The notes under the pieces were generated by a model. It did not search any database. It was not told the origin of the DNA and worked only from the letters and a program-made list of their open reading frames with translations. From Blastococcus sp. TBT05-19 (GTDB taxonomy: Bacteria; Actinomycetota; Actinomycetes; Mycobacteriales; Geodermatophilaceae), in assembly GCF_003319095.1 (NCBI RefSeq), contig NZ_QOHI01000001.1, positions 124,001 through 188,000 of the forward strand: DNA of 64,000 nucleotides. Direction: 5' to 3'. Numbering within the stretch: the first letter of the stretch is position 1; every line of letters begins with the position of its first letter. Positions 1 to 64,000 of this stretch are shown one piece after another. The position numbers were made by a program, and so were the translations under genes.

Positions 1-571
1 CGGTCGGCACCCCGGGGGCGAGCGTGCGGGCCCGGCGCACGGCCAGCTGGGAGAAGCTCATGACCCGGAACGCGGGCTTGCCGCCCCACTCGACCGGGGC
101 GTCGCCGTCGAGCAGGCCGTAGCGGCGCAGGCAGCGCACCAGCTCCTGCTCCACCCGGCGGGCGTGCCGGGTCGGGTGCTTGGTCTCGATCGCCAGCCGC
201 ACGGTCCCCGGCGTCGCGGTGGCGTACTCGAGCAGCCGCTCGAGGGTGAGCACCTGCCCGTCCTCCACGTCCGGCTCGTCGGCGACGGCGAGGATCTCGT
301 CGTCCTTCCACCTGCTGAACCGGCTGCGGCGGGCGCCGAACTGGAGCTGCTCGAGCTCGGCGAGGCGCAGGGTGGAGACGACGCCGCGGCCGTTGGAGGT
401 GCGGTGCACCTTGCGGTCGTGGACGCAGACGAGCACGCCGTCGCGCGTCATCCGGACGTCGCACTCGACGGCGTCGGCGCCGATGTCGACGGCGTGCCGG
501 TAGGCGGCCAGGGTGTGCTCGGGCGCCTCGGCGGTGGCGCCGCGGTGGGCGACGACCTCGGGGCCGCTCAC
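1..571 (-). CDS. Glycerophosphodiester phosphodiesterase, 3' end beyond window
   Basis: This gene hydrolyses glycerophosphodiesters to glycerol-3-phosphate and an alcohol (GDPD, TIM-barrel family). Reading from the GTG at 571, the protein opens with EVVAHRGATAEAPEHT, the family's HRG motif carrying the first catalytic His. It continues with AVECDVRMTRDG and VCVHD (metal-binding E-x-D and second His) and later LAIETKHPTRHARR (the conserved E-x-K segment). About 190 codons are present, and the C-terminal end lies before position 1. It is 70 bases downstream of the GpgS gene on the same strand, so co-transcription is possible. No signal peptide is seen, so a cytoplasmic enzyme is likely. The start is chosen because the HRG motif sits a few residues after it, as in homologues; no strong ribosome binding site is visible. 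Confidence 0.88.
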   Translation of the reverse strand, partial: MSGPEVVAHRGATAEAPEHTLAAYRHAVDIGADAVECDVRMTRDGVLVCVHDRKVHRTSNGRGVVSTLRLAELEQLQFGARRSRFSRWKDDEILAVADEPDVEDGQVLTLERLLEYATATPGTVRLAIETKHPTRHARRVEQELVRCLRRYGLLDGDAPVEWGGKPAFRVMSFSQLAVRRARTLAPGVPT

Positions 572-641
572 CGGAGGGCGGGGCGCGGACGGGGGAGCGG
601 CACGGGAGAGATCTTCCCCGCCCCGCTCGGTGAGCGCGCGG

Positions 642-1664
642 CTACCCCGCGAGGCGGGCGCGGTACTCCGGGACGGTGACCATCGGCGGCCGCTCGTCGA
701 CGGCGACGTCGCTGGTCCGGGGCACGAAGCCGGTGCCGTCGTGCCGGAACTGGGTGAGCGCGCCGCTGCGCGGGTGCGCGGCGGCCGCCCGTGACAGCAC
801 GGTGGCCACGACCTGCCCGGCCATCTCGCCGAGGGCCTCGACGCCCTGCGAGGTGTGCCGGCGGCTGCCGAGGTCGACCTGGGCCAGCGAGGAGAGCCCG
901 CCGGCGCGCAGCAGGTCGATGAGCAGGCCGACCTCCACGCCGTAGGCGGAGACGAACGGCACCCGCTCCAGCGCGGAGCGGCGGCCCGCGTACTCGCCGC
1001 CCAGGGGCTGGACGACGCCGGCGAGCTCGGGCCACAGCGCGTTGAGCAGCGGCCGGGCGGTCAGCTCGGTCACCCGGCCACCGCCGGCGGGGACGACCGC
1101 GCCGTCGACCTCCAGCGGCCGGGTGTAGCAGCCCTTCACGTACCGCACCTGCGGATCGGTGAGCAGCGGGCGCAGCAGCGCGGGCACGTAGTGGGCCACG
1201 TCGCCGAGCAGGTCGGCGTCCAGGAAGACGACGAGGTCGCCGGTGGTGGCGGCCAGCGACTTCCACAGCGCCTCGCCCTTGCCGGGACGGGTGCCGTGCG
1301 CGGGCAGCACGTCGGTGGTGGCGACGACGTCGGCACCGGCCGCCCGGGCCACCGCGGCGGTGGCGTCGGTGGAGTCCGAGTCCACGACCACCAGCTCGTC
1401 GACGAGCGGCACGCGGTGGACCCAGTGCTCGCGCAGGTCCGCGACGAGCCGGCCGACGGTGGCCTCCTCGTTGCGCGCGGGCAGCACCACGCTCACTCGG
1501 TGCCCGCCCCGGCGCTTCGCGCGCAGCAGGGCGCCGGGATCCAGGTCGGCCAGGGAGGTCGCGGTGGTGGTGCGCTCGGCGAACCAGGCTCGGGCGTCGG
1601 GTCTCACGGCTCCACTGTCGTCCACCGCGCGGGGAGGCCACCAGTCACCTCCCCCGCTGTTCAC
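642..1664 (-). CDS. gpgS: Glucosyl-3-phosphoglycerate synthase (GT81)
   Basis: This retaining glycosyltransferase moves glucose from an NDP-glucose donor to 3-phosphoglycerate, the first step towards glucosylglycerate and, in some actinobacteria, methylglucose lipopolysaccharides. The 340-residue protein has a GT-A fold. VVLPARNEEATVG lies near residue 60, VVDSDSTD near 95, PGKGEALWKS near 127 and FLDADLL near 147 (the metal-binding DxD). YVKGCYTRPL and the acceptor-loop segment GGEYAGRRSALERVPF follow. Length and motif order match characterised GpgS. It starts at ATG 1664, runs into the GDPD gene, and is cytoplasmic. The phosphatase GpgP is not recognised nearby. Confidence 0.9.
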   Translation of the reverse strand: MNSGGGDWWPPRAVDDSGAVRPDARAWFAERTTTATSLADLDPGALLRAKRRGGHRVSVVLPARNEEATVGRLVADLREHWVHRVPLVDELVVVDSDSTDATAAVARAAGADVVATTDVLPAHGTRPGKGEALWKSLAATTGDLVVFLDADLLGDVAHYVPALLRPLLTDPQVRYVKGCYTRPLEVDGAVVPAGGGRVTELTARPLLNALWPELAGVVQPLGGEYAGRRSALERVPFVSAYGVEVGLLIDLLRAGGLSSLAQVDLGSRRHTSQGVEALGEMAGQVVATVLSRAAAAHPRSGALTQFRHDGTGFVPRTSDVAVDERPPMVTVPEYRARLAG

Positions 1665-1691
1665 CGGTTCGTCACGGCGACGACCCCGGGG

Positions 1692-4253
1692 TCAGCGCGA
1701 GACGGTCGCCCGTCCGGCGGCCAGCTGGACGGCCAGGTCCTCGATGCCGAGGTTGTGGGGGAGCGCGCGGCCGTGCAGGAGATCGATGCCGGCGGCGACG
1801 GCGCCGTCGCGCTGCTCGTCGGTGGCGATGCCGCCGGCGACGGAGACCAGGCCCACCGCGGCGCTGGTGCGGGCGATGGACGCCAGCACGGTCAGCGCCC
1901 GGCCGGTGTCGTCGCGGGTGGCCAGGGTCGCCAGCTCCACCCGGAGCATGTCCAGCGGCACGCGCGCCAGCAGCGCCCAGATGCTGTGGCCCATGCCGTA
2001 GCCGTCCAGGCACAGCCGCACGCCGGTGCGCCGCACGGCCTCGAGCTCGGGGACGAGCGCCGCCGAGGAGGTCACCAGGGTCTCCTCGGTGAAGGAGAGC
2101 ACCAGCCGCGACGCCGGGAGGCCGGCGTCCTGCAGCGCCGAGGCGACTTCGCAGGCGAGCCCCTCGGCCGGGAAAGCGCCCGGCGGCAGGCTGACCGCCA
2201 GGTCGAGCGACTCGTCGTCGAGCGTGGCCACCTGCGCGCACGCCTCCCGCAGCAGCCAGCGGTGCAGCGCCGCCGTCTGCCCGTACCGCTCCGCGGCGGT
2301 CCACAGCTCCAGACCCCGGGAGGTGCCGCGCACGGGGTGCTCGTACACCGGGGTGGCGTGCACCAGGTCGATGCGGCCGTCGGGGGCGCAGGCGACGTCG
2401 AGGCGGATGCTCGTCGTCCCCTCGACCTGCGCGGCCTCGAGGGTGATCTCCCCCGAGCTGAGCGGGTCGTCGTCCTGCGCGACGCGCACGCAGCCCTTGC
2501 CGGCGCGCTTGGCCTCGCGCAGCGCGGCGTCGGCGGCGCGGAAGGCGGCCTGCCCGCTGCGGGGGGTGAGGACGGCGACGCCGACGCTGGCGCCGACGGC
2601 GAACGTCTGCCCGTCGGCGCGGAAGGGGTGCGCCATGACGTCGACGATGCGGGCGGCCACGTCCTCGCCGTCGGCCAGGGAGCCGTTGAGCAGGACGGCG
2701 AACTCGTCGCCGCCGAGGCGGGCGATCAGGTCGTCGTCGCGGACGACGGTGCGGAGCCGGCGGGTGACCTCGACCAGCAGCTGGTCCCCGGCCTCGTGGC
2801 CGGAGAGGTCGTTGACCGCCTTGAAGCCGTCGAGGTCGAGCACCAGCAGGGCCCGCGGCTGCTCGGAGGCGGCGCCCAGCTCGGCGAAGAGCTGGATGCG
2901 GTTGGGCACCCCGGTGAGGTGGTCGGTGTAGGCCATGCGCTCGAGCTCACGCTCGCGCAGGCGGCGGGTGGTGACGTCGCGCAGGTACAGGACGCGGCGG
3001 GCGCCGCCGGGGCGCTCGGAGGTGGAGACCTCCAGCTCGCGGGGTGCCGCGCCCTCGACCGGCACGCGGAAGTGCCGCGCGGCGTCGCCGCCGGCGCGCA
3101 CGACCTCGCGGTCCTCGGGGAGCAGGAGCTCGAGCAGCGAGACCTCGCGGTCGGTCCGCCCGTCGATGCCCAGCAGGTCGCGGGCGGCGGGGGAGGTGAA
3201 GAGCAGGTGGAACTTCTCGTCGATGATCGCGATGCCGTCGGAGCTGGACTCCACGAGCTCGCGGAAGTCCTCCTCGCTGCGCACCAGGTCCTCGGTGACG
3301 CGGCTGTCCTCGCGGATGCGCAGCACCAGGCGCACGGCCATGAGCACGAGGACGACGGCGATGCCGAGCTCGGCGCCGGTGCTGACCGGCTCGCCCTGCA
3401 GGACGCCGATGACGAGCGCCGTCGGCACGCCCAGCACGGCGGCCGCGACGAGCGCGAGGCCCACCGGGCTGACCTGCGGGGCGGCGTCGCGGGCGGTGTG
3501 CCCGACGGCCCGCAGCGGGGCGCGGTAGGTGGCGAGGCTGGCCGCGAGCAGGGCGGCGGCGACGGCGCCGTCGGAGACCGCGGTCCACGTCCAGGACGGC
3601 GCGACGATGGCCATGGCCTCGGCCCCCGCGGCGCAGGCCTGCAGCGAGACGCCCACGAGCAGCGTGGTGGCCGCGCGGCGCATCGCCGCCGTCGACACGG
3701 TGCACATCACGCCGGCGCCACCGAGCATCAGCGCCGCGTAGGCGCCGTAGGTGAGCACCAGCGAGCGCAGGTCCTCCGGCGCGTTCGCCGGGCTGACCAG
3801 CGGAGTGCGCAGCACCTCGGTGACCACGAGGATCGAGGCGACGACGACCGCGCCGTCGACGGCGAGGGCGCTCCACCGGGTGCGGATGACGCGGCGGGCG
3901 AGGAGCGCGCAGGTGATCAGCGGCGAGGTGGCGCCGGCCAGCAGGATCACGTCGTCGGCGCCGAAGCCGTCGAACTCCGGGCCGGGGAAGGAGCCGGCGA
4001 GGAACTGGGCGACGGCGAAGGCGAACGCGCCGATGGTGGGCGGCCACCACGGCCGGGCCGCGGTGCGGTCCATGGACACCAGCCGCCGCAGCATCAGCAC
4101 GCCGCAGCTGGTGGCGACCGAGCCGAGGACGAGCTCGTCCCACTGCATGCCGGTGCCGTCGGGCGCGCTGAACGGCACCGCGGCGGTCAGGCCGGCGATG
4201 CCGAGGAGGACGGTCCAGCGGAGCTGCACGGGGAGCTCGCGGAGCCAGCTCAC
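1692..4253 (-). CDS. Membrane diguanylate cyclase with PAS, intact GGDEF and degenerate EAL domain
   Basis: An 853-residue sensor that probably makes cyclic-di-GMP. The N-terminal ~310 residues form about nine hydrophobic segments (a MASE-like membrane module). A PAS domain follows (EEDFRELVESSSDG...), then a GGDEF domain with intact active site LGGDEFAVLL and an inhibitory-site RDDD five residues before it. The C-terminal EAL domain is degenerate: the EAL-LRW segment is missing, NVS is replaced by AVSLPP, DDFGTG reads DGYGMG and the EGV glutamate is GGI. It is therefore unlikely to hydrolyse c-di-GMP. GTG 4253 is the start; its GTGA overlaps the stop of the upstream gene, so the two are translationally coupled. 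The upstream partner shows the opposite pattern of decay. Confidence 0.88.
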   Translation of the reverse strand: MSWLRELPVQLRWTVLLGIAGLTAAVPFSAPDGTGMQWDELVLGSVATSCGVLMLRRLVSMDRTAARPWWPPTIGAFAFAVAQFLAGSFPGPEFDGFGADDVILLAGATSPLITCALLARRVIRTRWSALAVDGAVVVASILVVTEVLRTPLVSPANAPEDLRSLVLTYGAYAALMLGGAGVMCTVSTAAMRRAATTLLVGVSLQACAAGAEAMAIVAPSWTWTAVSDGAVAAALLAASLATYRAPLRAVGHTARDAAPQVSPVGLALVAAAVLGVPTALVIGVLQGEPVSTGAELGIAVVLVLMAVRLVLRIREDSRVTEDLVRSEEDFRELVESSSDGIAIIDEKFHLLFTSPAARDLLGIDGRTDREVSLLELLLPEDREVVRAGGDAARHFRVPVEGAAPRELEVSTSERPGGARRVLYLRDVTTRRLRERELERMAYTDHLTGVPNRIQLFAELGAASEQPRALLVLDLDGFKAVNDLSGHEAGDQLLVEVTRRLRTVVRDDDLIARLGGDEFAVLLNGSLADGEDVAARIVDVMAHPFRADGQTFAVGASVGVAVLTPRSGQAAFRAADAALREAKRAGKGCVRVAQDDDPLSSGEITLEAAQVEGTTSIRLDVACAPDGRIDLVHATPVYEHPVRGTSRGLELWTAAERYGQTAALHRWLLREACAQVATLDDESLDLAVSLPPGAFPAEGLACEVASALQDAGLPASRLVLSFTEETLVTSSAALVPELEAVRRTGVRLCLDGYGMGHSIWALLARVPLDMLRVELATLATRDDTGRALTVLASIARTSAAVGLVSVAGGIATDEQRDGAVAAGIDLLHGRALPHNLGIEDLAVQLAAGRATVSR

Positions 4254-6145
4254 GCAGGCACCTCCGGAGCGGCCCCCAGTTCGGGAACGGTCCGCCACAC
4301 GCCGGCGGCGAGCTGCTCGGCCTCCAGCGGGCGGGAGAAGGCATAGCCCTGCACGAAGCGGTGGCCCATGTCGCTGAGCAGCGTGAGCACGGCGGGGGTG
4401 GCGACGCCCTCGACGATGACCGGCAGGCCCAGGCTGGTGCCCAGCTGCAGGATCGCGCGGCACAGCGCCCGGCGCTGCGGGTCGGTCTCGACGTCGGCGA
4501 GGAAGTGCTGGTCCATCTTGAGCAGGTCGACGGGCATCCCGACGAGGTAGGCGAGCGACGACCAGCCGGTGCCGAAGTCGTCGACGGCGATGCGCACGCC
4601 GAGACCGCGCAGGGCCTCGAGGTCGGCGGCGACGTGCTCGTCGAGCAGCATCGACTCGGTGATCTCGACGATCAGCCGGGAGGCGGGCAGGCCGCTGCTC
4701 TCCAGGGCGGCGACGACGTCGGAGACCAGCTCGCCGCTGCGGACCTGGCGGGCGGAGACGTTGACGGCGACGGACAGCTCGTCGTCGGTGGTGCGGGCGA
4801 CGGTCTCGCAGGCCTCGGAGAGCACCCAGCGACCGAGCTCGGTGATCAGCGGGGACTCCTCGGCCAGCGGCACGAACTCCTGGGGGGAGACGTCGCCGAG
4901 CTCGGGGTGCCGCCAGCGCAGCAGCGCCTCCACCGACACGGTGCGGTGCAGGACGACGTCGACCACGGGCTGGAAGGCCAGCCGTAGCTCGCCGCGGGCC
5001 AGCGCGCCGGCGAGGTCGACGGCGAGGGTGCTGCGGCGGTCCTGGGCGTTGCGCTGGGCGTCGTCGTAGCGGTGCACGGAGCCCACGCCGGCGGTGCGGG
5101 CGCTGTAGAGGGCGAGGTCGGCGCGGCGCAGGGTCTCGCCGGGGTCGACGTTGGCCGCCAGGCCGATGACGCCCGCGGTGGCGCTGAGCGGGCCGGCCGG
5201 GGTGGCCACGTAGCCGAGCGTGGTGATCAGGCGGGTGGCGACGACCTCGGCGTCGGAGACGGTGCCGTCGACGAGGACGACGAAGTCGCCGTTCTTGCCG
5301 CGGGCCAGCCAGTCCTCGCCGCGCAGCTCGCGGGCCAGCCGCGCGGTGAGCACGCGGAGCACGGTCTCCTCGGTGCCGGGGCGCGAGGTGACCGAGGGCA
5401 GGTCGTCGATGGAGAGCAGGACGAGGGCGACCGGGGAGGTGGCCACGTGGCGCTGGACGGTGGCCAGCCGGCGGCTGAGCGCCGTGCGGTTGGGCAGGCC
5501 GGTGACGGGGTCGGTGAGCGAGAGCTCGAGCAGCTCGGGGTCGGTGCCCCGGCCGCGGGAGGTGACGTCGCGGCAGTAGAGGACCAGCGCGCCGACGTCG
5601 GGGTCGGTGCGCAGGTCGCGGACGGTCGCCTGCACGAGGCGCCACTGCCCGTCGGCGGTGCGCACCCGGGCGGTGCGGACGGCGAACTCGCCGTTCTCGC
5701 CGCGGGAGGTGGCGGTGCCGAAGAGGTTGCCGCGGTCGTCGGGGTGGATGGCCGGCTCGAGCGGCCGGCCGATCAGGTCGTCGGGCTCGCGGCCCAGCAG
5801 CGGGGCGATGCCCGGGGAGGCGAAGGTGACGCGCAGCCGGTCGTCGAGGATGACGACGGGGTCGACGCTGCTCCGCACGAGCGTGCGGAACGCGGCCTGG
5901 CTGGCGCGCAGGTCGGAGCTCAGCCGGTGCTGGCGGCGGCAGACGGCGGTGAGGGCCGCGGTGATCGGCACCAGGCAGAGCAGCGCGACGAGCGCCCGGA
6001 GCAGGGGGTGGCCGGGCAGGACGGCGGGGACGACGGCGGTCAGCGCGATCCCGAACGACAGGACGGCGAGGAGCCCGGTGCGCCCTCGTGCGGGCGGAGC
6101 CGGGACTGCAGCCGCTGGCTGCCCCAGGTCGGGCGCGGTCGTCAC
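4250..6145 (-). CDS. PAS-GGDEF(degenerate)-EAL cyclic-di-GMP phosphodiesterase
   Basis: A 631-residue protein with two N-terminal transmembrane helices (about residues 25-68), a PAS domain (about 80-200), a GGDEF-like domain and an EAL domain. In the GGDEF domain the active-site motif reads KNGDF, so cyclase activity is improbable. An RGED motif five residues upstream keeps the inhibitory-site spacing and could still bind nucleotide. The EAL domain keeps the catalytic set: VEALLRW, VNVSARQ, VEITES, AVDDFGTG, LKMD and VEGVATP. The expected role is hydrolysis of c-di-GMP to pGpG at the inner face of the membrane. It starts at ATG 6145 and overlaps the next gene by four bases. Confidence 0.88.
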   Translation of the reverse strand: MTTAPDLGQPAAAVPAPPARGRTGLLAVLSFGIALTAVVPAVLPGHPLLRALVALLCLVPITAALTAVCRRQHRLSSDLRASQAAFRTLVRSSVDPVVILDDRLRVTFASPGIAPLLGREPDDLIGRPLEPAIHPDDRGNLFGTATSRGENGEFAVRTARVRTADGQWRLVQATVRDLRTDPDVGALVLYCRDVTSRGRGTDPELLELSLTDPVTGLPNRTALSRRLATVQRHVATSPVALVLLSIDDLPSVTSRPGTEETVLRVLTARLARELRGEDWLARGKNGDFVVLVDGTVSDAEVVATRLITTLGYVATPAGPLSATAGVIGLAANVDPGETLRRADLALYSARTAGVGSVHRYDDAQRNAQDRRSTLAVDLAGALARGELRLAFQPVVDVVLHRTVSVEALLRWRHPELGDVSPQEFVPLAEESPLITELGRWVLSEACETVARTTDDELSVAVNVSARQVRSGELVSDVVAALESSGLPASRLIVEITESMLLDEHVAADLEALRGLGVRIAVDDFGTGWSSLAYLVGMPVDLLKMDQHFLADVETDPQRRALCRAILQLGTSLGLPVIVEGVATPAVLTLLSDMGHRFVQGYAFSRPLEAEQLAAGVWRTVPELGAAPEVPA

Positions 6146-6303
6146 CTGGTGGTTGTCGGGAGGTACGGGCCGTTGCTGCAGCCGCCGTTATGGATCCGTC
6201 ACCCGGATGGGTGGCGGACCGGCACCGCCCGACAGAGGGGGCGCTCCCGCGGGCTGCGCGACGTTGAGTCGCGGATCGCGTGGCCCCGGAGCAGGATCTC
6301 GCC

Positions 6304-6567
6304 ATGCCCTCGACGCAGAGGCCCGACCGCATCCCGGCCCCCCGGGAGGGATCGTCCGACCGCCGACGGCGGGTCGCCCTGCTGCTGGAGACCGCCGACG
6401 TGCTCGCCGAGCGGGCCCGGCGCAGCTCGGACGCCGCGCAGGCGGCGGTGCTGGCGCGCCGGTCGGCCCAGCGGCGCGCGCAGGCCGTCCGGCTGGCCGC
6501 CTCCGAGTCGGTGCCGCAGCCGCGACGGCTGGGTGGGGCGTGGCCCGGACGCCTCGCGCCGTCCTGA
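6304..6567 (+). CDS. Small Arg/Ala-rich hypothetical protein
   Basis: An 87-residue reading frame starting at ATG 6304, preceded by GGAT (a weak ribosome binding site), in the 500-base gap between the divergent c-di-GMP genes and the formate dehydrogenase operon. The centre (VALLLETADVLAERARRSS and the following Ala/Arg stretch) looks like amphipathic helix, possibly coiled coil. No domain is recognised and no function is proposed. High GC makes spurious frames common here, but the sensible start, helical pattern and absence of any competing gene favour a real one. The rest of the gap shows nothing clear. Confidence 0.45.
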   Translation: MPSTQRPDRIPAPREGSSDRRRRVALLLETADVLAERARRSSDAAQAAVLARRSAQRRAQAVRLAASESVPQPRRLGGAWPGRLAPS

Positions 6568-6651
6568 TCGGCCGCCCGAGCAACCCGGTTGTGGGCGATC
6601 AGGACACGCACGACGCCACCCGCCGCGCCACCGCGACGATCGAGTGGCAGA

Positions 6652-9600
6652 GTGCTGGGGGTGAAGACCTGGCTCGATAGCTGGCCGGTGTACCGCCAGC
6701 TCACCGGCTCGGACCCGCTGGGGCGCGGCAAGGCCGCCCGCAGCAAGGGCACCGAGGCCACCGTGTCGCGCACCGCGACCGCTGATCGCGTCGTCAAGAG
6801 CGTCTGCCCCTTCTGCGCCGTGGGCTGCGGCCAGAACGTGTACGTCCAGGACGAGAAGATCACGCAGATCGAGGGCGACCCCGATTCGCCGATCAGCCGC
6901 GGCCGGCTCTGCCCCAAGGGCAGCGCCAGCAAGCAGCTGGTCACCAGCCCCACCCGTGTCACCACGGTCAAGTACCGCCGTCCCTTCGGGACGGACTGGG
7001 AGGACCTGGACCTCGACACGGCGATGGAGATGATCGCCGACCGCGTGCTGGAAGCCCGTCGCAAGGGGTGGCAGCAGGTCGACGGCGGCAAGCGGGTCAA
7101 CCGCACCATGGGGCTCGCCAGCCTCGGAGGGGCCACCCTCGACAACGAGGAGAACTACCTCATGAAGAAGCTGTACAGCGCCCTGGGCGCTGTACAGATC
7201 GAGAACCAAGCACGCATATAGCACTCTGCGACGGTGCCCGGTCTGGGTGCCTCGTTCGGTCGTGGCGGTGCCACGAACTTCCTGGAAGACCTCGCGAACT
7301 CCGACTGCATCGTCATAGAGGGTTCGAACATGGCCGAGTGCCACCCGGTGGGCTTCCAGTGGGTCGGTGAGGCCAAGGCGCGCGGCGCCAAGATCATCCA
7401 CATCGATCCGCGCTTCACGCGGACCAGCGCGATCGCCGACCTGCACGTGCCGCTGCGCATGGGCACCGACATCGCGTTCCTCGGCGGCCTGATCAACTAC
7501 GTGCTGAGCAACGACCTGTACTTCAAGGAGTACGTCGCGGCCTACACCAACGCCGCCGCCCTGGTCAGCGAGGAGTTCGTCGACTCCGAGGACCTCGACG
7601 GCCTGTTCTCCGGCTTCGACGCGGAGAACCGCGTGTACGACCAGAAGAGCTGGCAGTACCAGCCGGAGGAGCCGCCGAACTCGGGCTCGGACGACCCGGG
7701 CGAGGCCGCCGAGCAGGAGCGCACCGACCAGCACCCGGACGTCAAGCACTCCGACCGGGCGCAGGCGGCCGGGAGCGGCGGGCCGACGATCGCCTCGAAG
7801 CCCAAGCGCGACGACACCCTGCAGCACCCCCGCTCGGTGTTCCAGATCCTCAAGCGGCACTACGCCCGCTACACGCCGGAGATGGTGGCCGAGGTCTGCG
7901 GCATCGAGCCCGCGGTCTTCGAGCAGGTCGCGAAGTGGGTCACGAGCAACAGCAACCGCGACCGGACGACGGCGTGGGTGTACTCCGTGGGCTGGACGCA
8001 GCACAGCGTGGGCGCGCAGTACATCCGCACCTGCTCGATCCTGCAGACGCTGCTGGGCAACATCGGCCGCCCCGGCGGCGGGATCCTCGCGCTGCGCGGG
8101 CACGCCAGCATCCAGGGCTCGACCGACATCCCGACGCTGTTCAACCTGCTGCCCGGCTACCTGCCGATGCCGCACGCGCGCCAGCACGGCACGCTCGAGG
8201 AGTACGTCGCCGACGCCGCCGGCAAGGCCGGGTTCTGGGGCAACAAGCGGGCGTACATGACGAGCCTGCTCAAGGCCTGGTGGGGCGAGCACGCGACGCC
8301 CGAGAACGACTACTGCTTCGACTACCTGCCCAAGATCAACGGCGACCACAGCTCCTACCGCACGATCGCCGACATGATCGAGGGCAAGGTCTCGGGCTAC
8401 TTCCTGGTCGGTGAGAACCCGACCGTGGGGCACCCGAACGGCCGGATGAACCGGTTCGGCCTGGCCAACCTCGACTGGCTGGTGGTCCGCGACCTGCAGA
8501 TGATCGAGTCGGCGACCTTCTGGAAGGAGTCGCCGGAGATCGAGACCGGCGAGCTCGCGCCGGAGACGATCGCCACCGAGGTCTTCTTCATGCCCGCGGC
8601 CACGCACGTGGAGAAGGAAGGCACCTTCACCCAGACCCAGCGGGTGCTGCAGTGGCGGCACAAGGCGGTCGAGCCGCCGAACGACGCCCGCAGCGACCTG
8701 TGGTTCTACTACCACCTCGGCCGGATCCTGCGGGAGCGGCTGAAGGACTCCACCGACCCGCGGGACCGCCCGCTGCTCCAGCTCACCTGGGACTACCCGG
8801 TGGAGGGCGAGACCGCCGACCCCAGCGCCGACGCCGTGCTGCGCGAGATCAACGGCTTCGGTCCGGACGGCGAGTTGCTGAACTCCTACATGCAGATGAA
8901 GGACGACGGCTCGACCAGCGGCGGGTGCTGGATCTACTGCGGTGTCTACGCCGACGGCGTGAACCAGGCCGACCGCCGCAAGCCGGGCAAGGAGCAGGGA
9001 CCCGTCGCCTCGGAGTGGGGCTGGGCCTGGCCGCTCAACCGCCGGATGCTCTACAACCGCGCGTCGGCCGACCCCGACGGCAAGCCGTGGAGCGAGCGCA
9101 AGAAGTACGTGTGGTGGGACGAGGCCGCCGGTGAGTGGACCGGCCTGGACATCCCGGACTTCGAGAAGAACAAGCGCCCGGACTACGTGCCGCCCGACGG
9201 CGCCAAGGCGCAGGCCGCGCTGGCCGGCAGCGACCCGTTCGTCATGCAGGGCGACGGCAAGGCGTGGCTGTTCGCGCCCGGGGGCGTGGTCGACGGGCCG
9301 CTGCCGACGCACTACGAGCCGGTCGAGTCCGTCGTCGAGAACGCCCTGTACAAGCAGCAGGCGAACCCGACGGTGGAGCGCATCCCCGGCCCGTGGAACC
9401 GGGAGAACCCCTCGATGAGCGAGGTCTTCCCGTTCCAGGTGACCACCTACCGGCTGACCGAGCACCACACCGCCGGCGGGATGAGCCGCACGCTGCCCTA
9501 CCTCGCCGAGCTCCAGCCGGAGTTCTTCGTCGAGGTGAGCCCGGAGCTGGCCGAGCTGCGGGGGCTGACCAACGGCGAGTTCGCCACCCTGGTCAGCGCT

Positions 9601-9954
9601 CGGACGGCGATCGAGGCGAAGGTGCTGGTCACCGAGCGGATGCGGCCCATCCGGCTGCGCAACGGGCAGGTCGTGCACCAGATCGGCATGCCCTACCACT
9701 GGTCCTACGCCGGCATCTCCACCGGGGACTCGGCCAACGACCTGCTGGGCATCTCGCTCGACCCGAACACCCACATCCAGGAGGACAAGGTCAGCACCGC
9801 CGACATCGTGGCCGGCCGCCGGCCGCGCGGGCCGGGGCTGATCGACTTCGTGGAGGAGTACCGCCGCCGGGCCGGGGTGGAGTCCGGGAGGGTCGGCAAG
9901 AACGGCCGCGACCCGGTCGCCGCCGACGCCGGAGAGGGCTCGACCATCACATGA
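6652..9954 (+). CDS. fdhA: Formate dehydrogenase catalytic subunit, selenoprotein with UAG-encoded Sec
   Basis: A molybdopterin (bis-MGD) formate dehydrogenase that oxidises formate to CO2. The N-terminal [4Fe-4S] motif is CPFCAVGCGQN, closed by RLCPKG. The frame is interrupted only at 7219-7221 by TAG, within ENQARI-stop-HSATVPGLG. This is exactly where formate dehydrogenases of this type carry the catalytic selenocysteine (residue 190 from this start). Both sides are fully conserved and co-linear, so the full product is 1100 residues. An acidic, low-complexity insertion (about residues 343-380) is like other actinobacterial homologues. The C-terminal molydopterin-dinucleotide-binding domain follows YRLTEHHTAGGMS. 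The start is GTG 6652 (giving LGVKTW); GTG 6661 is an alternative. It is followed by fdhB and an nrfD-like gene. No Sec machinery genes are in the window. Confidence 0.93.
7219..7254 (+). promoter_or_regulatory. UAG selenocysteine codon and bacterial SECIS-like hairpin
   Basis: TAG at 7219-7221 is followed after seven bases by a hairpin: CGA (7229-7231), one unpaired C (7232) and GGTGCCC (7233-7239) pair with GGGTGCC (7245-7251) and TCG (7252-7254), including two G-T pairs. The five-base loop 7240-7244 is GGTCT. Bacterial SECIS elements lie immediately after the Sec codon and are bound by SelB; the Escherichia coli fdhF element has the same GGUCU loop and a bulged base in the stem. This supports programmed recoding of the UAG rather than a nonsense mutation. 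The pairing was found by eye and not computed. Confidence 0.82.
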
Positions 9955-9979
9955 CGCACCAGATGAGGAGGGCCGCCGC

Positions 9980-11047
9980 GTGACCTCGGTCAGCTCCGCC
10001 AGCCCGGGCCTCCGTGGCCTCCGCGACGTCAAGAACCGGCTCTTCGGGCCGCTGCCCGACGTCGCGCAGGAGGCCGGGTACGAGCCCGACCACCCCAAGC
10101 GGGTCGGCTTCTTCACCGACACCTCGGTCTGCATCGGCTGCAAGGCCTGCGAGGTGGCCTGCAAGGAGTGGAACACGCTCCCGATGGACGACTCGCACGG
10201 CCAGCGGGACGCCCTGGGCCTGTCGGGCATGTCCTACGACAACACCGGGCAGCTCGGCGCCAACTCGTGGCGGCACGTGGCGTTCATCGAGCAGTCCCGC
10301 GCCGTGGACCTGCCGATGCCGACCTTCGGCCGCCCCGGCGACGACCGGCACGACCACGGCCCCTCGCCCGCGAACGCCGGCGACCCGATCAGCCTGGCCA
10401 ACGCGCAGCAGAGCGTGCTCAACGCCGAGGCGCTCTCGGAGTTCGACCCGCAGACCGGCCAGACGGGCGCGGACAAGCAGATCCGCTGGCTGATGAGCTC
10501 CGACGTGTGCAAGCACTGCACGCACGCCGGTTGCCTCGACGTGTGCCCCACCGGTGCGCTGTTCCGCAGCGAGTTCGGAACCGTCGTCGTGCAGGGCGAC
10601 ATCTGCAACGGCTGCGGCTACTGCGTCGCGGCCTGCCCCTACGGCGTCATCGACCAGCGCAAGGACGACGGCCGGGTCTTCAAGTGCACGATGTGCTACG
10701 ACCGGCTGACCGACGGCCTGCAGCCGGCGTGCGCCACCGCGTGCCCGACGACGTCGATCCAGTTCGGCGACCTCGACGAGCTGCAGGCGCGGGCCGACGC
10801 CCGCCTGGCGACGCTCAAGGCGCAGGGCGTGGAGACCGCGCGGCTGTACGGGCGCGATGAGAACGACGGCGTCGGCGGCGACGGGGCCTTCTTCCTGCTG
10901 CTCGACGAGCCGGAGGTCTACGGCCTGCCGCCGGACCCGATCGTGACCACCCGGGACCTGCCGGCGATGTGGAAGGCGGCCGGCAAGGCTGCGGTGATGA
11001 TGATCGGGGTCGCGGCCACCGCCGTCCTCGGTTCGCGGAGGCGCTGA
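9980..11047 (+). CDS. fdhB: Formate dehydrogenase iron-sulfur (beta) subunit
   Basis: A 355-residue electron-transfer subunit that carries electrons from the catalytic subunit towards the membrane. It has four ferredoxin-type cysteine clusters: CIGCKACEVACKEW near residue 51, CKHCTHAGCLDVCPTG near 178, CNGCGYCVAACPYG near 211, and CTMC with CATACPTTS near 236-258, enough for four [4Fe-4S] centres. A loop of about 80 residues between the first and second clusters is larger than in E. coli FdnH. A C-terminal hydrophobic stretch (AAVMMIGVAATAVLG) could anchor it in the membrane. The start is GTG 9980, with a strong GAGGAGG site just upstream and 25 bases after fdhA. A single base separates its stop from the next gene. 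Confidence 0.93.
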   Translation: MTSVSSASPGLRGLRDVKNRLFGPLPDVAQEAGYEPDHPKRVGFFTDTSVCIGCKACEVACKEWNTLPMDDSHGQRDALGLSGMSYDNTGQLGANSWRHVAFIEQSRAVDLPMPTFGRPGDDRHDHGPSPANAGDPISLANAQQSVLNAEALSEFDPQTGQTGADKQIRWLMSSDVCKHCTHAGCLDVCPTGALFRSEFGTVVVQGDICNGCGYCVAACPYGVIDQRKDDGRVFKCTMCYDRLTDGLQPACATACPTTSIQFGDLDELQARADARLATLKAQGVETARLYGRDENDGVGGDGAFFLLLDEPEVYGLPPDPIVTTRDLPAMWKAAGKAAVMMIGVAATAVLGSRRR

Positions 11048-11048
11048 C

Positions 11049-12092
11049 ATGACCGGCGGGATCACCAGCCCGGATGCGGGGTGGCGCCAGGCCGACCGCG
11101 GCCCTTCGACGCAGCACTCGACCAAGAAGCGCCGCAAGCGCGGCGGCGGTCGGGGTCGCGGCGAGGTCGCGATGGTCGACGACGTCGAGTTCACCTCGTA
11201 CTACGGCCGGCAGATCGTCAAGACGCCGGTGTGGAAGTCGCCGGACGTGCCGCTCTACCTGTTCCTGGGCGGCGCGGCCGGGTCCTCGTCGATCCTCGCG
11301 GCCATCGCCGACCTGACCGACCGGCCGAAGCTGACCAGGGTGGGCCGCTACACCGCGGGCGTCGGCTCGATGCTCTCGGTGGTCGCCCTGGTGCACGACC
11401 TCGGCCGCCCGGAGCGGTTCCTGCACATGCTGCGGGTGTTCAAGCTGACGTCCCCGCTGTCGGTGGGCACCTACATCCTGTCGCCGTTCAGCGCGGCGGC
11501 CGGAGCGACGGCGGCCGTGGAGCTGCTGGGCTGGTTCCCCCGGCTCAAGCGCTTCGGGGGAGTGGTGTCGGCGATCTTCGGCGGACCGCTGGCCACCTAC
11601 ACCGGCGTGCTGCTGGCCAACACCGCCGTGCCGTCGTGGCACGCGGCCTACAAGCAGCTGCCCTACGTCTTCGGTGGCTCCGCGATGGCGGCCGGCGGCG
11701 GCATCTCGATGATCTTCGTGCCGGTCGACGAGGCCGGGCCGGCCCGCAAGATGGCCGTCGCCGGAGCGGCGATCGAGCTCGCCGTCGTGCACAAGGTGGA
11801 GCACGACCACGGCATCCTCAGCGAGCCGTTCCACGAGGGCCGGCCGGGGAAGCTCATGCAGGCGGCGAAGACGGCGACCGCCGCGGGCGCCGGACTCACC
11901 GTCCTGGCCGGGCGCACCCGCATCGGCGCCATTGCGTCAGGAACGCTTCTCGCCGCGGGATCGCTGCTCACCCGCTTCGGCGTCTTCGAGGCCGGCATCG
12001 CCAGCACCAAGGATCCGAAGTACGTCGTCGTCCCGCAGCGCGAGCGGCTCGAGGCCGGCACGAACGAGCACGCCTCCACGGTCACCCGCTGA
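11049..12092 (+). CDS. nrfD: NrfD/PsrC-type membrane subunit of formate dehydrogenase
   Basis: A 347-residue polytopic membrane protein, the likely quinone-reactive anchor of the formate dehydrogenase. After a basic N-terminal tail of about 50 residues (KKRRKRGGGRGRG) come about eight hydrophobic segments, with LYLFLGGAAGSSS near residue 72 and LVHDLGRPERFLHMLRVFK near 115. This last segment, with its acidic/arginine loop, is characteristic of the NrfD family. SPFSAAAGA and TGVLLANTAVPSWH follow. It begins one base after fdhB stops and is followed by a hairpin terminator, so it ends the three-gene operon. Unlike E. coli FdnI it is not a haem b cytochrome of four helices. Confidence 0.88.
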   Translation: MTGGITSPDAGWRQADRGPSTQHSTKKRRKRGGGRGRGEVAMVDDVEFTSYYGRQIVKTPVWKSPDVPLYLFLGGAAGSSSILAAIADLTDRPKLTRVGRYTAGVGSMLSVVALVHDLGRPERFLHMLRVFKLTSPLSVGTYILSPFSAAAGATAAVELLGWFPRLKRFGGVVSAIFGGPLATYTGVLLANTAVPSWHAAYKQLPYVFGGSAMAAGGGISMIFVPVDEAGPARKMAVAGAAIELAVVHKVEHDHGILSEPFHEGRPGKLMQAAKTATAAGAGLTVLAGRTRIGAIASGTLLAAGSLLTRFGVFEAGIASTKDPKYVVVPQRERLEAGTNEHASTVTR

Positions 12093-12122
12093 CCGGTCCG
12101 GCGCCTGCGGGCGCCGGACCGG
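12093..12122 (+). terminator. Hairpin terminator after the formate dehydrogenase operon
   Basis: A perfect 13-base-pair inverted repeat (12093-12105 with 12110-12122) and a TGCG loop begin right after the nrfD stop codon. No T-run follows, which is usual for GC-rich actinobacterial terminators. It also sits downstream of the convergent gene ending at 12131, so it may serve both directions. Confidence 0.75.
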
Positions 12123-12130
12123 CGGGTCGG

Positions 12131-12925
12131 TCAGATGAGTGCGCTGTCGACTCTCTGCTGCCAGGCGAGCTCGTCGATGACAGCGCGCTTCTCGACGTCG
12201 TCGAAGCGCACCTTCTTCCAGCGGCCCTCCGAGGCTGATGCACCGTAGGCGCCGCTGCGGTGCCACTCGCCCTTGCGGGTCAGGAACCACGACCGACCGT
12301 GGTAGTCGGCACCCTCGAATGCCCAGCCGGCGAGCTTGCCCATCCCGGCGCGCCGCTTCTCGACCTCGCGGGCGTAGGGGAGCAGGTAGAGGCAGGTGTC
12401 GGTGAACTCGGCGGCGTTCAGGCCGCGCAGGACGTGCACCGCGGAGCGGACCTCCTGCTCGGTGCGCTTCTCGTCGCGGGCGTAGAGGATCCAGACGGCG
12501 TCTTCGGCGGCCAGGTCGAGCAGCTCGGTGCGCTGCCGGTGGCGCTCGGCCTCGGCGGCGGCCTTCTCCTCCGCGCGGCGGCGCTCCTCGGCGAGGGCGG
12601 CGGCGCGGGAGCGCATGCGGGCGTTGGCCAGGTCGCGGTCGCAGACCCGCCAGCCCTGCCAGAGGGCGGAGTGGTCAGCGCAGACGGCGCGGGTGCACTC
12701 GGTGCACTCGCCGATGGCCGGGTCGCCGCAGCGGCAGAGCGCGGCCTCGTCGTCGGCACGGGTCTGGATGTAGATGGTGCTGCAGCGCTTCGTCTCGGCC
12801 GGCTCTGCCGTCGGAACGGCCGGTCCGCCGACGAGTTCGCCGACACGGACGACGGCGTCGCAGCGCCAGTAACCGGGAAGGATCTGCGTGCGTGCGTCCG
12901 TCGCCCCGCAGGTGGGACAAGGCAT
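12131..12925 (-). CDS. Hypothetical protein with N-terminal zinc-binding motifs and coiled coil
   Basis: A 264-residue protein of unknown function. The N-terminus MPCPTCGATD with a following WRCDA resembles a zinc ribbon. Around residues 84-110 the pattern CRCG...CTEC...CADHSALW resembles a B-box-like zinc module. Residues about 125-155 are an Arg/Glu/Ala-rich coiled coil. The C-terminal half (SAVHVLRGLNAAEF..., YHGRSWFLTRKGEWHRSG) looks globular and resembles no family I can name. It starts at ATG 12925. It stands alone between the formate dehydrogenase operon and the polysaccharide cluster and is probably a core-genome gene. Confidence 0.75.
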   Translation of the reverse strand: MPCPTCGATDARTQILPGYWRCDAVVRVGELVGGPAVPTAEPAETKRCSTIYIQTRADDEAALCRCGDPAIGECTECTRAVCADHSALWQGWRVCDRDLANARMRSRAAALAEERRRAEEKAAAEAERHRQRTELLDLAAEDAVWILYARDEKRTEQEVRSAVHVLRGLNAAEFTDTCLYLLPYAREVEKRRAGMGKLAGWAFEGADYHGRSWFLTRKGEWHRSGAYGASASEGRWKKVRFDDVEKRAVIDELAWQQRVDSALI

Positions 12926-13122
12926 GGCCGAAGGGTAGGAGCGGAGCGGCGCGGCCCGATCGATGCCGTGGAACGTGTCGCTAACGCCGCAGCACGTGCG
13001 CCACAGGCGTCACGCCCGTTGTGCAGATGTCGCCTCCGCGGCGGTCGAGGGCCAGACTCTGGAAGTACTGGTTGGCGGCCAAGAGTCCGCTCGCTGCCAG
13101 ACGATGTGGAATCCTAGCCGCC

Positions 13123-13251
13123 ATGGAGCAGGAGCAGGATCGCGGCCAGTCATCAGCGCTGAGGTCCGGCGGCTGGACCTTCGCTACCTGGGCCTACCTT
13201 TCCGCGATAGCCGTAGTAGCCATAACGGTATACGTCTTCGTTCTCCCCTGA
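13123..13251 (+). CDS. Possible 42-residue single-helix membrane protein
   Basis: In the 385-base gap 12926-13310 the only convincing candidate is a 42-codon frame from ATG 13123. A polar N-terminus (MEQEQDRGQ) is followed by a single hydrophobic helix (WAYLSAIAVVAITVYVFVLP) that ends at the stop. This resembles the small one-helix proteins elsewhere in the window but lacks their GRxIRxAD motif. The ribosome binding site is poor. Nothing else in the gap can be supported. Confidence 0.35.
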   Translation: MEQEQDRGQSSALRSGGWTFATWAYLSAIAVVAITVYVFVLP

Positions 13252-13310
13252 GCTGTCATCGGCTCGGGTTCAGCGGTGAGAGCTCACCCTTCTGCGGAAT
13301 GTAGCTGACG

Positions 13311-13784
13311 TTAGCCGCGGTAGATGCCGGAAGCTTTCAGCTTCAAAGTCGTAGCATCGGCTCCTCGAAGTCTTCCGTAGTGGACCACGTCGATCTCGCT
13401 TTGAATTATGGTGGCGGGATTTCCTGCCACGATTGTTCTCGGCGGCACGTCCTTAGTCACCACGGCGCCTGCGCCCACGATACTGTTGTTCCCGACCCTT
13501 ACGCCGGGAAGAATGAGGCTGCGCGCGCCGATAAAGCAGTTGGCTCCCACGACCGTATTCAGGTAGAGCCCACGCGTGCGATCGTGAGCGAGCACTACGG
13601 CGCCAAAGGCGATGTACGAGTACTCGCCGATGTGCACGCCGGCCGGATGAGTCTTGTCCAAGTGCGCCTTGAGCGACACGATCGCCGTGGGATGTACATG
13701 CATGCCCCATATTTGATTATGAGCGAATCGGCGCAGGAGCATGATGCTGCGTCGTAGAAACTCAAGTCTGTGAAGGGTGAGCAC
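13311..13784 (-). CDS. Hexapeptide-repeat acyltransferase (polysaccharide O-acetyltransferase)
   Basis: A 157-residue left-handed beta-helix acyltransferase of the WbbJ/maltose-acetyltransferase type, expected to O-acetylate a sugar of the exopolysaccharide. Repeating (V/I/L)Gxxxxx units are visible: GVHIGEYSYIAFGAVVLAHD, VVGANCFIGARSLILPG and VGNNSIVGAGAVVTKDVPP, ending in the family's VAGNPATII. The start is GTG 13784, with AGAGGA eight bases upstream. It is the most downstream gene of the leftward polysaccharide operon (22.6 to 13.3 kb). The start of a visible drop in GC extremity coincides with it. Confidence 0.85.
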   Translation of the reverse strand: MLTLHRLEFLRRSIMLLRRFAHNQIWGMHVHPTAIVSLKAHLDKTHPAGVHIGEYSYIAFGAVVLAHDRTRGLYLNTVVGANCFIGARSLILPGVRVGNNSIVGAGAVVTKDVPPRTIVAGNPATIIQSEIDVVHYGRLRGADATTLKLKASGIYRG

Positions 13785-13884
13785 CTAGCTTGTCCTCTCA
13801 ATTGCGCGGGGTGCGAGTTAAGTGTCGCGCCAGGGACACGTCGGGCTTCGGTCGACTAACCCATCGGCTGGCGAGAGCTGCGCT

Positions 13885-15270
13885 TCATCGAAGTCCTCTC
13901 GTCATCTCGGCCGCGCCTCGTACGCGGCTGAACTGTGTAGGGGCAGTGCTGCCATCGGCGTCGATCGTCCGCCGAAGCGCGGCTACCAAACCCAGGAGTA
14001 GGAAGAAGAGGCCGGCGAACGTCGGAAAGGTCAGTGAGTCGAAAGTGAACGAAGCGAGGAGGGCCACGGCTGCGGTAGCGGCCATGGCTTGACCCAGATG
14101 TACGTCGAATTCGTCCCTGCCCAGCTTCCGCACCTGGCGCCCCAGGCCGAACATCCCTGTGAACAGGGCACACAATGCAATGGTCCCGATCACTCCCAGT
14201 TCCAAGAGGGAGACTAGAAGTTGGTTGTCGAGTACGCGGTAGATCTCCGGAACGAATGTCCCCGGGCCTCGGCCGAACCACGGCCTGTCCCAGAAGTACA
14301 TGGCCACCGCCTCATAGTCTTCGCGGCGGCCAGCGATACTGGGATCGTTGTCAAAGTTCAGGAAGCTCGACCGAATCGTCCCCAGTACGCCGGGATTCAC
14401 TAGGCGGAAGGCGGCGAGACCCACGACTGCTACGACCGCTGCCCGGCGAAGCACACGGCCCCGCCAGATGGAAGCGAGGACGAGGAGGCCGACAACCAAA
14501 CCCAGGAAGCCTGCACGTGAGATGGAGAAGGGGATCGCACTGGCGACGAGCGCAAGTAGCACCCATCGGCGTCTAGCCGACGCTTTAGACCTGGCGAAAA
14601 GTGCTCGGTGAAGGGCGAGGGGCAGCACCATGGCGAGGACTACGCCGAACTCGATGTAGTGCTGCTGCGTACCGTAAACTCTGCTGAAACCCGGGCCGCC
14701 ACGTTGGCCGAGGCCGACGAGTTGAAGGTTGTACTGCAGGCCCGGGAGGCGCAGGTACGGCACAAGGTCGAGGCCGTAGAACTGCAGTACGCCTAGCGCC
14801 GCGCTGAAGCCGGCGAGCAGGGTGACGGCCTTGACGACCTTGTACACCTCCGCGCGATGGCGCAAACCGTCGGCGGCGACGAGCGCGACGCCGAGCCACG
14901 AGCCAAGGCTCAGCAGGAAGCGATCCGTGCTTCGCGCCTCAAGAGGAAGTAAGCCGCGATCGAAGCCCAGCGCGTATGCCAGGAACAGCACGAGGGTGAA
15001 GACGAGCAGAAGCGCGTGTACGGGTTGTGTGCGTGGCCTGCTGAGGCCCGGCGCCAGACGCCAGAAGATCCACCAGGCGAGCAAGCCCAGGCCAGCGATG
15101 ACCGCTGGTCGGCCGGCTCCACCCAAGCCGGTGACGACGAGTCGCGCAGGCAGAAGGAAGAGCAAGCAGAGGTAGACGATTAGCAGATTTGATGCCGTGA
15201 GGCGTGGGGGACGCCTCAGAGCATGACGCGCTTGGGAGCGGTACCTCTCCAGCGTTGACAGCGGAACCAC
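13885..15270 (-). CDS. O-antigen ligase/Wzy-like polysaccharide polymerase
   Basis: A 461-residue protein with about ten to twelve transmembrane helices and a large extracytoplasmic loop near residues 280-340 containing RREDYEAVAMYFWDRPWFGRGPGTFVPEIY. The pattern W-F-G-x-G-x-G-x-F is the hallmark of the Wzy_C/O-antigen ligase superfamily. It would polymerise lipid-linked repeat units on the outer face of the membrane. It starts at GTG 15270, five bases after the Wzz-like gene, as polymerase and chain-length regulator often pair. A second, unrelated-looking copy of this function is at 52052-53482, which supports two separate polysaccharide pathways. Confidence 0.85.
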   Translation of the reverse strand: MVPLSTLERYRSQARHALRRPPRLTASNLLIVYLCLLFLLPARLVVTGLGGAGRPAVIAGLGLLAWWIFWRLAPGLSRPRTQPVHALLLVFTLVLFLAYALGFDRGLLPLEARSTDRFLLSLGSWLGVALVAADGLRHRAEVYKVVKAVTLLAGFSAALGVLQFYGLDLVPYLRLPGLQYNLQLVGLGQRGGPGFSRVYGTQQHYIEFGVVLAMVLPLALHRALFARSKASARRRWVLLALVASAIPFSISRAGFLGLVVGLLVLASIWRGRVLRRAAVVAVVGLAAFRLVNPGVLGTIRSSFLNFDNDPSIAGRREDYEAVAMYFWDRPWFGRGPGTFVPEIYRVLDNQLLVSLLELGVIGTIALCALFTGMFGLGRQVRKLGRDEFDVHLGQAMAATAAVALLASFTFDSLTFPTFAGLFFLLLGLVAALRRTIDADGSTAPTQFSRVRGAAEMTRGLR

Positions 15271-15275
15271 AAATC

Positions 15276-16034
15276 TTAGTTGGCAGGGGTGAAGCCGGGT
15301 GGCTGTCCGACGCCCACGACCTGCTCTCCTGCGCGAGGTCCGTCGTCCGCACCATCAGGCGTTTCCGTGAGTTGGCTGCCCGACTCGCGGGCGCCGTGAG
15401 CGCCGCCGTATCCACGACCCCCACGCCGTGCTGCAGAAATGAGCAGGGCATCCACCAAGAACGTGATGCCGGCGCTCGCGACGATGCCCACCCCCAACGC
15501 AACCACGAACGCACGAAGCTTGGAATTGTCGACGGCTGCAACGGACGGGGGCGACAATGTCTGCGTTAGCAACTTCTGCGAGGGTGGGAATGGTCCCTGC
15601 TGCCTGTCCAGCTCGGACCCCAACTCGGCTATGACCGCGTTCGCGGTGTTCACGGCCTCATTCAAGTCCTTGGATTCCACGGCGATGCGAAGGATGGGCT
15701 GCCGCTCCGAAGCGATGATCGAGTAGGCCGCCAGCTCGCTCGGCTCGCTGACGCGCTCCTGAAACTCTGGCGCGTTCGCGATGATCGTTAGGGCTTGTGT
15801 TGTGATCAGCGTCGAGCTGTTGAAGCCGAGCAGGGGATTGACCGACGACGTCTCAGTTCCTGTCGCGGCGTCCACCCGTGCGCTGGGAGGCAAGACGATC
15901 ACGGCGGCTGTCACGGTATATCCCGGAGAAACGCCCGCGCGGACGACGAAGGAGCCAGCGAGGGTCAGCAACAGCAGCGGGACTGCGACGTACCACCGGC
16001 GCACGAACGGCCGGAGCGTGTCGGGCAGGTTCAT
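15276..16034 (-). CDS. Wzz/CapA-like chain-length determinant protein
   Basis: A 252-residue protein with a transmembrane helix near the N-terminus (WYVAVPLLLLTLAGSFVVRAG) and another near residues 173-195 (AFVVALGVGIVASAGITFLV). These flank an extracytoplasmic domain with helical NTANAVIAELGSELDRQ, the layout of Wzz/YveK chain-length regulators. No tyrosine-kinase domain follows the second helix; the tail is Gly/Pro-rich and cytoplasmic. It sits directly before the Wzy-like gene and likely controls chain length for that polymerase. It starts at ATG 16034. Confidence 0.8.
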   Translation of the reverse strand: MNLPDTLRPFVRRWYVAVPLLLLTLAGSFVVRAGVSPGYTVTAAVIVLPPSARVDAATGTETSSVNPLLGFNSSTLITTQALTIIANAPEFQERVSEPSELAAYSIIASERQPILRIAVESKDLNEAVNTANAVIAELGSELDRQQGPFPPSQKLLTQTLSPPSVAAVDNSKLRAFVVALGVGIVASAGITFLVDALLISAARRGGRGYGGAHGARESGSQLTETPDGADDGPRAGEQVVGVGQPPGFTPAN

Positions 16035-16126
16035 CCTCGTCCTCTGGTCGGCGCCGAACGACTGCCCGGAGCGGAAGCGGGATCATGCTACGACGCCGTC
16101 GCGCCACCAGGTAAGCGCTCCGTCGA

Positions 16127-17479
16127 TTAGTGAGCCCAGACAGCCCGAAGGTATGAAGAGGTGGGCCTAGGACTTATCAAATCGAAGTAGGCCTTCGACG
16201 GGTTCAGGAGAGTCGGTTCCACCGACCAGGCTCCGTTGAGGACGCGGGCCCCCGGGCGGGGAGCCGGAATCTGCGTCGCGGTCACGGACGACCAGGTCGA
16301 GGGGTACACGGTCCCGGCGAAGATGCTGTCTCGCGCGGCCATGCCGAGCGGGGCACCCGACCCGTTGATCGCTTGGTTGAGTTGGGGTGCCCCAGCACCC
16401 ACCGGGAGCGGATACCGGGTGGCTGCTGAGGTCTTCGGTCCCACCAAGAGGCAGTGCTCCAAGACCGTAGGGGCAGCGTCTAGCGGCAGGTGCGGTGCGT
16501 AAGCGTCCGGAAGCCCCCCCACCTGCAGCGCGCAGTTGTTTGAACCCCATATTGCAGAGTCGACGAAGGCGAAGCCGTAGTAGATTCCGGCTCCGTACAG
16601 CTGGCATGTGTCCAGATGGGCCGTGCTGCCTCGCGGCCGCCATCGCGGCCCCGTGTAGCAGCCCACGATCCGGCAGTTCCGGAGCCAGCCATTGCCATCG
16701 GCTGGGCCGCCACTCTCCTTGGTATAGCCGCTCCCTAGTCCGGTCGCGTCGGCCGTGCTCACGTGGGGGGCGTCCACGACCACTTCATAGAGGTCGCAGG
16801 CCTCTGTGACACTCCCTGGCCCTCTGGCCAGGCCGTAGATTATCCAGCCCCTCAGCGTGGACCAACAAACCGCTGACCCGGTACATGCGGACAACGTCAG
16901 CTCGTCAGCTAGCAATTGGGCGAAGCAGACACGCTGTACAGCCTCGATCTTCGCGGACCCCTCGATGCGCACGGAGCCGTATCCGTCACGCGGCACTACG
17001 AGTACGCGCTGTTCCCAGCTCGCTGACCCGACGTCCTTCAGGACCGGGCGTCCGCGGCCTCCGCCTCCGAGGCCGATCAGCTGTCCCGGCGCTAGGCGGA
17101 TGCGGACGCCGTTCGCTGCATCGGCTGGTGTGATGGACTTCAAAGCCTGAGTGAGAGCCGCCCATGAGCATTCGACGTCGATCTGCCGACCGACTGCGTC
17201 GTTGAGCCACGGTGTGTCCTGCGGCCAGTGGGTGCCGTTCGGACCGAACGACGGTGTCGCGTTCGGGCGTGGGCGACCGAAAGATGCCTGCGCCGGCCAG
17301 TCCGCCTGATCCGACGCTGGCGTCGGGAGCATCGGCGAAATGCTCGTGTCGCTGCCTGCAAGCGCGACGGAGAGTGCGGCGGTTGCCCCGCCCAAGAGGA
17401 AGCCACGCCTCGTCGGCATGTGTGTACTTGGCAGCAGGCCGCGTGACGCTTCGTCTGTCGGTGGCCTGCGCTCCCACAT
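16127..17479 (-). CDS. Tat-exported right-handed beta-helix protein
   Basis: A 450-residue protein. After a 20-residue N-terminal extension comes MPTRRGFLLGGATAALSVALAG, a twin-arginine signal with hydrophobic core, so export through Tat is expected. The start is ATG 17479 because AGGGGGA lies six bases upstream; the ATG at 17419 has no such site. The body has repetitive short strands with Asn/Cys/Gly turns (NCRIVGCYTG, DTCQLYGAGIYYGF, NNCALQVGG), typical of right-handed parallel beta-helix proteins such as pectate-lyase-like polysaccharide enzymes. Catalytic residues cannot be assigned by eye. In a polysaccharide cluster, an extracellular lyase or binding role is plausible. Confidence 0.72.
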   Translation of the reverse strand: MWERRPPTDEASRGLLPSTHMPTRRGFLLGGATAALSVALAGSDTSISPMLPTPASDQADWPAQASFGRPRPNATPSFGPNGTHWPQDTPWLNDAVGRQIDVECSWAALTQALKSITPADAANGVRIRLAPGQLIGLGGGGRGRPVLKDVGSASWEQRVLVVPRDGYGSVRIEGSAKIEAVQRVCFAQLLADELTLSACTGSAVCWSTLRGWIIYGLARGPGSVTEACDLYEVVVDAPHVSTADATGLGSGYTKESGGPADGNGWLRNCRIVGCYTGPRWRPRGSTAHLDTCQLYGAGIYYGFAFVDSAIWGSNNCALQVGGLPDAYAPHLPLDAAPTVLEHCLLVGPKTSAATRYPLPVGAGAPQLNQAINGSGAPLGMAARDSIFAGTVYPSTWSSVTATQIPAPRPGARVLNGAWSVEPTLLNPSKAYFDLISPRPTSSYLRAVWAH

Positions 17480-17511
17480 GAGTCCCCCTGGCTGGCGCGC
17501 CCTGATCAGGG

Positions 17512-18765
17512 CTATTCGCTGGGTCGGCGCCGCGCGCTGGCGACGACATGCTGGCCGAGTTCGTTGGCGCGCGGGCGCAAGTTCGCAACGGCATCCGCCA
17601 CCAACCCGCGCGCCCGAGCGGTGTCGTCGAGCACGGAGGCGAGGCTGCGACGCAGATTACATCCGGTGACGGCGTCGATCTCGTGCACGAGACTCGACAT
17701 GCCGAGGCGGCTGAAGAGTTCCTGGGTCTTGAATTCGTAAGCGACGGCCACGACCGGGGTGCCCGCGTTCAAGGCGAGGATGGCTGCGTGCATGCGGGTG
17801 GCCAGTACGACGTCGAACTCGGCGAACCGCCGCTGCAGCCTTTCAGGAGGGATGTGCTCACGGATCACCGTGACACGCTCTCGCACATCGCTGCCGAGCC
17901 CCGCCGCGATGTGGGCTGCGATCGCCGAATCGTCCGTCCAGTATCCAGGAACCCCCTGGCAGGTCGAGATGAACGTGACCTCAGCGTTGTGTTCCTTGAC
18001 CAACCATGTAACGGCGTCCCGGACGGCCTCCTCGTACTTCTGCTGCCCAGCTCGGCTACCAAGCCGTTGATACTTCGTCCACGACCGCACCGAAACGGCG
18101 ACGCGAGGCGGCTTCGCGGACACCGTCGGCCGGAGGACGGGTTCACCTGACGCGAAGACCACGTCGGGAAGAACGTGCACGTGATCGCAGCGGGCGTCGA
18201 TGGCGCGAAGGTTCTGCAGCGACTTTTCGTCACGCAGCAAGACTGCTGAGGCTTCAGCGGTGATGGCCCGCATGGCGGCGGCATGAGCATCGACCGCGAA
18301 CGGGCCGAGGCTCTGTGTCCCGAGGACGAGAGGTTTCCCCATCAAGAGGGCCGTTCGCATGAGCGCCAACTTCGGTCCAAGGGGGTAGTGCTCCACCAAG
18401 GACGTCCCGCCCGTGTACAACACCACGTCGGCCTCGGCGATCAGCTGGAGAATCTCCTCCGACGGAAGTGGGAAGACCGGCTCCGACGTTGGCTGGGCCT
18501 GCGACACGGTCAGGCGGCGCAGCTTCCGCAAGGCGCGCACCACTAACGGCGGGGTGTTCCGCTCGGCGGAGGGGGATGGCGCGGCCGAGCCCACGACCCT
18601 GTCGGCCTGAGGCACTGCGGTACGCGTCAGCGCTGGGTGGGAGTCCACCACATCGACGTAGACCGCCTCAGGTGCGGCAGCTTCCCGGATGGAGTCGACT
18701 TCGGCCCTCAGGATGGCCGCATCCCCCCCATTACCCGACACCGCACCGATTATCAGGATCCGCAT
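17512..18765 (-). CDS. Polysaccharide pyruvyl transferase family protein
   Basis: A 417-residue cytoplasmic enzyme of the WcaK/AmsJ/CsaB family, which transfers pyruvate from phosphoenolpyruvate to form ketals on sugars. N-terminal MRILIIGAVSGNGGDAAIL is the family's G(N)xGDxA motif. YTGGTSLVEHY near residue 125 corresponds to the GGG/GGT loop, and DVVLATRMHAAILALNAGTPVVAVAYEFK near 325-352 holds the conserved R-x-H-x-x-x-x-A...G pattern. It overlaps the upstream glycosyltransferase gene by 13 bases (starts ATG 18765), which indicates one transcript. Pyruvyl groups would give the polymer negative charge. Confidence 0.87.
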   Translation of the reverse strand: MRILIIGAVSGNGGDAAILRAEVDSIREAAAPEAVYVDVVDSHPALTRTAVPQADRVVGSAAPSPSAERNTPPLVVRALRKLRRLTVSQAQPTSEPVFPLPSEEILQLIAEADVVLYTGGTSLVEHYPLGPKLALMRTALLMGKPLVLGTQSLGPFAVDAHAAAMRAITAEASAVLLRDEKSLQNLRAIDARCDHVHVLPDVVFASGEPVLRPTVSAKPPRVAVSVRSWTKYQRLGSRAGQQKYEEAVRDAVTWLVKEHNAEVTFISTCQGVPGYWTDDSAIAAHIAAGLGSDVRERVTVIREHIPPERLQRRFAEFDVVLATRMHAAILALNAGTPVVAVAYEFKTQELFSRLGMSSLVHEIDAVTGCNLRRSLASVLDDTARARGLVADAVANLRPRANELGQHVVASARRRPSE

Positions 18766-19967
18766 GGGCCAGACTTTCTGTCGTCGACATCGAGACCGAA
18801 CACTCGCAGCATGCCGGTTACGGTGTGGTCAAGGGTGTACTGCTGCATCGTCCGCTGTCTGGCCGCCGCCCCCATCTCATGCGCGCGTTCCTGGTTCAGC
18901 AAGGCGGCGAGAAGTGCCTCTGCGAGCAGTCCGGGCTCATCCCTGGGCACGACCCAGCCGACGCCGGTAAGCGTCTCCGGAATCCCGGCTACGTCCGTCG
19001 ACACCACCGGGCGCGCCCGCGCCATGGCCTCCCTGATTACAACAGGCAGCGCATCGCTGCGGCCCTCGTCGTCGACAGTGCAGGCCAGGCAGAAGACCGC
19101 GCAGTGATCTAGTTTCTCTAGCACAGCGTCGTTCGTCATCGCGCCCAAGAACTCGATGTGGCCTGAGTCGATGAGCGCGCTTGCCTTCCGCTCGAGGCCC
19201 TCGCGCAACTCCCCGTCGCCGATTATCTGCAGCCGGCAGTTAGGCAGGACTTCGACGACGTGCGCCATGGCTTCAATGAGAAGGTGGAACCCCTTCTTGG
19301 GCACTAAACGCCCGACAGACAAGATCGTCCGCTCGGTCAGTGCGGGGGAGGGGGGCTCGGGGACGTCCACCCCGCAGGGAATGACCGAGATCGGCACATT
19401 GGACGATAGAAGGCTCCGAATGACCTTGACGTTGAATTCGCATACCGTCACCAGGTGGTCGAAATGGTTCAGGACGCGACCGACATCGTAGGCAGGGGTG
19501 TAGATGTCGTCCGCGTGCAGCGTGATGGATGCGCGGGTGTCGAGCAGTGCTGCGGCGTACGCCGTCGGGGCGGCTGCCGCCCACCCGAAGTGGCTGTGGA
19601 CGGCGACCACGCTGCGATCCTCGGCCATAGTCCTCAGGGGCGGCAGCAGCCTCAGGAAAAGCTTCAAGCCGAGCCCCCGAACGATGATCGAGCGTCGGAG
19701 CACCCGAGCGAGCCTCACGGGATGGTGTCCCACCCACCAGAGAAGGTTGCAGAGCAGTGGGAGGACGCCTGGCTGCTCCAGTTCTTGCGCCTGTGAATTC
19801 GAGGCGTCTAGTCGGACGCTGCCGGTTTTAAATGTGAGCACGCGCACGTTCACCCCCCGCGCGCGCAGCCCTTCTATCTCGTTCCGCACGAAGGTCTGGG
19901 ACAGGACGGGATACTCGGCCAGCAGGTAGACGACAGTGGGTCCACAGTGGCCAGCACTTGCAATCAT
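18753..19967 (-). CDS. GT4-family glycosyltransferase
   Basis: A 404-residue GT-B glycosyltransferase. The N-terminal half has LLAEYPVLSQTFVRNEIEGL, typical of colanic-acid WcaL-like enzymes. The C-terminal half has ILSVGRLVPKKGFHLLIEAMAHV, LQIIGDGELREGLERKA and the donor-binding DALPVVIREAMARARPVVSTDVAGIPE (E-x7-E pattern). Such enzymes add a sugar to a lipid-linked repeat unit on the cytoplasmic side of the membrane; the sugar cannot be told from sequence. It overlaps the flippase gene upstream and the pyruvyl transferase downstream and begins at ATG 19967. Confidence 0.88.
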   Translation of the reverse strand: MIASAGHCGPTVVYLLAEYPVLSQTFVRNEIEGLRARGVNVRVLTFKTGSVRLDASNSQAQELEQPGVLPLLCNLLWWVGHHPVRLARVLRRSIIVRGLGLKLFLRLLPPLRTMAEDRSVVAVHSHFGWAAAAPTAYAAALLDTRASITLHADDIYTPAYDVGRVLNHFDHLVTVCEFNVKVIRSLLSSNVPISVIPCGVDVPEPPSPALTERTILSVGRLVPKKGFHLLIEAMAHVVEVLPNCRLQIIGDGELREGLERKASALIDSGHIEFLGAMTNDAVLEKLDHCAVFCLACTVDDEGRSDALPVVIREAMARARPVVSTDVAGIPETLTGVGWVVPRDEPGLLAEALLAALLNQERAHEMGAAARQRTMQQYTLDHTVTGMLRVFGLDVDDRKSGPCGS

Positions 19968-21454
19968 GTGGCGCTCCGTCCCCGCACTCGGCGGATGAAG
20001 GGTCGCTCAAGCAGCAGGAGCGCCACCGCATAGGTCGATGCGCCGGCGACCACTTGGGCAAGAAGTGTCATGGGCGCTGCCATGAAGGCCGAGGCGTGGC
20101 CCGCAATCCATGCGACCCCAGCAGCAGCGATTGAGGCAGCGGCGCCACCAGCAAGACTGCGCAAAAATGTGACAAGCGGGACCGCGGCACATCTGAGCGC
20201 CGGCAGGACCACGATCCAAACGGTAAGCCAGCTCTTGATGGCTATAGCGGCAGCTACCGCGACCACCCCGAAAGGCACCGCGACCCCCACCGCCAGCACA
20301 GTGAGAAGGCTGGAGATCACCCCGAGCTTGAACTGTAGTGCGGTTCGGCCGGTCGCCTGGAACAGGGGTCCGGCGCTCTGGCCAAGCAGTTGGCAAGGAA
20401 CAGAGAGAGCCAGTAGCGAGAGGATCGGAGCGACGGGCAGCCATCGAGCCCCGAAGAGCGTCTCCACGAGAGGACCTGCAGCAACGCAAACCCCCAGACC
20501 TAACGGTGCGCCTACGATCCACGAAGCCTTTGTGCTGACCAACCACGCCTCGCCAAGTCGGCGTGCGTCGGACTGCAGGCGGGCGAGAGCGGGAAACATG
20601 ACCGTGGAGATGGTGGTGCTCACCTGGGACAAGGGGAGAAGCATTGCATTATAGGCGCGACTGTAAAAGCCCAGCGCAGTAGTCCCGATAAACTTCCCTA
20701 CCAATAAATTGTCCGCATTGCGGGACCAGTAGTTGACCGCGTTGAAGCCGATGAGTCCTCGGCTGTATCGCCAGATCTCCCTCGTCATACCGAGGGTGGG
20801 CCAGCCCGTCGGGCGCATTGGACTGAGCATCCAATAGGCGACCGTTGTGGTAGCAGTACCGACCAACGTTCCGGAAACTAGCGCCCAGGGTCCGAGGCCA
20901 GCTGCGGCCAGGGATATGGCGGACGCGGCGTTTGCTACGCCTCCCAGAACCTCGGCCACGCCGACCCTGGCGAAATTCATCTTTCGGCGCAGCACGGCCC
21001 CGTGCACGACGCCGAGCGACAACGCCATGGACAAGCCAGCGACGGGTAGGAGTTGGGCCAGATCAGGCGCCTCGAGGACGATGGCTGCAAGAGGGGAAAT
21101 TGCCCAAATGGCCAGGGCCCCCACGCAGCCCAGCAATGCGTTCAGCCAGAACGCAGACGTGAGGTATTCGCGGTCAGGTTCAGGTCGCTGAATCACGGCC
21201 GCAGCGATACCGAACTCGGCGAACAAGGTAGCAAAGCCTGTAATGGTCGCCGCGAGAGCGACGAGCCCGAAGTCGGAGGGCGCGAGCAGCCTTGCGAGCG
21301 CGATCGACGTGCCCAGCTGGAGGATCTGAAGAGCTATGCGCCACAACGCGGTCCAGGCCAGTCCTCTTCGGATGGCCCTCCCCGTCGTCGCATGCCGGTG
21401 GGCGGTTGCTTGCCCAGCCGGCAAGGCGCTCACGTCCGTATCCGGATCAGTCAT
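19964..21454 (-). CDS. Wzx-like lipopolysaccharide/oligosaccharide flippase
   Basis: A 496-residue MOP-superfamily transporter with about twelve to fourteen hydrophobic helices, expected to flip lipid-linked repeat units across the membrane. The opening region RRGLAWTALWRIALQILQLGTSIALARLLAPSDFG matches the N-terminal signature of the polysaccharide-transport family (G-x4-R-x-LAPxDFG). The start is ATG 21454, whose ATGACTGA overlaps the stop of the upstream glycosyltransferase; an in-frame extension to 21535 is possible but lacks support. It is the flippase of the first polysaccharide cluster; 53472-54989 is that of the second. Confidence 0.87.
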   Translation of the reverse strand: MTDPDTDVSALPAGQATAHRHATTGRAIRRGLAWTALWRIALQILQLGTSIALARLLAPSDFGLVALAATITGFATLFAEFGIAAAVIQRPEPDREYLTSAFWLNALLGCVGALAIWAISPLAAIVLEAPDLAQLLPVAGLSMALSLGVVHGAVLRRKMNFARVGVAEVLGGVANAASAISLAAAGLGPWALVSGTLVGTATTTVAYWMLSPMRPTGWPTLGMTREIWRYSRGLIGFNAVNYWSRNADNLLVGKFIGTTALGFYSRAYNAMLLPLSQVSTTISTVMFPALARLQSDARRLGEAWLVSTKASWIVGAPLGLGVCVAAGPLVETLFGARWLPVAPILSLLALSVPCQLLGQSAGPLFQATGRTALQFKLGVISSLLTVLAVGVAVPFGVVAVAAAIAIKSWLTVWIVVLPALRCAAVPLVTFLRSLAGGAAASIAAAGVAWIAGHASAFMAAPMTLLAQVVAGASTYAVALLLLERPFIRRVRGRSAT

Positions 21455-22625
21455 GGCTGAGCGCCAGATCCAGAAGTGCGTCGCAACGCTGGGCCCAGCT
21501 GTTCTCGTCGATGAAGCGCTGCCGTTCGTCCTCATCGAGCGGTCCGCGCGCCAGCGCGTGGGCGGAGTTTTGACCGAACTGTTCGACGGAACTCAGGACG
21601 ATCGAGGGGTGGATGTGGCGAATAGGCGGAAGGTCGGTAGCGACGACGGGTCGGCCGGCGGCTAGGTACTCGTAAACCTTGAGCGGCGACATGGCTTCCG
21701 TGAGTGCGGAGACGACGTGAGGGACGAGGCAGACGTCGGCCGCCATGACGGTCGCTGCCAAGCGGGTCTGGTCCATCGACGGGAGCATGTGGACGTTCGA
21801 CAAGGTTGTAGCCAGTCGACGGCCCGTGTCGTCGCCTTCGGGTCCGACGAGCAAGATGCTGCCGAAGTGGGGAGCAGCGTTGGCGAGTGCTGTCGCGGAC
21901 AAACGCTCATCGACGGTCCCGGTGTACACGCCGATCGGACGCAAAAAGGCCTCGAGGGGGTCCTGGGCCGGTGGGGGACCGCCCCAGACTTGGGGGTCCA
22001 CGCCGTTGGGGACTACTCGGGATGGCCCCCGGGGGGAGATGCGATCGATGATCTGCTGGCTTACGGCCGCAACGCGGAGTCCGCGATCGCTGATGGAATC
22101 GTAGGCTGCCTGGTATACCTCCGCGAACGCCGAGTGGCCGTGGTGCGCCGACCAGTCATCACGCCCCACGTAGGTAACTGAGCGAAATCCGCCGTGGTCG
22201 CCGAAGGCGGCATGCAATGGGTTGTAGGTCAGGAGCGCTGGCGCTTGCATGCCGGCACGAAGTGCCTCGCGGGTGAGTCGGCGACCGTAAGCGCGGTAGG
22301 AGACGCGAAGGGAGTCGAGTCGAGGCGGGTCGGATCTGCGCAATCTCATCGGTCGGACGAGCCGCGCGGTGTCGTTGGTGGGGAAGGGCGCGCTTCTCCG
22401 TCCGAGGGTCCTCCGTCCCGCGGCTCGCGGAAGACTTCTCCAGGGATTGGCCACGAGCACTCGACGAAGTCGGCCCGAGCTGAGTGCATGTCGAATGAGG
22501 CGGTCCGGAGGGCGCACATGCTCGCGCCGGACAATGTCGTCCCAGGTCTCGAAGCTCAAGGCGATCACCAGGTCCGACGCAGCAGGGGCGGGTCCCTGGT
22601 CAGTAGCCGGATGGTTCTTCACCAC
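21447..22625 (-). CDS. Glycosyltransferase (GT-B, GT4-like)
   Basis: A 392-residue putative glycosyltransferase. It shows VYTGTVDERLSATALANAAPHFGSILLVGPEG near residues 235-268, PSMDQTRLAATVMAADVCLVPH near 285-305, and SPLKVYEYLAAGRPVVATDLPPIRHI near 315-340, a common arrangement in capsular GT-B enzymes of the tuaH/YpjH type. The acceptor-side half is poorly conserved to my eye. It starts at a GTG at 22625. It is followed without gap by the flippase gene, so it belongs to the leftward operon. Sugar specificity is unknown. Confidence 0.82.
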   Translation of the reverse strand: MVKNHPATDQGPAPAASDLVIALSFETWDDIVRREHVRPPDRLIRHALSSGRLRRVLVANPWRSLPRAAGRRTLGRRSAPFPTNDTARLVRPMRLRRSDPPRLDSLRVSYRAYGRRLTREALRAGMQAPALLTYNPLHAAFGDHGGFRSVTYVGRDDWSAHHGHSAFAEVYQAAYDSISDRGLRVAAVSQQIIDRISPRGPSRVVPNGVDPQVWGGPPPAQDPLEAFLRPIGVYTGTVDERLSATALANAAPHFGSILLVGPEGDDTGRRLATTLSNVHMLPSMDQTRLAATVMAADVCLVPHVVSALTEAMSPLKVYEYLAAGRPVVATDLPPIRHIHPSIVLSSVEQFGQNSAHALARGPLDEDERQRFIDENSWAQRCDALLDLALSHD

Positions 22626-22708
22626 GAGGTGCCTTCCTTAGGAGGGATGATGCTCAACCCGTGACCGTTGGTCGATGCGTGCTGCCATGTCAAGTGGGCG
22701 TGGAGTTC

Positions 22709-23647
22709 TCATCTTGGCTCCAGGTGAGGCGGCGTCTGGATGCGCCACGTCGAAACTTCTTGCACATCCAGCCACGTCAACGCCGGCACCTCGCGGTGGA
22801 TCGCTAGATTGCGCCCATGTAACTCACGCGCGATTTGGCTTTGGTGGTCATCGACGTGCTCGTCAAATGAGGACCGGCGAGGCACCAGAATCGGCCGCCG
22901 ACCGGCATTGAGCGCTCCTAGAGCACTACCAATCCCGGCGTGCGCGACGACCGCATCAGCCTCTGCCATCGCCGCGTGGAGTTCGTGCTGAGGCATCGAT
23001 GGGCGGCCGGTGATAGGAAGCCCAGCGATATCGGTGACACCTGTTTGCCAGAGCACGTCGACATCGGGCGGGATGATCGTCACTAATCGCTCAAGTAGGC
23101 GACGAAAGCCGTACTTCTCGATGGTGCCTAGTGTGACGACGACGGAACGGATCGGTTGCGGGGTCAGCGCCTCTTCCATGTGTGCCACGAAGTCATCGAA
23201 GACTGAGACGCTCAACCCCCACGGCGCCCGTGCCCAGGATCGGTACTGCGCCGAGAGCTGGATGCCGGGGACCTTCTCGAGGAGCTTCCCGGTCTGGGAA
23301 GGGCCGTCGCTTCGGGCGGCGCTTTCGATGTAATGGGCCTTCTTGCCCATGGCTCTTGCCACGGGCAAGAAGGAAAGCGCTATCCCTGACCCAGTGCTGA
23401 TCACAGTGTCAACGCGGTACTTGCGGAGGATGCTGAGCGCCCGGGAGGCGTTCGCCACCACCGTTCGGTAATCCCGGGGAGCGGTGTATGGGACGTACTC
23501 GACGATCTCTTCGGCCAGCATCGAGCGGCTCTGCGGTGAGTCGAAGGTGGCCCATACGACAGGGGTGCCCGGTTCAACCAGCCGGGGCCTCAGTTGGTAG
23601 AGCTGCGCGAGGTGTCCACCGGTCGCGGCGACGAGCAATGTGGTCAC
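22709..23647 (-). CDS. Fused Alg14/Alg13-like glycosyltransferase (EpsF/PssDE type)
   Basis: A 312-residue protein combining two halves usually separate. The N-terminus TLLVAATGGHLAQLYQL matches Alg14/PssD, which binds membrane and acceptor. From about residue 165, VVVTLGTIEKYGFRRLLERLV matches Alg13/PssE, with the donor-site end MAEADAVVAHAGIGSALGALNAGRRPILVPRR. It probably transfers the second sugar onto the lipid-linked primer. The start GTG 23647 is preceded by AGGAG at good spacing, and it removes 51 codons of unlikely upstream sequence. It is the first gene of the leftward transcript, divergent from the GT2 gene at 23809, so 23648-23808 should hold promoters for both. Confidence 0.83.
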   Translation of the reverse strand: MTTLLVAATGGHLAQLYQLRPRLVEPGTPVVWATFDSPQSRSMLAEEIVEYVPYTAPRDYRTVVANASRALSILRKYRVDTVISTGSGIALSFLPVARAMGKKAHYIESAARSDGPSQTGKLLEKVPGIQLSAQYRSWARAPWGLSVSVFDDFVAHMEEALTPQPIRSVVVTLGTIEKYGFRRLLERLVTIIPPDVDVLWQTGVTDIAGLPITGRPSMPQHELHAAMAEADAVVAHAGIGSALGALNAGRRPILVPRRSSFDEHVDDHQSQIARELHGRNLAIHREVPALTWLDVQEVSTWRIQTPPHLEPR

Positions 23648-23808
23648 GGAAAAGCTCCTGGCCTGCTGAGGGGGTGGCCCCACCCTAGGTGATGGGCAAG
23701 GTGGCTCCGCCGCGGCGGCGGAACCTTCACAGCACCAGGTGGCACACCCTGTGCCCATCGGTTCTGCGAGCCCGGTCCACGCTCGCCCGTGGAGCGCCAT
23801 GGTCGAAT

Positions 23809-24663
23809 GTGGCCGTGTCCACGGCCCGCACTCCTACGGCGTCGGTATTGATTCCGGCGCACCAAGAAGAATCCGTGATCGGCCGATGTCTCGACGGGCT
23901 GCTCACCGGTGCGAGACCTGGTGAGTTCGAAGTCGTCGTCGTAGCGAACGGCTGCACGGACGGGACCGGCCGTGTGGTGAAGGGCTATGGCGCGGAGGTG
24001 CGGCTGATCGAGCTCGAAGCAGGGTCGAAGACAGCTGCACTCAACGCCGGCGACGAGGTGCTGCGCACCTTTCCGCGCGTATACCTCGACGCCGACGTTG
24101 TGGTCACGGCGGAGTCGTTGCGAGCAGTCGCCGCCTGCCTCGATTCCGAACACCCGTTGATCGCGACGCCCGTCCGGGATCTTCAGTTGGAGCACTCGAC
24201 GGTTCCTGTCGCGTGGTTCCTGCGGACGTGGGAGGCGCTGCAGCGGGCGCGCCAGGAAACAATCGGCACCGGGGTGTACGCGCTGAACGAGGCAGGGCGC
24301 GGCCGTTTCGACACCTTTCCCGACGTTGTAGGCGATGATCGATTCGTCCACGGTCTCTTTCAGGCGAGGGAGAGGCGCGCGGTGACGCCTTCAGTGAAGG
24401 TCTGGCCGCCTGCCACCCTGCGCGAGTTGATCGGAGTCCGTACCCGAGTCGTCGTCGGCAACATGACTGCGGGAGCACGGGTGAGACAGGCGTCGGAGCG
24501 GCCCTCCCCCTACGAGCAGGTTGGTTCGCTGCTTCGCGATCCGCTCGCCGTGAGCGGTCTGCCGCTGTACCTGGCTGTGACGCTTCTGGTTCGGTGGCGC
24601 GCTCGTCAGCGGGTTCGGAGGGGGGACCTGTCGTGGTCTCGCGCGCAGAGGAGGGCAGCATGA
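23809..24663 (+). CDS. GT2-family glycosyltransferase
   Basis: A 284-residue GT-A glycosyltransferase: ASVLIPAHQEESVIGRCLDGLL near the N-terminus, VVVVANGCTDGTGRVVK, and RVYLDADVVVTAESL with the metal-binding DAD. YALNEAGRGRFDTFPDVVGDDRFV carries the typical ED-like catalytic region (GDDRF). A hydrophobic C-terminal stretch (LPLYLAVTLLVRWRARQRVRR) may tether it to the membrane. The start is uncertain: GTG 23809 or 23815 place the domain correctly, and the frame stays open upstream to 23689. It overlaps the next GT2 gene by four bases (ATGA). Confidence 0.83.
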   Translation: MAVSTARTPTASVLIPAHQEESVIGRCLDGLLTGARPGEFEVVVVANGCTDGTGRVVKGYGAEVRLIELEAGSKTAALNAGDEVLRTFPRVYLDADVVVTAESLRAVAACLDSEHPLIATPVRDLQLEHSTVPVAWFLRTWEALQRARQETIGTGVYALNEAGRGRFDTFPDVVGDDRFVHGLFQARERRAVTPSVKVWPPATLRELIGVRTRVVVGNMTAGARVRQASERPSPYEQVGSLLRDPLAVSGLPLYLAVTLLVRWRARQRVRRGDLSWSRAQRRAA

Positions 24664-25616
24664 CGCTGGATGTCTCGGTCTTGATCGTGACGTACAACAG
24701 CGATCGGTACATCGCTGACTGCTTGACCTCTCTCGCGACCGCCCTCAAGGGAGTCGATGCCGAGATCCTCGTGTATGACAACGCGTCGAATGATGACACG
24801 CTGCGGACGGTCGCCGATTTCCCGGGTGTGAGAGTCATCGCCGGAGATGCGAATATTGGATTCGCGGCGGCATGCAACAGGTTGGCTGCCCAGAGCCATG
24901 GCCGGTACCTCTGGTTCCTCAACCCTGACACGCGTGTGCGCGCGGAAGCGGTCAGGGAACTGCTCAAGGCTGCTGATCACTTCCCGAGCGCGAAGTTGTA
25001 CGGCGCCAGAACCGTTGCCCCGGACGGCCGGACGGTGATGGGTAGCGCCCAGGGGGAGATGACCTTGTGGTCGTTGACCTGTTTCGCCACGGGGGTGTCG
25101 ACAGTCTTCCCCGGCCGACGGTGGGCCGACCCAGAGAGCATTCCAGGCTGGGATCGAGCGACCACCCGTCACGTCCCGATGCTCAGCGGGGGTGCGCTTA
25201 TGGTCAGCCGCGCCGCCTGGGACCGGCTCGGCGGCTTCGACGAGCGCTACTTCATGTACGCAGAGGATGCCGATCTCTGCGCTCGGGCACGGAGGCTGAG
25301 ATACGCCCCGTTGTTCGTGGCACCGGCAATCGTGGAGCACGAGGTGGGGGGGTCGTCTTCGGCAGGCGGAAAAGTCGTGCTTCTCCACAGGGGGAAAGTC
25401 ACGTACGCGCGTGCCCTGTGGTCGCCCCTGCGGGCAGCCTTGGGTGTCCGCCTGCTGCTCGTTGGAGTGGCTCTGCGTGCCTATGCCTCACGCCTTGGGG
25501 TGTTTCCCGACCGTCCGGGCCGTTCCGCCGGTCACGCTTGGGCGGAAGCGTGGAATCGTCGTCGCGAGTGGCGGCACGGGTGGGAGGGCGAGAAGGCGCT
25601 CCGGCGTGCCCCGTGA
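24660..25616 (+). CDS. GT2-family glycosyltransferase, rhamnosyltransferase-like
   Basis: A 318-residue glycosyltransferase of the WbbL type. Motifs in order are SVLIVTYNSDRYIADCLTSL, EILVYDNASNDDT, NIGFAAACNRLA, YLWFLNPDTRV (DxD equivalent) and GGALMVSRAAWDRLGGFDERYFMYAEDADLC. The GGFDExxFMYxEDxDLC signature is characteristic of this rhamnosyltransferase-like group. It starts at ATG 24660 inside the stop of the preceding gene, so the pair is coupled. It is the last polysaccharide-type gene before the lasso-peptide cluster; 121 bases with nothing recognisable separate the two. Confidence 0.87.
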   Translation: MTLDVSVLIVTYNSDRYIADCLTSLATALKGVDAEILVYDNASNDDTLRTVADFPGVRVIAGDANIGFAAACNRLAAQSHGRYLWFLNPDTRVRAEAVRELLKAADHFPSAKLYGARTVAPDGRTVMGSAQGEMTLWSLTCFATGVSTVFPGRRWADPESIPGWDRATTRHVPMLSGGALMVSRAAWDRLGGFDERYFMYAEDADLCARARRLRYAPLFVAPAIVEHEVGGSSSAGGKVVLLHRGKVTYARALWSPLRAALGVRLLLVGVALRAYASRLGVFPDRPGRSAGHAWAEAWNRRREWRHGWEGEKALRRAP

Positions 25617-25739
25617 CTTAGCATCACGCCTCCGCTTCGGGGTGCAGAGCAGCGGGAGGGTCGTGACCGTGAGAGGCGTTGCGTCAAGGTTCCATGCCAT
25701 CCGCCCCGGAGTGGCGCGGCTGCGCTCGGATGGCCGCTG

Positions 25740-26948
25740 ATGACGGCCCAATATGGCCCGCACGACACGCCCCCTCGGCGAGGAGATGCGCGTGCCTTCG
25801 AGTCGGTGCTGGTCGCGTGCGTTCGTGAGCACGACTGGGGGCAGCCACCGCCGGACGCGGTGCGTCTTTTGCTGGGGTTGGACCAGCGCCGCTTGGTTGC
25901 ATTAGCGGAACGACACCGAGTCGTCTCAGCTGTCTTGCTCAGTGCCGGAGATGCGCTGCTTCCGCCGATCCGTCAACGTCTTCGACTCCTGAGTCGGGCA
26001 GACCACCTGAGGACCTTGCAGGTCGAGAACGAATGCCGGCACCTCGCTTCAGCGCTCGAGAGCACCGCATGGCTCGTCGTGAAAGGTCCGGCACTGGCGC
26101 GTGGTTATTACCGCCGCGCAGAGCTGCGGAGCTACGGGGACCTGGATGTTCTCGTCCGGCCGCAGGACTTTTCCGAGGCGGTGGCACGGCTGGAGGGTGC
26201 CGGCTACACACTCCTGGACCGGAACTGGCTCCTCCTGAGACGCCGGATGTCCGGCGAGCTCCATGTCATGTCGCCGCGAGGAGTTTTGGTGGATCTGCAC
26301 TGGGATCTCACCAATGATGCCGCCACGCGGAAGAGTTACGCGATGTCGGCGCAGGCGTTCTTCGAACGCGCCGAACGGTTGACCATCGCTGGGATCGAGG
26401 CTCTCGTCCTCGATCCGCTCGACACGGTGGTGCACACCGCCGTGCATGCGGCGCGCTCCGGCGGAGATCGCCTGGTCTGGCTCAAAGATCTCGAGCAGTT
26501 GATCCTCTCGGGACGCTTCACCTGGCCGGATCTGGCCAAGCGAAGCGCTGAGCTCCACGCTCAGCTCGCGGTGTCCGTGATGTTGCACCGCATGCGCGCG
26601 GTGCTGGGAACGGAGAACATCACGGATGCTGACCTTCACCTCCTAGGTGGGTCCCGGCCCTGGCTAGCGGTCGGACGGTTGGTCGACCGCCTCTCTCCGA
26701 TCCTCCGAGCAGGGGCCGATGGCTCCCTGGCTCGGATCTTCGCCCGCTCCACTCGATCCGACAGCGGGGCTGCCGCTGTGGAGCTGGGGCGACGGATCGT
26801 CGCGCGTGCACGTCGCGGAACCTGGCCACAGGAGGACCACACCTGGGATCCCGCGCATCCGGACTCCCCGCTCTACGAATCGGGAGGCCGGGAAGGAAGA
26901 GTTGCCTTCCTGGCGGCGGTCAGCGCGATTCAAGGTGAACGGAGGTGA
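25740..26948 (+). CDS. Nucleotidyltransferase-family protein (NTP_transf_5-like) of the lasso cluster
   Basis: A 402-residue protein of the uncharacterised nucleotidyltransferase family often found in lasso-peptide and polysaccharide clusters. WLVVKGPALARGYYRRAELRSYGDLDVLVRP near residues 110-142 contains KG and the D-L-D-V metal-binding pair of the pol-beta nucleotidyltransferase fold. GVLVDLHWDL near 183 and DTVVHTAVHAARSGGDRLVWLKDLEQLI near 225-253 are also typical. A substrate cannot be stated; in relatives of the paeninodin cluster such enzymes accompany an HPr-like kinase and are suspected tailoring enzymes. It starts at ATG 25740 and overlaps the methyltransferase gene by four bases (GTGA). 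Confidence 0.78.
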   Translation: MTAQYGPHDTPPRRGDARAFESVLVACVREHDWGQPPPDAVRLLLGLDQRRLVALAERHRVVSAVLLSAGDALLPPIRQRLRLLSRADHLRTLQVENECRHLASALESTAWLVVKGPALARGYYRRAELRSYGDLDVLVRPQDFSEAVARLEGAGYTLLDRNWLLLRRRMSGELHVMSPRGVLVDLHWDLTNDAATRKSYAMSAQAFFERAERLTIAGIEALVLDPLDTVVHTAVHAARSGGDRLVWLKDLEQLILSGRFTWPDLAKRSAELHAQLAVSVMLHRMRAVLGTENITDADLHLLGGSRPWLAVGRLVDRLSPILRAGADGSLARIFARSTRSDSGAAAVELGRRIVARARRGTWPQEDHTWDPAHPDSPLYESGGREGRVAFLAAVSAIQGERR

Positions 26949-27760
26949 GGCCGCCGGCGTGGCTCGCCCTATACCTCTGGGGAGAAAAGCGGATCGAGCG
27001 ACTCGTCCGAGTTCTGCCTGGTGCTTGGAGTGGCCTGTGGTTGGGCGTGCTCACGACGCCGCAGCTGTCCCGGCTCGACGAGGCGTACTACCGGGGCGAA
27101 GACATGTACCGCAGTGCGGCCTACAACCGGCGCGGACTCTTCGACTGGGAAGCCCGCATCGTCGAGAGCCACGTCCGTCCCCGGAGTCGCATCGCTGTTC
27201 TGGGGGCCGGGGGTGGCCGGGAAGTGCTGGCCCTGCTCGCTCTCGGCCATGATGCCTGGGGGTTCGAGCCATACCACGCGCTGGCTGCGGTGGGCTCCGA
27301 TCTGACCGCGGCAGACGGGTACGGGCGGCGTGTGGCCGTGATGGCGCGGGATGGATGGGCATGCGAGAGGGACTCGTTCGACGCCGTGGTCTTCGGGTGG
27401 GGCGCGTACATGCTTCTGCCGTCGAGGCAGGACCGGGTCGAGCGGCTACGCGAGGCGGCTGCGGCAACGGGCCGTCCGGGCGTGATCGTGACGTCCTTCT
27501 TCACGATGCCCCTCGACCGACGGCAGCTCCACGTCACATTCCGGGTGGCCCGGCGCCTTCGCCAACTGCTTGGTCGGCCCGCGCCGCTCCTCGGAGACGC
27601 CCTCGTCCCGAACTTCGCGCATCACTTCACACGTTCTCAGATCGTTGAAGAGCTCGTAGAGGCGGAGCTCGAATTGGTCGAGTGGGGCACCGCCCCTGGT
27701 GGATACGGTTGGGCGGTCGCCCGTAGGGCGGGCGCGGCAGAGGGAGCAGCTGGTGAATGA
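26945..27760 (+). CDS. Class I SAM-dependent methyltransferase of the lasso cluster
   Basis: A 271-residue protein. RIAVLGAGGGREVLALLALGHDAWGFEP near residues 82-110 is the SAM-binding motif I with a post-I acidic residue, and FDAVVFGWGAYMLLP near 145 is motif IV/post-IV. The N-terminal ~60 residues are basic and hydrophobic and could contact the membrane or substrate. Its overlaps with both neighbours (four bases before, eight after) tie it to the lasso operon. A tailoring role, such as methylation of the peptide or of a group added by the nucleotidyltransferase, is inferred only from position. It could instead modify a sugar. It starts at GTG 26945. Confidence 0.78.
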   Translation: MRPPAWLALYLWGEKRIERLVRVLPGAWSGLWLGVLTTPQLSRLDEAYYRGEDMYRSAAYNRRGLFDWEARIVESHVRPRSRIAVLGAGGGREVLALLALGHDAWGFEPYHALAAVGSDLTAADGYGRRVAVMARDGWACERDSFDAVVFGWGAYMLLPSRQDRVERLREAAAATGRPGVIVTSFFTMPLDRRQLHVTFRVARRLRQLLGRPAPLLGDALVPNFAHHFTRSQIVEELVEAELELVEWGTAPGGYGWAVARRAGAAEGAAGE

Positions 27761-28031
27761 AACAAAGGGCGAGTCCATCCGGCTGCGTCCGGGCGCGGTG
27801 ACGTGGCACGAGGCTGACGGTGAGGTCATCGCGCTCGACCTCCGGTCTTCTGAGTATCTCGGGGTGAATCCGGCCGGTGCGGCGCTCTGGCAGCGGCTTG
27901 CCGAAGGCGCGACAGAGGATGACCTCGTGGAGGTTCTCACCGAGACCTACGGCATCGACCCGGGGCGCGCCAGAACCGACGTGCGGGCGTTCCTGCAGGA
28001 GGCTCGAACACGGGGGCTGCTCGAGGAATGA
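27753..28031 (+). CDS. PqqD-like RiPP recognition element, lasso B1
   Basis: A 92-residue protein of the PqqD fold that binds the precursor's leader peptide and presents it to the protease. ADGEVIALDLRSSEYLGVNPAGAALWQRLAEGATEDDLVEVL follows the family's pattern (beta-hairpin, Y-x-(V/L)N-x-x-(A/G)-x-x-(L/I)W). A C-terminal helix (RTDVRAFLQEARTRGLLEE) matches the winged-helix end. It starts at GTG 27753, overlapping the methyltransferase stop, and is followed by B2 with an ATGA overlap. Split B1 and B2 is the usual arrangement in actinobacterial lasso clusters. Confidence 0.88.
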   Translation: MNETKGESIRLRPGAVTWHEADGEVIALDLRSSEYLGVNPAGAALWQRLAEGATEDDLVEVLTETYGIDPGRARTDVRAFLQEARTRGLLEE

Positions 28032-28456
28032 CGGTGTACGCGTATCCGTCCCGGTTGCACAGCCCGGATGAACTGCGGGCCTACCGGCGGGAGCAGCTCG
28101 TAAGCCGCTACAACCCCGCGTGCGCGCGGGCGGCCATGTGGGCGTGGACCAACGTCCGCCGGGCCTCTCGCGCGCTGGCTCGGGACGGGATCCAGGCGAC
28201 AATCCCGCCGCCGCCGGCTCTCCCCGCGGGAGCTCGTCGGGGAGTCGAGGCGGTGCTTCGCAGGGCCTCGCCCACATGCTTGGAACGGTCCCTCGTCCTG
28301 CAGACTTGGCTTGCGGCCCACGGGGTGCCTTGCGAGATCATCATCGGCGTCGCGAAGGAAGGCGCCGAGGTCAAAGCACACGCATGGCTGGACATCGAGG
28401 CCGGCGATCACGTCGCCCGCAAGTACACCGAACTGCACCGCCTGGCGCCTCGGTGA
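28028..28456 (+). CDS. Lasso-peptide leader protease B2 (transglutaminase-like)
   Basis: A 142-residue cysteine protease of the transglutaminase-like B2 family that removes the leader from the B1-bound precursor. The catalytic triad is visible: Cys84 in SPTCLERSLVLQTWLAAHG, His118 in KAHAWLD, and Asp122 in the same segment. The sequence GVPCEIIIGV between them is also typical. It starts at ATG 28028 overlapping the B1 stop and overlaps the C gene by four bases. Length matches stand-alone B2 proteins. Confidence 0.9.
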   Translation: MTVYAYPSRLHSPDELRAYRREQLVSRYNPACARAAMWAWTNVRRASRALARDGIQATIPPPPALPAGARRGVEAVLRRASPTCLERSLVLQTWLAAHGVPCEIIIGVAKEGAEVKAHAWLDIEAGDHVARKYTELHRLAPR

Positions 28457-29631
28457 GCACGGCCGTGCGGCCCTGGCGTCCGTGGCAGCTGTCCGGGTTG
28501 GAGCTAGCCTCTGGCTACGCTCTTGGACTTGACGTCACTCAACGCATCCCACGAGCGCGCCTCACCGGGACGACAGCCAGGCAGGCCTTCGAGGAGGTTC
28601 TCCTCGAGGCGCTAGCCCAGCCGCCGTGCGTGGTCAGCTTCTCGGGTGGACGCGACTCTTCGGCAGTCCTAGCGGTTGCGGCATCCGTCGCTCGGCGAGA
28701 AGGCCTTCCCGCGCCCATCGCAGTGAGCCTGAGATTCGCCGGAGTGGCGACGGCCGAAGAGTCGCGTTGGCAAGAAATGGTCATCGCGCAGGCGGGCATC
28801 TCGGATTGGGAGCGTGTCGAGGTGACCACAGAGCTGGACCTTTTGGGTCCGTTGGCGCGCGACCTTGTTCGCCGGCACGGAGTTCTCTGGCCGGCGAACA
28901 CCATGTTCCACGCGCCGATCGCGGCACTGGCCCGCGGGGGCACCTTGGTCACCGGGTTCGGTGGCGACGAGTTCATGTCCTCTGGGTGGACGTGGGACCG
29001 GCTCAACAGGGTGCTGAGCCGTCAGGCGCGACCGCGGCGGGCAGACCTGGTAGAGCTCGCAGGGGCCCTCGGGCCGCGACGCCTCAGAAGGAAGGTGTTG
29101 GCGCGGCGCCCGGAACCCAGCGCTCCGAGTCCTTGGCTTCAGCCGCACGCTGAGCAGGCGCTCCAGCGCTCGTGGGAAGACATGCGTGTTGGGGAGCCAG
29201 TGCGTTACGACGAGGCGGTCCAGTACTGGGGAGCGTCGCGGTACATCACGAAGACGCTGGAAAGCCTGGAACTGCTTGCGGGTGGGTTCGGGGCGTCGAT
29301 TAAGCACCCGTTCGCCGACGTCCGGTTCTTCACAGCAGCAGCACGAGAACGAGGTCGAAACTGCCCACGTAGCCGGGCCGAGGCCATGGTGGCGCTCTTC
29401 GCTGACGTCCTTCCCGAGCCAACTTTGGTGCGGGTCAGCAAGGCCTCGTTCAATGCGCCCTTTCTGGGACCCGAGACTCGCGAGTTCGCTGCGCAGTGGG
29501 ACGGGTCCGGTGTGGACCCGTCGCTCGTGAACGTACGGGCGCTGATGAAGATGTGGCGATCCCCGGACCCGGACGCGCGAAGCTACCCGGTGTTCCAAGC
29601 AGCCTGGGCGGCAACAGTCGGACCTCAGTAG
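28453..29631 (+). CDS. Lasso cyclase C, asparagine-synthetase-like, lacking the glutaminase domain
   Basis: A 392-residue ATP-dependent amide-forming enzyme that adenylates the ring-closing Asp/Glu side chain and lets the core's N-terminal amine attack it. The pyrophosphate-binding loop SFSGGRDSS lies at residues 62-70, GFGGDEFMSSGWTWDRL near 170 is the conserved GGDE region, and KHPFADVRFF near 287 is also typical. Known lasso C proteins are about 550-650 residues with an N-terminal Ntn-hydrolase (glutaminase-like) domain. Here only about 60 residues precede the synthetase loop, and the start GTG 28453 lies inside B2, so the domain is truly absent. It overlaps the convergent kinase gene by seven bases. 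Confidence 0.83.
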   Translation: MSTAVRPWRPWQLSGLELASGYALGLDVTQRIPRARLTGTTARQAFEEVLLEALAQPPCVVSFSGGRDSSAVLAVAASVARREGLPAPIAVSLRFAGVATAEESRWQEMVIAQAGISDWERVEVTTELDLLGPLARDLVRRHGVLWPANTMFHAPIAALARGGTLVTGFGGDEFMSSGWTWDRLNRVLSRQARPRRADLVELAGALGPRRLRRKVLARRPEPSAPSPWLQPHAEQALQRSWEDMRVGEPVRYDEAVQYWGASRYITKTLESLELLAGGFGASIKHPFADVRFFTAAARERGRNCPRSRAEAMVALFADVLPEPTLVRVSKASFNAPFLGPETREFAAQWDGSGVDPSLVNVRALMKMWRSPDPDARSYPVFQAAWAATVGPQ

Positions 29632-30452
29632 GTTCCGGCTGCTAGCTCGCTCAGCAAGTCGCGGGTCGAGGCCTCCATCCGAGGCCACTCCCGTGGGCGG
29701 CTCCAGACGATGACCGGCACGCCGGCCAGGGCGAAGAAATCGGCTGGCGCGACGGGCGGCAGGGGAACTGCCCGATTGGCGGCGAGCAGCGGGACGCGCA
29801 TGCGCAGCGGTAGAGCGGTGATGGCTGGTTCGCCCCATGTCGGCAGGATCCAGCCTCTGAGGGGGGCTGGTCCAGCCGGCGGAACAGGGACGCGCCAGCG
29901 GGCCCGCCGGCCGACTACGCCCAAGGGCACCCCCAGGCCGAAATGCTGCGCCGCGCCTTCACGGAGGTCGACGATTCCTGGACCGGGGACAACCATCCCT
30001 TCCTGCACTACTGCGACGTCGTCTGTGATGATCGGGAGTCCTAGGACGTGCAACTGCGCCATGAGTGAGCTCTTGCCTGCGTTGCGCTCTCCGAGCACCC
30101 CCCAAGCTCCTCCGGCGTACTCGAACGCACCCGCGTGTAGGGCCTGCCAGCCCAACCAGCGGGCGGCGACGGCCGCCACTCGGGCCATGTGGGGATGGAC
30201 AAGATGGTCGTGGGGCAAGGGGGTAGGGCTGGTGAAGCGAGCCGTAAGCGTCGCGCGGTCTACGTGCACATCGCCGAGCGCCTGAGGCAACGGGTAGCTG
30301 GTCTGCTCGTCGGTCAGCGTGTCTTGCAGCACGACCGATGCCCCGCGCTGCTGAGTCATCCGTAGAACAGGGGACGAGTCGGCCACCTGTCGAAGTAGTC
30401 CTGGCACCTCAACCAGATCGGGTGTGGCAAATCCATAGCACCCCGTCGGCAC
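29625..30452 (-). CDS. HPr-kinase-like lasso-peptide kinase
   Basis: A 275-residue protein related to HPr kinase/phosphorylase. The core shows LHAGAFEYAGGAWGVLGERNAGKSSLMAQL: a conserved His106 region followed by a P-loop GERNAGKSS at residues 121-129, then PIITDDVAVV near 140-149 with the DD that binds metal in HprK. In the paeninodin cluster a kinase of this family phosphorylates the C-terminal Ser of the precursor. The precursor here also ends in Ser, so the same reaction is inferred. It starts at ATG 30452, divergent from the precursor gene; 30453-30558 should hold both promoters. Related kinases also occur in exosortase clusters, but no exosortase is seen. Confidence 0.82.
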   Translation of the reverse strand: MPTGCYGFATPDLVEVPGLLRQVADSSPVLRMTQQRGASVVLQDTLTDEQTSYPLPQALGDVHVDRATLTARFTSPTPLPHDHLVHPHMARVAAVAARWLGWQALHAGAFEYAGGAWGVLGERNAGKSSLMAQLHVLGLPIITDDVAVVQEGMVVPGPGIVDLREGAAQHFGLGVPLGVVGRRARWRVPVPPAGPAPLRGWILPTWGEPAITALPLRMRVPLLAANRAVPLPPVAPADFFALAGVPVIVWSRPREWPRMEASTRDLLSELAAGTY

Positions 30453-30558
30453 GTCTCGGCCCTCCGTGTGGGGAGCAAACCCTAGGGGAAGTTGCCCGGT
30501 GTGTTTCGGTCGTCAGCAATCTAACGTCACCTCACCTACTAGTAACGGGGAGTGCCCG

Positions 30559-30729
30559 ATGGAGAACTACGAAGCGCCGTCGATCACCACGATCGGTTCT
30601 CTGCACGACATGACGCTGCAGATTCCCAAGGCTGGTGGCGCCAACGACGGGGTGAGCTACACCATCCCCGGCGTCGGGACCATCACGCTCGGCGACGACC
30701 CGAACGAGAACGGCTACCCGATCAGCTGA
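30559..30729 (+). CDS. Lasso-peptide precursor A
   Basis: A 56-residue precursor. Leader residues 4-19, YEAPSITTIGSLHDMT, fit the lasso leader consensus Y-x-x-P-x-(L/I)-x3-G-x-(L/F)-x3-T exactly. That Thr usually lies two residues before the cut, which would make Gln21 the first core residue. Cutting one residue later starts the core at Ile22 (IPKAGGAND), placing Asp30 at core position 9, the normal ring size. With Gln21, Asp30 is position 10, so the ring is ambiguous. The core is long (35-36 residues), rich in Gly and acidic residues, and ends NENGYPIS with a terminal Ser. GGGGAG seven bases before ATG 30559 is a good ribosome binding site. A terminator hairpin follows eight bases after the stop. 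Confidence 0.87.
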   Translation: MENYEAPSITTIGSLHDMTLQIPKAGGANDGVSYTIPGVGTITLGDDPNENGYPIS

Positions 30730-30736
30730 CTGCACG

Positions 30737-30776
30737 CTCCGCCGTTGCCGTCGCCTTTTGGCAGGCAACGGCGGAG
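30737..30776 (+). terminator. Terminator hairpin after the lasso precursor
   Basis: A perfect 13-base-pair inverted repeat (30737-30749 with 30764-30776), whose loop contains a further GCC-TTTT-GGC mini-stem, starts eight bases after the precursor stop. It separates the precursor from the converging regulator gene that ends at 30800 and can act for both directions. It may also stabilise the short, highly expressed precursor mRNA. Confidence 0.78.
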
Positions 30777-30799
30777 TGTTCGGCGGGGCAGTGCCCGGA

Positions 30800-31468
30800 T
30801 CAAGCGAGCCCCAGCTCGAAGGCCTTCTGTACGGCCTGAGCATGACTGCGGACGCCCAGCTTCGTGAAAATCTTCGAGCGGTGCGTCTCGATGGTCTTCA
30901 CGGAAAGCCCGAGATCGCGCGCGATGGCCTTCGCCGGTGCCCCAGTCATCATGGCCCGCAGCACCTCCATCTCCTTTGCCGTCAGCTGAGGTTGCTGCTG
31001 GCTCCGGGTCGCCCTCCATTGCTCCAGAACGAGCATCGCAACTGCCGGGTGCAGCGTCGCACCACCGGATGCCGCGTCGCGCACGGCGTCCCACAGCTGC
31101 TGCGGGCCAGATGCCTCCAACGACAGGAAGCCCGTTGCTCCTCGGAGGAGTAGCTCGGGCAGCAAGGAAACGGATTCCTGACTGCTCACGACCACGACTC
31201 GTGCGCTCGCGAGCAGCAGTTGTGGAAGGACGGCCACCAAAGGCGTCCCGCCGATTTCCAAGGCTGACAGCACCACGTGCGGCTGACGGCTGCACATGCT
31301 CAGCAGCTTCTCCGCGCTGTCGACGTCCGAGATGGTCGCCGCACCCTCGGCGGACGCCTGCAGCGATGCCCGGAGGGCCGAGCGGACCAGCGGCGATCCA
31401 CCCGCGACGACCACGGCGAGGCTGTTCTGTGGGCGCGGTGGTCCCTGCCCGGAGGGCGGAGCCGTCAT
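30800..31468 (-). CDS. LuxR-type regulator with degenerate receiver domain
   Basis: A 222-residue NarL-type regulator. The C-terminal helix-turn-helix is intact: LTAKEMEVLRAMMTGAPAKAIARDLGLSVKTIETHRSKIF. The N-terminal receiver is degenerate: the acidic pair expected after the first strand is replaced (VVVAGGSPLVRSAL), and the phosphorylated Asp position reads VLSALEI. Phosphorylation by a histidine kinase is therefore unlikely; it may bind a ligand or a partner instead. The start ATG 31468 overlaps the stop of the next regulator by four bases, so the two are co-expressed and could form a heterodimer. A role in controlling the lasso cluster is inferred from position. Confidence 0.82.
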   Translation of the reverse strand: MTAPPSGQGPPRPQNSLAVVVAGGSPLVRSALRASLQASAEGAATISDVDSAEKLLSMCSRQPHVVLSALEIGGTPLVAVLPQLLLASARVVVVSSQESVSLLPELLLRGATGFLSLEASGPQQLWDAVRDAASGGATLHPAVAMLVLEQWRATRSQQQPQLTAKEMEVLRAMMTGAPAKAIARDLGLSVKTIETHRSKIFTKLGVRSHAQAVQKAFELGLA

Positions 31469-32025
31469 CGACCCCCCTCGGGCTGCGCTCCCCGGCTGAC
31501 GAGAGCTCCGCTGCCGCGGATCTCGTGAGCGACTCGCACCGCCTCCGGACCGGAGGTTGCGCCCAGTTTCTCCATCGCCCGTCGACGTGCGGTCTCCACC
31601 GAGCGCACGGACACACCCAGCCTCTGCGCGGTCTGCGTTGCGGAGAGGCCGGCGGCCGTGGACTCGAGGACTGCGTACTCGTGCGGCGACAGCAGTCGCC
31701 GGACCTTCTCTGCCTCGCCGTGTGCCATTTCTCGTGTGCCGGTCGCTGCGTGGACGGCGTTGCAGAGAACGTCCACTTCGCCAAGGTCGTAACTCTCTGC
31801 GCTGAAGCGGGGCTGGGTTCCGCCGCCATCCGGCTCGGAGGTAACCCACAGATCCACCTCGAGACGGCGGCCGATCGCTGCCCGCCAGTCGGCGAAGCTG
31901 CCCATGACTGCGAGCCGGCTGTCGGCCGAAAGCGCCTTCTGCAACTGGTCTCTGACGATGACCCGTCGGTCCACGACTCCGACCCGGAGCACGGTCGAAA
32001 CCGCTGATGGGGACTCGGGCCGCAT
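31465..32025 (-). CDS. Second LuxR-type regulator with damaged receiver domain
   Basis: A 186-residue protein with a C-terminal LuxR/GerE helix-turn-helix (LSPHEYAVLESTAAGLSATQTAQRLGVSVRSVETARRRAM). The shortened N-terminal domain keeps a first strand (LRVGVVDRRVIVRDQL) but lacks a recognisable phospho-acceptor Asp (VDLWVTSEPDG) and the later receiver helices. It starts at ATG 32025, 37 bases from the divergent ABC exporter gene, and is coupled by ATGA to the regulator downstream. Autoregulation and control of the exporter are plausible because the two genes share this short promoter region. Confidence 0.78.
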   Translation of the reverse strand: MRPESPSAVSTVLRVGVVDRRVIVRDQLQKALSADSRLAVMGSFADWRAAIGRRLEVDLWVTSEPDGGGTQPRFSAESYDLGEVDVLCNAVHAATGTREMAHGEAEKVRRLLSPHEYAVLESTAAGLSATQTAQRLGVSVRSVETARRRAMEKLGATSGPEAVRVAHEIRGSGALVSRGAQPEGGR

Positions 32026-32062
32026 GACGGCAGGCTAGGCGAAAGCCCTATAGTCCCGACCT
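32026..32062 (+). promoter_or_regulatory. Promoter of the ABC exporter gene, probably leaderless
   Basis: TATAGT at 32049-32054 is a good -10 element ending eight bases before the exporter ATG (32063). Transcription would then begin at or within a base or two of the start codon. No Shine-Dalgarno sequence is present between them. The -35 region (around 32026-32031, TGACGG) is only weakly like the consensus. The same 37 bases must hold control signals for the divergent regulator pair. Confidence 0.45.
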
Positions 32063-33853
32063 ATGCCGCCCTCCCGAAGTCGGCAATCCGCGGCGAAATT
32101 CCCCCTCCTGAGTGCCTTTGCAACTGTCTTCACCGTGGATCGTCGAGGGACGTCAGCCGCAGCACTTCTGACCGTCCTCGGTGCGTTCTCCTCTCTCGGG
32201 CTGGTACTGGCCAGCCACCTCGCCCTGACGACGGTGCTCGTCGAGCGAGCTCCGGTAACCGCCCTCGCACTTCCGCTCGCGCTGCTCGCCGTGACCACCG
32301 CGGTGTCGGCGGCCGTTCCCGTCCTGCTTTCGCTGCAACAGCGAGTGCTCGGAGAACGCGTCATGCAGGACATCTGGCGGCGCTTGCTGGATGCCTGTGC
32401 CTCGGCCGATCTGGTCACGTACGAGTCTCATGCGTTTCTCAACCGGCTGGAGCGGGTTCGCTCCAATGCCCTCAGCCGCCCGGCCGCCGTGGTGTCCGGC
32501 CTGCTGGGGCTGGGGGGCAGCGCCATCGGCGTTATCGCCATGGGTGGCGCCTTGGTGGCCATCGCACCGCTGATGCTCCCGGTGCTGCTGCTCGGGGGGA
32601 TTCCGACAATTCTCCTCGCTCGCCGCACCAGCGCGCTCGAGTTCGGATTCGCCCGCCGTGTGACGGTCCTTGCTCAACGCCGGGGGTATCTGAAACTGCT
32701 GCTGAGCCACCGCGCCACTGCCGCCGAGCTGCGTGCTTTCGATGCGACGAGGGAACTCCTGCGGCGGCATGCGCAGGAGGACGATAGATACCTCGGGATG
32801 CTGACAGGGCACGTCGTTACACGTCGGCGGTACGCCCTCGCTGGCCTCCTCGCCTCGGCGCTCACTCTGGGAGGCGCACTGGCGGTGGTCGTCTGGCTCA
32901 CGGCCGCGGGCCGCTTGAGCCTTCCCGACGCGGGCGCTGCTGCCATCGCCGCCCGGATCCTGGGGGGCCAGCTGAGCACGGTGTTCCGCTCGTTCGGCTC
33001 GCTCATGGAGGCATCGCCGTTCCTGGTGGATCTCGCGGAGTTCCACCAGGACTACCCGCCGGGCCGCAGCATCGGGCAGCGGCACGACCTGTCGGCTGCA
33101 CTCCTCGTCGAGGACGTGTCCTTCTCGTACCCGGGGCAGGAGCGGCCGGCGCTGGAGGGAGTGAGCGTCGTCGTGCCCAAGGGGCAGGTCGTGGCGCTCG
33201 TCGGCGAGAACGGCTCTGGCAAGACCACGCTCGCCAAAATCATGGCGGGCCTCTACGAGCCGGATTCTGGTCATCTCCTGTGGGACGGGACAGAGCTGAA
33301 GGGCGATGACCGGAGAGCGAGCAGCAGCGTCCTCTTCCAGGACTTCCTGAGGTACCAGATGAGCGTCGTGGACAACGTCGCCATCTCCGACACTTCCGTG
33401 CCGCTCGACAGGGCCAGGGTCGAGGGCACGGTCGCCCGCATAGGTATCACTGACGCGGTGGAGCGGCTCCCGCACGGCTTCGACACGGTGCTGGGGATCG
33501 AGCTGGAGGAAGGCGCCGACCTCTCCGGCGGGCAGTGGCAGCGCCTGGCGCTCGCCCGTGCGCTCTACCGCGACCGCTCGTTGGTCGTGCTCGACGAGCC
33601 GAGTGCGGCGCTGGACCCGCGAGCAGAGCACGAATTGTTCGCCGATGTCCGTGGTGTGCTCGACGGGCGCGCGGCGGTGCTCATCTCGCACCGGTACTCG
33701 AGCGTGAGGCTGGCGGACCTCATCTACGTGATGCACGCCGGCCGGGTGGTCGAGCGAGGGACGCACCAGGAACTCATGGCTGCCGGCGGTCGCTACGCGG
33801 AGCTGTACGTCCTTCAGGCGGAGGCCTACATGACGCCGGAATCGTCACCGTAG
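32063..33853 (+). CDS. ABC transporter, fused permease-ATPase, lasso exporter D
   Basis: A 596-residue half-transporter. Residues about 1-320 contain five to six transmembrane helices (ABC exporter type I), and residues about 340-590 the nucleotide-binding domain. Walker A is GENGSGKTT, the Q-loop is LFQDFLRYQMSV, the signature is LSGGQWQR, Walker B is SLVVLDEPSAALD and the H-loop is ISHRYSSVR. The shape and cluster position match lasso-peptide D exporters, which give self-immunity by pumping out the product. There is no N-terminal C39 peptidase domain, as expected since B2 removes the leader. It starts at ATG 32063. It is the last gene of the lasso cluster. Confidence 0.87.
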   Translation: MPPSRSRQSAAKFPLLSAFATVFTVDRRGTSAAALLTVLGAFSSLGLVLASHLALTTVLVERAPVTALALPLALLAVTTAVSAAVPVLLSLQQRVLGERVMQDIWRRLLDACASADLVTYESHAFLNRLERVRSNALSRPAAVVSGLLGLGGSAIGVIAMGGALVAIAPLMLPVLLLGGIPTILLARRTSALEFGFARRVTVLAQRRGYLKLLLSHRATAAELRAFDATRELLRRHAQEDDRYLGMLTGHVVTRRRYALAGLLASALTLGGALAVVVWLTAAGRLSLPDAGAAAIAARILGGQLSTVFRSFGSLMEASPFLVDLAEFHQDYPPGRSIGQRHDLSAALLVEDVSFSYPGQERPALEGVSVVVPKGQVVALVGENGSGKTTLAKIMAGLYEPDSGHLLWDGTELKGDDRRASSSVLFQDFLRYQMSVVDNVAISDTSVPLDRARVEGTVARIGITDAVERLPHGFDTVLGIELEEGADLSGGQWQRLALARALYRDRSLVVLDEPSAALDPRAEHELFADVRGVLDGRAAVLISHRYSSVRLADLIYVMHAGRVVERGTHQELMAAGGRYAELYVLQAEAYMTPESSP

Positions 33854-34173
33854 AGGCGTCGCCAAGACGCACAGTGTGAAGGCGTGCGGAGTCCGCATGT
33901 CTCTCGTCACAGCAGTTGTTGCGGGGGTTCCGTATGCCCTGGTCATGCCTGTACGTTGCGCGTCATTGAACGCTGAAGTTCCGGAGCTGCACACGCTCGG
34001 AGCTGCAGGTTCGTGTCACGGGGGCGGCACGGGGGTGCGCTATTTCGATCAGTGAGGTCCGCGAGGGCTCGGTCCGCGGCGACGGGCGGGCGGTCGGCCG
34101 CGGGTGGTCCACCTACGCCTCGCGCTTCCGCGGGGAAGGCACGCTGGCGCGGCGGGCCTGGCGGGGGCAGTAC
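33854..34173 (+). other. Gap between lasso exporter and glycosylphosphotransferase; in-frame 5' extension without start codon
   Basis: No separate gene can be supported here. From about 33968 the frame of the following glycosylphosphotransferase is open and its last ~40 codons read like genuine protein (VREGSVRGDG..., GWSTYASRFRGEG...ARRAWRGQYVRR), as in relatives of this enzyme. Yet no ATG, GTG or TTG occurs in that frame before 34174. Either a rare start (ATT or ATC near 34050) is used or a small frameshift lies here. The abrupt rise in GC around 34 kb also occurs in this gap. Confidence 0.5.
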
Positions 34174-35556
34174 GTGCGCCGCATCGCGCTGGGTGACGCG
34201 CTCGCCGCGGCCCTGGCCGGGGCCTTCGGCTACCTGGCCCGGTTCGGCTCCGAGCGGAGCGCGAGCGAGAGCATCTACCTGTGGGCGGTCCTGCTCCTCC
34301 CGCTGGTCTGGGTGGCCTCGATGCTCGTGGCCCGCAGCTACGAGGAGCGGTTCCTCTGGGTCGGGCCGGACGAGTTCCGGCGCGTCTTCTTCGCCGCCGT
34401 GATGCTCCTGGCCGGCGTGGGCACGCTGTCCTGGGCGCTGCAGCTGGAGGTGGCGCGGGGCTTCGTCGTCATCACCCTGCCGCTGGCCACGGTGCTCACC
34501 CTCGCCCTGCGGTACGGGAACCGGCAGCGGCTGCACCGCGAGCGTGGTCAGGGTCGCTATCAGCAGACGACGCTGCTGGTCGGCCACCGCAACGCGGTTG
34601 CCGCCCTGGACGAGCAGATGGACCGGGAGAAGTACCACGGCTACCGCGTCGTCGGTGTCTGCCTCCCGACCGACCAGCAGAACCCGGGCGCCGACGCGTT
34701 CAACGGCCTGCCCGTGCTCGGTGGTCTGACCGAAGTCGCCGACGTCGTGGCCCGCTACGAGGTGGACACCGTCGCCGTCCTGCCCTGCCCCGAGCTCGAC
34801 GGTCCCGCGCTGCGGCGGCTGGGCTGGGAGCTGGAGAAGACGCGGGCCGAGCTCCTCCTGGCGCCGGCGGTGACCGAGATCGTCGGGCCGCGGGTGCGCA
34901 TCCGGCCGGTGTGCGGGCTGCCGCTGCTGCACATGGAGCGGCCGGAGCTCAAGGGCGTCCGCCGGCTCACCAAGGTCGCGTTCGACCGGACGGCCGCAGG
35001 GCTCGGCGTCCTCTTCCTGCTCCCGGTCCTCCTCGGCCTGGCCCTGGCGATCAAGCTGACGAGCTCCGGCCCGGTCTTCTTCCGGCAGGAGCGGGTGGGC
35101 CGCGGCGGCCGCACCTTCTCGATGCTCAAGTTCCGCAGCATGGTCGTCGGCGCCGACCGGATGGTCGACGCGCTGGCGGCGCAGAGCGACGGCAACGAGG
35201 TGCTGTTCAAGCACAAGAGCGACCCGCGGGTCACGCGGATCGGCCGGGTCATCCGCCGCTACTCGCTCGACGAGCTGCCGCAGCTGTTCAACGTGCTGCG
35301 CGGCGACATGTCCCTCGTCGGCCCGCGTCCCCCGCTGCCCAGCGAGGTGGAGCGGTACGGCTTCGACATGCACCGGCGGTTCCTGGTGAAGCCGGGCCTC
35401 ACCGGCCTTTGGCAGGTCAGCGGTCGCTCGGACCTGTCCTGGGACGACTCGGTGCGCATCGACGTGCGCTACGTCGAGAACTGGTCGCTGACGTTCGACT
35501 TCATGATCCTGTGGAAGACCGTCGGTGCGGTCCTCCGCGGATCTGGCGCCTACTGA
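34174..35556 (+). CDS. Polyprenyl glycosylphosphotransferase (WbaP/CpsE type), first copy
   Basis: An initiating transferase that puts the first sugar-1-phosphate onto undecaprenyl phosphate. There are four N-terminal hydrophobic helices, a Rossmann-like middle (TTLLVGHRNAVAALDEQM), a re-entrant helix (TAAGLGVLFLLPVLLGLALAIKL), and the catalytic bacterial sugar transferase domain: GPVFFRQERVGRGGRTFSMLKFRSM, RYSLDELPQLFNVLRGDMSLVGPRP, and KPGLTGLWQVSGRSDLSW. From GTG 34174 it has 460 residues, but the coding frame probably extends upstream. A related enzyme at 48956-50470 suggests separate polymers or primers. Confidence 0.88.
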   Translation: MRRIALGDALAAALAGAFGYLARFGSERSASESIYLWAVLLLPLVWVASMLVARSYEERFLWVGPDEFRRVFFAAVMLLAGVGTLSWALQLEVARGFVVITLPLATVLTLALRYGNRQRLHRERGQGRYQQTTLLVGHRNAVAALDEQMDREKYHGYRVVGVCLPTDQQNPGADAFNGLPVLGGLTEVADVVARYEVDTVAVLPCPELDGPALRRLGWELEKTRAELLLAPAVTEIVGPRVRIRPVCGLPLLHMERPELKGVRRLTKVAFDRTAAGLGVLFLLPVLLGLALAIKLTSSGPVFFRQERVGRGGRTFSMLKFRSMVVGADRMVDALAAQSDGNEVLFKHKSDPRVTRIGRVIRRYSLDELPQLFNVLRGDMSLVGPRPPLPSEVERYGFDMHRRFLVKPGLTGLWQVSGRSDLSWDDSVRIDVRYVENWSLTFDFMILWKTVGAVLRGSGAY

Positions 35557-35735
35557 AGCTGGCGAACCCGCGGGCGGAAGGTCACGCCTGCGACGAGGAC
35601 GGTCGCCAGCAGCGCGGCGTGCTCGGTCACCCAGACGTGGAGGGCCAGCCAGGTCGACGCCAGGAGGAAGGACACGCCCGCAGCTTGGTCGCGTCCGCGG
35701 TGTCGCGGGTCAGGCTCGCCGGGTCCCGCGCTCAT
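35550..35735 (-). CDS. Possible small single-helix membrane protein
   Basis: A 61-residue frame from ATG 35735. A polar N-terminus (GEPDPRHRGRDQAAG) is followed by hydrophobic residues (VSFLLASTWLALHVWVTEHAALLATVLVAGV) that could form one or two short membrane segments, ending in a basic tail. It overlaps the last seven bases of the convergent glycosylphosphotransferase gene. There is no strong ribosome binding site. It could be a short partner of the polysaccharide machinery, but no family is recognised. Confidence 0.4.
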   Translation of the reverse strand: MSAGPGEPDPRHRGRDQAAGVSFLLASTWLALHVWVTEHAALLATVLVAGVTFRPRVRQLQ

Positions 35736-35791
35736 CTGTGACGGGTGAGCCCGGTGGTGCGCCCCGGCTCGACTCCGGTCCCGCCGCCGGC

Positions 35792-36919
35792 TCAGCGCGG
35801 GACGTCCGGGAGGGCGTCCTCGGCGAACTCCTCCGCGTTCTGCCCCAGCGAGTCGCTGCGCAGGTAGGACCACATCCGGTCGGCGGCGGTCCGGTCCAGG
35901 TAGACGACGCTGGCGGGACCTTCCATCCCGGTGCCCAGGACGGGCGCCGTGAAGAACTCGATCCGGTCGGGCTGCACCCCGCGCGCGGAGTAGGCGAGCG
36001 ACAGGAGGTCGCCGTTGCTCAGGGTGTCGTCGACGGACACCGCGCTGGTGACCGCGAGGAGCGCGGCGTCGAGCCGGCCCGGGTCGGTGAACGTGTTGGT
36101 GCTGAACAGCTTCCCGAACATCGACTGCAGGTACTGCTGCTGCCGGCGGACGCGGTCGAAGTCGCCTCCGGGCAGGCCGTAGCGCTGACCCAGGTACCAG
36201 CGGGCCTGGTCGCCGTTGAGGTGGTTGGTCCCGGCCGGGAACGTGTACGGACCCCATTCCGTCGTCTCGGCGACCACGACGTCGACGCCGCCGAGGTCGT
36301 CGGTCACCTGGATGAGCCCTTCGAAGTCGATCGCCACGTAGTGGTCGATGCGCACCTGCGTCAGCTGCTCGACGGTCTGGATCAGCAGCGTCGGGCCGCC
36401 GAAGGCGTAGGCGGCGTTGATCTTGTTCATGCCGCGGCCGGGGATGTCGACCCACGAGTCGCGCGGGATGGAGATGACCTGGGCGTGCTGCCTGTCGCCG
36501 GATACACGGGCCAGCATGATCGCGTCGGAGCGGCCGCCGGGGTCTTCGCCCTCATCGGCGGACACCCGGCTGTCCGAGCCGACCAGCAGGAACGTCACGG
36601 GTTCGGCCGCGGCCGCCTCGGCGGCGGTGGCCGGTGCCGGCCGTGCGTCCTCGTCGAGCCCGGCGAAGACGTCGGGCACGCGGTCGATGTTGCCGCCGTA
36701 CCGGTCGGCGAGGTACCACAGGCCGCCGCCCACCAGGAGCACGAGCACCAGGAGGAGCGCGCCCAGGGCGTACAGGACCTTCCGGCCGCGGCTGCGATGT
36801 GGCGCGGTCTCGACGGGTGGGGTCTCGGAGGGGGTCGCTTCGTCATCGGGAGCGACGACCCGAATGGCGGCGCCCGATGACGGCGATGCGCTCAAGGGCG
36901 AGATGTCATCGCCGGCCAT
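35792..36919 (-). CDS. LytR-CpsA-Psr (LCP) family glycopolymer transferase, copy 1
   Basis: A 375-residue membrane-anchored enzyme that moves lipid-linked glycopolymers onto peptidoglycan outside the cell. It has a cytoplasmic Pro/Glu tail, one transmembrane helix (VLYALGALLLVLVLLVGGGLWYLA near residue 50), then the LCP domain: FLLVGSDSR, GGRSDAIMLARVSG, VISIPRDSWVDIPG, KINAAYAFGGP, and YVAIDFEGLIQVTDDLGGVDV. These hold the conserved Arg and Asp residues that bind the pyrophosphate lipid and Mg. It starts at ATG 36919. Two paralogues of exactly the same length lie at 42112 and 44880. A small one-helix gene follows the same pattern upstream. Confidence 0.92.
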   Translation of the reverse strand: MAGDDISPLSASPSSGAAIRVVAPDDEATPSETPPVETAPHRSRGRKVLYALGALLLVLVLLVGGGLWYLADRYGGNIDRVPDVFAGLDEDARPAPATAAEAAAAEPVTFLLVGSDSRVSADEGEDPGGRSDAIMLARVSGDRQHAQVISIPRDSWVDIPGRGMNKINAAYAFGGPTLLIQTVEQLTQVRIDHYVAIDFEGLIQVTDDLGGVDVVVAETTEWGPYTFPAGTNHLNGDQARWYLGQRYGLPGGDFDRVRRQQQYLQSMFGKLFSTNTFTDPGRLDAALLAVTSAVSVDDTLSNGDLLSLAYSARGVQPDRIEFFTAPVLGTGMEGPASVVYLDRTAADRMWSYLRSDSLGQNAEEFAEDALPDVPR

Positions 36920-37091
36920 GGGGTTCTCCTCGTCCGCTCAGTGGTGCATGCGCCGACGGTACGGAGGGTCGCGGGACCGGGGGAGGCGTCGTCACCCCAT
37001 GGGGGTGCGGCTACCGGGAGGCATCACAGCAGGTCAGGAGCGTGTGCCCGGCAGTAGCCGGATGCCGTCCGGGAGGACCGGACGGTGCGTG

Positions 37092-37292
37092 TCAGCTGCT
37101 GGGGCGGCGGGGCGACGGCGCAGCGGTTGCCAGCGGCCGCTGCCCGGCCGCTCGCACGTAGGCGTCGACCTCTGCCGTCCAGGTGGCCACGTGCTCGCGC
37201 TGGTCCGCCTGACGGATCCCTCGCCCCATGACCACGGCCAGGCCCAGGGCGAGCGCCACCCACACGAGTCCGCTGATGGCCAACCACGTCAT
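37092..37292 (-). CDS. Small membrane protein, GRxIRxAD type
   Basis: A 66-residue protein: one N-terminal transmembrane helix (MTWLAISGLVWVALALGLAVV) then MGRGIRQADQREH and a polar cytoplasmic tail. GGGGAA six bases before ATG 37292 is a plausible ribosome binding site, better than the longer frame's start at 37415. Very similar helix-GRxIRxAD units occur at 43327-43539 and at the N-terminus of the protein starting at 43703, each near an LCP gene. The family is not one I recognise. A role as partner of LCP or polysaccharide enzymes is a guess from location. Confidence 0.68.
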   Translation of the reverse strand: MTWLAISGLVWVALALGLAVVMGRGIRQADQREHVATWTAEVDAYVRAAGQRPLATAAPSPRRPSS

Positions 37293-37519
37293 GTGCGTTC
37301 CCCGGGCGTACGAGTAGTCGTGCGTCACTGGTCGTTCACCCTGTTGCCCACGCGAGGACACCGCAAACGACGGCTTCGCAGCAGATCGCGCTGACAGCGG
37401 CGCGTCGCGTGTCACCCCGATGCGGGAGTTGGCACTGGTCCTCGGTCACGCCCAGGCCTTACGGTCGGCTTCGCCAGCGGGGGCGCCGTCCTCGCTGCTG
37501 TCCGGAGAACGGAGTGCTC

Positions 37520-38839
37520 GTGAAGATCTCGGTCATCGGTTGCGGCTACCTCGGCGCGGTCCACGCCGCCTCGATGGCCGAGCTGGGCCACGACGTCGTC
37601 GGGATCGACGTCGACCAGCAGAAGATCGAGTCGCTGTCGAACGCCCGCACCCCGTTCTACGAGCCGGACTTCGAGGAGCTGCTGGCCCGGACCCTGGCGT
37701 CCGGCCGGCTCCGCTTCTCCTCGGACTTCGCCGACGCGAAGGGCGCGCAGATCCACTTCCTCTGCGTGGGGACCCCGCAGAAGCGCAGCGAGTACGCCGC
37801 CGACCTCCGGTACGTCGAGGCCGCCACCGAGTCGCTCGTCGACGTCATCGCACCCGGCGAGCTGGTCGTGGGCAAGTCCACCGTGCCCGTCGGCACGGCG
37901 GCCCGCCTGGCCGAGCTCGTGAGCGGCAAGGTCCCCGGTGCGCTGCTGGCGTGGAACCCGGAGTTCCTGCGGGAGGGCTTCGCGGTCCAGGACACCCTGC
38001 ACCCCGACCGCCTCGTCTACGGCCTCCCGCCGGGGCAGGACGGCGACACCGCCCGCGCGCTCCTCGACGAGGTCTACTCGAGCATCGTCGAGCGCGGCAC
38101 GCCGAAGGTGGAGAGCGACTACGCCACCGCCGAGATGGTGAAGACCGCGGCAAACTCCTTCCTCGCCACGAAGATCTCCTTCATCAACGCCATGGCCGAG
38201 CTCTGCGAGGCCACGGGTGCAGACGTCAAGCTCCTCGCCGATGCCATCGGCTACGACGACCGGATCGGTCGCAAGTTCCTCAACGCCGGGCTCGGCTTCG
38301 GTGGCGGCTGCCTCCCCAAGGACATACGTGCCTTCATGGCGCGCGCCGGTGAGCTCGGGGCCGACCAGGCGCTGACGTTCCTGCGCGAGGTCGACAACAT
38401 CAACATGCGCCGGCGGATCCGCATGGTCGAGCTGGCACGCGAGGTCTGCGACGGCTCGCTGCTCGGCAAGCGGGTCGCCGTCCTCGGCGCGGCCTTCAAG
38501 CCCAACAGCGACGACATCCGCGACAGCCCTGCGCTGAACGTCGCCGCGCAGCTCCAGCTGCAGGGCGCGGTCGTGCGGGTCACCGACCCGGCAGCCGTCG
38601 AGAACAGCCGGCGGCTCTGGCCCCAGCTCGACTACGCCGACACCGCCGAGGAGGCGGCGCAGGGTGCCGACGCCGTGCTCGTGCTCACCGAGTGGCAGCA
38701 GTACCGGGAGCTCGACCCGGTGGCCTTCGGCAAGGTCGTCCGCCAGAAGCGGGTGCTCGACGGGCGCAACGCGCTCAGCCGCACCGCGTGGACCGATGCC
38801 GGTTGGAGCTACCGGGCGTTGGGCCGCCGCGCGGGGTGA
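37520..38839 (+). CDS. UDP-glucose 6-dehydrogenase, copy 1
   Basis: A 439-residue NAD-dependent enzyme that oxidises UDP-glucose to UDP-glucuronate. N-terminal VKISVIGCGYLGAVHAA is the Rossmann motif, GTPQKRSEYAADL and VGKSTVPVGTA follow, and NPEFLREGFAVQD is a substrate-site segment. The catalytic Cys264 sits in GFGGGCLPKD. The C-terminal Rossmann half has VAVLGAAFKPNSDDIRDSPAL. The start is GTG 37520, with GGAG six bases upstream. It is nearly identical in protein sequence to the copy at 46246-47565, especially in the second half. The product could feed the epimerase at 47917. Confidence 0.93.
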   Translation: MKISVIGCGYLGAVHAASMAELGHDVVGIDVDQQKIESLSNARTPFYEPDFEELLARTLASGRLRFSSDFADAKGAQIHFLCVGTPQKRSEYAADLRYVEAATESLVDVIAPGELVVGKSTVPVGTAARLAELVSGKVPGALLAWNPEFLREGFAVQDTLHPDRLVYGLPPGQDGDTARALLDEVYSSIVERGTPKVESDYATAEMVKTAANSFLATKISFINAMAELCEATGADVKLLADAIGYDDRIGRKFLNAGLGFGGGCLPKDIRAFMARAGELGADQALTFLREVDNINMRRRIRMVELAREVCDGSLLGKRVAVLGAAFKPNSDDIRDSPALNVAAQLQLQGAVVRVTDPAAVENSRRLWPQLDYADTAEEAAQGADAVLVLTEWQQYRELDPVAFGKVVRQKRVLDGRNALSRTAWTDAGWSYRALGRRAG

Positions 38840-39039
38840 CTTCGCGGCAGGGGTGGTAGTTGGGCCGCCTCAGGTGCGTAGCGGCTGGTCCTGCTACAGC
38901 TGCGACGTTGGCTTGCGCAGTTCCCTCCTCGGGCATAAGAAGCGAGCTGCGCACGCTGGGCAAAGAGAGTGAAGAAAGCCTTGCGGATCACGGCTGTCTC
39001 GGTGAGGGTGCTCCCGTCTACGAGGTGACGGGGGTTCCG

Positions 39040-39717
39040 ATGCTCGCCAACGTGAAGAGGCGGCTGCTCGCGGCACCGCCCAACACATCCAGGCTGCGGC
39101 TGCGTGCTTGGGCGGAAGAAGCTGCCCAGTTGGGGGCCGGGCCGGACTTCCGGGTTCTCGACGCGGGCGCCGGGGACGCGCCCTACCGCGACTTGTTTGC
39201 GCACGTTCGTTACGAGACGGCGGACTTCGGCGAGATCGACAAAGAGTATGCGCACTTGGACTACGTGTGCGATCTCGCGTCACTTCCCGTGCCGGACGGC
39301 ACCTACGACCTCGTGTTCTCCTCCCAGGTCCTCGAGCACATGCCGGACCCGCTCGCGGTGCTGCGTGAGTTCAACCGGGTGCTAAAGGCGGGCGGGGAGG
39401 CGTGGCTGTCCGCCCCTCTCTTCTACCAAGAGCATGAGCAGCCGTACGACTTTTTCCGGTACACCCAGTTCGCTTGGCGGCACCTCGCGGAGAAAGCCGG
39501 CTTCAAGGTCGTCGACATCGACTGGCTCGAGGGCTATTGGGGGACTCTGGCCTATCAGTTGCAGACGGCCAGCACGGCGATGCGGACAAAAGGGCGGTCA
39601 GCTGAGGCGGTCGCGTTCGCCGCTATGGCCCGCGTCTTCGCGCGTCGTGAGCTCGCGGAGCGGGTGACCGACGCAGGGATGTGCAAGAACTACCGGGTGC
39701 GACTCGCGAAGCCCTGA
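39040..39717 (+). CDS. Class I SAM-dependent methyltransferase
   Basis: A 225-residue methyltransferase. FRVLDAGAGDAPYRDLFAHV is SAM motif I, YVCDLASLPVPDGTYDLVFSSQVLEHMPDP holds motif II/III typical of Methyltransf_11, and FNRVLKAGGEAWLSAPLFYQEHEQPYDFFRYTQ follows. Sugar or lipid-linked oligosaccharide methylation is plausible because it lies between UDP-glucose dehydrogenase and dTDP-rhamnose genes. ATG 39040 is taken as the start; the frame is open upstream to 38860, but that part looks non-coding. Its base use is less GC-extreme than its neighbours. The flanking gaps (38840-39039 and 39718-39938) show no genes. Confidence 0.82.
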   Translation: MLANVKRRLLAAPPNTSRLRLRAWAEEAAQLGAGPDFRVLDAGAGDAPYRDLFAHVRYETADFGEIDKEYAHLDYVCDLASLPVPDGTYDLVFSSQVLEHMPDPLAVLREFNRVLKAGGEAWLSAPLFYQEHEQPYDFFRYTQFAWRHLAEKAGFKVVDIDWLEGYWGTLAYQLQTASTAMRTKGRSAEAVAFAAMARVFARRELAERVTDAGMCKNYRVRLAKP

Positions 39718-39857
39718 CGCCGGGCATTTTCCAGCTGGGCGGTTCGGGCAAGGCCGCTGACCACGGGCTCCTTCGTAGTCCCGCCGCAGCTTGCGGCGAC
39801 TCACCCGGCGGAGGTAGCGCAGGCTCCGATTCATTCGCTGGTTGACTACCGTCGTGA

Positions 39858-41770
<1,913 letters not shown>

Positions 41771-41877
41771 CAGCCAGAGCCCTTCGAGGGCGGTGGTGCG
41801 ACCAGCTCTGGAAATGAGCGGTCAGCGACATCTTCCCGTCACCACGGCGGCGACTACCTGTACCAGGGTGTCAACAC

Positions 41878-42066
41878 ATGGAGACCCGGCGACGGCGCAC
41901 CGTTGGGACCGGCCAGCCATGCGAGATCTGCGGCGGAACGACGACCTTGGTGGAGTCGCGTGCCGTCCGCCGCGGCGCAGCCTGGCTCAACCTGCGATGG
42001 CGCCCCCACACGCGCAGGTACGAGTTGTGCGAAGGCTGCGGTACCCGTCGCGTTCTCGAGCAGTGA
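41878..42066 (+). CDS. Small zinc-ribbon protein
   Basis: A 62-residue basic protein from ATG 41878. Two Cys pairs, CEICGG near residue 15 and CEGCGTRRV near 51, flank a basic segment (LRWRPHTRRYELCEGC), the spacing of a zinc ribbon. No family or function can be named. Such small proteins are common in this bacterial family. A hairpin terminator follows between it and the convergent LCP gene. Confidence 0.6.
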   Translation: METRRRRTVGTGQPCEICGGTTTLVESRAVRRGAAWLNLRWRPHTRRYELCEGCGTRRVLEQ

Positions 42067-42072
42067 GCGCCG

Positions 42073-42109
42073 CACCGAGCCGATGACGCTGCGGCCCGCC
42101 GGCTCGGTG
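42073..42109 (+). terminator. Bidirectional hairpin terminator
   Basis: A nine-base inverted repeat, CACCGAGCC (42073-42081) and GGCTCGGTG (42101-42109), lies between the stop of the small zinc-ribbon gene (42066) and that of the convergent LCP gene (42112). The loop of 19 bases is long, which lowers certainty. Confidence 0.55.
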
Positions 42110-42111
42110 GC

Positions 42112-43239
42112 CTAGCGGGGGACCTCGGGCAGGGCGTCGTCGGCGAACTCGGCGGCGTTCCTGCCCAGGGAATCGTTGCGGAGGTAGCTCCACATCCGGT
42201 CGGCGGCGACGTCGTCGAGGTACACGACGCTGGCCGCCCCCTCCCGGCCGGTCCCGAGCACCGGCGCGGTGAAGAAGTCGATGCTCTCGGGCGTGACGCC
42301 GCGCAGCGAGTACGCCAGCTGCACCATGTCGGCGTTGCCCAACCCGTCGTCCACCGCCACCGCGTCGGTCACCGCGCGCAGCGCACCGTCGAGCCGGGTC
42401 GGGCTGCTGAACGTGTCGGAGCTGATCAGCTTGCCGAACATGGCCTGCAGGTACTGCTGCTGCCGCTTCACGCGGTCGAAGTCACCACCCGGGAGGTCGT
42501 AGCGCTGGGCCAGGTAATAGCGGGCCTGCTCGCCGTCCAGGTGGTTCGTGCCCGCTGTGAACGTGTAGGGGCCGTTCGTCGTCGTCTCGGCCACGACCAC
42601 GTCGACGCCACCCAGATCGTCGGTCACCTGGATCAGTCCGTCGAAGTCGATGGCCACGTAGTGGTCGATCCGCAGCTGGGTGAGCTGCTCCACGGTCTGG
42701 ATGAGCAAGGTCGGGCCGCCGAACGCGTACGACGCGTTGATCTTGTTCATGCCGCGACCGGGGATCTCGACCCAGCTGTCCCGGGGGATGGAGATCAGCT
42801 GGGCGTTCTGCCGGTCCCCAGTGAAGCGGACGAGCATGATCGCGTCCGACCGGCCACCGGGCAGCTCCCCGGGTTCCGGTGCGGCGCGGGTGTCGGAGCC
42901 GACCAGCAGGAACGTGAGCGGCGGATCGCCGGCCTCTTCTGCCGGGGTCGCCGGGGCCGGTCGCGCGTCCTCGTCCAGATCGGCGAAGACGTCACCGACG
43001 CGCTCTACGTTGCCGGCGTACCGGTCGACGAGGAAGAGAGCCACGCCCCCCAGGACCAGGGCGAGGGCGAGCACCAGGGTGCCGACCACGATCAGCGTTC
43101 GACGCAGCCGATGCCGCTCACGAGGGGCGCCGTCGTCGCTCTCGGCGAGGTCGTCGAACCCCAGGTTGGTGTCGTCGCTCGTGCTGGGGTCGAGGCCGAG
43201 CTCAGCGGGGCCCTGCGCGTCTTGATCGTCGGTGTTCAT
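42112..43239 (-). CDS. LytR-CpsA-Psr (LCP) family glycopolymer transferase, copy 2
   Basis: A 375-residue paralogue of the LCP proteins at 35792 and 44880. A long acidic cytoplasmic tail (about 45 residues) precedes the transmembrane helix (LIVVGTLVLALALVLGGVALFLV). The LCP domain shows FLLVGSDTR, GGRSDAIMLVRFTG, LISIPRDSWVEIPG, KINASYAFGGP and YVAIDFDGLIQVTDDLGGVDV, with all expected Arg and Asp residues. The tail DDVAADRMWSYLRNDSLGRNAAEFADDALPEVPR is conserved in all three copies. It starts at ATG 43239; a small one-helix protein gene lies 88 bases upstream on the same strand. Confidence 0.92.
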   Translation of the reverse strand: MNTDDQDAQGPAELGLDPSTSDDTNLGFDDLAESDDGAPRERHRLRRTLIVVGTLVLALALVLGGVALFLVDRYAGNVERVGDVFADLDEDARPAPATPAEEAGDPPLTFLLVGSDTRAAPEPGELPGGRSDAIMLVRFTGDRQNAQLISIPRDSWVEIPGRGMNKINASYAFGGPTLLIQTVEQLTQLRIDHYVAIDFDGLIQVTDDLGGVDVVVAETTTNGPYTFTAGTNHLDGEQARYYLAQRYDLPGGDFDRVKRQQQYLQAMFGKLISSDTFSSPTRLDGALRAVTDAVAVDDGLGNADMVQLAYSLRGVTPESIDFFTAPVLGTGREGAASVVYLDDVAADRMWSYLRNDSLGRNAAEFADDALPEVPR

Positions 43240-43326
43240 GGGCCCCCCTGCTCTGCTCCGGCAGAAGGGTAGGCGCAGACAGCAGGGTTCGGAGGCTCCG
43301 TGCCCCTTGCCGGGCAGGCGGAAGGG

Positions 43327-43539
43327 TCAGGGGGTGCCGCGCGTCGGGAAGCCGTACGAGTCGGCGGCGGTGAAGGCCTGGGAAGTCAGCGCCGGCAGCG
43401 GGTGTTCGTCGACGACGAAGTTCAGCTCAGCGGTGAGCGCGGCGTCCTTGTCGGCGATGCGCACGGCACGGCCGATGACCGCGGCCAGCAGCAGCGCGGC
43501 CACTATCCAGCAACCTGCAACCAGCCACAGTGCGCTCAT
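43327..43539 (-). CDS. Small membrane protein, GRxVRxAD type
   Basis: A 70-residue protein: one helix (LWLVAGCWIVAALLLAAVI) followed by GRAVRIADKDAAL and a polar tail. AGGAAG five bases before ATG 43539 is a clear ribosome binding site. The layout matches 37092-37292 (helix then GRGIRQAD) and the first 40 residues of the divergent protein starting at 43703 (GRSIRTAD). It is placed directly upstream of LCP copy 2 and may be co-transcribed with it. The family is unknown to me. Confidence 0.72.
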   Translation of the reverse strand: MSALWLVAGCWIVAALLLAAVIGRAVRIADKDAALTAELNFVVDEHPLPALTSQAFTAADSYGFPTRGTP

Positions 43540-43702
43540 GTGTTCTTCCTACGGGAGGACCAGACCCGCGGAGGGCCGACCGATTCGGCGTGCCTTGCCA
43601 AAACGGACGACCACTCCAGTGCGCACGGCTTCTACCCGGGGCAGGAGAGATTGAGACATTCGCGAGTGACTCGTGGGAGGAGGGTGCTCCCGCGACGGGG
43701 TC

Positions 43703-44602
43703 ATGTTCCCCGCCCGACCTGCCGATGAACTCCCCGTGTGGTGGCTCTGGGTCGTGGGTGGACTGGTCGCGTGGTTCGTCCTCGCCTTCGGGTTGGCGGT
43801 CGTCCTCGGCCGGAGCATCCGGACCGCCGACCTCCGCACCTCGGGATCGACGGACCTGCTGACCACCGCGGACCTCGCCCCTCACCCCGCTCCCGCGCCC
43901 GTGCGGCGCCGCGCCGTGCCGCTGCCCCCCATCGGCATCGCGCTCGCTGCGGCAGCCGTCGGTCTGATGACCGTCGGCTACGGCTTCCGGTTGTCCGGGA
44001 GCACCGGGCCGCTCGCCCGGGCGCTCTCCATGGACGACCCCTTTTCCCTGCCTCGCTTGTTCGTCGCAGCTCTCTTCGCGGCCGCGGCAGTCGCTGCCGT
44101 CGCCGGCGCGGGCACCATGCGCCGCACGTGGTGGCTGGCCGTCGGCGTGGTGGCCGCTGGCATCGCCGCGGTCAAGGCCGGCAGCACCGTGCACGTCGAC
44201 GCCAAGGTGGCGCTGACCGGAGCGGTCGGTACGCAGGGAGCCGTGCTGATCAGCGTGACGGCGGCTGCCGCCGTCGTCTCCGGGCTGTTCGTCCTCAGTC
44301 GCACCGAGCGCCGTGACCGCCGCCGGGTCCTCGGCGCGCTTACCGGGTATGCAGTGGCCTCCGTCGGGCTCTCCGCGCTCAGCTCCGCGGTGCCCGGTGG
44401 CTGGGCTGCGACGGCCACCTACCTCGAGGAGTCCGGCGAGGCGCTGGCCGGCGTCGCGTTCCTCCTCGCCGTGCTCGTCGGTGTCGCGCCGCGCCTGGTG
44501 CTCCCGGCGGAATGGGCGCTGCGCCGTGCTGCCGACGCCGAGACGCTCGACGTGCGCGAGGCCCTTCCGGGTCGACCCGCCGGGGACGGGCTGCGGGGCT
44601 GA
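43703..44602 (+). CDS. Polytopic membrane protein with N-terminal GRxIRxAD unit
   Basis: A 299-residue membrane protein of unknown function. Residues about 12-45 (WWLWVVGGLVAWFVLAFGLAVVLGRSIRTADLR) repeat the whole small GRxIRxAD membrane protein seen nearby. Then come six to seven further hydrophobic segments with short loops, resembling no transporter family I can name. It runs opposite to the small gene 43327-43539, with their starts only about 160 bases apart. The start is uncertain: ATG 43703 is used, GTG 43673 or 43736 are possible. The fusion suggests that the small unit and this membrane domain work together. Confidence 0.68.
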   Translation: MFPARPADELPVWWLWVVGGLVAWFVLAFGLAVVLGRSIRTADLRTSGSTDLLTTADLAPHPAPAPVRRRAVPLPPIGIALAAAAVGLMTVGYGFRLSGSTGPLARALSMDDPFSLPRLFVAALFAAAAVAAVAGAGTMRRTWWLAVGVVAAGIAAVKAGSTVHVDAKVALTGAVGTQGAVLISVTAAAAVVSGLFVLSRTERRDRRRVLGALTGYAVASVGLSALSSAVPGGWAATATYLEESGEALAGVAFLLAVLVGVAPRLVLPAEWALRRAADAETLDVREALPGRPAGDGLRG

Positions 44603-44609
44603 CGCCCGT

Positions 44610-44777
44610 TCAGAGGCCGGGGCGCACCACGCCGCACCGGCAGGCGTACAGGCTCGACCCGCTGAACGGGTCGGCGCCGGCGTAGCGGAACCAGTGCACG
44701 TGGCGGGCGCCCGCCGCGCGGGGCTGTGACCGTCGCTCCGCACTCGAGGCCTGAACCGCTCCGCTGGGCACGCGCAT
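44610..44777 (-). CDS. Small 55-residue protein with HWFRYAG...CRCG motif
   Basis: Reading the minus strand from ATG 44777 gives a 55-residue protein. A basic/Ala-rich N-terminus is followed by HVHWFRYAGADPFSGSSLY and ACRCGVVRPGL at the end. The compact aromatic/Cys-x-Cys ending looks like a conserved small zinc-binding or structural protein rather than chance coding. It ends eight bases after the convergent membrane protein's stop. The function is unknown. Confidence 0.5.
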   Translation of the reverse strand: MRVPSGAVQASSAERRSQPRAAGARHVHWFRYAGADPFSGSSLYACRCGVVRPGL

Positions 44778-44879
44778 GGTTGCACTGTGCCATCTCCAGC
44801 AGTGGTGGAGAAGGGGCGCCGACGTGAATTCAGCGGTGACGCTTCGCGCCGGGTGTGCCCCTCGCCTGGTCCGACCGGG

Positions 44880-46007
44880 TCAGCGCGGGACGTCGGGAAG
44901 CGCGTCGTCCTCGAACTCCGCGGCGTTCTCGGCCAGTGAGTCGTTCTGCAGGTAGCCCCACATGCGCTCGCACGCGCTGTCGTCCAGGTAGACGACGCTG
45001 GCAGCCCCCTCGCGGCCGGTGCCGAGCACCGGGGCCGTGAAGTAGTCGATGTCGTCCGGGGTGACGTTGCGCAGGGAGTAGGCCAGGGACAGCAGGTCCC
45101 CGTTGCCCAGGGCGTCGTCGATGCGCACCGCACTGGTCACGGCGAGCAGTGCCGCGTCAAGCCGCTGAGGGTCGGTGAACGTCTCCGCGCTGAAGAGCTT
45201 CTCGAACATCGCGCGGAGGTACTGCTGCTGGCGCTTGACCCGGTCGAAGTCCCCGCCCGGCAGGTTCTTGCGCTGCTGGAGGTACTGCCGCACCTGGGCG
45301 CCGTCGAGGTGGTTGACGCCTTCCTCGAAGGTGTACCCCTGGTGGGTCGTGGTCTCGGCGACCCGCACGTCGACGCCGCCGAGGTCATCGGTCACCTGGA
45401 TGAGCCCGTCGAAGTCGATCGCCACGTAGTGGTCGATCCGCACCTGCGTCAGCTGCTCGACCGTCTGGATGAGCAGCGTCGGACCGCCTAACGCATAGCT
45501 GGCGTTGATCTTGTTCACGCCGTACCCGGGGATGTCGACCCACGAGTCGCGCGGGATCGAGATCAGCTGGGCGTGCTGACGGTCCGCGGTGAACCGCGCG
45601 AGCATGATGGCGTCGGAGCGGCCGTCGGGATCCTCACCCTCGGCCACGTCGGCGCGGGTGTCGGAGCCGACCAGCAGGAAGGTGACCGGGTCATCGCCCG
45701 CCTCCTGCACCGGCGTCGCGGGAGCGGGCCGGCTGTCGGCGTCCAGGTCGGCGAAGACGTCCGGGACGCGGTCGATGTTGCCCGCCCACCGGTCGGTCAG
45801 GTACCAGAGCCCGCCGCCGACGAGGAGCGCGAGGACGAGCCCGAGGACGCCCAGGCTGATCAGCACCCGGCGCAGGGCCCGGCGTCGTCCTGACGTGCGC
45901 GGGGTGTCGGCGCCGTCGGGAGCCTTCCCCTCGGAGGTCTCGTCCTCCGGGGCCGGCGCGGGCAGCAGCGCATCCCGCGCCTGCCCGCTTGTCACGTCGT
46001 CCCGCAT
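44880..46007 (-). CDS. LytR-CpsA-Psr (LCP) family glycopolymer transferase, copy 3
   Basis: A 375-residue LCP enzyme with a transmembrane helix (VLISLGVLGLVLALLVGGGLWYLT), then FLLVGSDTRADV, GRSDAIMLARFTADR, LISIPRDSWVDIPG, KINASYALGGP and YVAIDFDGLIQVTDDLGGVDV. ATG 46007 is chosen because GGGGG lies seven bases before it and the length then equals the two other copies exactly; the frame is open to 46262 but that region overlaps the promoter of the divergent UDP-glucose dehydrogenase gene. The divergent pairing LCP/UDP-glucose dehydrogenase repeats that at 35792-38839. Confidence 0.92.
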   Translation of the reverse strand: MRDDVTSGQARDALLPAPAPEDETSEGKAPDGADTPRTSGRRRALRRVLISLGVLGLVLALLVGGGLWYLTDRWAGNIDRVPDVFADLDADSRPAPATPVQEAGDDPVTFLLVGSDTRADVAEGEDPDGRSDAIMLARFTADRQHAQLISIPRDSWVDIPGYGVNKINASYALGGPTLLIQTVEQLTQVRIDHYVAIDFDGLIQVTDDLGGVDVRVAETTTHQGYTFEEGVNHLDGAQVRQYLQQRKNLPGGDFDRVKRQQQYLRAMFEKLFSAETFTDPQRLDAALLAVTSAVRIDDALGNGDLLSLAYSLRNVTPDDIDYFTAPVLGTGREGAASVVYLDDSACERMWGYLQNDSLAENAAEFEDDALPDVPR

Positions 46008-46245
46008 GCCGAGCCCCCGGATGGCCGATGAAGCGTCGAATGTACGGCCGGGCCTCGGCGGGGAGATCCTGAGTGTCCCCCGGTGGAGTGAGGACCCGGC
46101 ACCCGGGGCGAGCGGATGCCCCGTCCGGGCGGACTTCCCGCAGCGGCTTGGCCCTTCCTGCTGCCCGCGTTCTAGGGTCGAACTCCACCGGTGCGAGCCG
46201 GGCGTCGGCCCCGGAAGCCATCTCGCCGGAAAACTTGGAGTGCGC

Positions 46246-47565
46246 GTGAAGATCTCGGTCATCGGCTGCGGCTATCTCGGTGCCGTGCATGCGGCGTCGA
46301 TGGCGGAGCTGGGTCATGACGTCGTGGGCATCGATGTCGATCAGCCGAAGATCGACCTGCTGTCGCAGGCCAAGGCGCCCTTCTACGAGCCCGGCTTCGA
46401 GGAGCTGCTGGCGCGGACGCTGGCGACGGGGCGGCTGCGGTTCTCGACCGACTTCGCTGACGCGGCCGGTGCTGCGGTGCACTTCGTGTGCGTGGGGACC
46501 CCGCAGAAGCGGGGTGAGTACGCCGCCGACATGCGTTACGTGCAGGGCGCGGTCGAGTCGCTGCTGGACGTCCTCTCGGCCGGTGAGCTCGTGGTCGGCA
46601 AGTCCACGGTGCCGGTCGGCACCGCGGCTGGCCTCGCGGAGCTGGTGGAGAGCAAGGTGCCGGGTGCGCTGCTGGCGTGGAACCCCGAGTTCCTGCGCGA
46701 GGGGTTCGCGGTGCAGGACACGCTGCACCCCGACCGCCTGGTGTACGGGCTCCCGGCCGGCGCCGACGGCGACACGGCCCGTCGCCTGCTGGACGAGGTG
46801 TACGCGACGATCGTCGAGCGCGGCACGCCGAAGGTGGAGAGTGACTACGCGACCGCTGAGATGGTGAAGACGGCGGCCAACTCGTTCCTGGCCACGAAGA
46901 TCTCGTTCATCAACGCGATGGCGGAGCTGTGCGAGGCCACTGGCGCGGACGTGAAGCTGCTGGCCGACGCGATCGGTTACGACGACCGGATCGGGCGCAA
47001 GTTCCTCAACGCCGGGCTCGGCTTCGGTGGCGGCTGCCTGCCCAAGGACATCCGGGCGTTCATGGCCCGCGCCGGCGAGCTGGGTGCCGATCAGGCGCTG
47101 ACGTTCCTGCGCGAGGTCGACAACATCAACATGCGCCGGCGGATCCGCATGGTCGAGCTGGCCCGCGAGGTCTGCGACGGTTCGCTGCTCGGCAAGCGGG
47201 TCGCTGTCCTGGGGGCGGCGTTCAAGCCCGACAGCGACGACATCCGCGACTCCCCGGCGCTGAACGTCGCCGCCCAGTTGCAGCTGCAGGGCGCGGTCGT
47301 GCGTGTCACCGACCCGGCGGCGGTGGAGAACAGCCGCCGGCTGTGGCCGCAGCTGGACTACGCCGACACGGCGGAGGAGGCGGCCGAGCGCGCCGACGCC
47401 GTGCTCGTCCTGACGGAGTGGAAGCAGTACCGGGAGCTCGACCCGGTGGCGTTCGGCAAGGTCGTCAAGCAGAAGCGGGTGCTCGACGGGCGCAACGCTC
47501 TGGACCGCGAGGCCTGGACCGCCGCAGGGTGGGCCTACCGCGCACTCGGCCGCCGCGCCGGCTGA
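46246..47565 (+). CDS. UDP-glucose 6-dehydrogenase, copy 2
   Basis: A 439-residue paralogue of the enzyme at 37520. The motifs are the same: VKISVIGCGYLG, VGKSTVPVGTA, NPEFLREGFAVQD, catalytic Cys in GFGGGCLPKD, and VAVLGAAFKPDSDDIRDSPAL. Protein differences are few and lie mostly in the first 180 residues; long runs in the second half are identical even at the DNA level. GTG 46246 is the start, with TTGGAG five bases upstream. Synonymous codons in the first half differ markedly (more G-ending here, more C-ending in copy 1), so the pair is old but parts have been homogenised. Confidence 0.93.
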   Translation: MKISVIGCGYLGAVHAASMAELGHDVVGIDVDQPKIDLLSQAKAPFYEPGFEELLARTLATGRLRFSTDFADAAGAAVHFVCVGTPQKRGEYAADMRYVQGAVESLLDVLSAGELVVGKSTVPVGTAAGLAELVESKVPGALLAWNPEFLREGFAVQDTLHPDRLVYGLPAGADGDTARRLLDEVYATIVERGTPKVESDYATAEMVKTAANSFLATKISFINAMAELCEATGADVKLLADAIGYDDRIGRKFLNAGLGFGGGCLPKDIRAFMARAGELGADQALTFLREVDNINMRRRIRMVELAREVCDGSLLGKRVAVLGAAFKPDSDDIRDSPALNVAAQLQLQGAVVRVTDPAAVENSRRLWPQLDYADTAEEAAERADAVLVLTEWKQYRELDPVAFGKVVKQKRVLDGRNALDREAWTAAGWAYRALGRRAG

Positions 47566-47671
47566 CCTCGCTGCTCGCGGGCGCCTGCGCCACACCGTGG
47601 CGGAGCACCTGCCCGATCAGCACGCCGGCGGGGAGCGCCACCGTCAACCACACGATCACCAATACCAGCAT
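47465..47671 (-). CDS. Small single-helix membrane protein antisense to the dehydrogenase 3' end
   Basis: A 68-residue frame from ATG 47671: a helix (MLVLVIVWLTVALPAGVLIGQVL) followed by RHGVAQAPASSE and a very basic tail. GAGGT about eight bases upstream is a good ribosome binding site. The last 101 bases lie antisense to the end of the dehydrogenase gene, so the basic tail may be a by-product of that overlap. The helix resembles the small membrane proteins near the other LCP genes, but the GRxIRxAD motif is only loosely kept. The gap 47672-47916 shows no further gene. Confidence 0.55.
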   Translation of the reverse strand: MLVLVIVWLTVALPAGVLIGQVLRHGVAQAPASSEVSRRGGRVRGRPTLRRSRPRGPERCARRAPASA

Positions 47672-47916
47672 CCGCGTGACCTCTACCTCTTTCGGTTAGA
47701 CATGCCGGAGGAACAAGTGCTCACTGTGAGTCTCTGAACAGGTGCACAGGTGGAGCACTCGCCGGACGCGCGTCCGGCGGTAACGCTCGTGGCCACCGCG
47801 TCGCAGCAGTTGCGAGGCCTTGTCGACCAAGCCAAGGTTCGACGACCTCGATCAAACCGTGATTACCTACGGTCACATGGCGGGCAACTGGCCCGTGAGC
47901 AACGCGGAGGTTAAGA

Positions 47917-48891
47917 GTGAGGTCCGTCGTCACGGGGGCAGCCGGCTTTGTCGGATCCCACCTGTCCGAGCACCTGCTGGCCCGGGGCGACGAGGTGGTA
48001 GGCATCGACTGCTTCACCGACTACTACGACACGGCGATCAAGGAGCGCAACCTCGCTCCCGCCCTCGCGGACGAGCGGTTCACCCTCGTGCGCGGCGACC
48101 TGCTGACCGAGCCGCTGATCGAGCTCTTCGATGGGGCCGACGTCGTCTACCACCTCGCCGGGCAGCCCGGCGTCCGCCCGTCCTGGGGCTCGGACTTCAG
48201 CACGTACGTGTCGCACAACGTGCTGGCCACCCAGGCGGTCCTGGAGGCGGCGCGCACGGTGGAGCTCAAGAAGCTGGTCTACGCCTCGAGCTCCAGCGTG
48301 TACGGCGACGCCGAGTCGTACCCGACGTCGGAGCGGGTGCGCCCGCAGCCGATCTCGCCCTACGGCGTCACCAAGCTCGCCGCCGAGCACCTCTGCGAGC
48401 TGTACCGCACGGCCTTCGGCGTGCCGACCGCCTCCCTCCGCTTCTTCACCGTCTACGGCCCCCGGCAGCGCCCCGACATGGCGTTCAGCCGGCTGGTGGC
48501 CGCCGGCCTCGAAGGCTCGGTCTTCGAGCTCTACGGCACCGGTGAGCAGACCCGCGACTTCACCTACGTCGGCGACATCGTGCGGGCGCTGCACGATGCG
48601 GCGACCTCGGACTTCGTGGGCGTCGCCAACATCGGCGGCGGCAGCCGGACCTCGATGAACGAGGTCGTCGAGATCGTCTCCGACCTCGCCGGTGAACCGG
48701 ATGTCCGCCGGCTCGCGAAGGTCCGAGGTGACGTGAAGGACACAGCCGCCGACACGCAGGTCGCCCGGGACGGGTTCGGCTACGCGCCGCAGGTCTCGCT
48801 GCGGGACGGGTTGGCGCTGATGGTCGAGGCGGCACGGAGCACCGGCGGCGGGGGTGCCGCGACGGCGAGCGGAACGGGGAGCGCGACATGA
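47917..48891 (+). CDS. NAD-dependent nucleotide-sugar epimerase, probably UDP-glucuronate 4-epimerase-like
   Basis: A 324-residue extended short-chain dehydrogenase. RSVVTGAAGFVGSHLSEHLL is the NAD motif, VGIDCFTDYYDTAIKERNL is typical of UDP-glucuronate 4-epimerases, as is HLAGQPGVRPSWG. SSSSVYGDAESYPTSE and SPYGVTKLAAEHL supply catalytic Ser and Tyr/Lys, and FFTVYGPRQRPDMAFSRL follows. It lies downstream of the second UDP-glucose dehydrogenase, whose product would be its substrate. It starts at GTG 47917, preceded by GGAGG. UDP-xylose synthase or plain UDP-glucose 4-epimerase remain possible. Confidence 0.85.
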   Translation: MRSVVTGAAGFVGSHLSEHLLARGDEVVGIDCFTDYYDTAIKERNLAPALADERFTLVRGDLLTEPLIELFDGADVVYHLAGQPGVRPSWGSDFSTYVSHNVLATQAVLEAARTVELKKLVYASSSSVYGDAESYPTSERVRPQPISPYGVTKLAAEHLCELYRTAFGVPTASLRFFTVYGPRQRPDMAFSRLVAAGLEGSVFELYGTGEQTRDFTYVGDIVRALHDAATSDFVGVANIGGGSRTSMNEVVEIVSDLAGEPDVRRLAKVRGDVKDTAADTQVARDGFGYAPQVSLRDGLALMVEAARSTGGGGAATASGTGSAT

Positions 48892-48955
48892 GTGACCGAC
48901 GGGGTGCGGGGGCGCCGCGGACGGACCACCAGGGTCCGCGTGACGGCGGACCCCG

Positions 48956-50470
48956 ATGACGGCCGACCTGGGCAGCAGCCGCCCCGGTGCCCGGAGCGAG
49001 CTCGACGTCGTGCCCACCGTGTTCTCGGAGAACTTCGCCGTCGACGCCCGGGTGGAGGCCCAGCCCTCGCCCGTGCCGGCCGTCGGTGCGACGGAGCTGC
49101 CCCCCGCCACCGAGGAGCGCGCCCGGCGCCGGGTCGAGCGGCTCCGGCGGGCCTTCTGGGTGCCGGCGATGCTGCTGCTCGCCGTGGACGTCGCCGCTTT
49201 CGCCGCGGCGACCCTGCTGACCGGCACGGCCCAGCCCAAGGGGCTCGTCCTGCTGCTGCTCGTGGTGGCGCTCTACCAGCACGCCGGGCTCTACCGGTCC
49301 CGCCTCACCTTCTCGATCCTGAACGACATGCCGACCCTCGTCGGGCGGGGCATCGCCGCGGGCGCCGTCGTGATGGTGCTCGGCGGCCTGGAGGACGGCC
49401 GGGCGGGAACTGCCCGGCTGGGCACCGCGGTGATCTTCGTGGTGCTCTCCGTGCTGGGCCGGGCCCTGGTCTACCACGGGATCCGGGTGGCCCGTCATCG
49501 TCACCACCTCCAGCAGCGCACCCTGCTGCTGGGGGCGGGCCAGGTCGCCGGCACCCTCGCCGAGAACCTGCTCGAGCACCCCGAGTACGGCCTGCACCCC
49601 GCGGGCTTCGTCGAGGACGACCCGCTGCTGGGCGAGGGCGAGCGCCCGGTGCCGGTGCTGGGCAGGTACGAGGACCTCACCCGCGTCCTCGTCGACCACC
49701 AGATCGACATGGTCATCGTCACCTACGGTTCCGTGCGCGATCCCTCCATGGTGAGCCTGCTGCGCGCCTGCGACCGGCTCGACTGCGAGATCTACTTCGT
49801 GCCCCGGCTCTACGAGCTGCACGTCGCGACGAAGGACACCGAGGTCCTGTGGGGTGTTCCGCTGATCCGCCTGCGCCGGGCACCCTTCCGCACGCGGGCG
49901 TGGACGGGCAAGCGGATCTTCGACGCCGCTGTCTCGGGTCTCGCTCTGCTGCTCGTCTCCCCGGCCATGCTCGTCTGCGCGGCCATGGCCAGGTACGAGA
50001 CCGGCACGGCGATCTTCCGCCAGCAGCGCATCGGCCTGGACGGGCGTCCCTTCGAGATCCTCAAGTTCTGCTCGCTCCGCCCCGCTGCGGCCACCGAGTC
50101 GACCACGAAGTGGAACATCGCCGAGGACGGCCGGGTCGGCCCCTTCGGCAGGTTCCTCCGGCGCTCCTCGCTGGACGAGCTGCCCCAGCTGTGGAACGTG
50201 CTGCGCGGCGACATGAGCCTGGTCGGCCCCCGACCTGAGCGGCCGTTCTTCGTGGACGAGTTCGCCCGCCGCTACCCCTGGTACACCGCCCGGCACCGGG
50301 TGCCTGCCGGTCTGACCGGCTGGGCCCAGGTCCACGGCCTGCGCGGCGACACCTCGATCGCCGACCGCGCCAAGTTCGACAACTTCTACATCGAGAACTG
50401 GTCGATGTGGGGTGACATCAAGATCTTGCTGCGTACCGTGGGCAAGGTGCTGGGCGCAGCGGGTCGGTGA
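48956..50470 (+). CDS. Polyprenyl glycosylphosphotransferase (WbaP/CpsE type), second copy
   Basis: A 504-residue initiating sugar-phosphate transferase. A polar N-terminal tail of about 60 residues is followed by four membrane helices, a Rossmann-like domain (TLLLGAGQVAGTLAENLL) and the catalytic domain after a re-entrant helix (AAVSGLALLLVSPAMLVCAAMA). It shows GTAIFRQQRIGLDGRPFEILKFCSLR, RRSSLDELPQLWNVLRGDMSLVGPRPERP, and RVPAGLTGWAQVHGLRGDTS. A Cys replaces the usual Arg in LKFCSLR (KFRSM in copy 1). It begins the run 48956-54989 that ends with the flippase. The start ATG 48956 has a weak ribosome binding site. Confidence 0.88.
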   Translation: MTADLGSSRPGARSELDVVPTVFSENFAVDARVEAQPSPVPAVGATELPPATEERARRRVERLRRAFWVPAMLLLAVDVAAFAAATLLTGTAQPKGLVLLLLVVALYQHAGLYRSRLTFSILNDMPTLVGRGIAAGAVVMVLGGLEDGRAGTARLGTAVIFVVLSVLGRALVYHGIRVARHRHHLQQRTLLLGAGQVAGTLAENLLEHPEYGLHPAGFVEDDPLLGEGERPVPVLGRYEDLTRVLVDHQIDMVIVTYGSVRDPSMVSLLRACDRLDCEIYFVPRLYELHVATKDTEVLWGVPLIRLRRAPFRTRAWTGKRIFDAAVSGLALLLVSPAMLVCAAMARYETGTAIFRQQRIGLDGRPFEILKFCSLRPAAATESTTKWNIAEDGRVGPFGRFLRRSSLDELPQLWNVLRGDMSLVGPRPERPFFVDEFARRYPWYTARHRVPAGLTGWAQVHGLRGDTSIADRAKFDNFYIENWSMWGDIKILLRTVGKVLGAAGR

Positions 50471-50653
50471 CGCCCGTTGTGAGGACGTGATGCCGGTGCT
50501 GGTTCCCAGCACCGGCGGGGTCGTGTCCAATCGAGGAACACGGCGCGTGCCCCGCACAGGCTCGGAGACACACGGGCGACACCCCAGGACGGGGCGGAAC
50601 TTCGACATCCGTGCTGCACCAGCAGCATGGCCTGACGTGACAGGACGACATCG

Positions 50654-52042
50654 GTGGATCTGACCGAGGCAGCACAGCGCATCTTCAAGTACCACTGGGT
50701 CCTCATCCTCGTGACCACCCTCGTCGGACTGAGCATCCCGCTCCTGCTCGCGCAGGCGCAGGAGGACGAGTACCGGGCCAGCGCACGCATCGTCATGGGC
50801 TCCACCGACCCCCGCGACGGCGAGGAGGCCACCAGCCAGGCCGACGCGGCGCTGGGTGTGGCCACGAGCCCCGGCGTGGTCGGCGACGCGCTGACCGAGA
50901 CCGGCGTGCAGCGGGACGCCGACGAGGTCGCCGGGCGGGTGCGGGTCGAGCCCGTCGGCACCTCCGGAGTGCTCGAGCTGGCGGTCACCGACCCCGATCC
51001 CGCGGCGTCCGCATCCCTCGCCAACGCGCTGGCCGATGCCATCGTGGAGCGGCGCACCGAGGCCGTCCTCGGTGACACCGAGCGGCTCCTCGCAGCCACC
51101 GACGAGCAGATCACCGAGCTCACCGCGACGGTCACCGCGATCCAGGAGGAGGCGGCCGCGGCGGCCCGCCAGGAGAGCCTGGCGATCTCGCGGGGGCTGA
51201 CCCCCGACTCCACGCTCGACGCGATCGAGCTGCGCAACGACCAGGCGGTCGACCAGCTCAACCGCGCCCAGGACCAGCGCCAGCTGCTGGCGCAGACCCT
51301 GGCCGAGACGGTGCGGCCCGAGGTGATCGACCGGGCGCCGGAGCAGGGCAGCCTCGTCGACACCTCCCTCCCGGCCCGGCTCGCCGTGGGCGCTCTCCTA
51401 GGGCTCCTGCTCGGGATCGCCATCGCGGCGGCGCTGGAGGCGTGGCGTCCGACGCTGAACGGGCACACCCTGGCCCGTCACTTCGGGGTGCCGCTGCTCG
51501 GGCACCTGCCGCGCCTGCCCGGCCGCGGGGCCGGCATCGACGACCCCCGGCTCACCACCTACGTCTCGCTCGCGGCCGACAGGGCAGGGGTGCGGTCCTA
51601 CGAGCTCGTGCAGGTCGGCCCGGCGACCGACGTCTCGCCCCTGGCCGAGGCGCTCGCCCGCGGCGACGGCGACCACGACGTGCTCCCCGCCGAGGAAGGT
51701 GCGTCGAACGGGGCGCTGGTGCTCTCCACCAAGTCCCACGGCGGTGCCGGCGTCATCGTGGTGGCGCCGGAGAAGACCAGGTCCACGTGGCTCGAGGACC
51801 TCGAGCGGCACGTGCAGCTGACCCGGCAGCCGGTCATCGGCGTCGTCACCTACCGGAAGCGGGCAGCGGACCGATCCGGCACCGCGGGCCAGGACGTGCC
51901 CCGGACGGGGGCGAACGGCGGCGCGAAGGCGAACGGCGGCGCGAAGGGGCGCGGTAGCACGAAGGCGGACGGCGGCGGAACCGGACGTCCCGAGCCGGGC
52001 ACCAAGCCCGACGCGACGTCCTCCGCCGCCACCGGGTCCTAG
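50654..52042 (+). CDS. Wzz-like chain-length protein with P-loop-less kinase-like domain
   Basis: A 462-residue protein. Two transmembrane helices (WVLILVTTLVGLSIPLLLA near residue 17, and LAVGALLGLLLGIAIAAALEAW near 240) flank a coiled extracytoplasmic domain, the Wzz/CapA plan. Cytoplasmic residues about 265-410 resemble the tyrosine autokinase (CpsD/Wzc) fold (LARHFGVPLLGHLP, VIVVAPEKTRSTWLEDLERHV, PVIGVVTYRKR), but the Walker A loop is absent: that position reads VQVGPATDVSPLAEAL. Kinase activity is therefore unlikely. The tail holds short repeats of NGGAK and Gly/Lys. It starts at GTG 50654 and stops nine bases before the Wzy-like gene. Confidence 0.83.
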   Translation: MDLTEAAQRIFKYHWVLILVTTLVGLSIPLLLAQAQEDEYRASARIVMGSTDPRDGEEATSQADAALGVATSPGVVGDALTETGVQRDADEVAGRVRVEPVGTSGVLELAVTDPDPAASASLANALADAIVERRTEAVLGDTERLLAATDEQITELTATVTAIQEEAAAAARQESLAISRGLTPDSTLDAIELRNDQAVDQLNRAQDQRQLLAQTLAETVRPEVIDRAPEQGSLVDTSLPARLAVGALLGLLLGIAIAAALEAWRPTLNGHTLARHFGVPLLGHLPRLPGRGAGIDDPRLTTYVSLAADRAGVRSYELVQVGPATDVSPLAEALARGDGDHDVLPAEEGASNGALVLSTKSHGGAGVIVVAPEKTRSTWLEDLERHVQLTRQPVIGVVTYRKRAADRSGTAGQDVPRTGANGGAKANGGAKGRGSTKADGGGTGRPEPGTKPDATSSAATGS

Positions 52043-52051
52043 GACCGGGTC

Positions 52052-53482
52052 GTGGCTACGCACCGCGCCGCACGAGGGAAGCGGGGGGTGGATACCGCCG
52101 ACCAGTGGGAGGGCGGTCAGCCGCCCGGCGGTCGTCGGCCCCTGAGGTCGCCGGACACCGAGCCGGGAACCGGTGTGCTCGCCGTCCTGGGGCTGGCGAT
52201 CGCCTCGATGCCGCTGGTCGCCCCCAAGGCACCGGGCAACGCGGCACCGATCGATGCGCTCATGGCTCTCGCCCTGCTCGCGGTGTTCGCCTGGGCGCTG
52301 CGCAACCGGGTGCTCATCCGGGTCCCCTACGTCGTGCCGATGGCGGGTCTGGTGCTGACCGGCTTGACGGCCGCGCTGATGAGCCTGGCGCCGACCAAGG
52401 GCGCCATCGCGGTCGCGCAGGAGATCTTCCTGCTGCTCTGGTGCACCGCCATCGTCGCCGTCTGCCGGACGCCGCGGATCCTGTTCCAGCTCATGCGTGT
52501 GTGGGTGCTCAGCGCCACCGCGTGGGCCGCGCTGCTCGTGGCCGCGGTCACCGTGGGGTTCGAGCCCATCGTCGGGGCGACCGAGGGCGGCGGGGCGCGG
52601 GCCCGGCTCTTCTTCGACCACCCCAACATGGCCGGCAACTTCTTCATGGTCACGGTCTTCATCGCGGTGGCTGCGGGCTATCCGACCCGGCGCTCCGCGC
52701 GCGCCGGCGCCGTCGGCGTCCTCCTGCTGGCGCTGCTCATGACCGGGTCCAACGCCGCACTGCTGTCCCTGCTCGGCGGAGCCCTGGTCGCGCTGTTCCT
52801 GCACGTGCGCGCGCGGTCCGGCATGGTCGCGGCGACCGCGACAGCGCTCTGCCTGGCCGGCGGGCTGGCCGCCGGCTGGTTCGTCATCGGTCAGCCGCTG
52901 CTGGCAGCGGCCCAGCAGAGCGACAACCCGCTGCTGCGCTACTCGCTGGGCCGTGGTGAGGCCAGCGCCGAGGGGCGCGTGGACCTGTTCGCCTCGCAGT
53001 TCGAGCTCTACGAGCGCGGCAACCTGTTCGGCATCGGCCCGGCCGGCACCAAGGAGGCGCTCGGCGCATCGGCCGCCCAGACGGTCAAGGAGGCGCACAA
53101 CGACTACCTGGCCACGCTCGTGGAGCGCGGCCCCCTGGGCCTGCTGGCGCTGATGGCGCTGGTCGCGGTGATCGCCTACCGGTCCGGGGCCATCACCCGG
53201 CGTCCGTTGCCGCCCGGGCTGGCCGCCGCGGTGCCGGTCCCGGCGGCGTTGGTCGGGCTGTGCGCGACCTTCGCCCTCACGGCGGTGACGCACGAGATCC
53301 TGCACTACCGGTGGTTCTGGACGACCCTCGGTCTCCTCGCCGCCGTCCACCTCCTGAACAGCCGGGCGCCGGGCGCCTTCGCCGACGACGACGTGATCGA
53401 GACGCCGGGACCGTCCACCTCGGGCAGCGGGATCGGCGCCCTCGCACGACGTCCGGCGAGCGCTTTCTCCAGTGCCGGCTGA
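52052..53482 (+). CDS. O-antigen ligase/Wzy-like polymerase, second copy
   Basis: A 476-residue polytopic membrane protein with about eleven helices. The periplasmic-loop region SAEGRVDLFASQFELYERGNLFGIGPAGTKEAL, followed by KEAHNDYLATLVERGPLGLLALM, carries the Wzy_C hallmarks (R near the loop start, G-I-G-P-x-G, H-N-x-Y-L). It is preceded by a soluble N-terminal tail of about 40 residues. It would polymerise or ligate the repeat units flipped by the protein encoded next, whose gene overlaps this one by 11 bases. It starts at GTG 52052. Confidence 0.85.
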   Translation: MATHRAARGKRGVDTADQWEGGQPPGGRRPLRSPDTEPGTGVLAVLGLAIASMPLVAPKAPGNAAPIDALMALALLAVFAWALRNRVLIRVPYVVPMAGLVLTGLTAALMSLAPTKGAIAVAQEIFLLLWCTAIVAVCRTPRILFQLMRVWVLSATAWAALLVAAVTVGFEPIVGATEGGGARARLFFDHPNMAGNFFMVTVFIAVAAGYPTRRSARAGAVGVLLLALLMTGSNAALLSLLGGALVALFLHVRARSGMVAATATALCLAGGLAAGWFVIGQPLLAAAQQSDNPLLRYSLGRGEASAEGRVDLFASQFELYERGNLFGIGPAGTKEALGASAAQTVKEAHNDYLATLVERGPLGLLALMALVAVIAYRSGAITRRPLPPGLAAAVPVPAALVGLCATFALTAVTHEILHYRWFWTTLGLLAAVHLLNSRAPGAFADDDVIETPGPSTSGSGIGALARRPASAFSSAG

Positions 53483-54989
53483 GCCGACCCCCAGCACCGC
53501 TCCCGCCGGTCGGCGAACGCAGGGGCTGGTTTCGAACTCGACCTCCCAGCTGCTGACCTTCGGGTTCCGGGCGATCGCCGGCGTCGGCGTCGTCGTCCTC
53601 CTCGCCAGGAGCGGCGGCCCCGAGGACCTCGGCGTCGTGCAGTTCGCCCTGACGCTGACGTCGCTGCTCCCCTTCTTCTACGGCGTCCCGACGCTGCTCG
53701 CCCGGGAGGTGGCCCGCCGGCCGGACACGGCGCGCCGGTGGGTCGAGGCGGGCACGCTGCTGTCGCTGGGCTTCGGCACGCTGTTCACGGCTCTGCTCTT
53801 CGGCGTGCCCCTGGCGATCGGCGCCTCGCAGGCAACGGTGCTCACCATCGGCATCGCCGGCATCGGCATGGCGTTCGACGGCATCGCCCGGGTGCAGTTC
53901 GCGGTGTTCTGGGCCTGGGAGCGGCTCAGCACCGAGACCTGGATCACCGGTCTGCAGGAGGCCGCCTACCTCGGGGGGACGGCAGCCGTGCTGGCCTCGG
54001 GTGGCGGACCGGTCGCGGCCACCGTCGTCTTCGCCGCATCGCGCGCCGTGGGCGCTCTGATCAGCTGGGGCGTCGTCGGCGTCCGGCTCGGCGGGCTGCC
54101 GGTGCCGCGGGTGGAACGCGGCGCGCTGCGCCCGATCCTGCGGCAGAGCACGCCGTTCGCCCTGTCCGACACCCTGACGCTCACCAACGGCCGGTTCGAC
54201 GCCGTCCTGCTCGGTCTGCTGGCCGGACCTGCGGCGGTCGGCCTCTACCAGGCCGCCACCAACCTCGTCCTGCACTTCAACGTCATCGCCCGCAGCATCA
54301 ACCGGGCCGTGTTCCCCCGCATGGGACGGGCCTGGCCCGACCGGCCCGACGAGTTCGGCCGGCTGCGCAACCTCTCGTTGCGCGTGCTGGCCTTCATCGC
54401 CCTCCCGGTGACCTGCGCATCACTGCTGCTGGCGCCGCGCACGCTCGACTTCCTGTACGGCCCCGAGTTCGCACCGGCCGTGCTCACCTACCAGCTGCTG
54501 ATCGCGGTCATCGCGGTGCGCATGATGAGTCACACGTTCAGCCTCTCGCTGACGGCCGCCGACCGGCAGAAGGAGCGCACGGTGGCGGTGGCGACCGCGG
54601 CGGTGCTCAACATCGGGCTCAACTTCTACTTCATCCCCCGCTTCTCCTACCTGGGTGCGGCCATCACGACCGTGATCTGCGAGACCGCGCTGCTCGTCGC
54701 CTACGCGGTGCTGCTGCGCCGGGTGGCCGGCCGCTCGGAGCTGTTCCGCGCCAACGGGTGGCCGCTGCTGGCTGTCGTCCCGATGGCCGGCGCGATCGTG
54801 CTCACCGCCGACCTGCACGTGCTGGTCAGCCTGGCAGCCGGGCTGGCCGCCTACGGCGCGGCGGTGGCCCTGATTGCGGCGCTGCGGGGCGGAGGCGTGA
54901 GCAGGAAGCGGCCGGCCCGGGCGCTGGCAGCGCTGGTGCAGCCGGCGCTGCCGCCGGTCAGCGGGGCGCCGACCGGCGGCTCGCGGTGA
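53472..54989 (+). CDS. Wzx-like polysaccharide flippase, second copy
   Basis: A 505-residue MOP-family transporter with about fourteen hydrophobic segments. The N-terminal LVSNSTSQLLTFGFRAIAGVGVVVLLARSGGPEDLG fits the polysaccharide transporter signature. LIAVIAVRMMSHTFSLSLTAADRQKER and LNIGLNFYFIPRFSYLGAAITTVICE near residues 340-415 match the second half of the family. It starts at GTG 53472 inside the Wzy-like gene. The last 32 bases overlap the convergent glycosyltransferase gene. It is the flippase of the second polysaccharide pathway. Confidence 0.88.
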   Translation: MPAEPTPSTAPAGRRTQGLVSNSTSQLLTFGFRAIAGVGVVVLLARSGGPEDLGVVQFALTLTSLLPFFYGVPTLLAREVARRPDTARRWVEAGTLLSLGFGTLFTALLFGVPLAIGASQATVLTIGIAGIGMAFDGIARVQFAVFWAWERLSTETWITGLQEAAYLGGTAAVLASGGGPVAATVVFAASRAVGALISWGVVGVRLGGLPVPRVERGALRPILRQSTPFALSDTLTLTNGRFDAVLLGLLAGPAAVGLYQAATNLVLHFNVIARSINRAVFPRMGRAWPDRPDEFGRLRNLSLRVLAFIALPVTCASLLLAPRTLDFLYGPEFAPAVLTYQLLIAVIAVRMMSHTFSLSLTAADRQKERTVAVATAAVLNIGLNFYFIPRFSYLGAAITTVICETALLVAYAVLLRRVAGRSELFRANGWPLLAVVPMAGAIVLTADLHVLVSLAAGLAAYGAAVALIAALRGGGVSRKRPARALAALVQPALPPVSGAPTGGSR

Positions 54990-56139
54990 GCACGCCGGTG
55001 AGCACCGACCGGTAGGACGCCTCGATGGCGTCGGGGCTCCAGCTGGACACGTCGGCCACGACGTCCGGCTCCGGCGAACCGCCGAGCCAGTGCTCCACGG
55101 CGTCGACAGCCAGGTCCACCCGCCCGTGGGGCACCGGGGTGCCCCGGGCGCCGAGGGCCAGGAGCTCGCGGACGCCTTCGACGTCGAAGGCCACGTAGGG
55201 GGTGCCGGCGGCGGCAGCCTGGACCAGCACCTGGGGAAGCCCCTCGGCGTCGCTGAGCAGCAGCACGACGTCGACGGCCCGCAGCGCCTCGTGCACGAGC
55301 CGCGGTTCGGACAGGTAACCGGTCAGGACGGCGTGGTCGGACAGGCCCAGCCGGGCCAGCTCGGCGAGCAGTTCGCCGCGCTGCGGCCCGTCGCCGATGA
55401 CCAGCAGGTCCGGCGGCGTGGCCGTGCGGTCGTGCAGGTCCCGCAGCAGCCGGGCCAGGAGCACCGGGTTCTTCCGCGGCTCGAGGCTGCCCACGTAGCA
55501 GATCAGCGGCCGGCCGGGCGCGGTGCCGTGCCGGGCGTCCAGGCGCTCTCGAGCCGCTGCCCGGGAGGACAGCTCACCGGGCAGCGGGACGCCGGAGCGC
55601 ACGACGTGCAGCCGGTCGCGCGGCACGCCCACCGCGGCGAAGCGGTCGGCGAGATCGGCCCCGACGACGGCATAGGCCGCGGTGCGGGGACCCAGGAGGC
55701 GTTCCAGCCGGCGGAACACGGCGTTCTCCACCCGCCCGTAGCCGGGCCCGAAGCTCGCCATCGAGAGCGAGTGGACCGCAGGGGGGCCACCGGCGGCCGC
55801 TGCCGCGCGGGCCAGCACCCCTGCTTTCGACTGGTGGGTGACCACCACGGAGTAGGCGTCGCGCCGCAGCTGCCGCCACAGGCCGATGAGCGCCCGGACG
55901 TCGTCCACCGGGGACACCCGGCGGACCAGGGCGGGCAGCACGGACACTTTCTCGGCGCCGGTCTGCTCGGCCGCGAGCTCGACGTCGGAGTCGGCCCCGA
56001 CCAGCAGGTGGTGCCGGAGGTCGGGCGTGGCGCGGACGATGTCGCGCACCCGCCGCTCGGAGCCGCCGCGCTGGTACCGGGTGATCACGTGGAGGGCGAT
56101 CGGTCGCTGCTCGATCCTGTCGGCCTGTTCGTCGTCCAC
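54958..56139 (-). CDS. GT4-family glycosyltransferase
   Basis: A 393-residue GT-B enzyme. The N-terminal HVITRYQRGGSERRV is the classical GGxE/R acceptor loop of GT4 enzymes. VVVTHQSKAGVLARAAAAAGG follows, then donor-side LICYVGSLEPRKNPVLLARLL, LLVIGDGPQRGELLAEL and VVLLLSDAEGLPQVLVQAAAAGTPYVAFDVEGVREL (E-G-x-P-x-x-L). GTG 56139 is used as start: GGGAGG lies upstream and the domain begins at once. It converges on the flippase gene with a 32-base overlap and is divergent from the secreted repeat protein gene at 56318. Confidence 0.87.
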   Translation of the reverse strand: MDDEQADRIEQRPIALHVITRYQRGGSERRVRDIVRATPDLRHHLLVGADSDVELAAEQTGAEKVSVLPALVRRVSPVDDVRALIGLWRQLRRDAYSVVVTHQSKAGVLARAAAAAGGPPAVHSLSMASFGPGYGRVENAVFRRLERLLGPRTAAYAVVGADLADRFAAVGVPRDRLHVVRSGVPLPGELSSRAAARERLDARHGTAPGRPLICYVGSLEPRKNPVLLARLLRDLHDRTATPPDLLVIGDGPQRGELLAELARLGLSDHAVLTGYLSEPRLVHEALRAVDVVLLLSDAEGLPQVLVQAAAAGTPYVAFDVEGVRELLALGARGTPVPHGRVDLAVDAVEHWLGGSPEPDVVADVSSWSPDAIEASYRSVLTGVLTASRRSAPR

Positions 56140-56317
56140 GCACCGGATCCTCCCTGACGGTGCCCGGCCGAGGAGCAGGCAGGCGAAAAGATCAACCTCC
56201 CGGGGTCTTCCGGCTACTCGTAGTGACGATCCGGCCCCGACGATGACTCTGCGTTGACATATCCGTCGGCGGCACGGACGCTGACCCGGATCTGTTGCGC
56301 ACAACACGGGGATTCTC

Positions 56318-59300
56318 TTGACGCTTCGCTTCCTGCTCCGCCTCGTCGTCGTCTGCGCGCTCGCGGCAGGAGCGCTGACCGTCCTGCCGACGGCGGCCTC
56401 GGCCGCGACGCTCGAGGCGACGGTGGTGGCCGCTCGGGACACCTCGGTCTGGGAGCGTCCCAGCCCCGACCCCTCCGGCATCACCTACGACCCCGTCCGC
56501 CGCCAGCTGATCATCAGCGACGGCGAGGTCGACGAGATGGCGCTGTACGCGGGGACGAACCTCTTCCTCTCCAGCCTCGACGGGACGCAGGCCCCCGACT
56601 TCCCCGGCGGGACGACGCTCCCGCACTCCAACGAGCCCGCGGGTGTCAGCTACCGGTCCGCCGACGGCACGCTGTTCGTCTCCGACGACGACAAGGACCG
56701 GATCTTCTCCTTCGAGCCGGGCGGCGACGGCCGGCACGGCACCGGGGACGACACCGTCACCTCGTTCTCGACCCGGGACGTGATCGGCAACAGCGACCCC
56801 GAGGACGTCGCCGTCGACATGGACGTGACCGCCAACGGGCACGTCCTGGTCATCGACGGCACCGACAAGGAGGTCTTCGACTACGGCCCGGGCGACAACG
56901 GGGTCTTCGACGGGCTCGCCCCGGACGGCGACGACACGGTCACCTCGTTCGACGTCTCCCGGCACGGTGCCCTGGACCCGGAGGGTCTGGTCTACCAGCC
57001 GCAGCGCGGCACCATCCTCGTGCTCGACGACGCGAGCGAGAAGATCTACGAGGTCAACCGGCAGGGTGCGCTGCTCAACGTCGTCGACATCGCACCCGTC
57101 GGCGCGCGCAAGACGGCGGGGATGACCCTGGCCCCGGCCAGCGACGGATCCGGACGGCAGAACCTCTACGTCGTCGCCCGCGGGTACGACAACGACTTCG
57201 ACCCGAACGAGAACGACGGCATGTTCTACGAGCTGGCCGTGGACTTCCCGCCGGTACCGGATGCTCCGCCGAACGCGGCACCCACGGCGGACGCCGGCCC
57301 CGACGCGACCGTCATCGCGCAGTCCGACGTGACGCTGCAGGGCTCGGTGAGCGACGACGGCCTGCCCAACCCGCCGGGAGCGACGAGCGCGACCTGGCGC
57401 ACGATGAGCGGTCCGGCCCAGGCGGCCTTCGCCGACCCCTCCGCGGCGACGACCGCCGTCTCCTTCCCCGAGCCCGGCCTCTACGTGCTCCGCCTGACCG
57501 CTGACGACGGCCAGCTGGTCGACTCCGACGAGGTCAGGATCGCCGTCCGGCGCAGCGACGGCTCCGGCGTCTTCGACGTGCCGCTGCGAGCCGGCTCGGA
57601 CGACGCAGAGGGGCGCTTCCGCCAGACGTTCGTCGACGGCAACGACCTGGAGCTGGTGACCGACGGCACGTCGAACCAGCAGGTCGGCCTGCGCTTCGCC
57701 GGCGTCCCGGTGCCGCAGGGCGCCACGGTCACCTCCGCCCACGTCCAGTTCAGCGCCGACGAGGTGACCACCGGCGCGGCGGACCTGCTCGTCCAGGGAG
57801 AGGCAGCCGACGACACCGAGGGCTTCACCAGCGACGCGGGCTCCGTGTCGTCCCGTCCGCGCACCGAGGCCTCGGTGGCCTGGCAGCCGGCGCCCTGGTC
57901 GACGGTCGGGGCCCGCGGGATCGAAGAGCGCACGCCCGACCTGACCTCGATCGTGCAGCAGATCGTGTCGCGCGAGGGCTGGGCAGAGGGCAACGCGATG
58001 ACGTTCGTCCTCACCGGTACCGGCACGCGGACCGCCGACGCGTACGAGGGCGGCCCGCAGAACGCGGCCGCCCTGCACGTCGAGTTCGCTGCCCCGCTCC
58101 CGGCCAACACGGCGCCGACCGCGTCGGCCGGCCCCGACGTCTCCGTGGAGCGGGATCAGCCGGCGACCCTGGCGGGCACGGTGTCCGACGACGGGCTGCC
58201 GTCGGGGTCGACGCTCGCCGCCCGGTGGACCCAGCTGAGCGGTCCGGGCACGGCGACCTTCGCCGACGCGTCGGCGGCCTCGACGACCGCCACCTTCTCG
58301 GCGGCGGGCACCTACGTCCTCCGGCTGACGGCCGACGACGGGGAGCTCACCGGCACCGACGACCTGACCGTCGACGTGGTCGAGCCGCCGGTCGTCGCCC
58401 CGGTCCCGGTGTCCGGATCGGTGGACGTGCCCGTCCGGGCAGGCGCCGACGACGCGGAGGAGCGGGTGAACGGCAGCGTCTACACCAGCAGCGGTGACCT
58501 GAACCTGGCCGTCGACGGCACTCGGACGCAGACGATCGGCATGCGGTTCGCCGGTGTCGAGGTGCCGCGAGGCGCCACGATCACCGCCGCCCACGTCCAG
58601 TTCCAGGCCGACGAGGTGGACTCCGGCGCGACGACGCTGCGGATCGCCGGGCAGGCCGCGGACGACGCCGCCGCCTTCACCGCCACTCTGGGGAACATCT
58701 CGGCACGCCCCCTGACCGGTGCCCGTGTGGAGTGGGCCCCGGCGGAGTGGACGACGCTCAAGGAGCGGGGCCCGGCTCAGCGGACGCCCGATCTCTCGGC
58801 CGTCGTCCAGGAGGTCGTCGACCGCACGGGCTGGTCCGACGGGCAGGCGCTGGCCCTGGTGGTCACCGGCTCGGGAACCCGCACCGCGGAGGCGTACGAA
58901 GGCGGCGCGGCCAGGGCCCCGGTGCTGCACATCGAGTTCAGCACGGACGGCACGGAACCCGGGAACGGCGGGGACGGCCCGGGCGACGGGGGTGCGGACC
59001 CCGGCACCGGAGGCACGGACCCCGGCACCGGAGGCACGGACCCCGGGAACGGAGGCACGGACCCCGGCACGGACGGCGGGGTCGTGACGCTGAGCGTGCC
59101 GGTCACGTCGGGCCTGGACGATGCCGAGGAGCGGGCCGGCGGTGCGGTCGGCACCACCAGCGGTGACCTGAACCTCGCGCTGGACGGCACCCGCCAGCAG
59201 ACGATCGGCATCCGCTTCGCCGGCGTCGCGGTGCCGGCGGGGGCGACGATCCTCGAGGCCCATGTCCAGTTCCAGGCCGACGAGGCCGATTCCGGAGCGA

Positions 59301-59617
59301 GCAGCCTGACCGTCGCCGGTCAGGCCGCCGACAGCGCGACGTCGTTCAGCACCACCGCGTTCGACGTCTCGTCGCGACCGAGGACGTCCGCCACGGTCGA
59401 CTGGTCCCCGGCGCCGTGGCCGACGCTCAAGGAGCGCGGGGTGAACCAGCGGACGCCGGATCTGGCCGCGGTCCTCCAGGAGATCGTGGACCGGCCGGGG
59501 TGGGCCGAGGGCAACGCGCTGGCGCTCCTGGTCACCGGCTCGGGCACCCGCACGGCCGAGTCCTTCGAGGGCGGGGCGGCCAAGGCTCCCGTCCTGGTGC
59601 TGCGCTACACGATGTGA
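56318..59617 (+). CDS. Secreted protein: beta-propeller-like domain, two PKD domains, three ~165-residue repeats
   Basis: A 1099-residue exported protein starting at TTG 56318 (GGGGA upstream). A Sec signal (LRFLLRLVVVCALAAGALTVLPTAASA) ends near residue 31. Residues about 32-310 look like an NHL/SMP-30-type propeller (PDPSGITYD, ISDGEV, EDVAVD, DPEGLVYQPQRGTILVLDD). PKD domains lie about 320-410 and 597-688. A domain of about 165 residues occurs three times (about 420-590, 700-875, 924-1099), each with GDLNL-x-x-DGT, QTIG-x-RFAGV-x-VP-x-GATI, AHVQFQADE and a closing GSGTRTAE-x-(Y/F)EGG. A Gly/Thr/Asp/Pro linker separates repeats two and three. The repeat resembles DNRLRE/CBM96-like jelly-roll modules. 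No anchor is seen. Binding to the surface polysaccharide is plausible. Confidence 0.8.
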   Translation: MTLRFLLRLVVVCALAAGALTVLPTAASAATLEATVVAARDTSVWERPSPDPSGITYDPVRRQLIISDGEVDEMALYAGTNLFLSSLDGTQAPDFPGGTTLPHSNEPAGVSYRSADGTLFVSDDDKDRIFSFEPGGDGRHGTGDDTVTSFSTRDVIGNSDPEDVAVDMDVTANGHVLVIDGTDKEVFDYGPGDNGVFDGLAPDGDDTVTSFDVSRHGALDPEGLVYQPQRGTILVLDDASEKIYEVNRQGALLNVVDIAPVGARKTAGMTLAPASDGSGRQNLYVVARGYDNDFDPNENDGMFYELAVDFPPVPDAPPNAAPTADAGPDATVIAQSDVTLQGSVSDDGLPNPPGATSATWRTMSGPAQAAFADPSAATTAVSFPEPGLYVLRLTADDGQLVDSDEVRIAVRRSDGSGVFDVPLRAGSDDAEGRFRQTFVDGNDLELVTDGTSNQQVGLRFAGVPVPQGATVTSAHVQFSADEVTTGAADLLVQGEAADDTEGFTSDAGSVSSRPRTEASVAWQPAPWSTVGARGIEERTPDLTSIVQQIVSREGWAEGNAMTFVLTGTGTRTADAYEGGPQNAAALHVEFAAPLPANTAPTASAGPDVSVERDQPATLAGTVSDDGLPSGSTLAARWTQLSGPGTATFADASAASTTATFSAAGTYVLRLTADDGELTGTDDLTVDVVEPPVVAPVPVSGSVDVPVRAGADDAEERVNGSVYTSSGDLNLAVDGTRTQTIGMRFAGVEVPRGATITAAHVQFQADEVDSGATTLRIAGQAADDAAAFTATLGNISARPLTGARVEWAPAEWTTLKERGPAQRTPDLSAVVQEVVDRTGWSDGQALALVVTGSGTRTAEAYEGGAARAPVLHIEFSTDGTEPGNGGDGPGDGGADPGTGGTDPGTGGTDPGNGGTDPGTDGGVVTLSVPVTSGLDDAEERAGGAVGTTSGDLNLALDGTRQQTIGIRFAGVAVPAGATILEAHVQFQADEADSGASSLTVAGQAADSATSFSTTAFDVSSRPRTSATVDWSPAPWPTLKERGVNQRTPDLAAVLQEIVDRPGWAEGNALALLVTGSGTRTAESFEGGAAKAPVLVLRYTM

Positions 59618-59706
59618 CGTCGGCCGGCGCTGCGCCCACAGATTGACCCGCAGCGTCCGTACGTCGAAGGTGGACGGGTTCCATCATCTTTCGTCGGGGG
59701 ATCTCC

Positions 59707-62163
59707 ATGGCAACCGCTCTCGTCAGGGGATCGTCAGTGACGATCGGTCGTGTACGAGCACTGCTCGTCACCACGTTCGTCGGGGTCGGTGTGGCAGCGC
59801 TGCCGGCTGCCCCCGCCTCGGCCGGGGTCGTCGCTGCGACGCTGGTCAAGCAGACCCCGACCGGCCAGGGCTCGACGTGGGACGCGAAGGGGCACCCCAG
59901 CCCGGATCCGTCGGGGATCACCTACAACTCGCGCACGGGTCAGCTGCTCATCAGCGACGGCGAGGTGGAGGAGACCGGACCCGCGTACCCGAACAGCGTG
60001 TGGCGCGGCACGAACCTCTTCGTCGCCGACCTCCGGGGGAACCTGGTGACCACGGGCCTGGACACGATGGCCTACACCCCCGAGCCCACGGGTGTCGGGT
60101 TCCGTCCCCGTTTCACGGCATCGTCCGGGCACACGTTCCCCGAGCGGCTCTTCGTCTCCGATGACGACCGGCACCGGGTGTTCGAGGTGGCCGCCGGCCC
60201 CGACGGCGTCTACGGCAACGGCGACGACACGCAGACGTCCTTCGACGTCGCCTTCCTCGGCCACGGGCCCGAGGCCGACGCAGAGGACGTCGCCGTCGAC
60301 CTCGAGGCCACGCGCAACGGTCAGCTCCTGATCATCGACGGGCTGAACAAGCGGGTCTTCGTCTACAACCCGGGGCCCGACCGCGTCTTCAACGGCCAGT
60401 CGCCGGCCGGGGACGACTACGTCGAACGCGTGGTCGACGTCGGGGCCTACGGCGCCGGCGACCCCGAGGGCATCGCCTTCAACGCCTCCCGGAACACCGT
60501 GCTCGTGCTGGACGACACGAGCAACAAGCTCTACGAGCTGGCGCTGAACGGCGCTCTGCTGAACACGGTCACGTTGCCGTTCACGATGAAGAGCGGGGCC
60601 GGCCTCGCCCTCGCACCGGCGAGCAACGGCTCGGGTGGGCAGAACGCCTACATCGTCGACCGCGGCGTGGACAACGACTCGAGCCAGACGCTCTTCAACG
60701 ACGGGCAGCTGTACGAGGTGGCCATCCCGGGGATCCTCTCCGGCGGCACCGCCCCTTCGCCGCCCCCGCCCGGCTCCGGCACCCTCGAGATCCCCGTCCG
60801 GGCGCAGGCGGACGACGCCGAGCAGAAGGCCAGCGGCAGCATGACGCTGACCAGCGGCGACCTCAACCTCGGCCAGGATGCGACTGCGCCCATGATCGCC
60901 GGGATGCGCTTCGCCGGCGTCGGCGTGCCGAAGGGGTCGACCATCACCAATGCCTGGGTGCAGTTCCAGGCCGACGAGGCGCACTCCGGTGCGACCGATC
61001 TGACGGTCCGGGCGCAGACCGCCGGCAACGCGGCCGCCTTCACGACGACGACCGGCGACATCACCTCCCGGCCCCTGACGGCCACCAGCGTCGCTTGGCA
61101 GCCGGCGGCCTGGCCGCTCGACGCCCGGAGCACGGCTCAGCGCACGCCGAACCTCGCACCCGTGCTGCAACCGGTCGTCAACGGTGCCGCCTGGGCGAGC
61201 GGCAACGCGCTGGTCCTGGTCGTCTCCGGCACCGGCGAGCGGACGGCGGAGTCGTTCGACGGTGGTGCCGCCAAGGCCCCGGTCCTGCACATCGAGTACG
61301 GCCCGGCGTCGGGCACCGGCACGGCGAATGCCGCACCGACCGTGAGCGCCGGGCCGGATTCCTCCGTGGTGCGCCCGGGCGCGGCGACGCTCAGCGGGTC
61401 GGTGACCGACGACGGCACGCCGTCCGGTTCGACGACGTCGGCGTGGAGCAGGCACAGCGGACCGGGCACCGTGACCTTCGCAGATGCACGCTCGGCGTCG
61501 ACGACGGCGACGTTTTCCGCGGCGGGCACCTACGTGCTGCGACTGACCGGCAGCGACGGGGCGCTCACCTCCACCGACGACGTGACGGTCACGGTGACCG
61601 ATCCGACGACACCGCCGCCGCCCTCGTCCGGCGTGCTCGACATCCCGGTCCGCACCAGCGCGGACGACGCGGAGGAGCGCTCGTCGGGGGTGACCCTCGG
61701 CAGCGGCGACATGAACCTCGTCGTGGACGGATCGACGATGCAGACGGTCGGGCTGCGCTTCGCCGGGGTGCCCTTGCCGCGAGGCGCGACCATCACCAGG
61801 GCGTTCGTGCAGTTCCAGGTGGACGAGGTGTCCACGGCTGCAGCGAGCCTCCGCGTCGCGGGGCAGGCGGCGGACGACGCGGCCTCCTTCACGACCGTCG
61901 CCGGGAACATCTCCGGTCGGCCGCGGACGGCGGCGAGCGCGGCGTGGGTTCCCGAGTCGTGGCCGACGGCCGGAGCCCGCACGGCGGCGCAGCGGACGAC
62001 GGACCTGTCGCCGGTGGTGCAGGAGATCGTGAACCGGGGCGGCTGGGTGAGCGGCAACGCCCTCGCCCTGATCGTGACCGGTACGGGGGAACGCGTCGCC
62101 GAGTCCTTCGACGGTGGCGCGGCCAGAGCCCCGGTCCTGCACATCGAGTACCGGCTCGGCTGA
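59707..62163 (+). CDS. Secreted paralogue: beta-propeller-like domain, PKD domain, two ~165-residue repeats
   Basis: An 818-residue paralogue of the preceding protein, starting at ATG 59707. The signal peptide ends near ...VAALPAAPASAG. The propeller-like domain has PDPSGITYNSRTGQLLISDGEVEE, LFVSDDDRHRVFEV, EDVAVDLEATRNGQLLIIDG and DPEGIAFNASRNTVLVLDD. A proline linker follows, then repeat one (about residues 358-530), a PKD domain (about 540-630) and repeat two (about 643-818). The final residues VLHIEYRLG end at the same point as the paralogue's last strand. The 89-base gap shows no terminator, so the two genes may be co-expressed. A hairpin follows the stop. Confidence 0.8.
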   Translation: MATALVRGSSVTIGRVRALLVTTFVGVGVAALPAAPASAGVVAATLVKQTPTGQGSTWDAKGHPSPDPSGITYNSRTGQLLISDGEVEETGPAYPNSVWRGTNLFVADLRGNLVTTGLDTMAYTPEPTGVGFRPRFTASSGHTFPERLFVSDDDRHRVFEVAAGPDGVYGNGDDTQTSFDVAFLGHGPEADAEDVAVDLEATRNGQLLIIDGLNKRVFVYNPGPDRVFNGQSPAGDDYVERVVDVGAYGAGDPEGIAFNASRNTVLVLDDTSNKLYELALNGALLNTVTLPFTMKSGAGLALAPASNGSGGQNAYIVDRGVDNDSSQTLFNDGQLYEVAIPGILSGGTAPSPPPPGSGTLEIPVRAQADDAEQKASGSMTLTSGDLNLGQDATAPMIAGMRFAGVGVPKGSTITNAWVQFQADEAHSGATDLTVRAQTAGNAAAFTTTTGDITSRPLTATSVAWQPAAWPLDARSTAQRTPNLAPVLQPVVNGAAWASGNALVLVVSGTGERTAESFDGGAAKAPVLHIEYGPASGTGTANAAPTVSAGPDSSVVRPGAATLSGSVTDDGTPSGSTTSAWSRHSGPGTVTFADARSASTTATFSAAGTYVLRLTGSDGALTSTDDVTVTVTDPTTPPPPSSGVLDIPVRTSADDAEERSSGVTLGSGDMNLVVDGSTMQTVGLRFAGVPLPRGATITRAFVQFQVDEVSTAAASLRVAGQAADDAASFTTVAGNISGRPRTAASAAWVPESWPTAGARTAAQRTTDLSPVVQEIVNRGGWVSGNALALIVTGTGERVAESFDGGAARAPVLHIEYRLG

Positions 62164-62187
62164 TCCGGAGGCCCGGCCGCCGGATCA
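62161..62187 (+). terminator. Hairpin terminator between convergent genes
   Basis: An eight-base inverted repeat, TGATCCGG (62161-62168) and CCGGATCA (62180-62187), with an 11-base GC-rich loop starts in the stop codon of the secreted protein gene. It lies just before the end of the convergent kinase-like gene (62195), so it can serve both. Confidence 0.6.
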
Positions 62188-62194
62188 GGCGGCG

Positions 62195-62911
62195 TCAGGC
62201 GCGCGGGGGCGCGGCGATCCGGTCGAGCAGCTCGGTGTAGCCGGTTCCTGCGTCCCCGGCTCCGCTGACGTGCAGGGCCTCGCGCGCGCCCGGGGCCGAG
62301 GCGGCCCACCACTGCGCGAGCCGGTCCAGCAGGTCAGCGCCACGCTGCAGCTCGGACAGCTGCTCGCCCGCGGGGAGCTGCTGGGTCCGGCTGTGCCGGG
62401 ACGGCCGCGCCGCGAGGCGGGCGAAGGCGACTTCGGGCGGGACCTCGACCACCACGAGCAGGTCGGGCGACCGCCAGGCGGCCGGATCCTGCAGCGCGGC
62501 GAGCACGGGCCCGACGTCGCCGCGGAGCCCCATCGACCAGAGCGCCTGGACCGGCCCCTCGTCGAGCACGCTGACCTCATCGCGGGGAGCGGACGTGAGC
62601 ACACCCTGGGCGACGAGCCACTGCACCAGTCGGCCGGCCAGGTCGCCGAGGCCGTGCTGGCCGCGGGCGGCGCCGCGCAGCACCCGCGCCGTCGTGACCG
62701 GGGAGCCGACCACGGCCGCCCCCGCGACCGATGCCTTTCGGGCCAGCCTGCGGGCCGTGGGCACCGAGGGCCCGAGGGGCGCCTGCGGCTGCCGGGTGAC
62801 GATGCCCCGTGCGGCGAGGTCGGCGGTGAGGGCCTGGGCGAGCCGGCTCTTGCCGGCCCCCGGGATGCCGACCAGCTCGACCAGCGTGCCCGACGACCGG
62901 CCAGCGGTCAC
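62195..62911 (-). CDS. P-loop kinase-like protein
   Basis: A 238-residue ATP-binding protein. LVELVGIPGAGKSRLAQAL near residue 10 is a Walker A loop of the adenylate/thymidylate-kinase type. VSVLDEGPVQALWSMG near 125 is the Walker B/DE(G) region, and PDLLVVVEVPPEVAFARLAARPSRHSR near 163-188 is the lid region found in nucleotide kinases. The substrate is unknown. It starts at GTG 62911, overlapping the stop of the upstream kinase-like gene by four bases, so the pair is co-translated. Confidence 0.78.
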   Translation of the reverse strand: MTAGRSSGTLVELVGIPGAGKSRLAQALTADLAARGIVTRQPQAPLGPSVPTARRLARKASVAGAAVVGSPVTTARVLRGAARGQHGLGDLAGRLVQWLVAQGVLTSAPRDEVSVLDEGPVQALWSMGLRGDVGPVLAALQDPAAWRSPDLLVVVEVPPEVAFARLAARPSRHSRTQQLPAGEQLSELQRGADLLDRLAQWWAASAPGAREALHVSGAGDAGTGYTELLDRIAAPPRA

Positions 62912-64000
62912 AGGTTGGCCCAGACGGCTTCCCGCGCCTCTGCGAGGACCTCTCCGGCCGGGCGGGAGGCGTCGAGCACCTGCGCCGTGGTGTTGCTCCA
63001 GTCGGCCGCGTAGACCTCCGCGGACCGCGGCCGCACGAAATCGGCCGGATCGACGCCCTGCTTGCGCGCGACCGCCGTCTCCGGGTCGACGCGGAGCACG
63101 AGCAGCAGGTCGGGGTCGGTGATCGCCGCGTACTGGCGCTGCTCGGCCGCGACGAGGCGCCGGGCCAGGGGGGACAGCCCCTCGATCGGCACCCAGCTGG
63201 TGCGCGAGCCGTCCATGAGCGTGACCTGGGCGAGCGGGAAGCGATCGCAGACGACGATGTAGCCCTTGGCCGCCAGGCTGCGGGCACGGCGGTGCTGACG
63301 CCGGCGGTCCGACGCGGTGACCAGCTGCCACAGCAGCCAGGCGTTGCCGGGGAACTGGCCCTGGTGCTCCGCGGCCGTGGGGTAGTTCGGCAGCCAGCGG
63401 CGCACGAGACCGACCCCGCGGGCCAGGCCCAGCGCCCCCTTCACGGCCATGTTCGTCGCGCTGCGCGGCGGCTTGCCCATGTGCAGCACGCGGCTGTCGA
63501 GCGGTCCGTTCAGCCAGTCCGCCAGGTTGTCGACGAGGGTCGACTTGCCCGCCCCGTCACCCCCGACGATGGCGATGACGCGGCCCCCGGCCATCAGGCG
63601 CTTGGTGTTGCGCTGACCGAGCGCGTAGTGCCGCACGCCCCACTCGACGCGACGGCGGACCCGCGTGAAGGTGTCCAGAGCCGGTCGGCGGCGCATCAGG
63701 TCGGAGGCGCCGGAGACGACGCGGCGACCCGTGACGAGGCGGGTCACCAGGCCCCGCTGCTGGTGGAGCGCCTCGAAGTGCGCCGTCCAGGCGTCCCAGC
63801 CGATCTGCGAGAGGTGGTCCTCCACGACGCGACGCAGCTCGGCGGGCTCGGAGCGAGCGTGCAGGTACTCGAGCTCGCGGCGCTCGGTGCCCTTCAGCGG
63901 TGCCAGCCCGAACGCGGCGGCGTCCCAGGTGCCGTGTTTCAGCGCCAGGCGCAGGACGAGCACGGCGAGCTCGAACTCCGGCGCGGGCACGGGGAAGAGC
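62908..64000 (-). CDS. Thymidylate-kinase-like protein, 5' end probably beyond window
   Basis: At least 360 residues are in the window. The N-terminal half (VPAPEFELAVLVLRLALKHGTWDAAAFGL, SQIGWDAWTAHFEALHQ) is a helical domain without recognised family. VIAIVGGDGAGKSTLVDNLADWL near the middle is Walker A, GYIVVCDRFPLAQVTLMDG holds the DR-F motif of thymidylate kinases, and DPDLLLVLRVDPETAVARKQGVDP the lid. The frame is open to the window edge and the first GTG (63990) falls inside what reads as conserved sequence, so the true start is likely upstream. Such fused kinases accompany polysaccharide clusters; they may phosphorylate a sugar or lipid. Confidence 0.8.
   Translation of the reverse strand, partial: LFPVPAPEFELAVLVLRLALKHGTWDAAAFGLAPLKGTERRELEYLHARSEPAELRRVVEDHLSQIGWDAWTAHFEALHQQRGLVTRLVTGRRVVSGASDLMRRRPALDTFTRVRRRVEWGVRHYALGQRNTKRLMAGGRVIAIVGGDGAGKSTLVDNLADWLNGPLDSRVLHMGKPPRSATNMAVKGALGLARGVGLVRRWLPNYPTAAEHQGQFPGNAWLLWQLVTASDRRRQHRRARSLAAKGYIVVCDRFPLAQVTLMDGSRTSWVPIEGLSPLARRLVAAEQRQYAAITDPDLLLVLRVDPETAVARKQGVDPADFVRPRSAEVYAADWSNTTAQVLDASRPAGEVLAEAREAVWANL

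What the first reader, a model, noticed from the sequence alone, without database searches (positions are those of the whole stretch)
7219..7254. Selenocysteine encoded by UAG in formate dehydrogenase, with adjacent SECIS-like hairpin
The catalytic Sec position of the formate dehydrogenase (ENQARI-x-HSATVPG) is TAG, not TGA. The flanks are fully conserved, the frame resumes at once, and a hairpin with GGTCT apical loop and one bulged base follows, as in SelB-recognised SECIS elements. UAG-directed Sec insertion through a tRNA-Sec with a CUA anticodon has been reported in Geodermatophilus and Blastococcus (Mukai and co-workers, 2016). This window appears to be another natural case, where a gene caller would split fdhA into two pieces.
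Basis: partly seen in the sequence, partly recalled or inferred. Interest (0 to 1): 0.88.

Follow-up and report, generated by a model that had tools for sequence, protein, structure and literature searches.

The report
UAG-encoded selenocysteine in formate dehydrogenase
This bacterium appears to use the stop signal UAG, instead of the usual UGA, to insert the rare amino acid selenocysteine into formate dehydrogenase, a known oddity of its bacterial family that is extended here by a family survey and by one relative that seems to use both stop signals.

Summary
Confirmed, and known in kind. fdhA (6661-9954) carries an in-frame TAG at 7219-7221 (Sec187) followed by a hairpin with a GGUCU loop. 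The genome has one tRNA-Sec, anticodon CUA, beside selD, selA and selB, and a second TAG-interrupted gene (AhpC/TSA-like). Of 112 family genomes 108 have a strong tRNA-Sec: 100 CUA only, 7 UCA only, 1 both. A strict pattern finds the fdhA site with TAG in 73 genomes and with TGA or Cys in none. The upper helix of the hairpin covaries at wobble positions across TAG and TGA homologs. UAG-Sec in this family is in print since 2016, so the window is a new member of a known kind. Two things go further. (1) The codon before the TAG is the rare AUA at 74 of 74 sites; at 83 Sec-UGA sites of the class it is AUU, AUA or GUU. (2) Geodermatophilus marinus carries the CUA tRNA-Sec with UAG genes and also, on a low-GC stretch among transposase genes, a UCA tRNA-Sec 0.3 kb from a UGA-Sec AhpD-like gene: apparently two Sec codons in one genome. 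There is no protein evidence, and misassembly of that contig is not excluded.

The parts
6661..9954 (+). fdhA, formate dehydrogenase catalytic subunit, GTG start, TGA stop, one internal TAG read as Sec187
   Evidence: NF041513.1 1914.5 bits over residues 3-1069 of the read-through; start and residue number
7219..7221 (+). UAG selenocysteine codon
   Evidence: TAG at this site in 73 of 112 family genomes; TGA or Cys codon in the like pattern in 0 of 112
7216..7218 (+). AUA isoleucine codon directly before the Sec codon, invariant in the TAG homologs found
   Evidence: 74 of 74 sites; Ile elsewhere in the same frames ATC 880, ATA 24, ATT 5
7233..7251 (+). SECIS-like hairpin, conserved part: helix 7233-7239/7245-7251, loop GGUCU 7240-7244
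   Evidence: folds; covariation; loop GGTCT in 13 of 13 distinct TAG sequences
7228..7255 (+). possible lower helix 7228-7231/7252-7255 with bulged C7232
   Evidence: in short folds only; not conserved among homologs
9980..11047 (+). fdhB-like iron-sulfur subunit
   Evidence: TIGR01582 FDH-beta 178 bits, below its 334.7 cut-off
11049..12092 (+). NrfD-like membrane subunit
   Evidence: PF14589 40.8 bits, PF03916 39.7 bits, both over cut-off

Best explanation
The TAG at 7219-7221 is a selenocysteine codon. A tRNA-Sec with anticodon CUA (C7:1163010-1163101) is charged with serine, converted to Sec by SelA with selenophosphate from SelD, and delivered by SelB, which binds the GGUCU-loop hairpin just 3' of the codon. 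Sec becomes the molybdenum ligand of FdhA. UAG elsewhere still ends genes, because SelB acts only where a suitable hairpin follows. Shown here: codon, hairpin and its covariation, tRNA, selA/selB/selD genes, a second UAG gene, agreement of codon and anticodon across the family. Inferred from the known bacterial pathway: charging, delivery, incorporation, catalysis, and the restriction to sites with a hairpin.
For: Single tRNA-Sec with CTA anticodon (65.8 bits, gathering 47), followed by selA (TIGR00474, 421.7 bits) and selB (TIGR00475, 282.6 bits) and preceded by divergent selD (TIGR00476, 389.1 bits). TAG at the fdhA Sec site in 73 of 112 family genomes; no TGA or Cys codon there in any of the 112 by a like pattern. 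UGSC-family genes in the family: 72 of 95 listed matches hold one TAG, 23 no stop, none a TGA (my count). Own AhpC/TSA-like gene with one TAG. Wobble-to-wobble covariation in the hairpin.
Against: No protein or selenium-labelling data for this strain. Hairpin stability alone is not significant, the lower helix is not conserved, and the hairpin of the own AhpC-like gene does not stand out (z -0.10; 51% of synonymous shuffles as stable). The patterns are strict: 39 of 112 genomes match neither. The UCA-tRNA genera (g5-g7) matched neither, so within the family the UGA side rests on the tRNA only. pylS was not searched for.
Confidence: 0.96

Rival explanations
1. The TAG is a nonsense mutation or sequencing error and fdhA is a pseudogene or two genes.
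For: By the standard code the ORF is split at 7221.
Against: Same TAG in 73 of 112 genomes of the family, protein conserved on both sides, wobble covariation in the hairpin, matching tRNA.
Confidence: 0.01
2. UAG is read as another amino acid, e.g. pyrrolysine (ARAGORN's label for the tRNA) or a suppressor's amino acid.
For: ARAGORN calls the CUA tRNA 'tRNA-Pyl'.
Against: The tRNA matches the tRNA-Sec model over all 91 positions at 65.8 bits and sits beside selA and selB. It differs from a UCA tRNA-Sec of the same family (G072) at 9 of 92 positions: two in the anticodon, two forming the stem pair next to the loop (U-A to C-G), five elsewhere. The site aligns with Sec-UGA or Cys in homologs of the class. 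pylS was not searched for.
Confidence: 0.02
3. UAG-Sec is encoded but hardly used: most ribosomes stop at UAG and Sec insertion is vestigial.
For: UAG seems to be still used as a terminator: of 45 heuristically chosen own ORFs 39 end in TGA and 6 in TAG.
Against: selB found in 108 of 112 family genomes, 96 of 96 good ones; codon and hairpin are maintained across genera.
Confidence: 0.01

Closest known systems
UAG-Sec system of Geodermatophilus and Blastococcus (Mukai et al. 2016; paper not held, known from passages of PMC5330540 and PMC10778597, and recall)
   Same: CUA tRNA-Sec, UAG at the Sec site of formate dehydrogenase; UAG in UGSC genes of relatives; same family
   Different: Another strain, without a UGSC gene; here with a census of 112 genomes, SECIS covariation, an invariant AUA before UAG, and a relative that carries both Sec codons
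UAG-Sec AhpC of Blastococcus saxobsidens DD2 (PMC5330540, passage)
   Same: AhpC-type gene with one in-frame TAG and a CUA tRNA-Sec; the window's genome has one too (C10:478685-479341)
   Different: Sequences not compared; the paper's figure is not held
UGA-Sec formate dehydrogenase of other genomes of the class
   Same: Same protein site and hairpin position; GGUCU loop in 13 of 25 distinct TGA sequences, AGUCU in 8 and AGUUU in 4
   Different: TGA instead of TAG; codon before it AUU, AUA or GUU
AhpD-like CxxU selenoprotein, TIGR01926 (family table of PMC13188914, passage)
   Same: The G. marinus UGA gene has this motif and matches TIGR01926
   Different: In G. marinus it lies beside a UCA tRNA-Sec in a genome whose other Sec genes found here use UAG

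Membership tests
Bacterial selenocysteine decoding | tRNA-Sec gene | tested here: met
   RF01852 65.8 bits, G000:C7:1163010-1163101
Bacterial selenocysteine decoding | SelA, SelB, SelD | tested here: met
   TIGR00474, TIGR00475, TIGR00476 over cut-off
Bacterial selenocysteine decoding | hairpin (SECIS) directly 3' of the Sec codon | tested here: met
   upper helix and loop: folds; covariation; lower helix not conserved
Bacterial selenocysteine decoding | Sec in the protein | not testable with these tools
   needs mass spectrometry or 75Se labelling
UAG-Sec variant (Geodermatophilaceae) | tRNA-Sec with anticodon CUA | tested here: met
   no UCA tRNA-Sec among the nine matches
UAG-Sec variant (Geodermatophilaceae) | UAG at Sec sites of selenoprotein genes | tested here: met
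   fdhA and AhpC-like; no UGSC gene in the own genome
Pyrrolysine system | tRNA-Pyl fold | tested here: not met
   the match kept at that locus is tRNA-Sec, 65.8 bits (one lower-scoring clan match over the two loci was left out by the tool); ARAGORN's label is tRNA-Pyl
Pyrrolysine system | pylS and pylBCD | not tested
   not searched for

The most novel reading that the evidence does not exclude
One relative, Geodermatophilus marinus LHW52908 (G058), reads two different stop codons as selenocysteine: UAG through the family's CUA tRNA-Sec (fdhA, UGSC) and UGA through a horizontally acquired cassette of a UCA tRNA-Sec and an AhpD-like UGA-Sec gene, both served by the one SelB found. The Sec meaning would then be portable as a tRNA-plus-gene cassette, and SelB would be indifferent to the anticodon in nature.
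Probability: 0.5. Interest if true: 0.75.

Novelty: new member of a known kind. Interest (0 to 1): 0.45.

Why it matters
The window itself adds one more organism to a known code variant. The survey makes the history of the switch testable: UCA tRNA-Sec in three genera of the family, CUA in the other nine. A genome holding both tRNAs would show how a second Sec codon can arrive, and offers a natural test of whether SelB and SelA discriminate between anticodons. The invariant AUA before UAG suggests a 5' context rule for Sec insertion, perhaps in competition with release factor 1, that can be tested with a reporter.

Tried and rejected
selB of the own genome ends in TAG, which suggested a feedback on the Sec codon; among 30 selB loci (of 108 genomes with selB) 13 end in TAG and 17 in TGA, so it is not conserved. 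The first two-sequence alignment used a wrong offset and was not used. Free energy of the hairpins was tried as evidence and is weak for all genes tried: window fdhA, own AhpC-like, G. marinus AhpD-like (z -0.49). The lower helix with the bulged base was tested on 37 homologs and is not conserved. A scan of own DNA (window, L009, L250) for other TAG-interrupted frames gave two more places in the window, TAG at 52040 and 61530. The first lies between two full-length ORFs (462 and 476 aa; the second matches PF04932, O-antigen ligase), read as an ordinary terminator. The second lies in a frame antisense to an 818-aa ORF. The own CMD-family gene (PF02627) has no stop. NCBIfam gave no family for part of the AhpC-like protein; Pfam did. 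A paper search on upstream codon context found nothing. A plasmid search with the AhpD-like protein gave only matches below 60% identity, the listed ones 28-34%.

Full report
What is there. The window's fdhA runs 6661-9954 (GTG start, TGA stop) with one in-frame TAG at 7219-7221, codon 187. Read with TAG as U it matches NCBIfam NF041513.1 (formate_DH_Act) over residues 3-1069 at 1914.5 bits against a cut-off of 1400. fdhB-like (9980-11047) and NrfD-like (11049-12092) genes follow. ARAGORN finds no tRNA in the window and Rfam no match at gathering score.

Machinery in the same genome. Rfam's tRNA-Sec model gives nine matches in G000, two over cut-off. The better one (65.8 bits, C7:1163010-1163101) has anticodon CTA; ARAGORN labels it tRNA-Pyl. 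The other (51.8 bits) is a tRNA-Ser with anticodon TGA, and the weaker seven are tRNAs for Ser, Ser, Tyr, Leu, Leu, Met and Met. Around the CTA tRNA lie selD (opposite strand), selA and selB, each over its curated cut-off. So there is one tRNA-Sec, with CUA, and no UCA one was found.

A second UAG gene. Of six PF00578 matches in the own genome one, C10:478730-479011, holds one TAG. The frame is open from ATG at C10:478685 to TGA at 479339-479341 apart from this TAG, the protein reads GDW-TAG-PYCCAQ, and Pfam AhpC-TSA matches at 44.5 bits, cut-off 26. A hairpin with a GUC loop follows, but its energy is not above shuffles (z -0.10; 51% of synonymous shuffles as stable). PMC5330540 (passage) reports an AhpC with Sec-TAG in Blastococcus saxobsidens. 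The own genome gave no match to the UGSC family, and its one CMD-family match has no stop. Other selenoprotein families were not searched for.

Family census. Of 112 genomes of the family, 108 have a tRNA-Sec match of at least 60 bits (my count); the four without (G067, G071, G097, G098) are 72-82% complete, and G097 and G098 nevertheless have the TAG fdhA site. Anticodons were read from loci and from a pattern that prints the match (100 genomes). Result: 100 genomes CUA only, 7 UCA only (G066, G068, G069, G070, G072, G073, G074, all in genera g5-g7), 1 with both (G058). G036, 88% complete, has two different CUA copies. selB was found in 108 of 112. SelB of CUA genomes with a full-length match is 76-93% identical to the own one; SelB of the six UCA genomes with a match is 54-67% (G070 and G073 partial). 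This fits a single switch, but no tree was built.

Codon and anticodon agree. The fdhA site with TAG occurs in 73 of 112 genomes, 74 sites. A like pattern with TGN or TTN in place of TAG occurs in 0 of 112. Both patterns are strict; 39 genomes, the UCA genera among them, match neither, so the UCA genera give no UGA gene to set against their tRNA. In UGSC-family genes 72 of 95 listed matches hold exactly one TAG, 23 no stop, none a TGA (my count). In a sample of 394 genomes of the class, 108 fdhA sites were found in 104 genomes: 83 TGA, 23 Cys, 2 TAG, the two TAG being the own genome and a congener.

The hairpin. Sequences came from the window, 30 of the 74 TAG sites and 30 loci of the class sample. 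Three Cys sites were dropped, leaving 58 rows, 38 of them distinct (13 TAG, 25 TGA); one TGA sequence with a deviant downstream part (L213) was left out of the alignment of 37. The upper helix is paired in 96.9% of cells, with 24 double-sided changes against 5.6 in shuffles (0 of 500) and a covariation score of 0.299 against 0.116 (0 of 500); sliding the helix by 1 to 3 columns destroys this. The strongest pair, columns 21 and 33, joins two wobble positions (Val and Gly codons) and shows CG, UA, GU, UG and GC with no break in 37. Against over-reading: relatedness can inflate such shuffles, as the tool says; two of seven pairs have changes on both sides, one varies on one side only, four never vary; counts of pairs and of pair types do not exceed shuffles (197 and 117 of 500). 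The lower helix with the bulged C7232 is not conserved: its four pairs fail in 12, 8, 29 and 2 of 37. The loop is GGUCU in 13 of 13 distinct TAG sequences and 13 of 25 TGA ones; the others have AGUCU (8) or AGUUU (4).

The codon before the Sec codon. All 74 TAG sites have ATA before the TAG (the pattern allowed any ATN). Elsewhere in the same frames of 31 rows (own genome counted twice, as window and L097) Ile is ATC 880, ATA 24, ATT 5. Within -900 to +1200 of the TAG, ATA at -3 is in all 31 rows and no other in-frame position exceeds 15. In the class sample the 83 TGA sites have ATT 56, ATA 24, GTT 3, while the 23 Cys sites have GTC 12 or GTG 11 (that pattern allowed ATN and GTN). So in this sample A or T precedes the Sec codon, and always A before UAG. 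This is special to fdhA: the own AhpC-like gene has TGG and a UGSC gene of G058 has GAC before the TAG. I have no tested explanation; an effect on release-factor competition or on local mRNA structure is a guess.

A genome with two Sec codons. G058 is Geodermatophilus sp. LHW52908, in the taxonomy now G. marinus: its contig C17 has the length of NZ_QVQH01000024.1 (69,133) and the first 6,154 bases are identical. It has the family's CUA tRNA-Sec on contig C11 with SelB and an ORF at the place of selA (not scanned), fdhA with TAG and a UGSC gene with TAG. On C17 it also has a tRNA-Sec with UCA (81.8 bits, L040:1173-1263, minus strand), and 0.3 kb away an ORF (L040:1579-2157) with one in-frame TGA at NRCFY-TGA-MESHAEF, TIGR01926 peroxidase-related, 112.6 bits, cut-off 81.8. 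Of the 67 loci fetched from genome contigs (G058's own included), 64 show the motif: 63 have TGA there, one (L140) TGC; three partial loci show none. The seven-pair hairpin after the TGA has loop GUU in 58 of 58 distinct sequences and its pairs are kept in 56 to 58 of 58; G058 keeps it whole. This is conservation, not covariation, and its energy in G058 is ordinary (z -0.49). Of these 67 loci 60 were scanned for tRNAs, within up to 4 kb on either side; only G058's has a tRNA-Sec. In the family only the G058 hit has a stop; the other matches are 30-40% identical and uninterrupted. AhpD-like CxxU, TIGR01926, is a listed selenoprotein family (PMC13188914, passage). The stretch from 1 to 6 kb is 59-65% GC against 77% for the C11 stretch, and the first 15 kb hold five transposase-type genes. 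The contig is not foreign as a whole: part of L040:18142-20000 matches five other genomes of the genus at 89-91% over 707-739 bases. L040 has no N. G058 showed one SelB at E up to 1e-60. The reading is a horizontally acquired UGA-Sec cassette in a UAG-Sec genome. Against it: a chimeric join at a transposase gene is possible, the donor is unknown, and expression and charging are unknown.

Literature. UAG-Sec in this family and its tRNA are in print: PMC5330540 (passages) and PMC10778597 (passages) cite Mukai et al. 2016, which is not held; that the 2016 work used 75Se labelling or mass spectrometry is recall. PMC5330540 reports genomes with several tRNA-Sec genes; the passages I saw do not mention two different anticodons in one genome. 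My searches showed no such case in the titles and abstract beginnings listed (15 of 86 papers, 10 of 77, all in the others); the library lacks most subscription papers, so this is weak.

Verdict. Observation confirmed, interpretation supported, window ordinary within its family; novelty lies in the invariant AUA and, outside the window, in G. marinus.

Noticed in passing
L040:1173-1263 (-) and L040:1579-2157 (+), G058 contig C17 (NZ_QVQH01000024.1): UCA tRNA-Sec next to an AhpD-like UGA-Sec gene in Geodermatophilus marinus, which also has the CUA tRNA-Sec and UAG selenoprotein genes.
   Followed up: partly
window 7216-7218 and 74 family sites: Rare AUA codon invariant directly before the UAG Sec codon of fdhA; at the Sec-UGA sites sampled in the class the codon ends in A or T, at the Cys sites in C or G.
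   Followed up: partly
L250:3685-4341 (G000:C10:478685-479341): Second TAG-interrupted gene of the own genome, AhpC/TSA-like with motif U-P-Y-C-C.
   Followed up: yes
L009:11479-13224: Own selB ends in TAG; 13 of 30 family selB loci read do, the other 17 in TGA.
   Followed up: yes
window 50654-53482: Two full-length ORFs in one frame separated by TAG and nine bases; the second matches O-antigen ligase. Read as an ordinary terminator.
   Followed up: partly
G036 C25:205-296 and C168:20822-20913: Two different CUA tRNA-Sec copies in one incomplete genome; may be contamination or a duplicate.
   Followed up: no
window 12131-12925 (-): 264-aa ORF with CxxC pairs after the fdh genes, no NCBIfam or Pfam family.
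   Followed up: no
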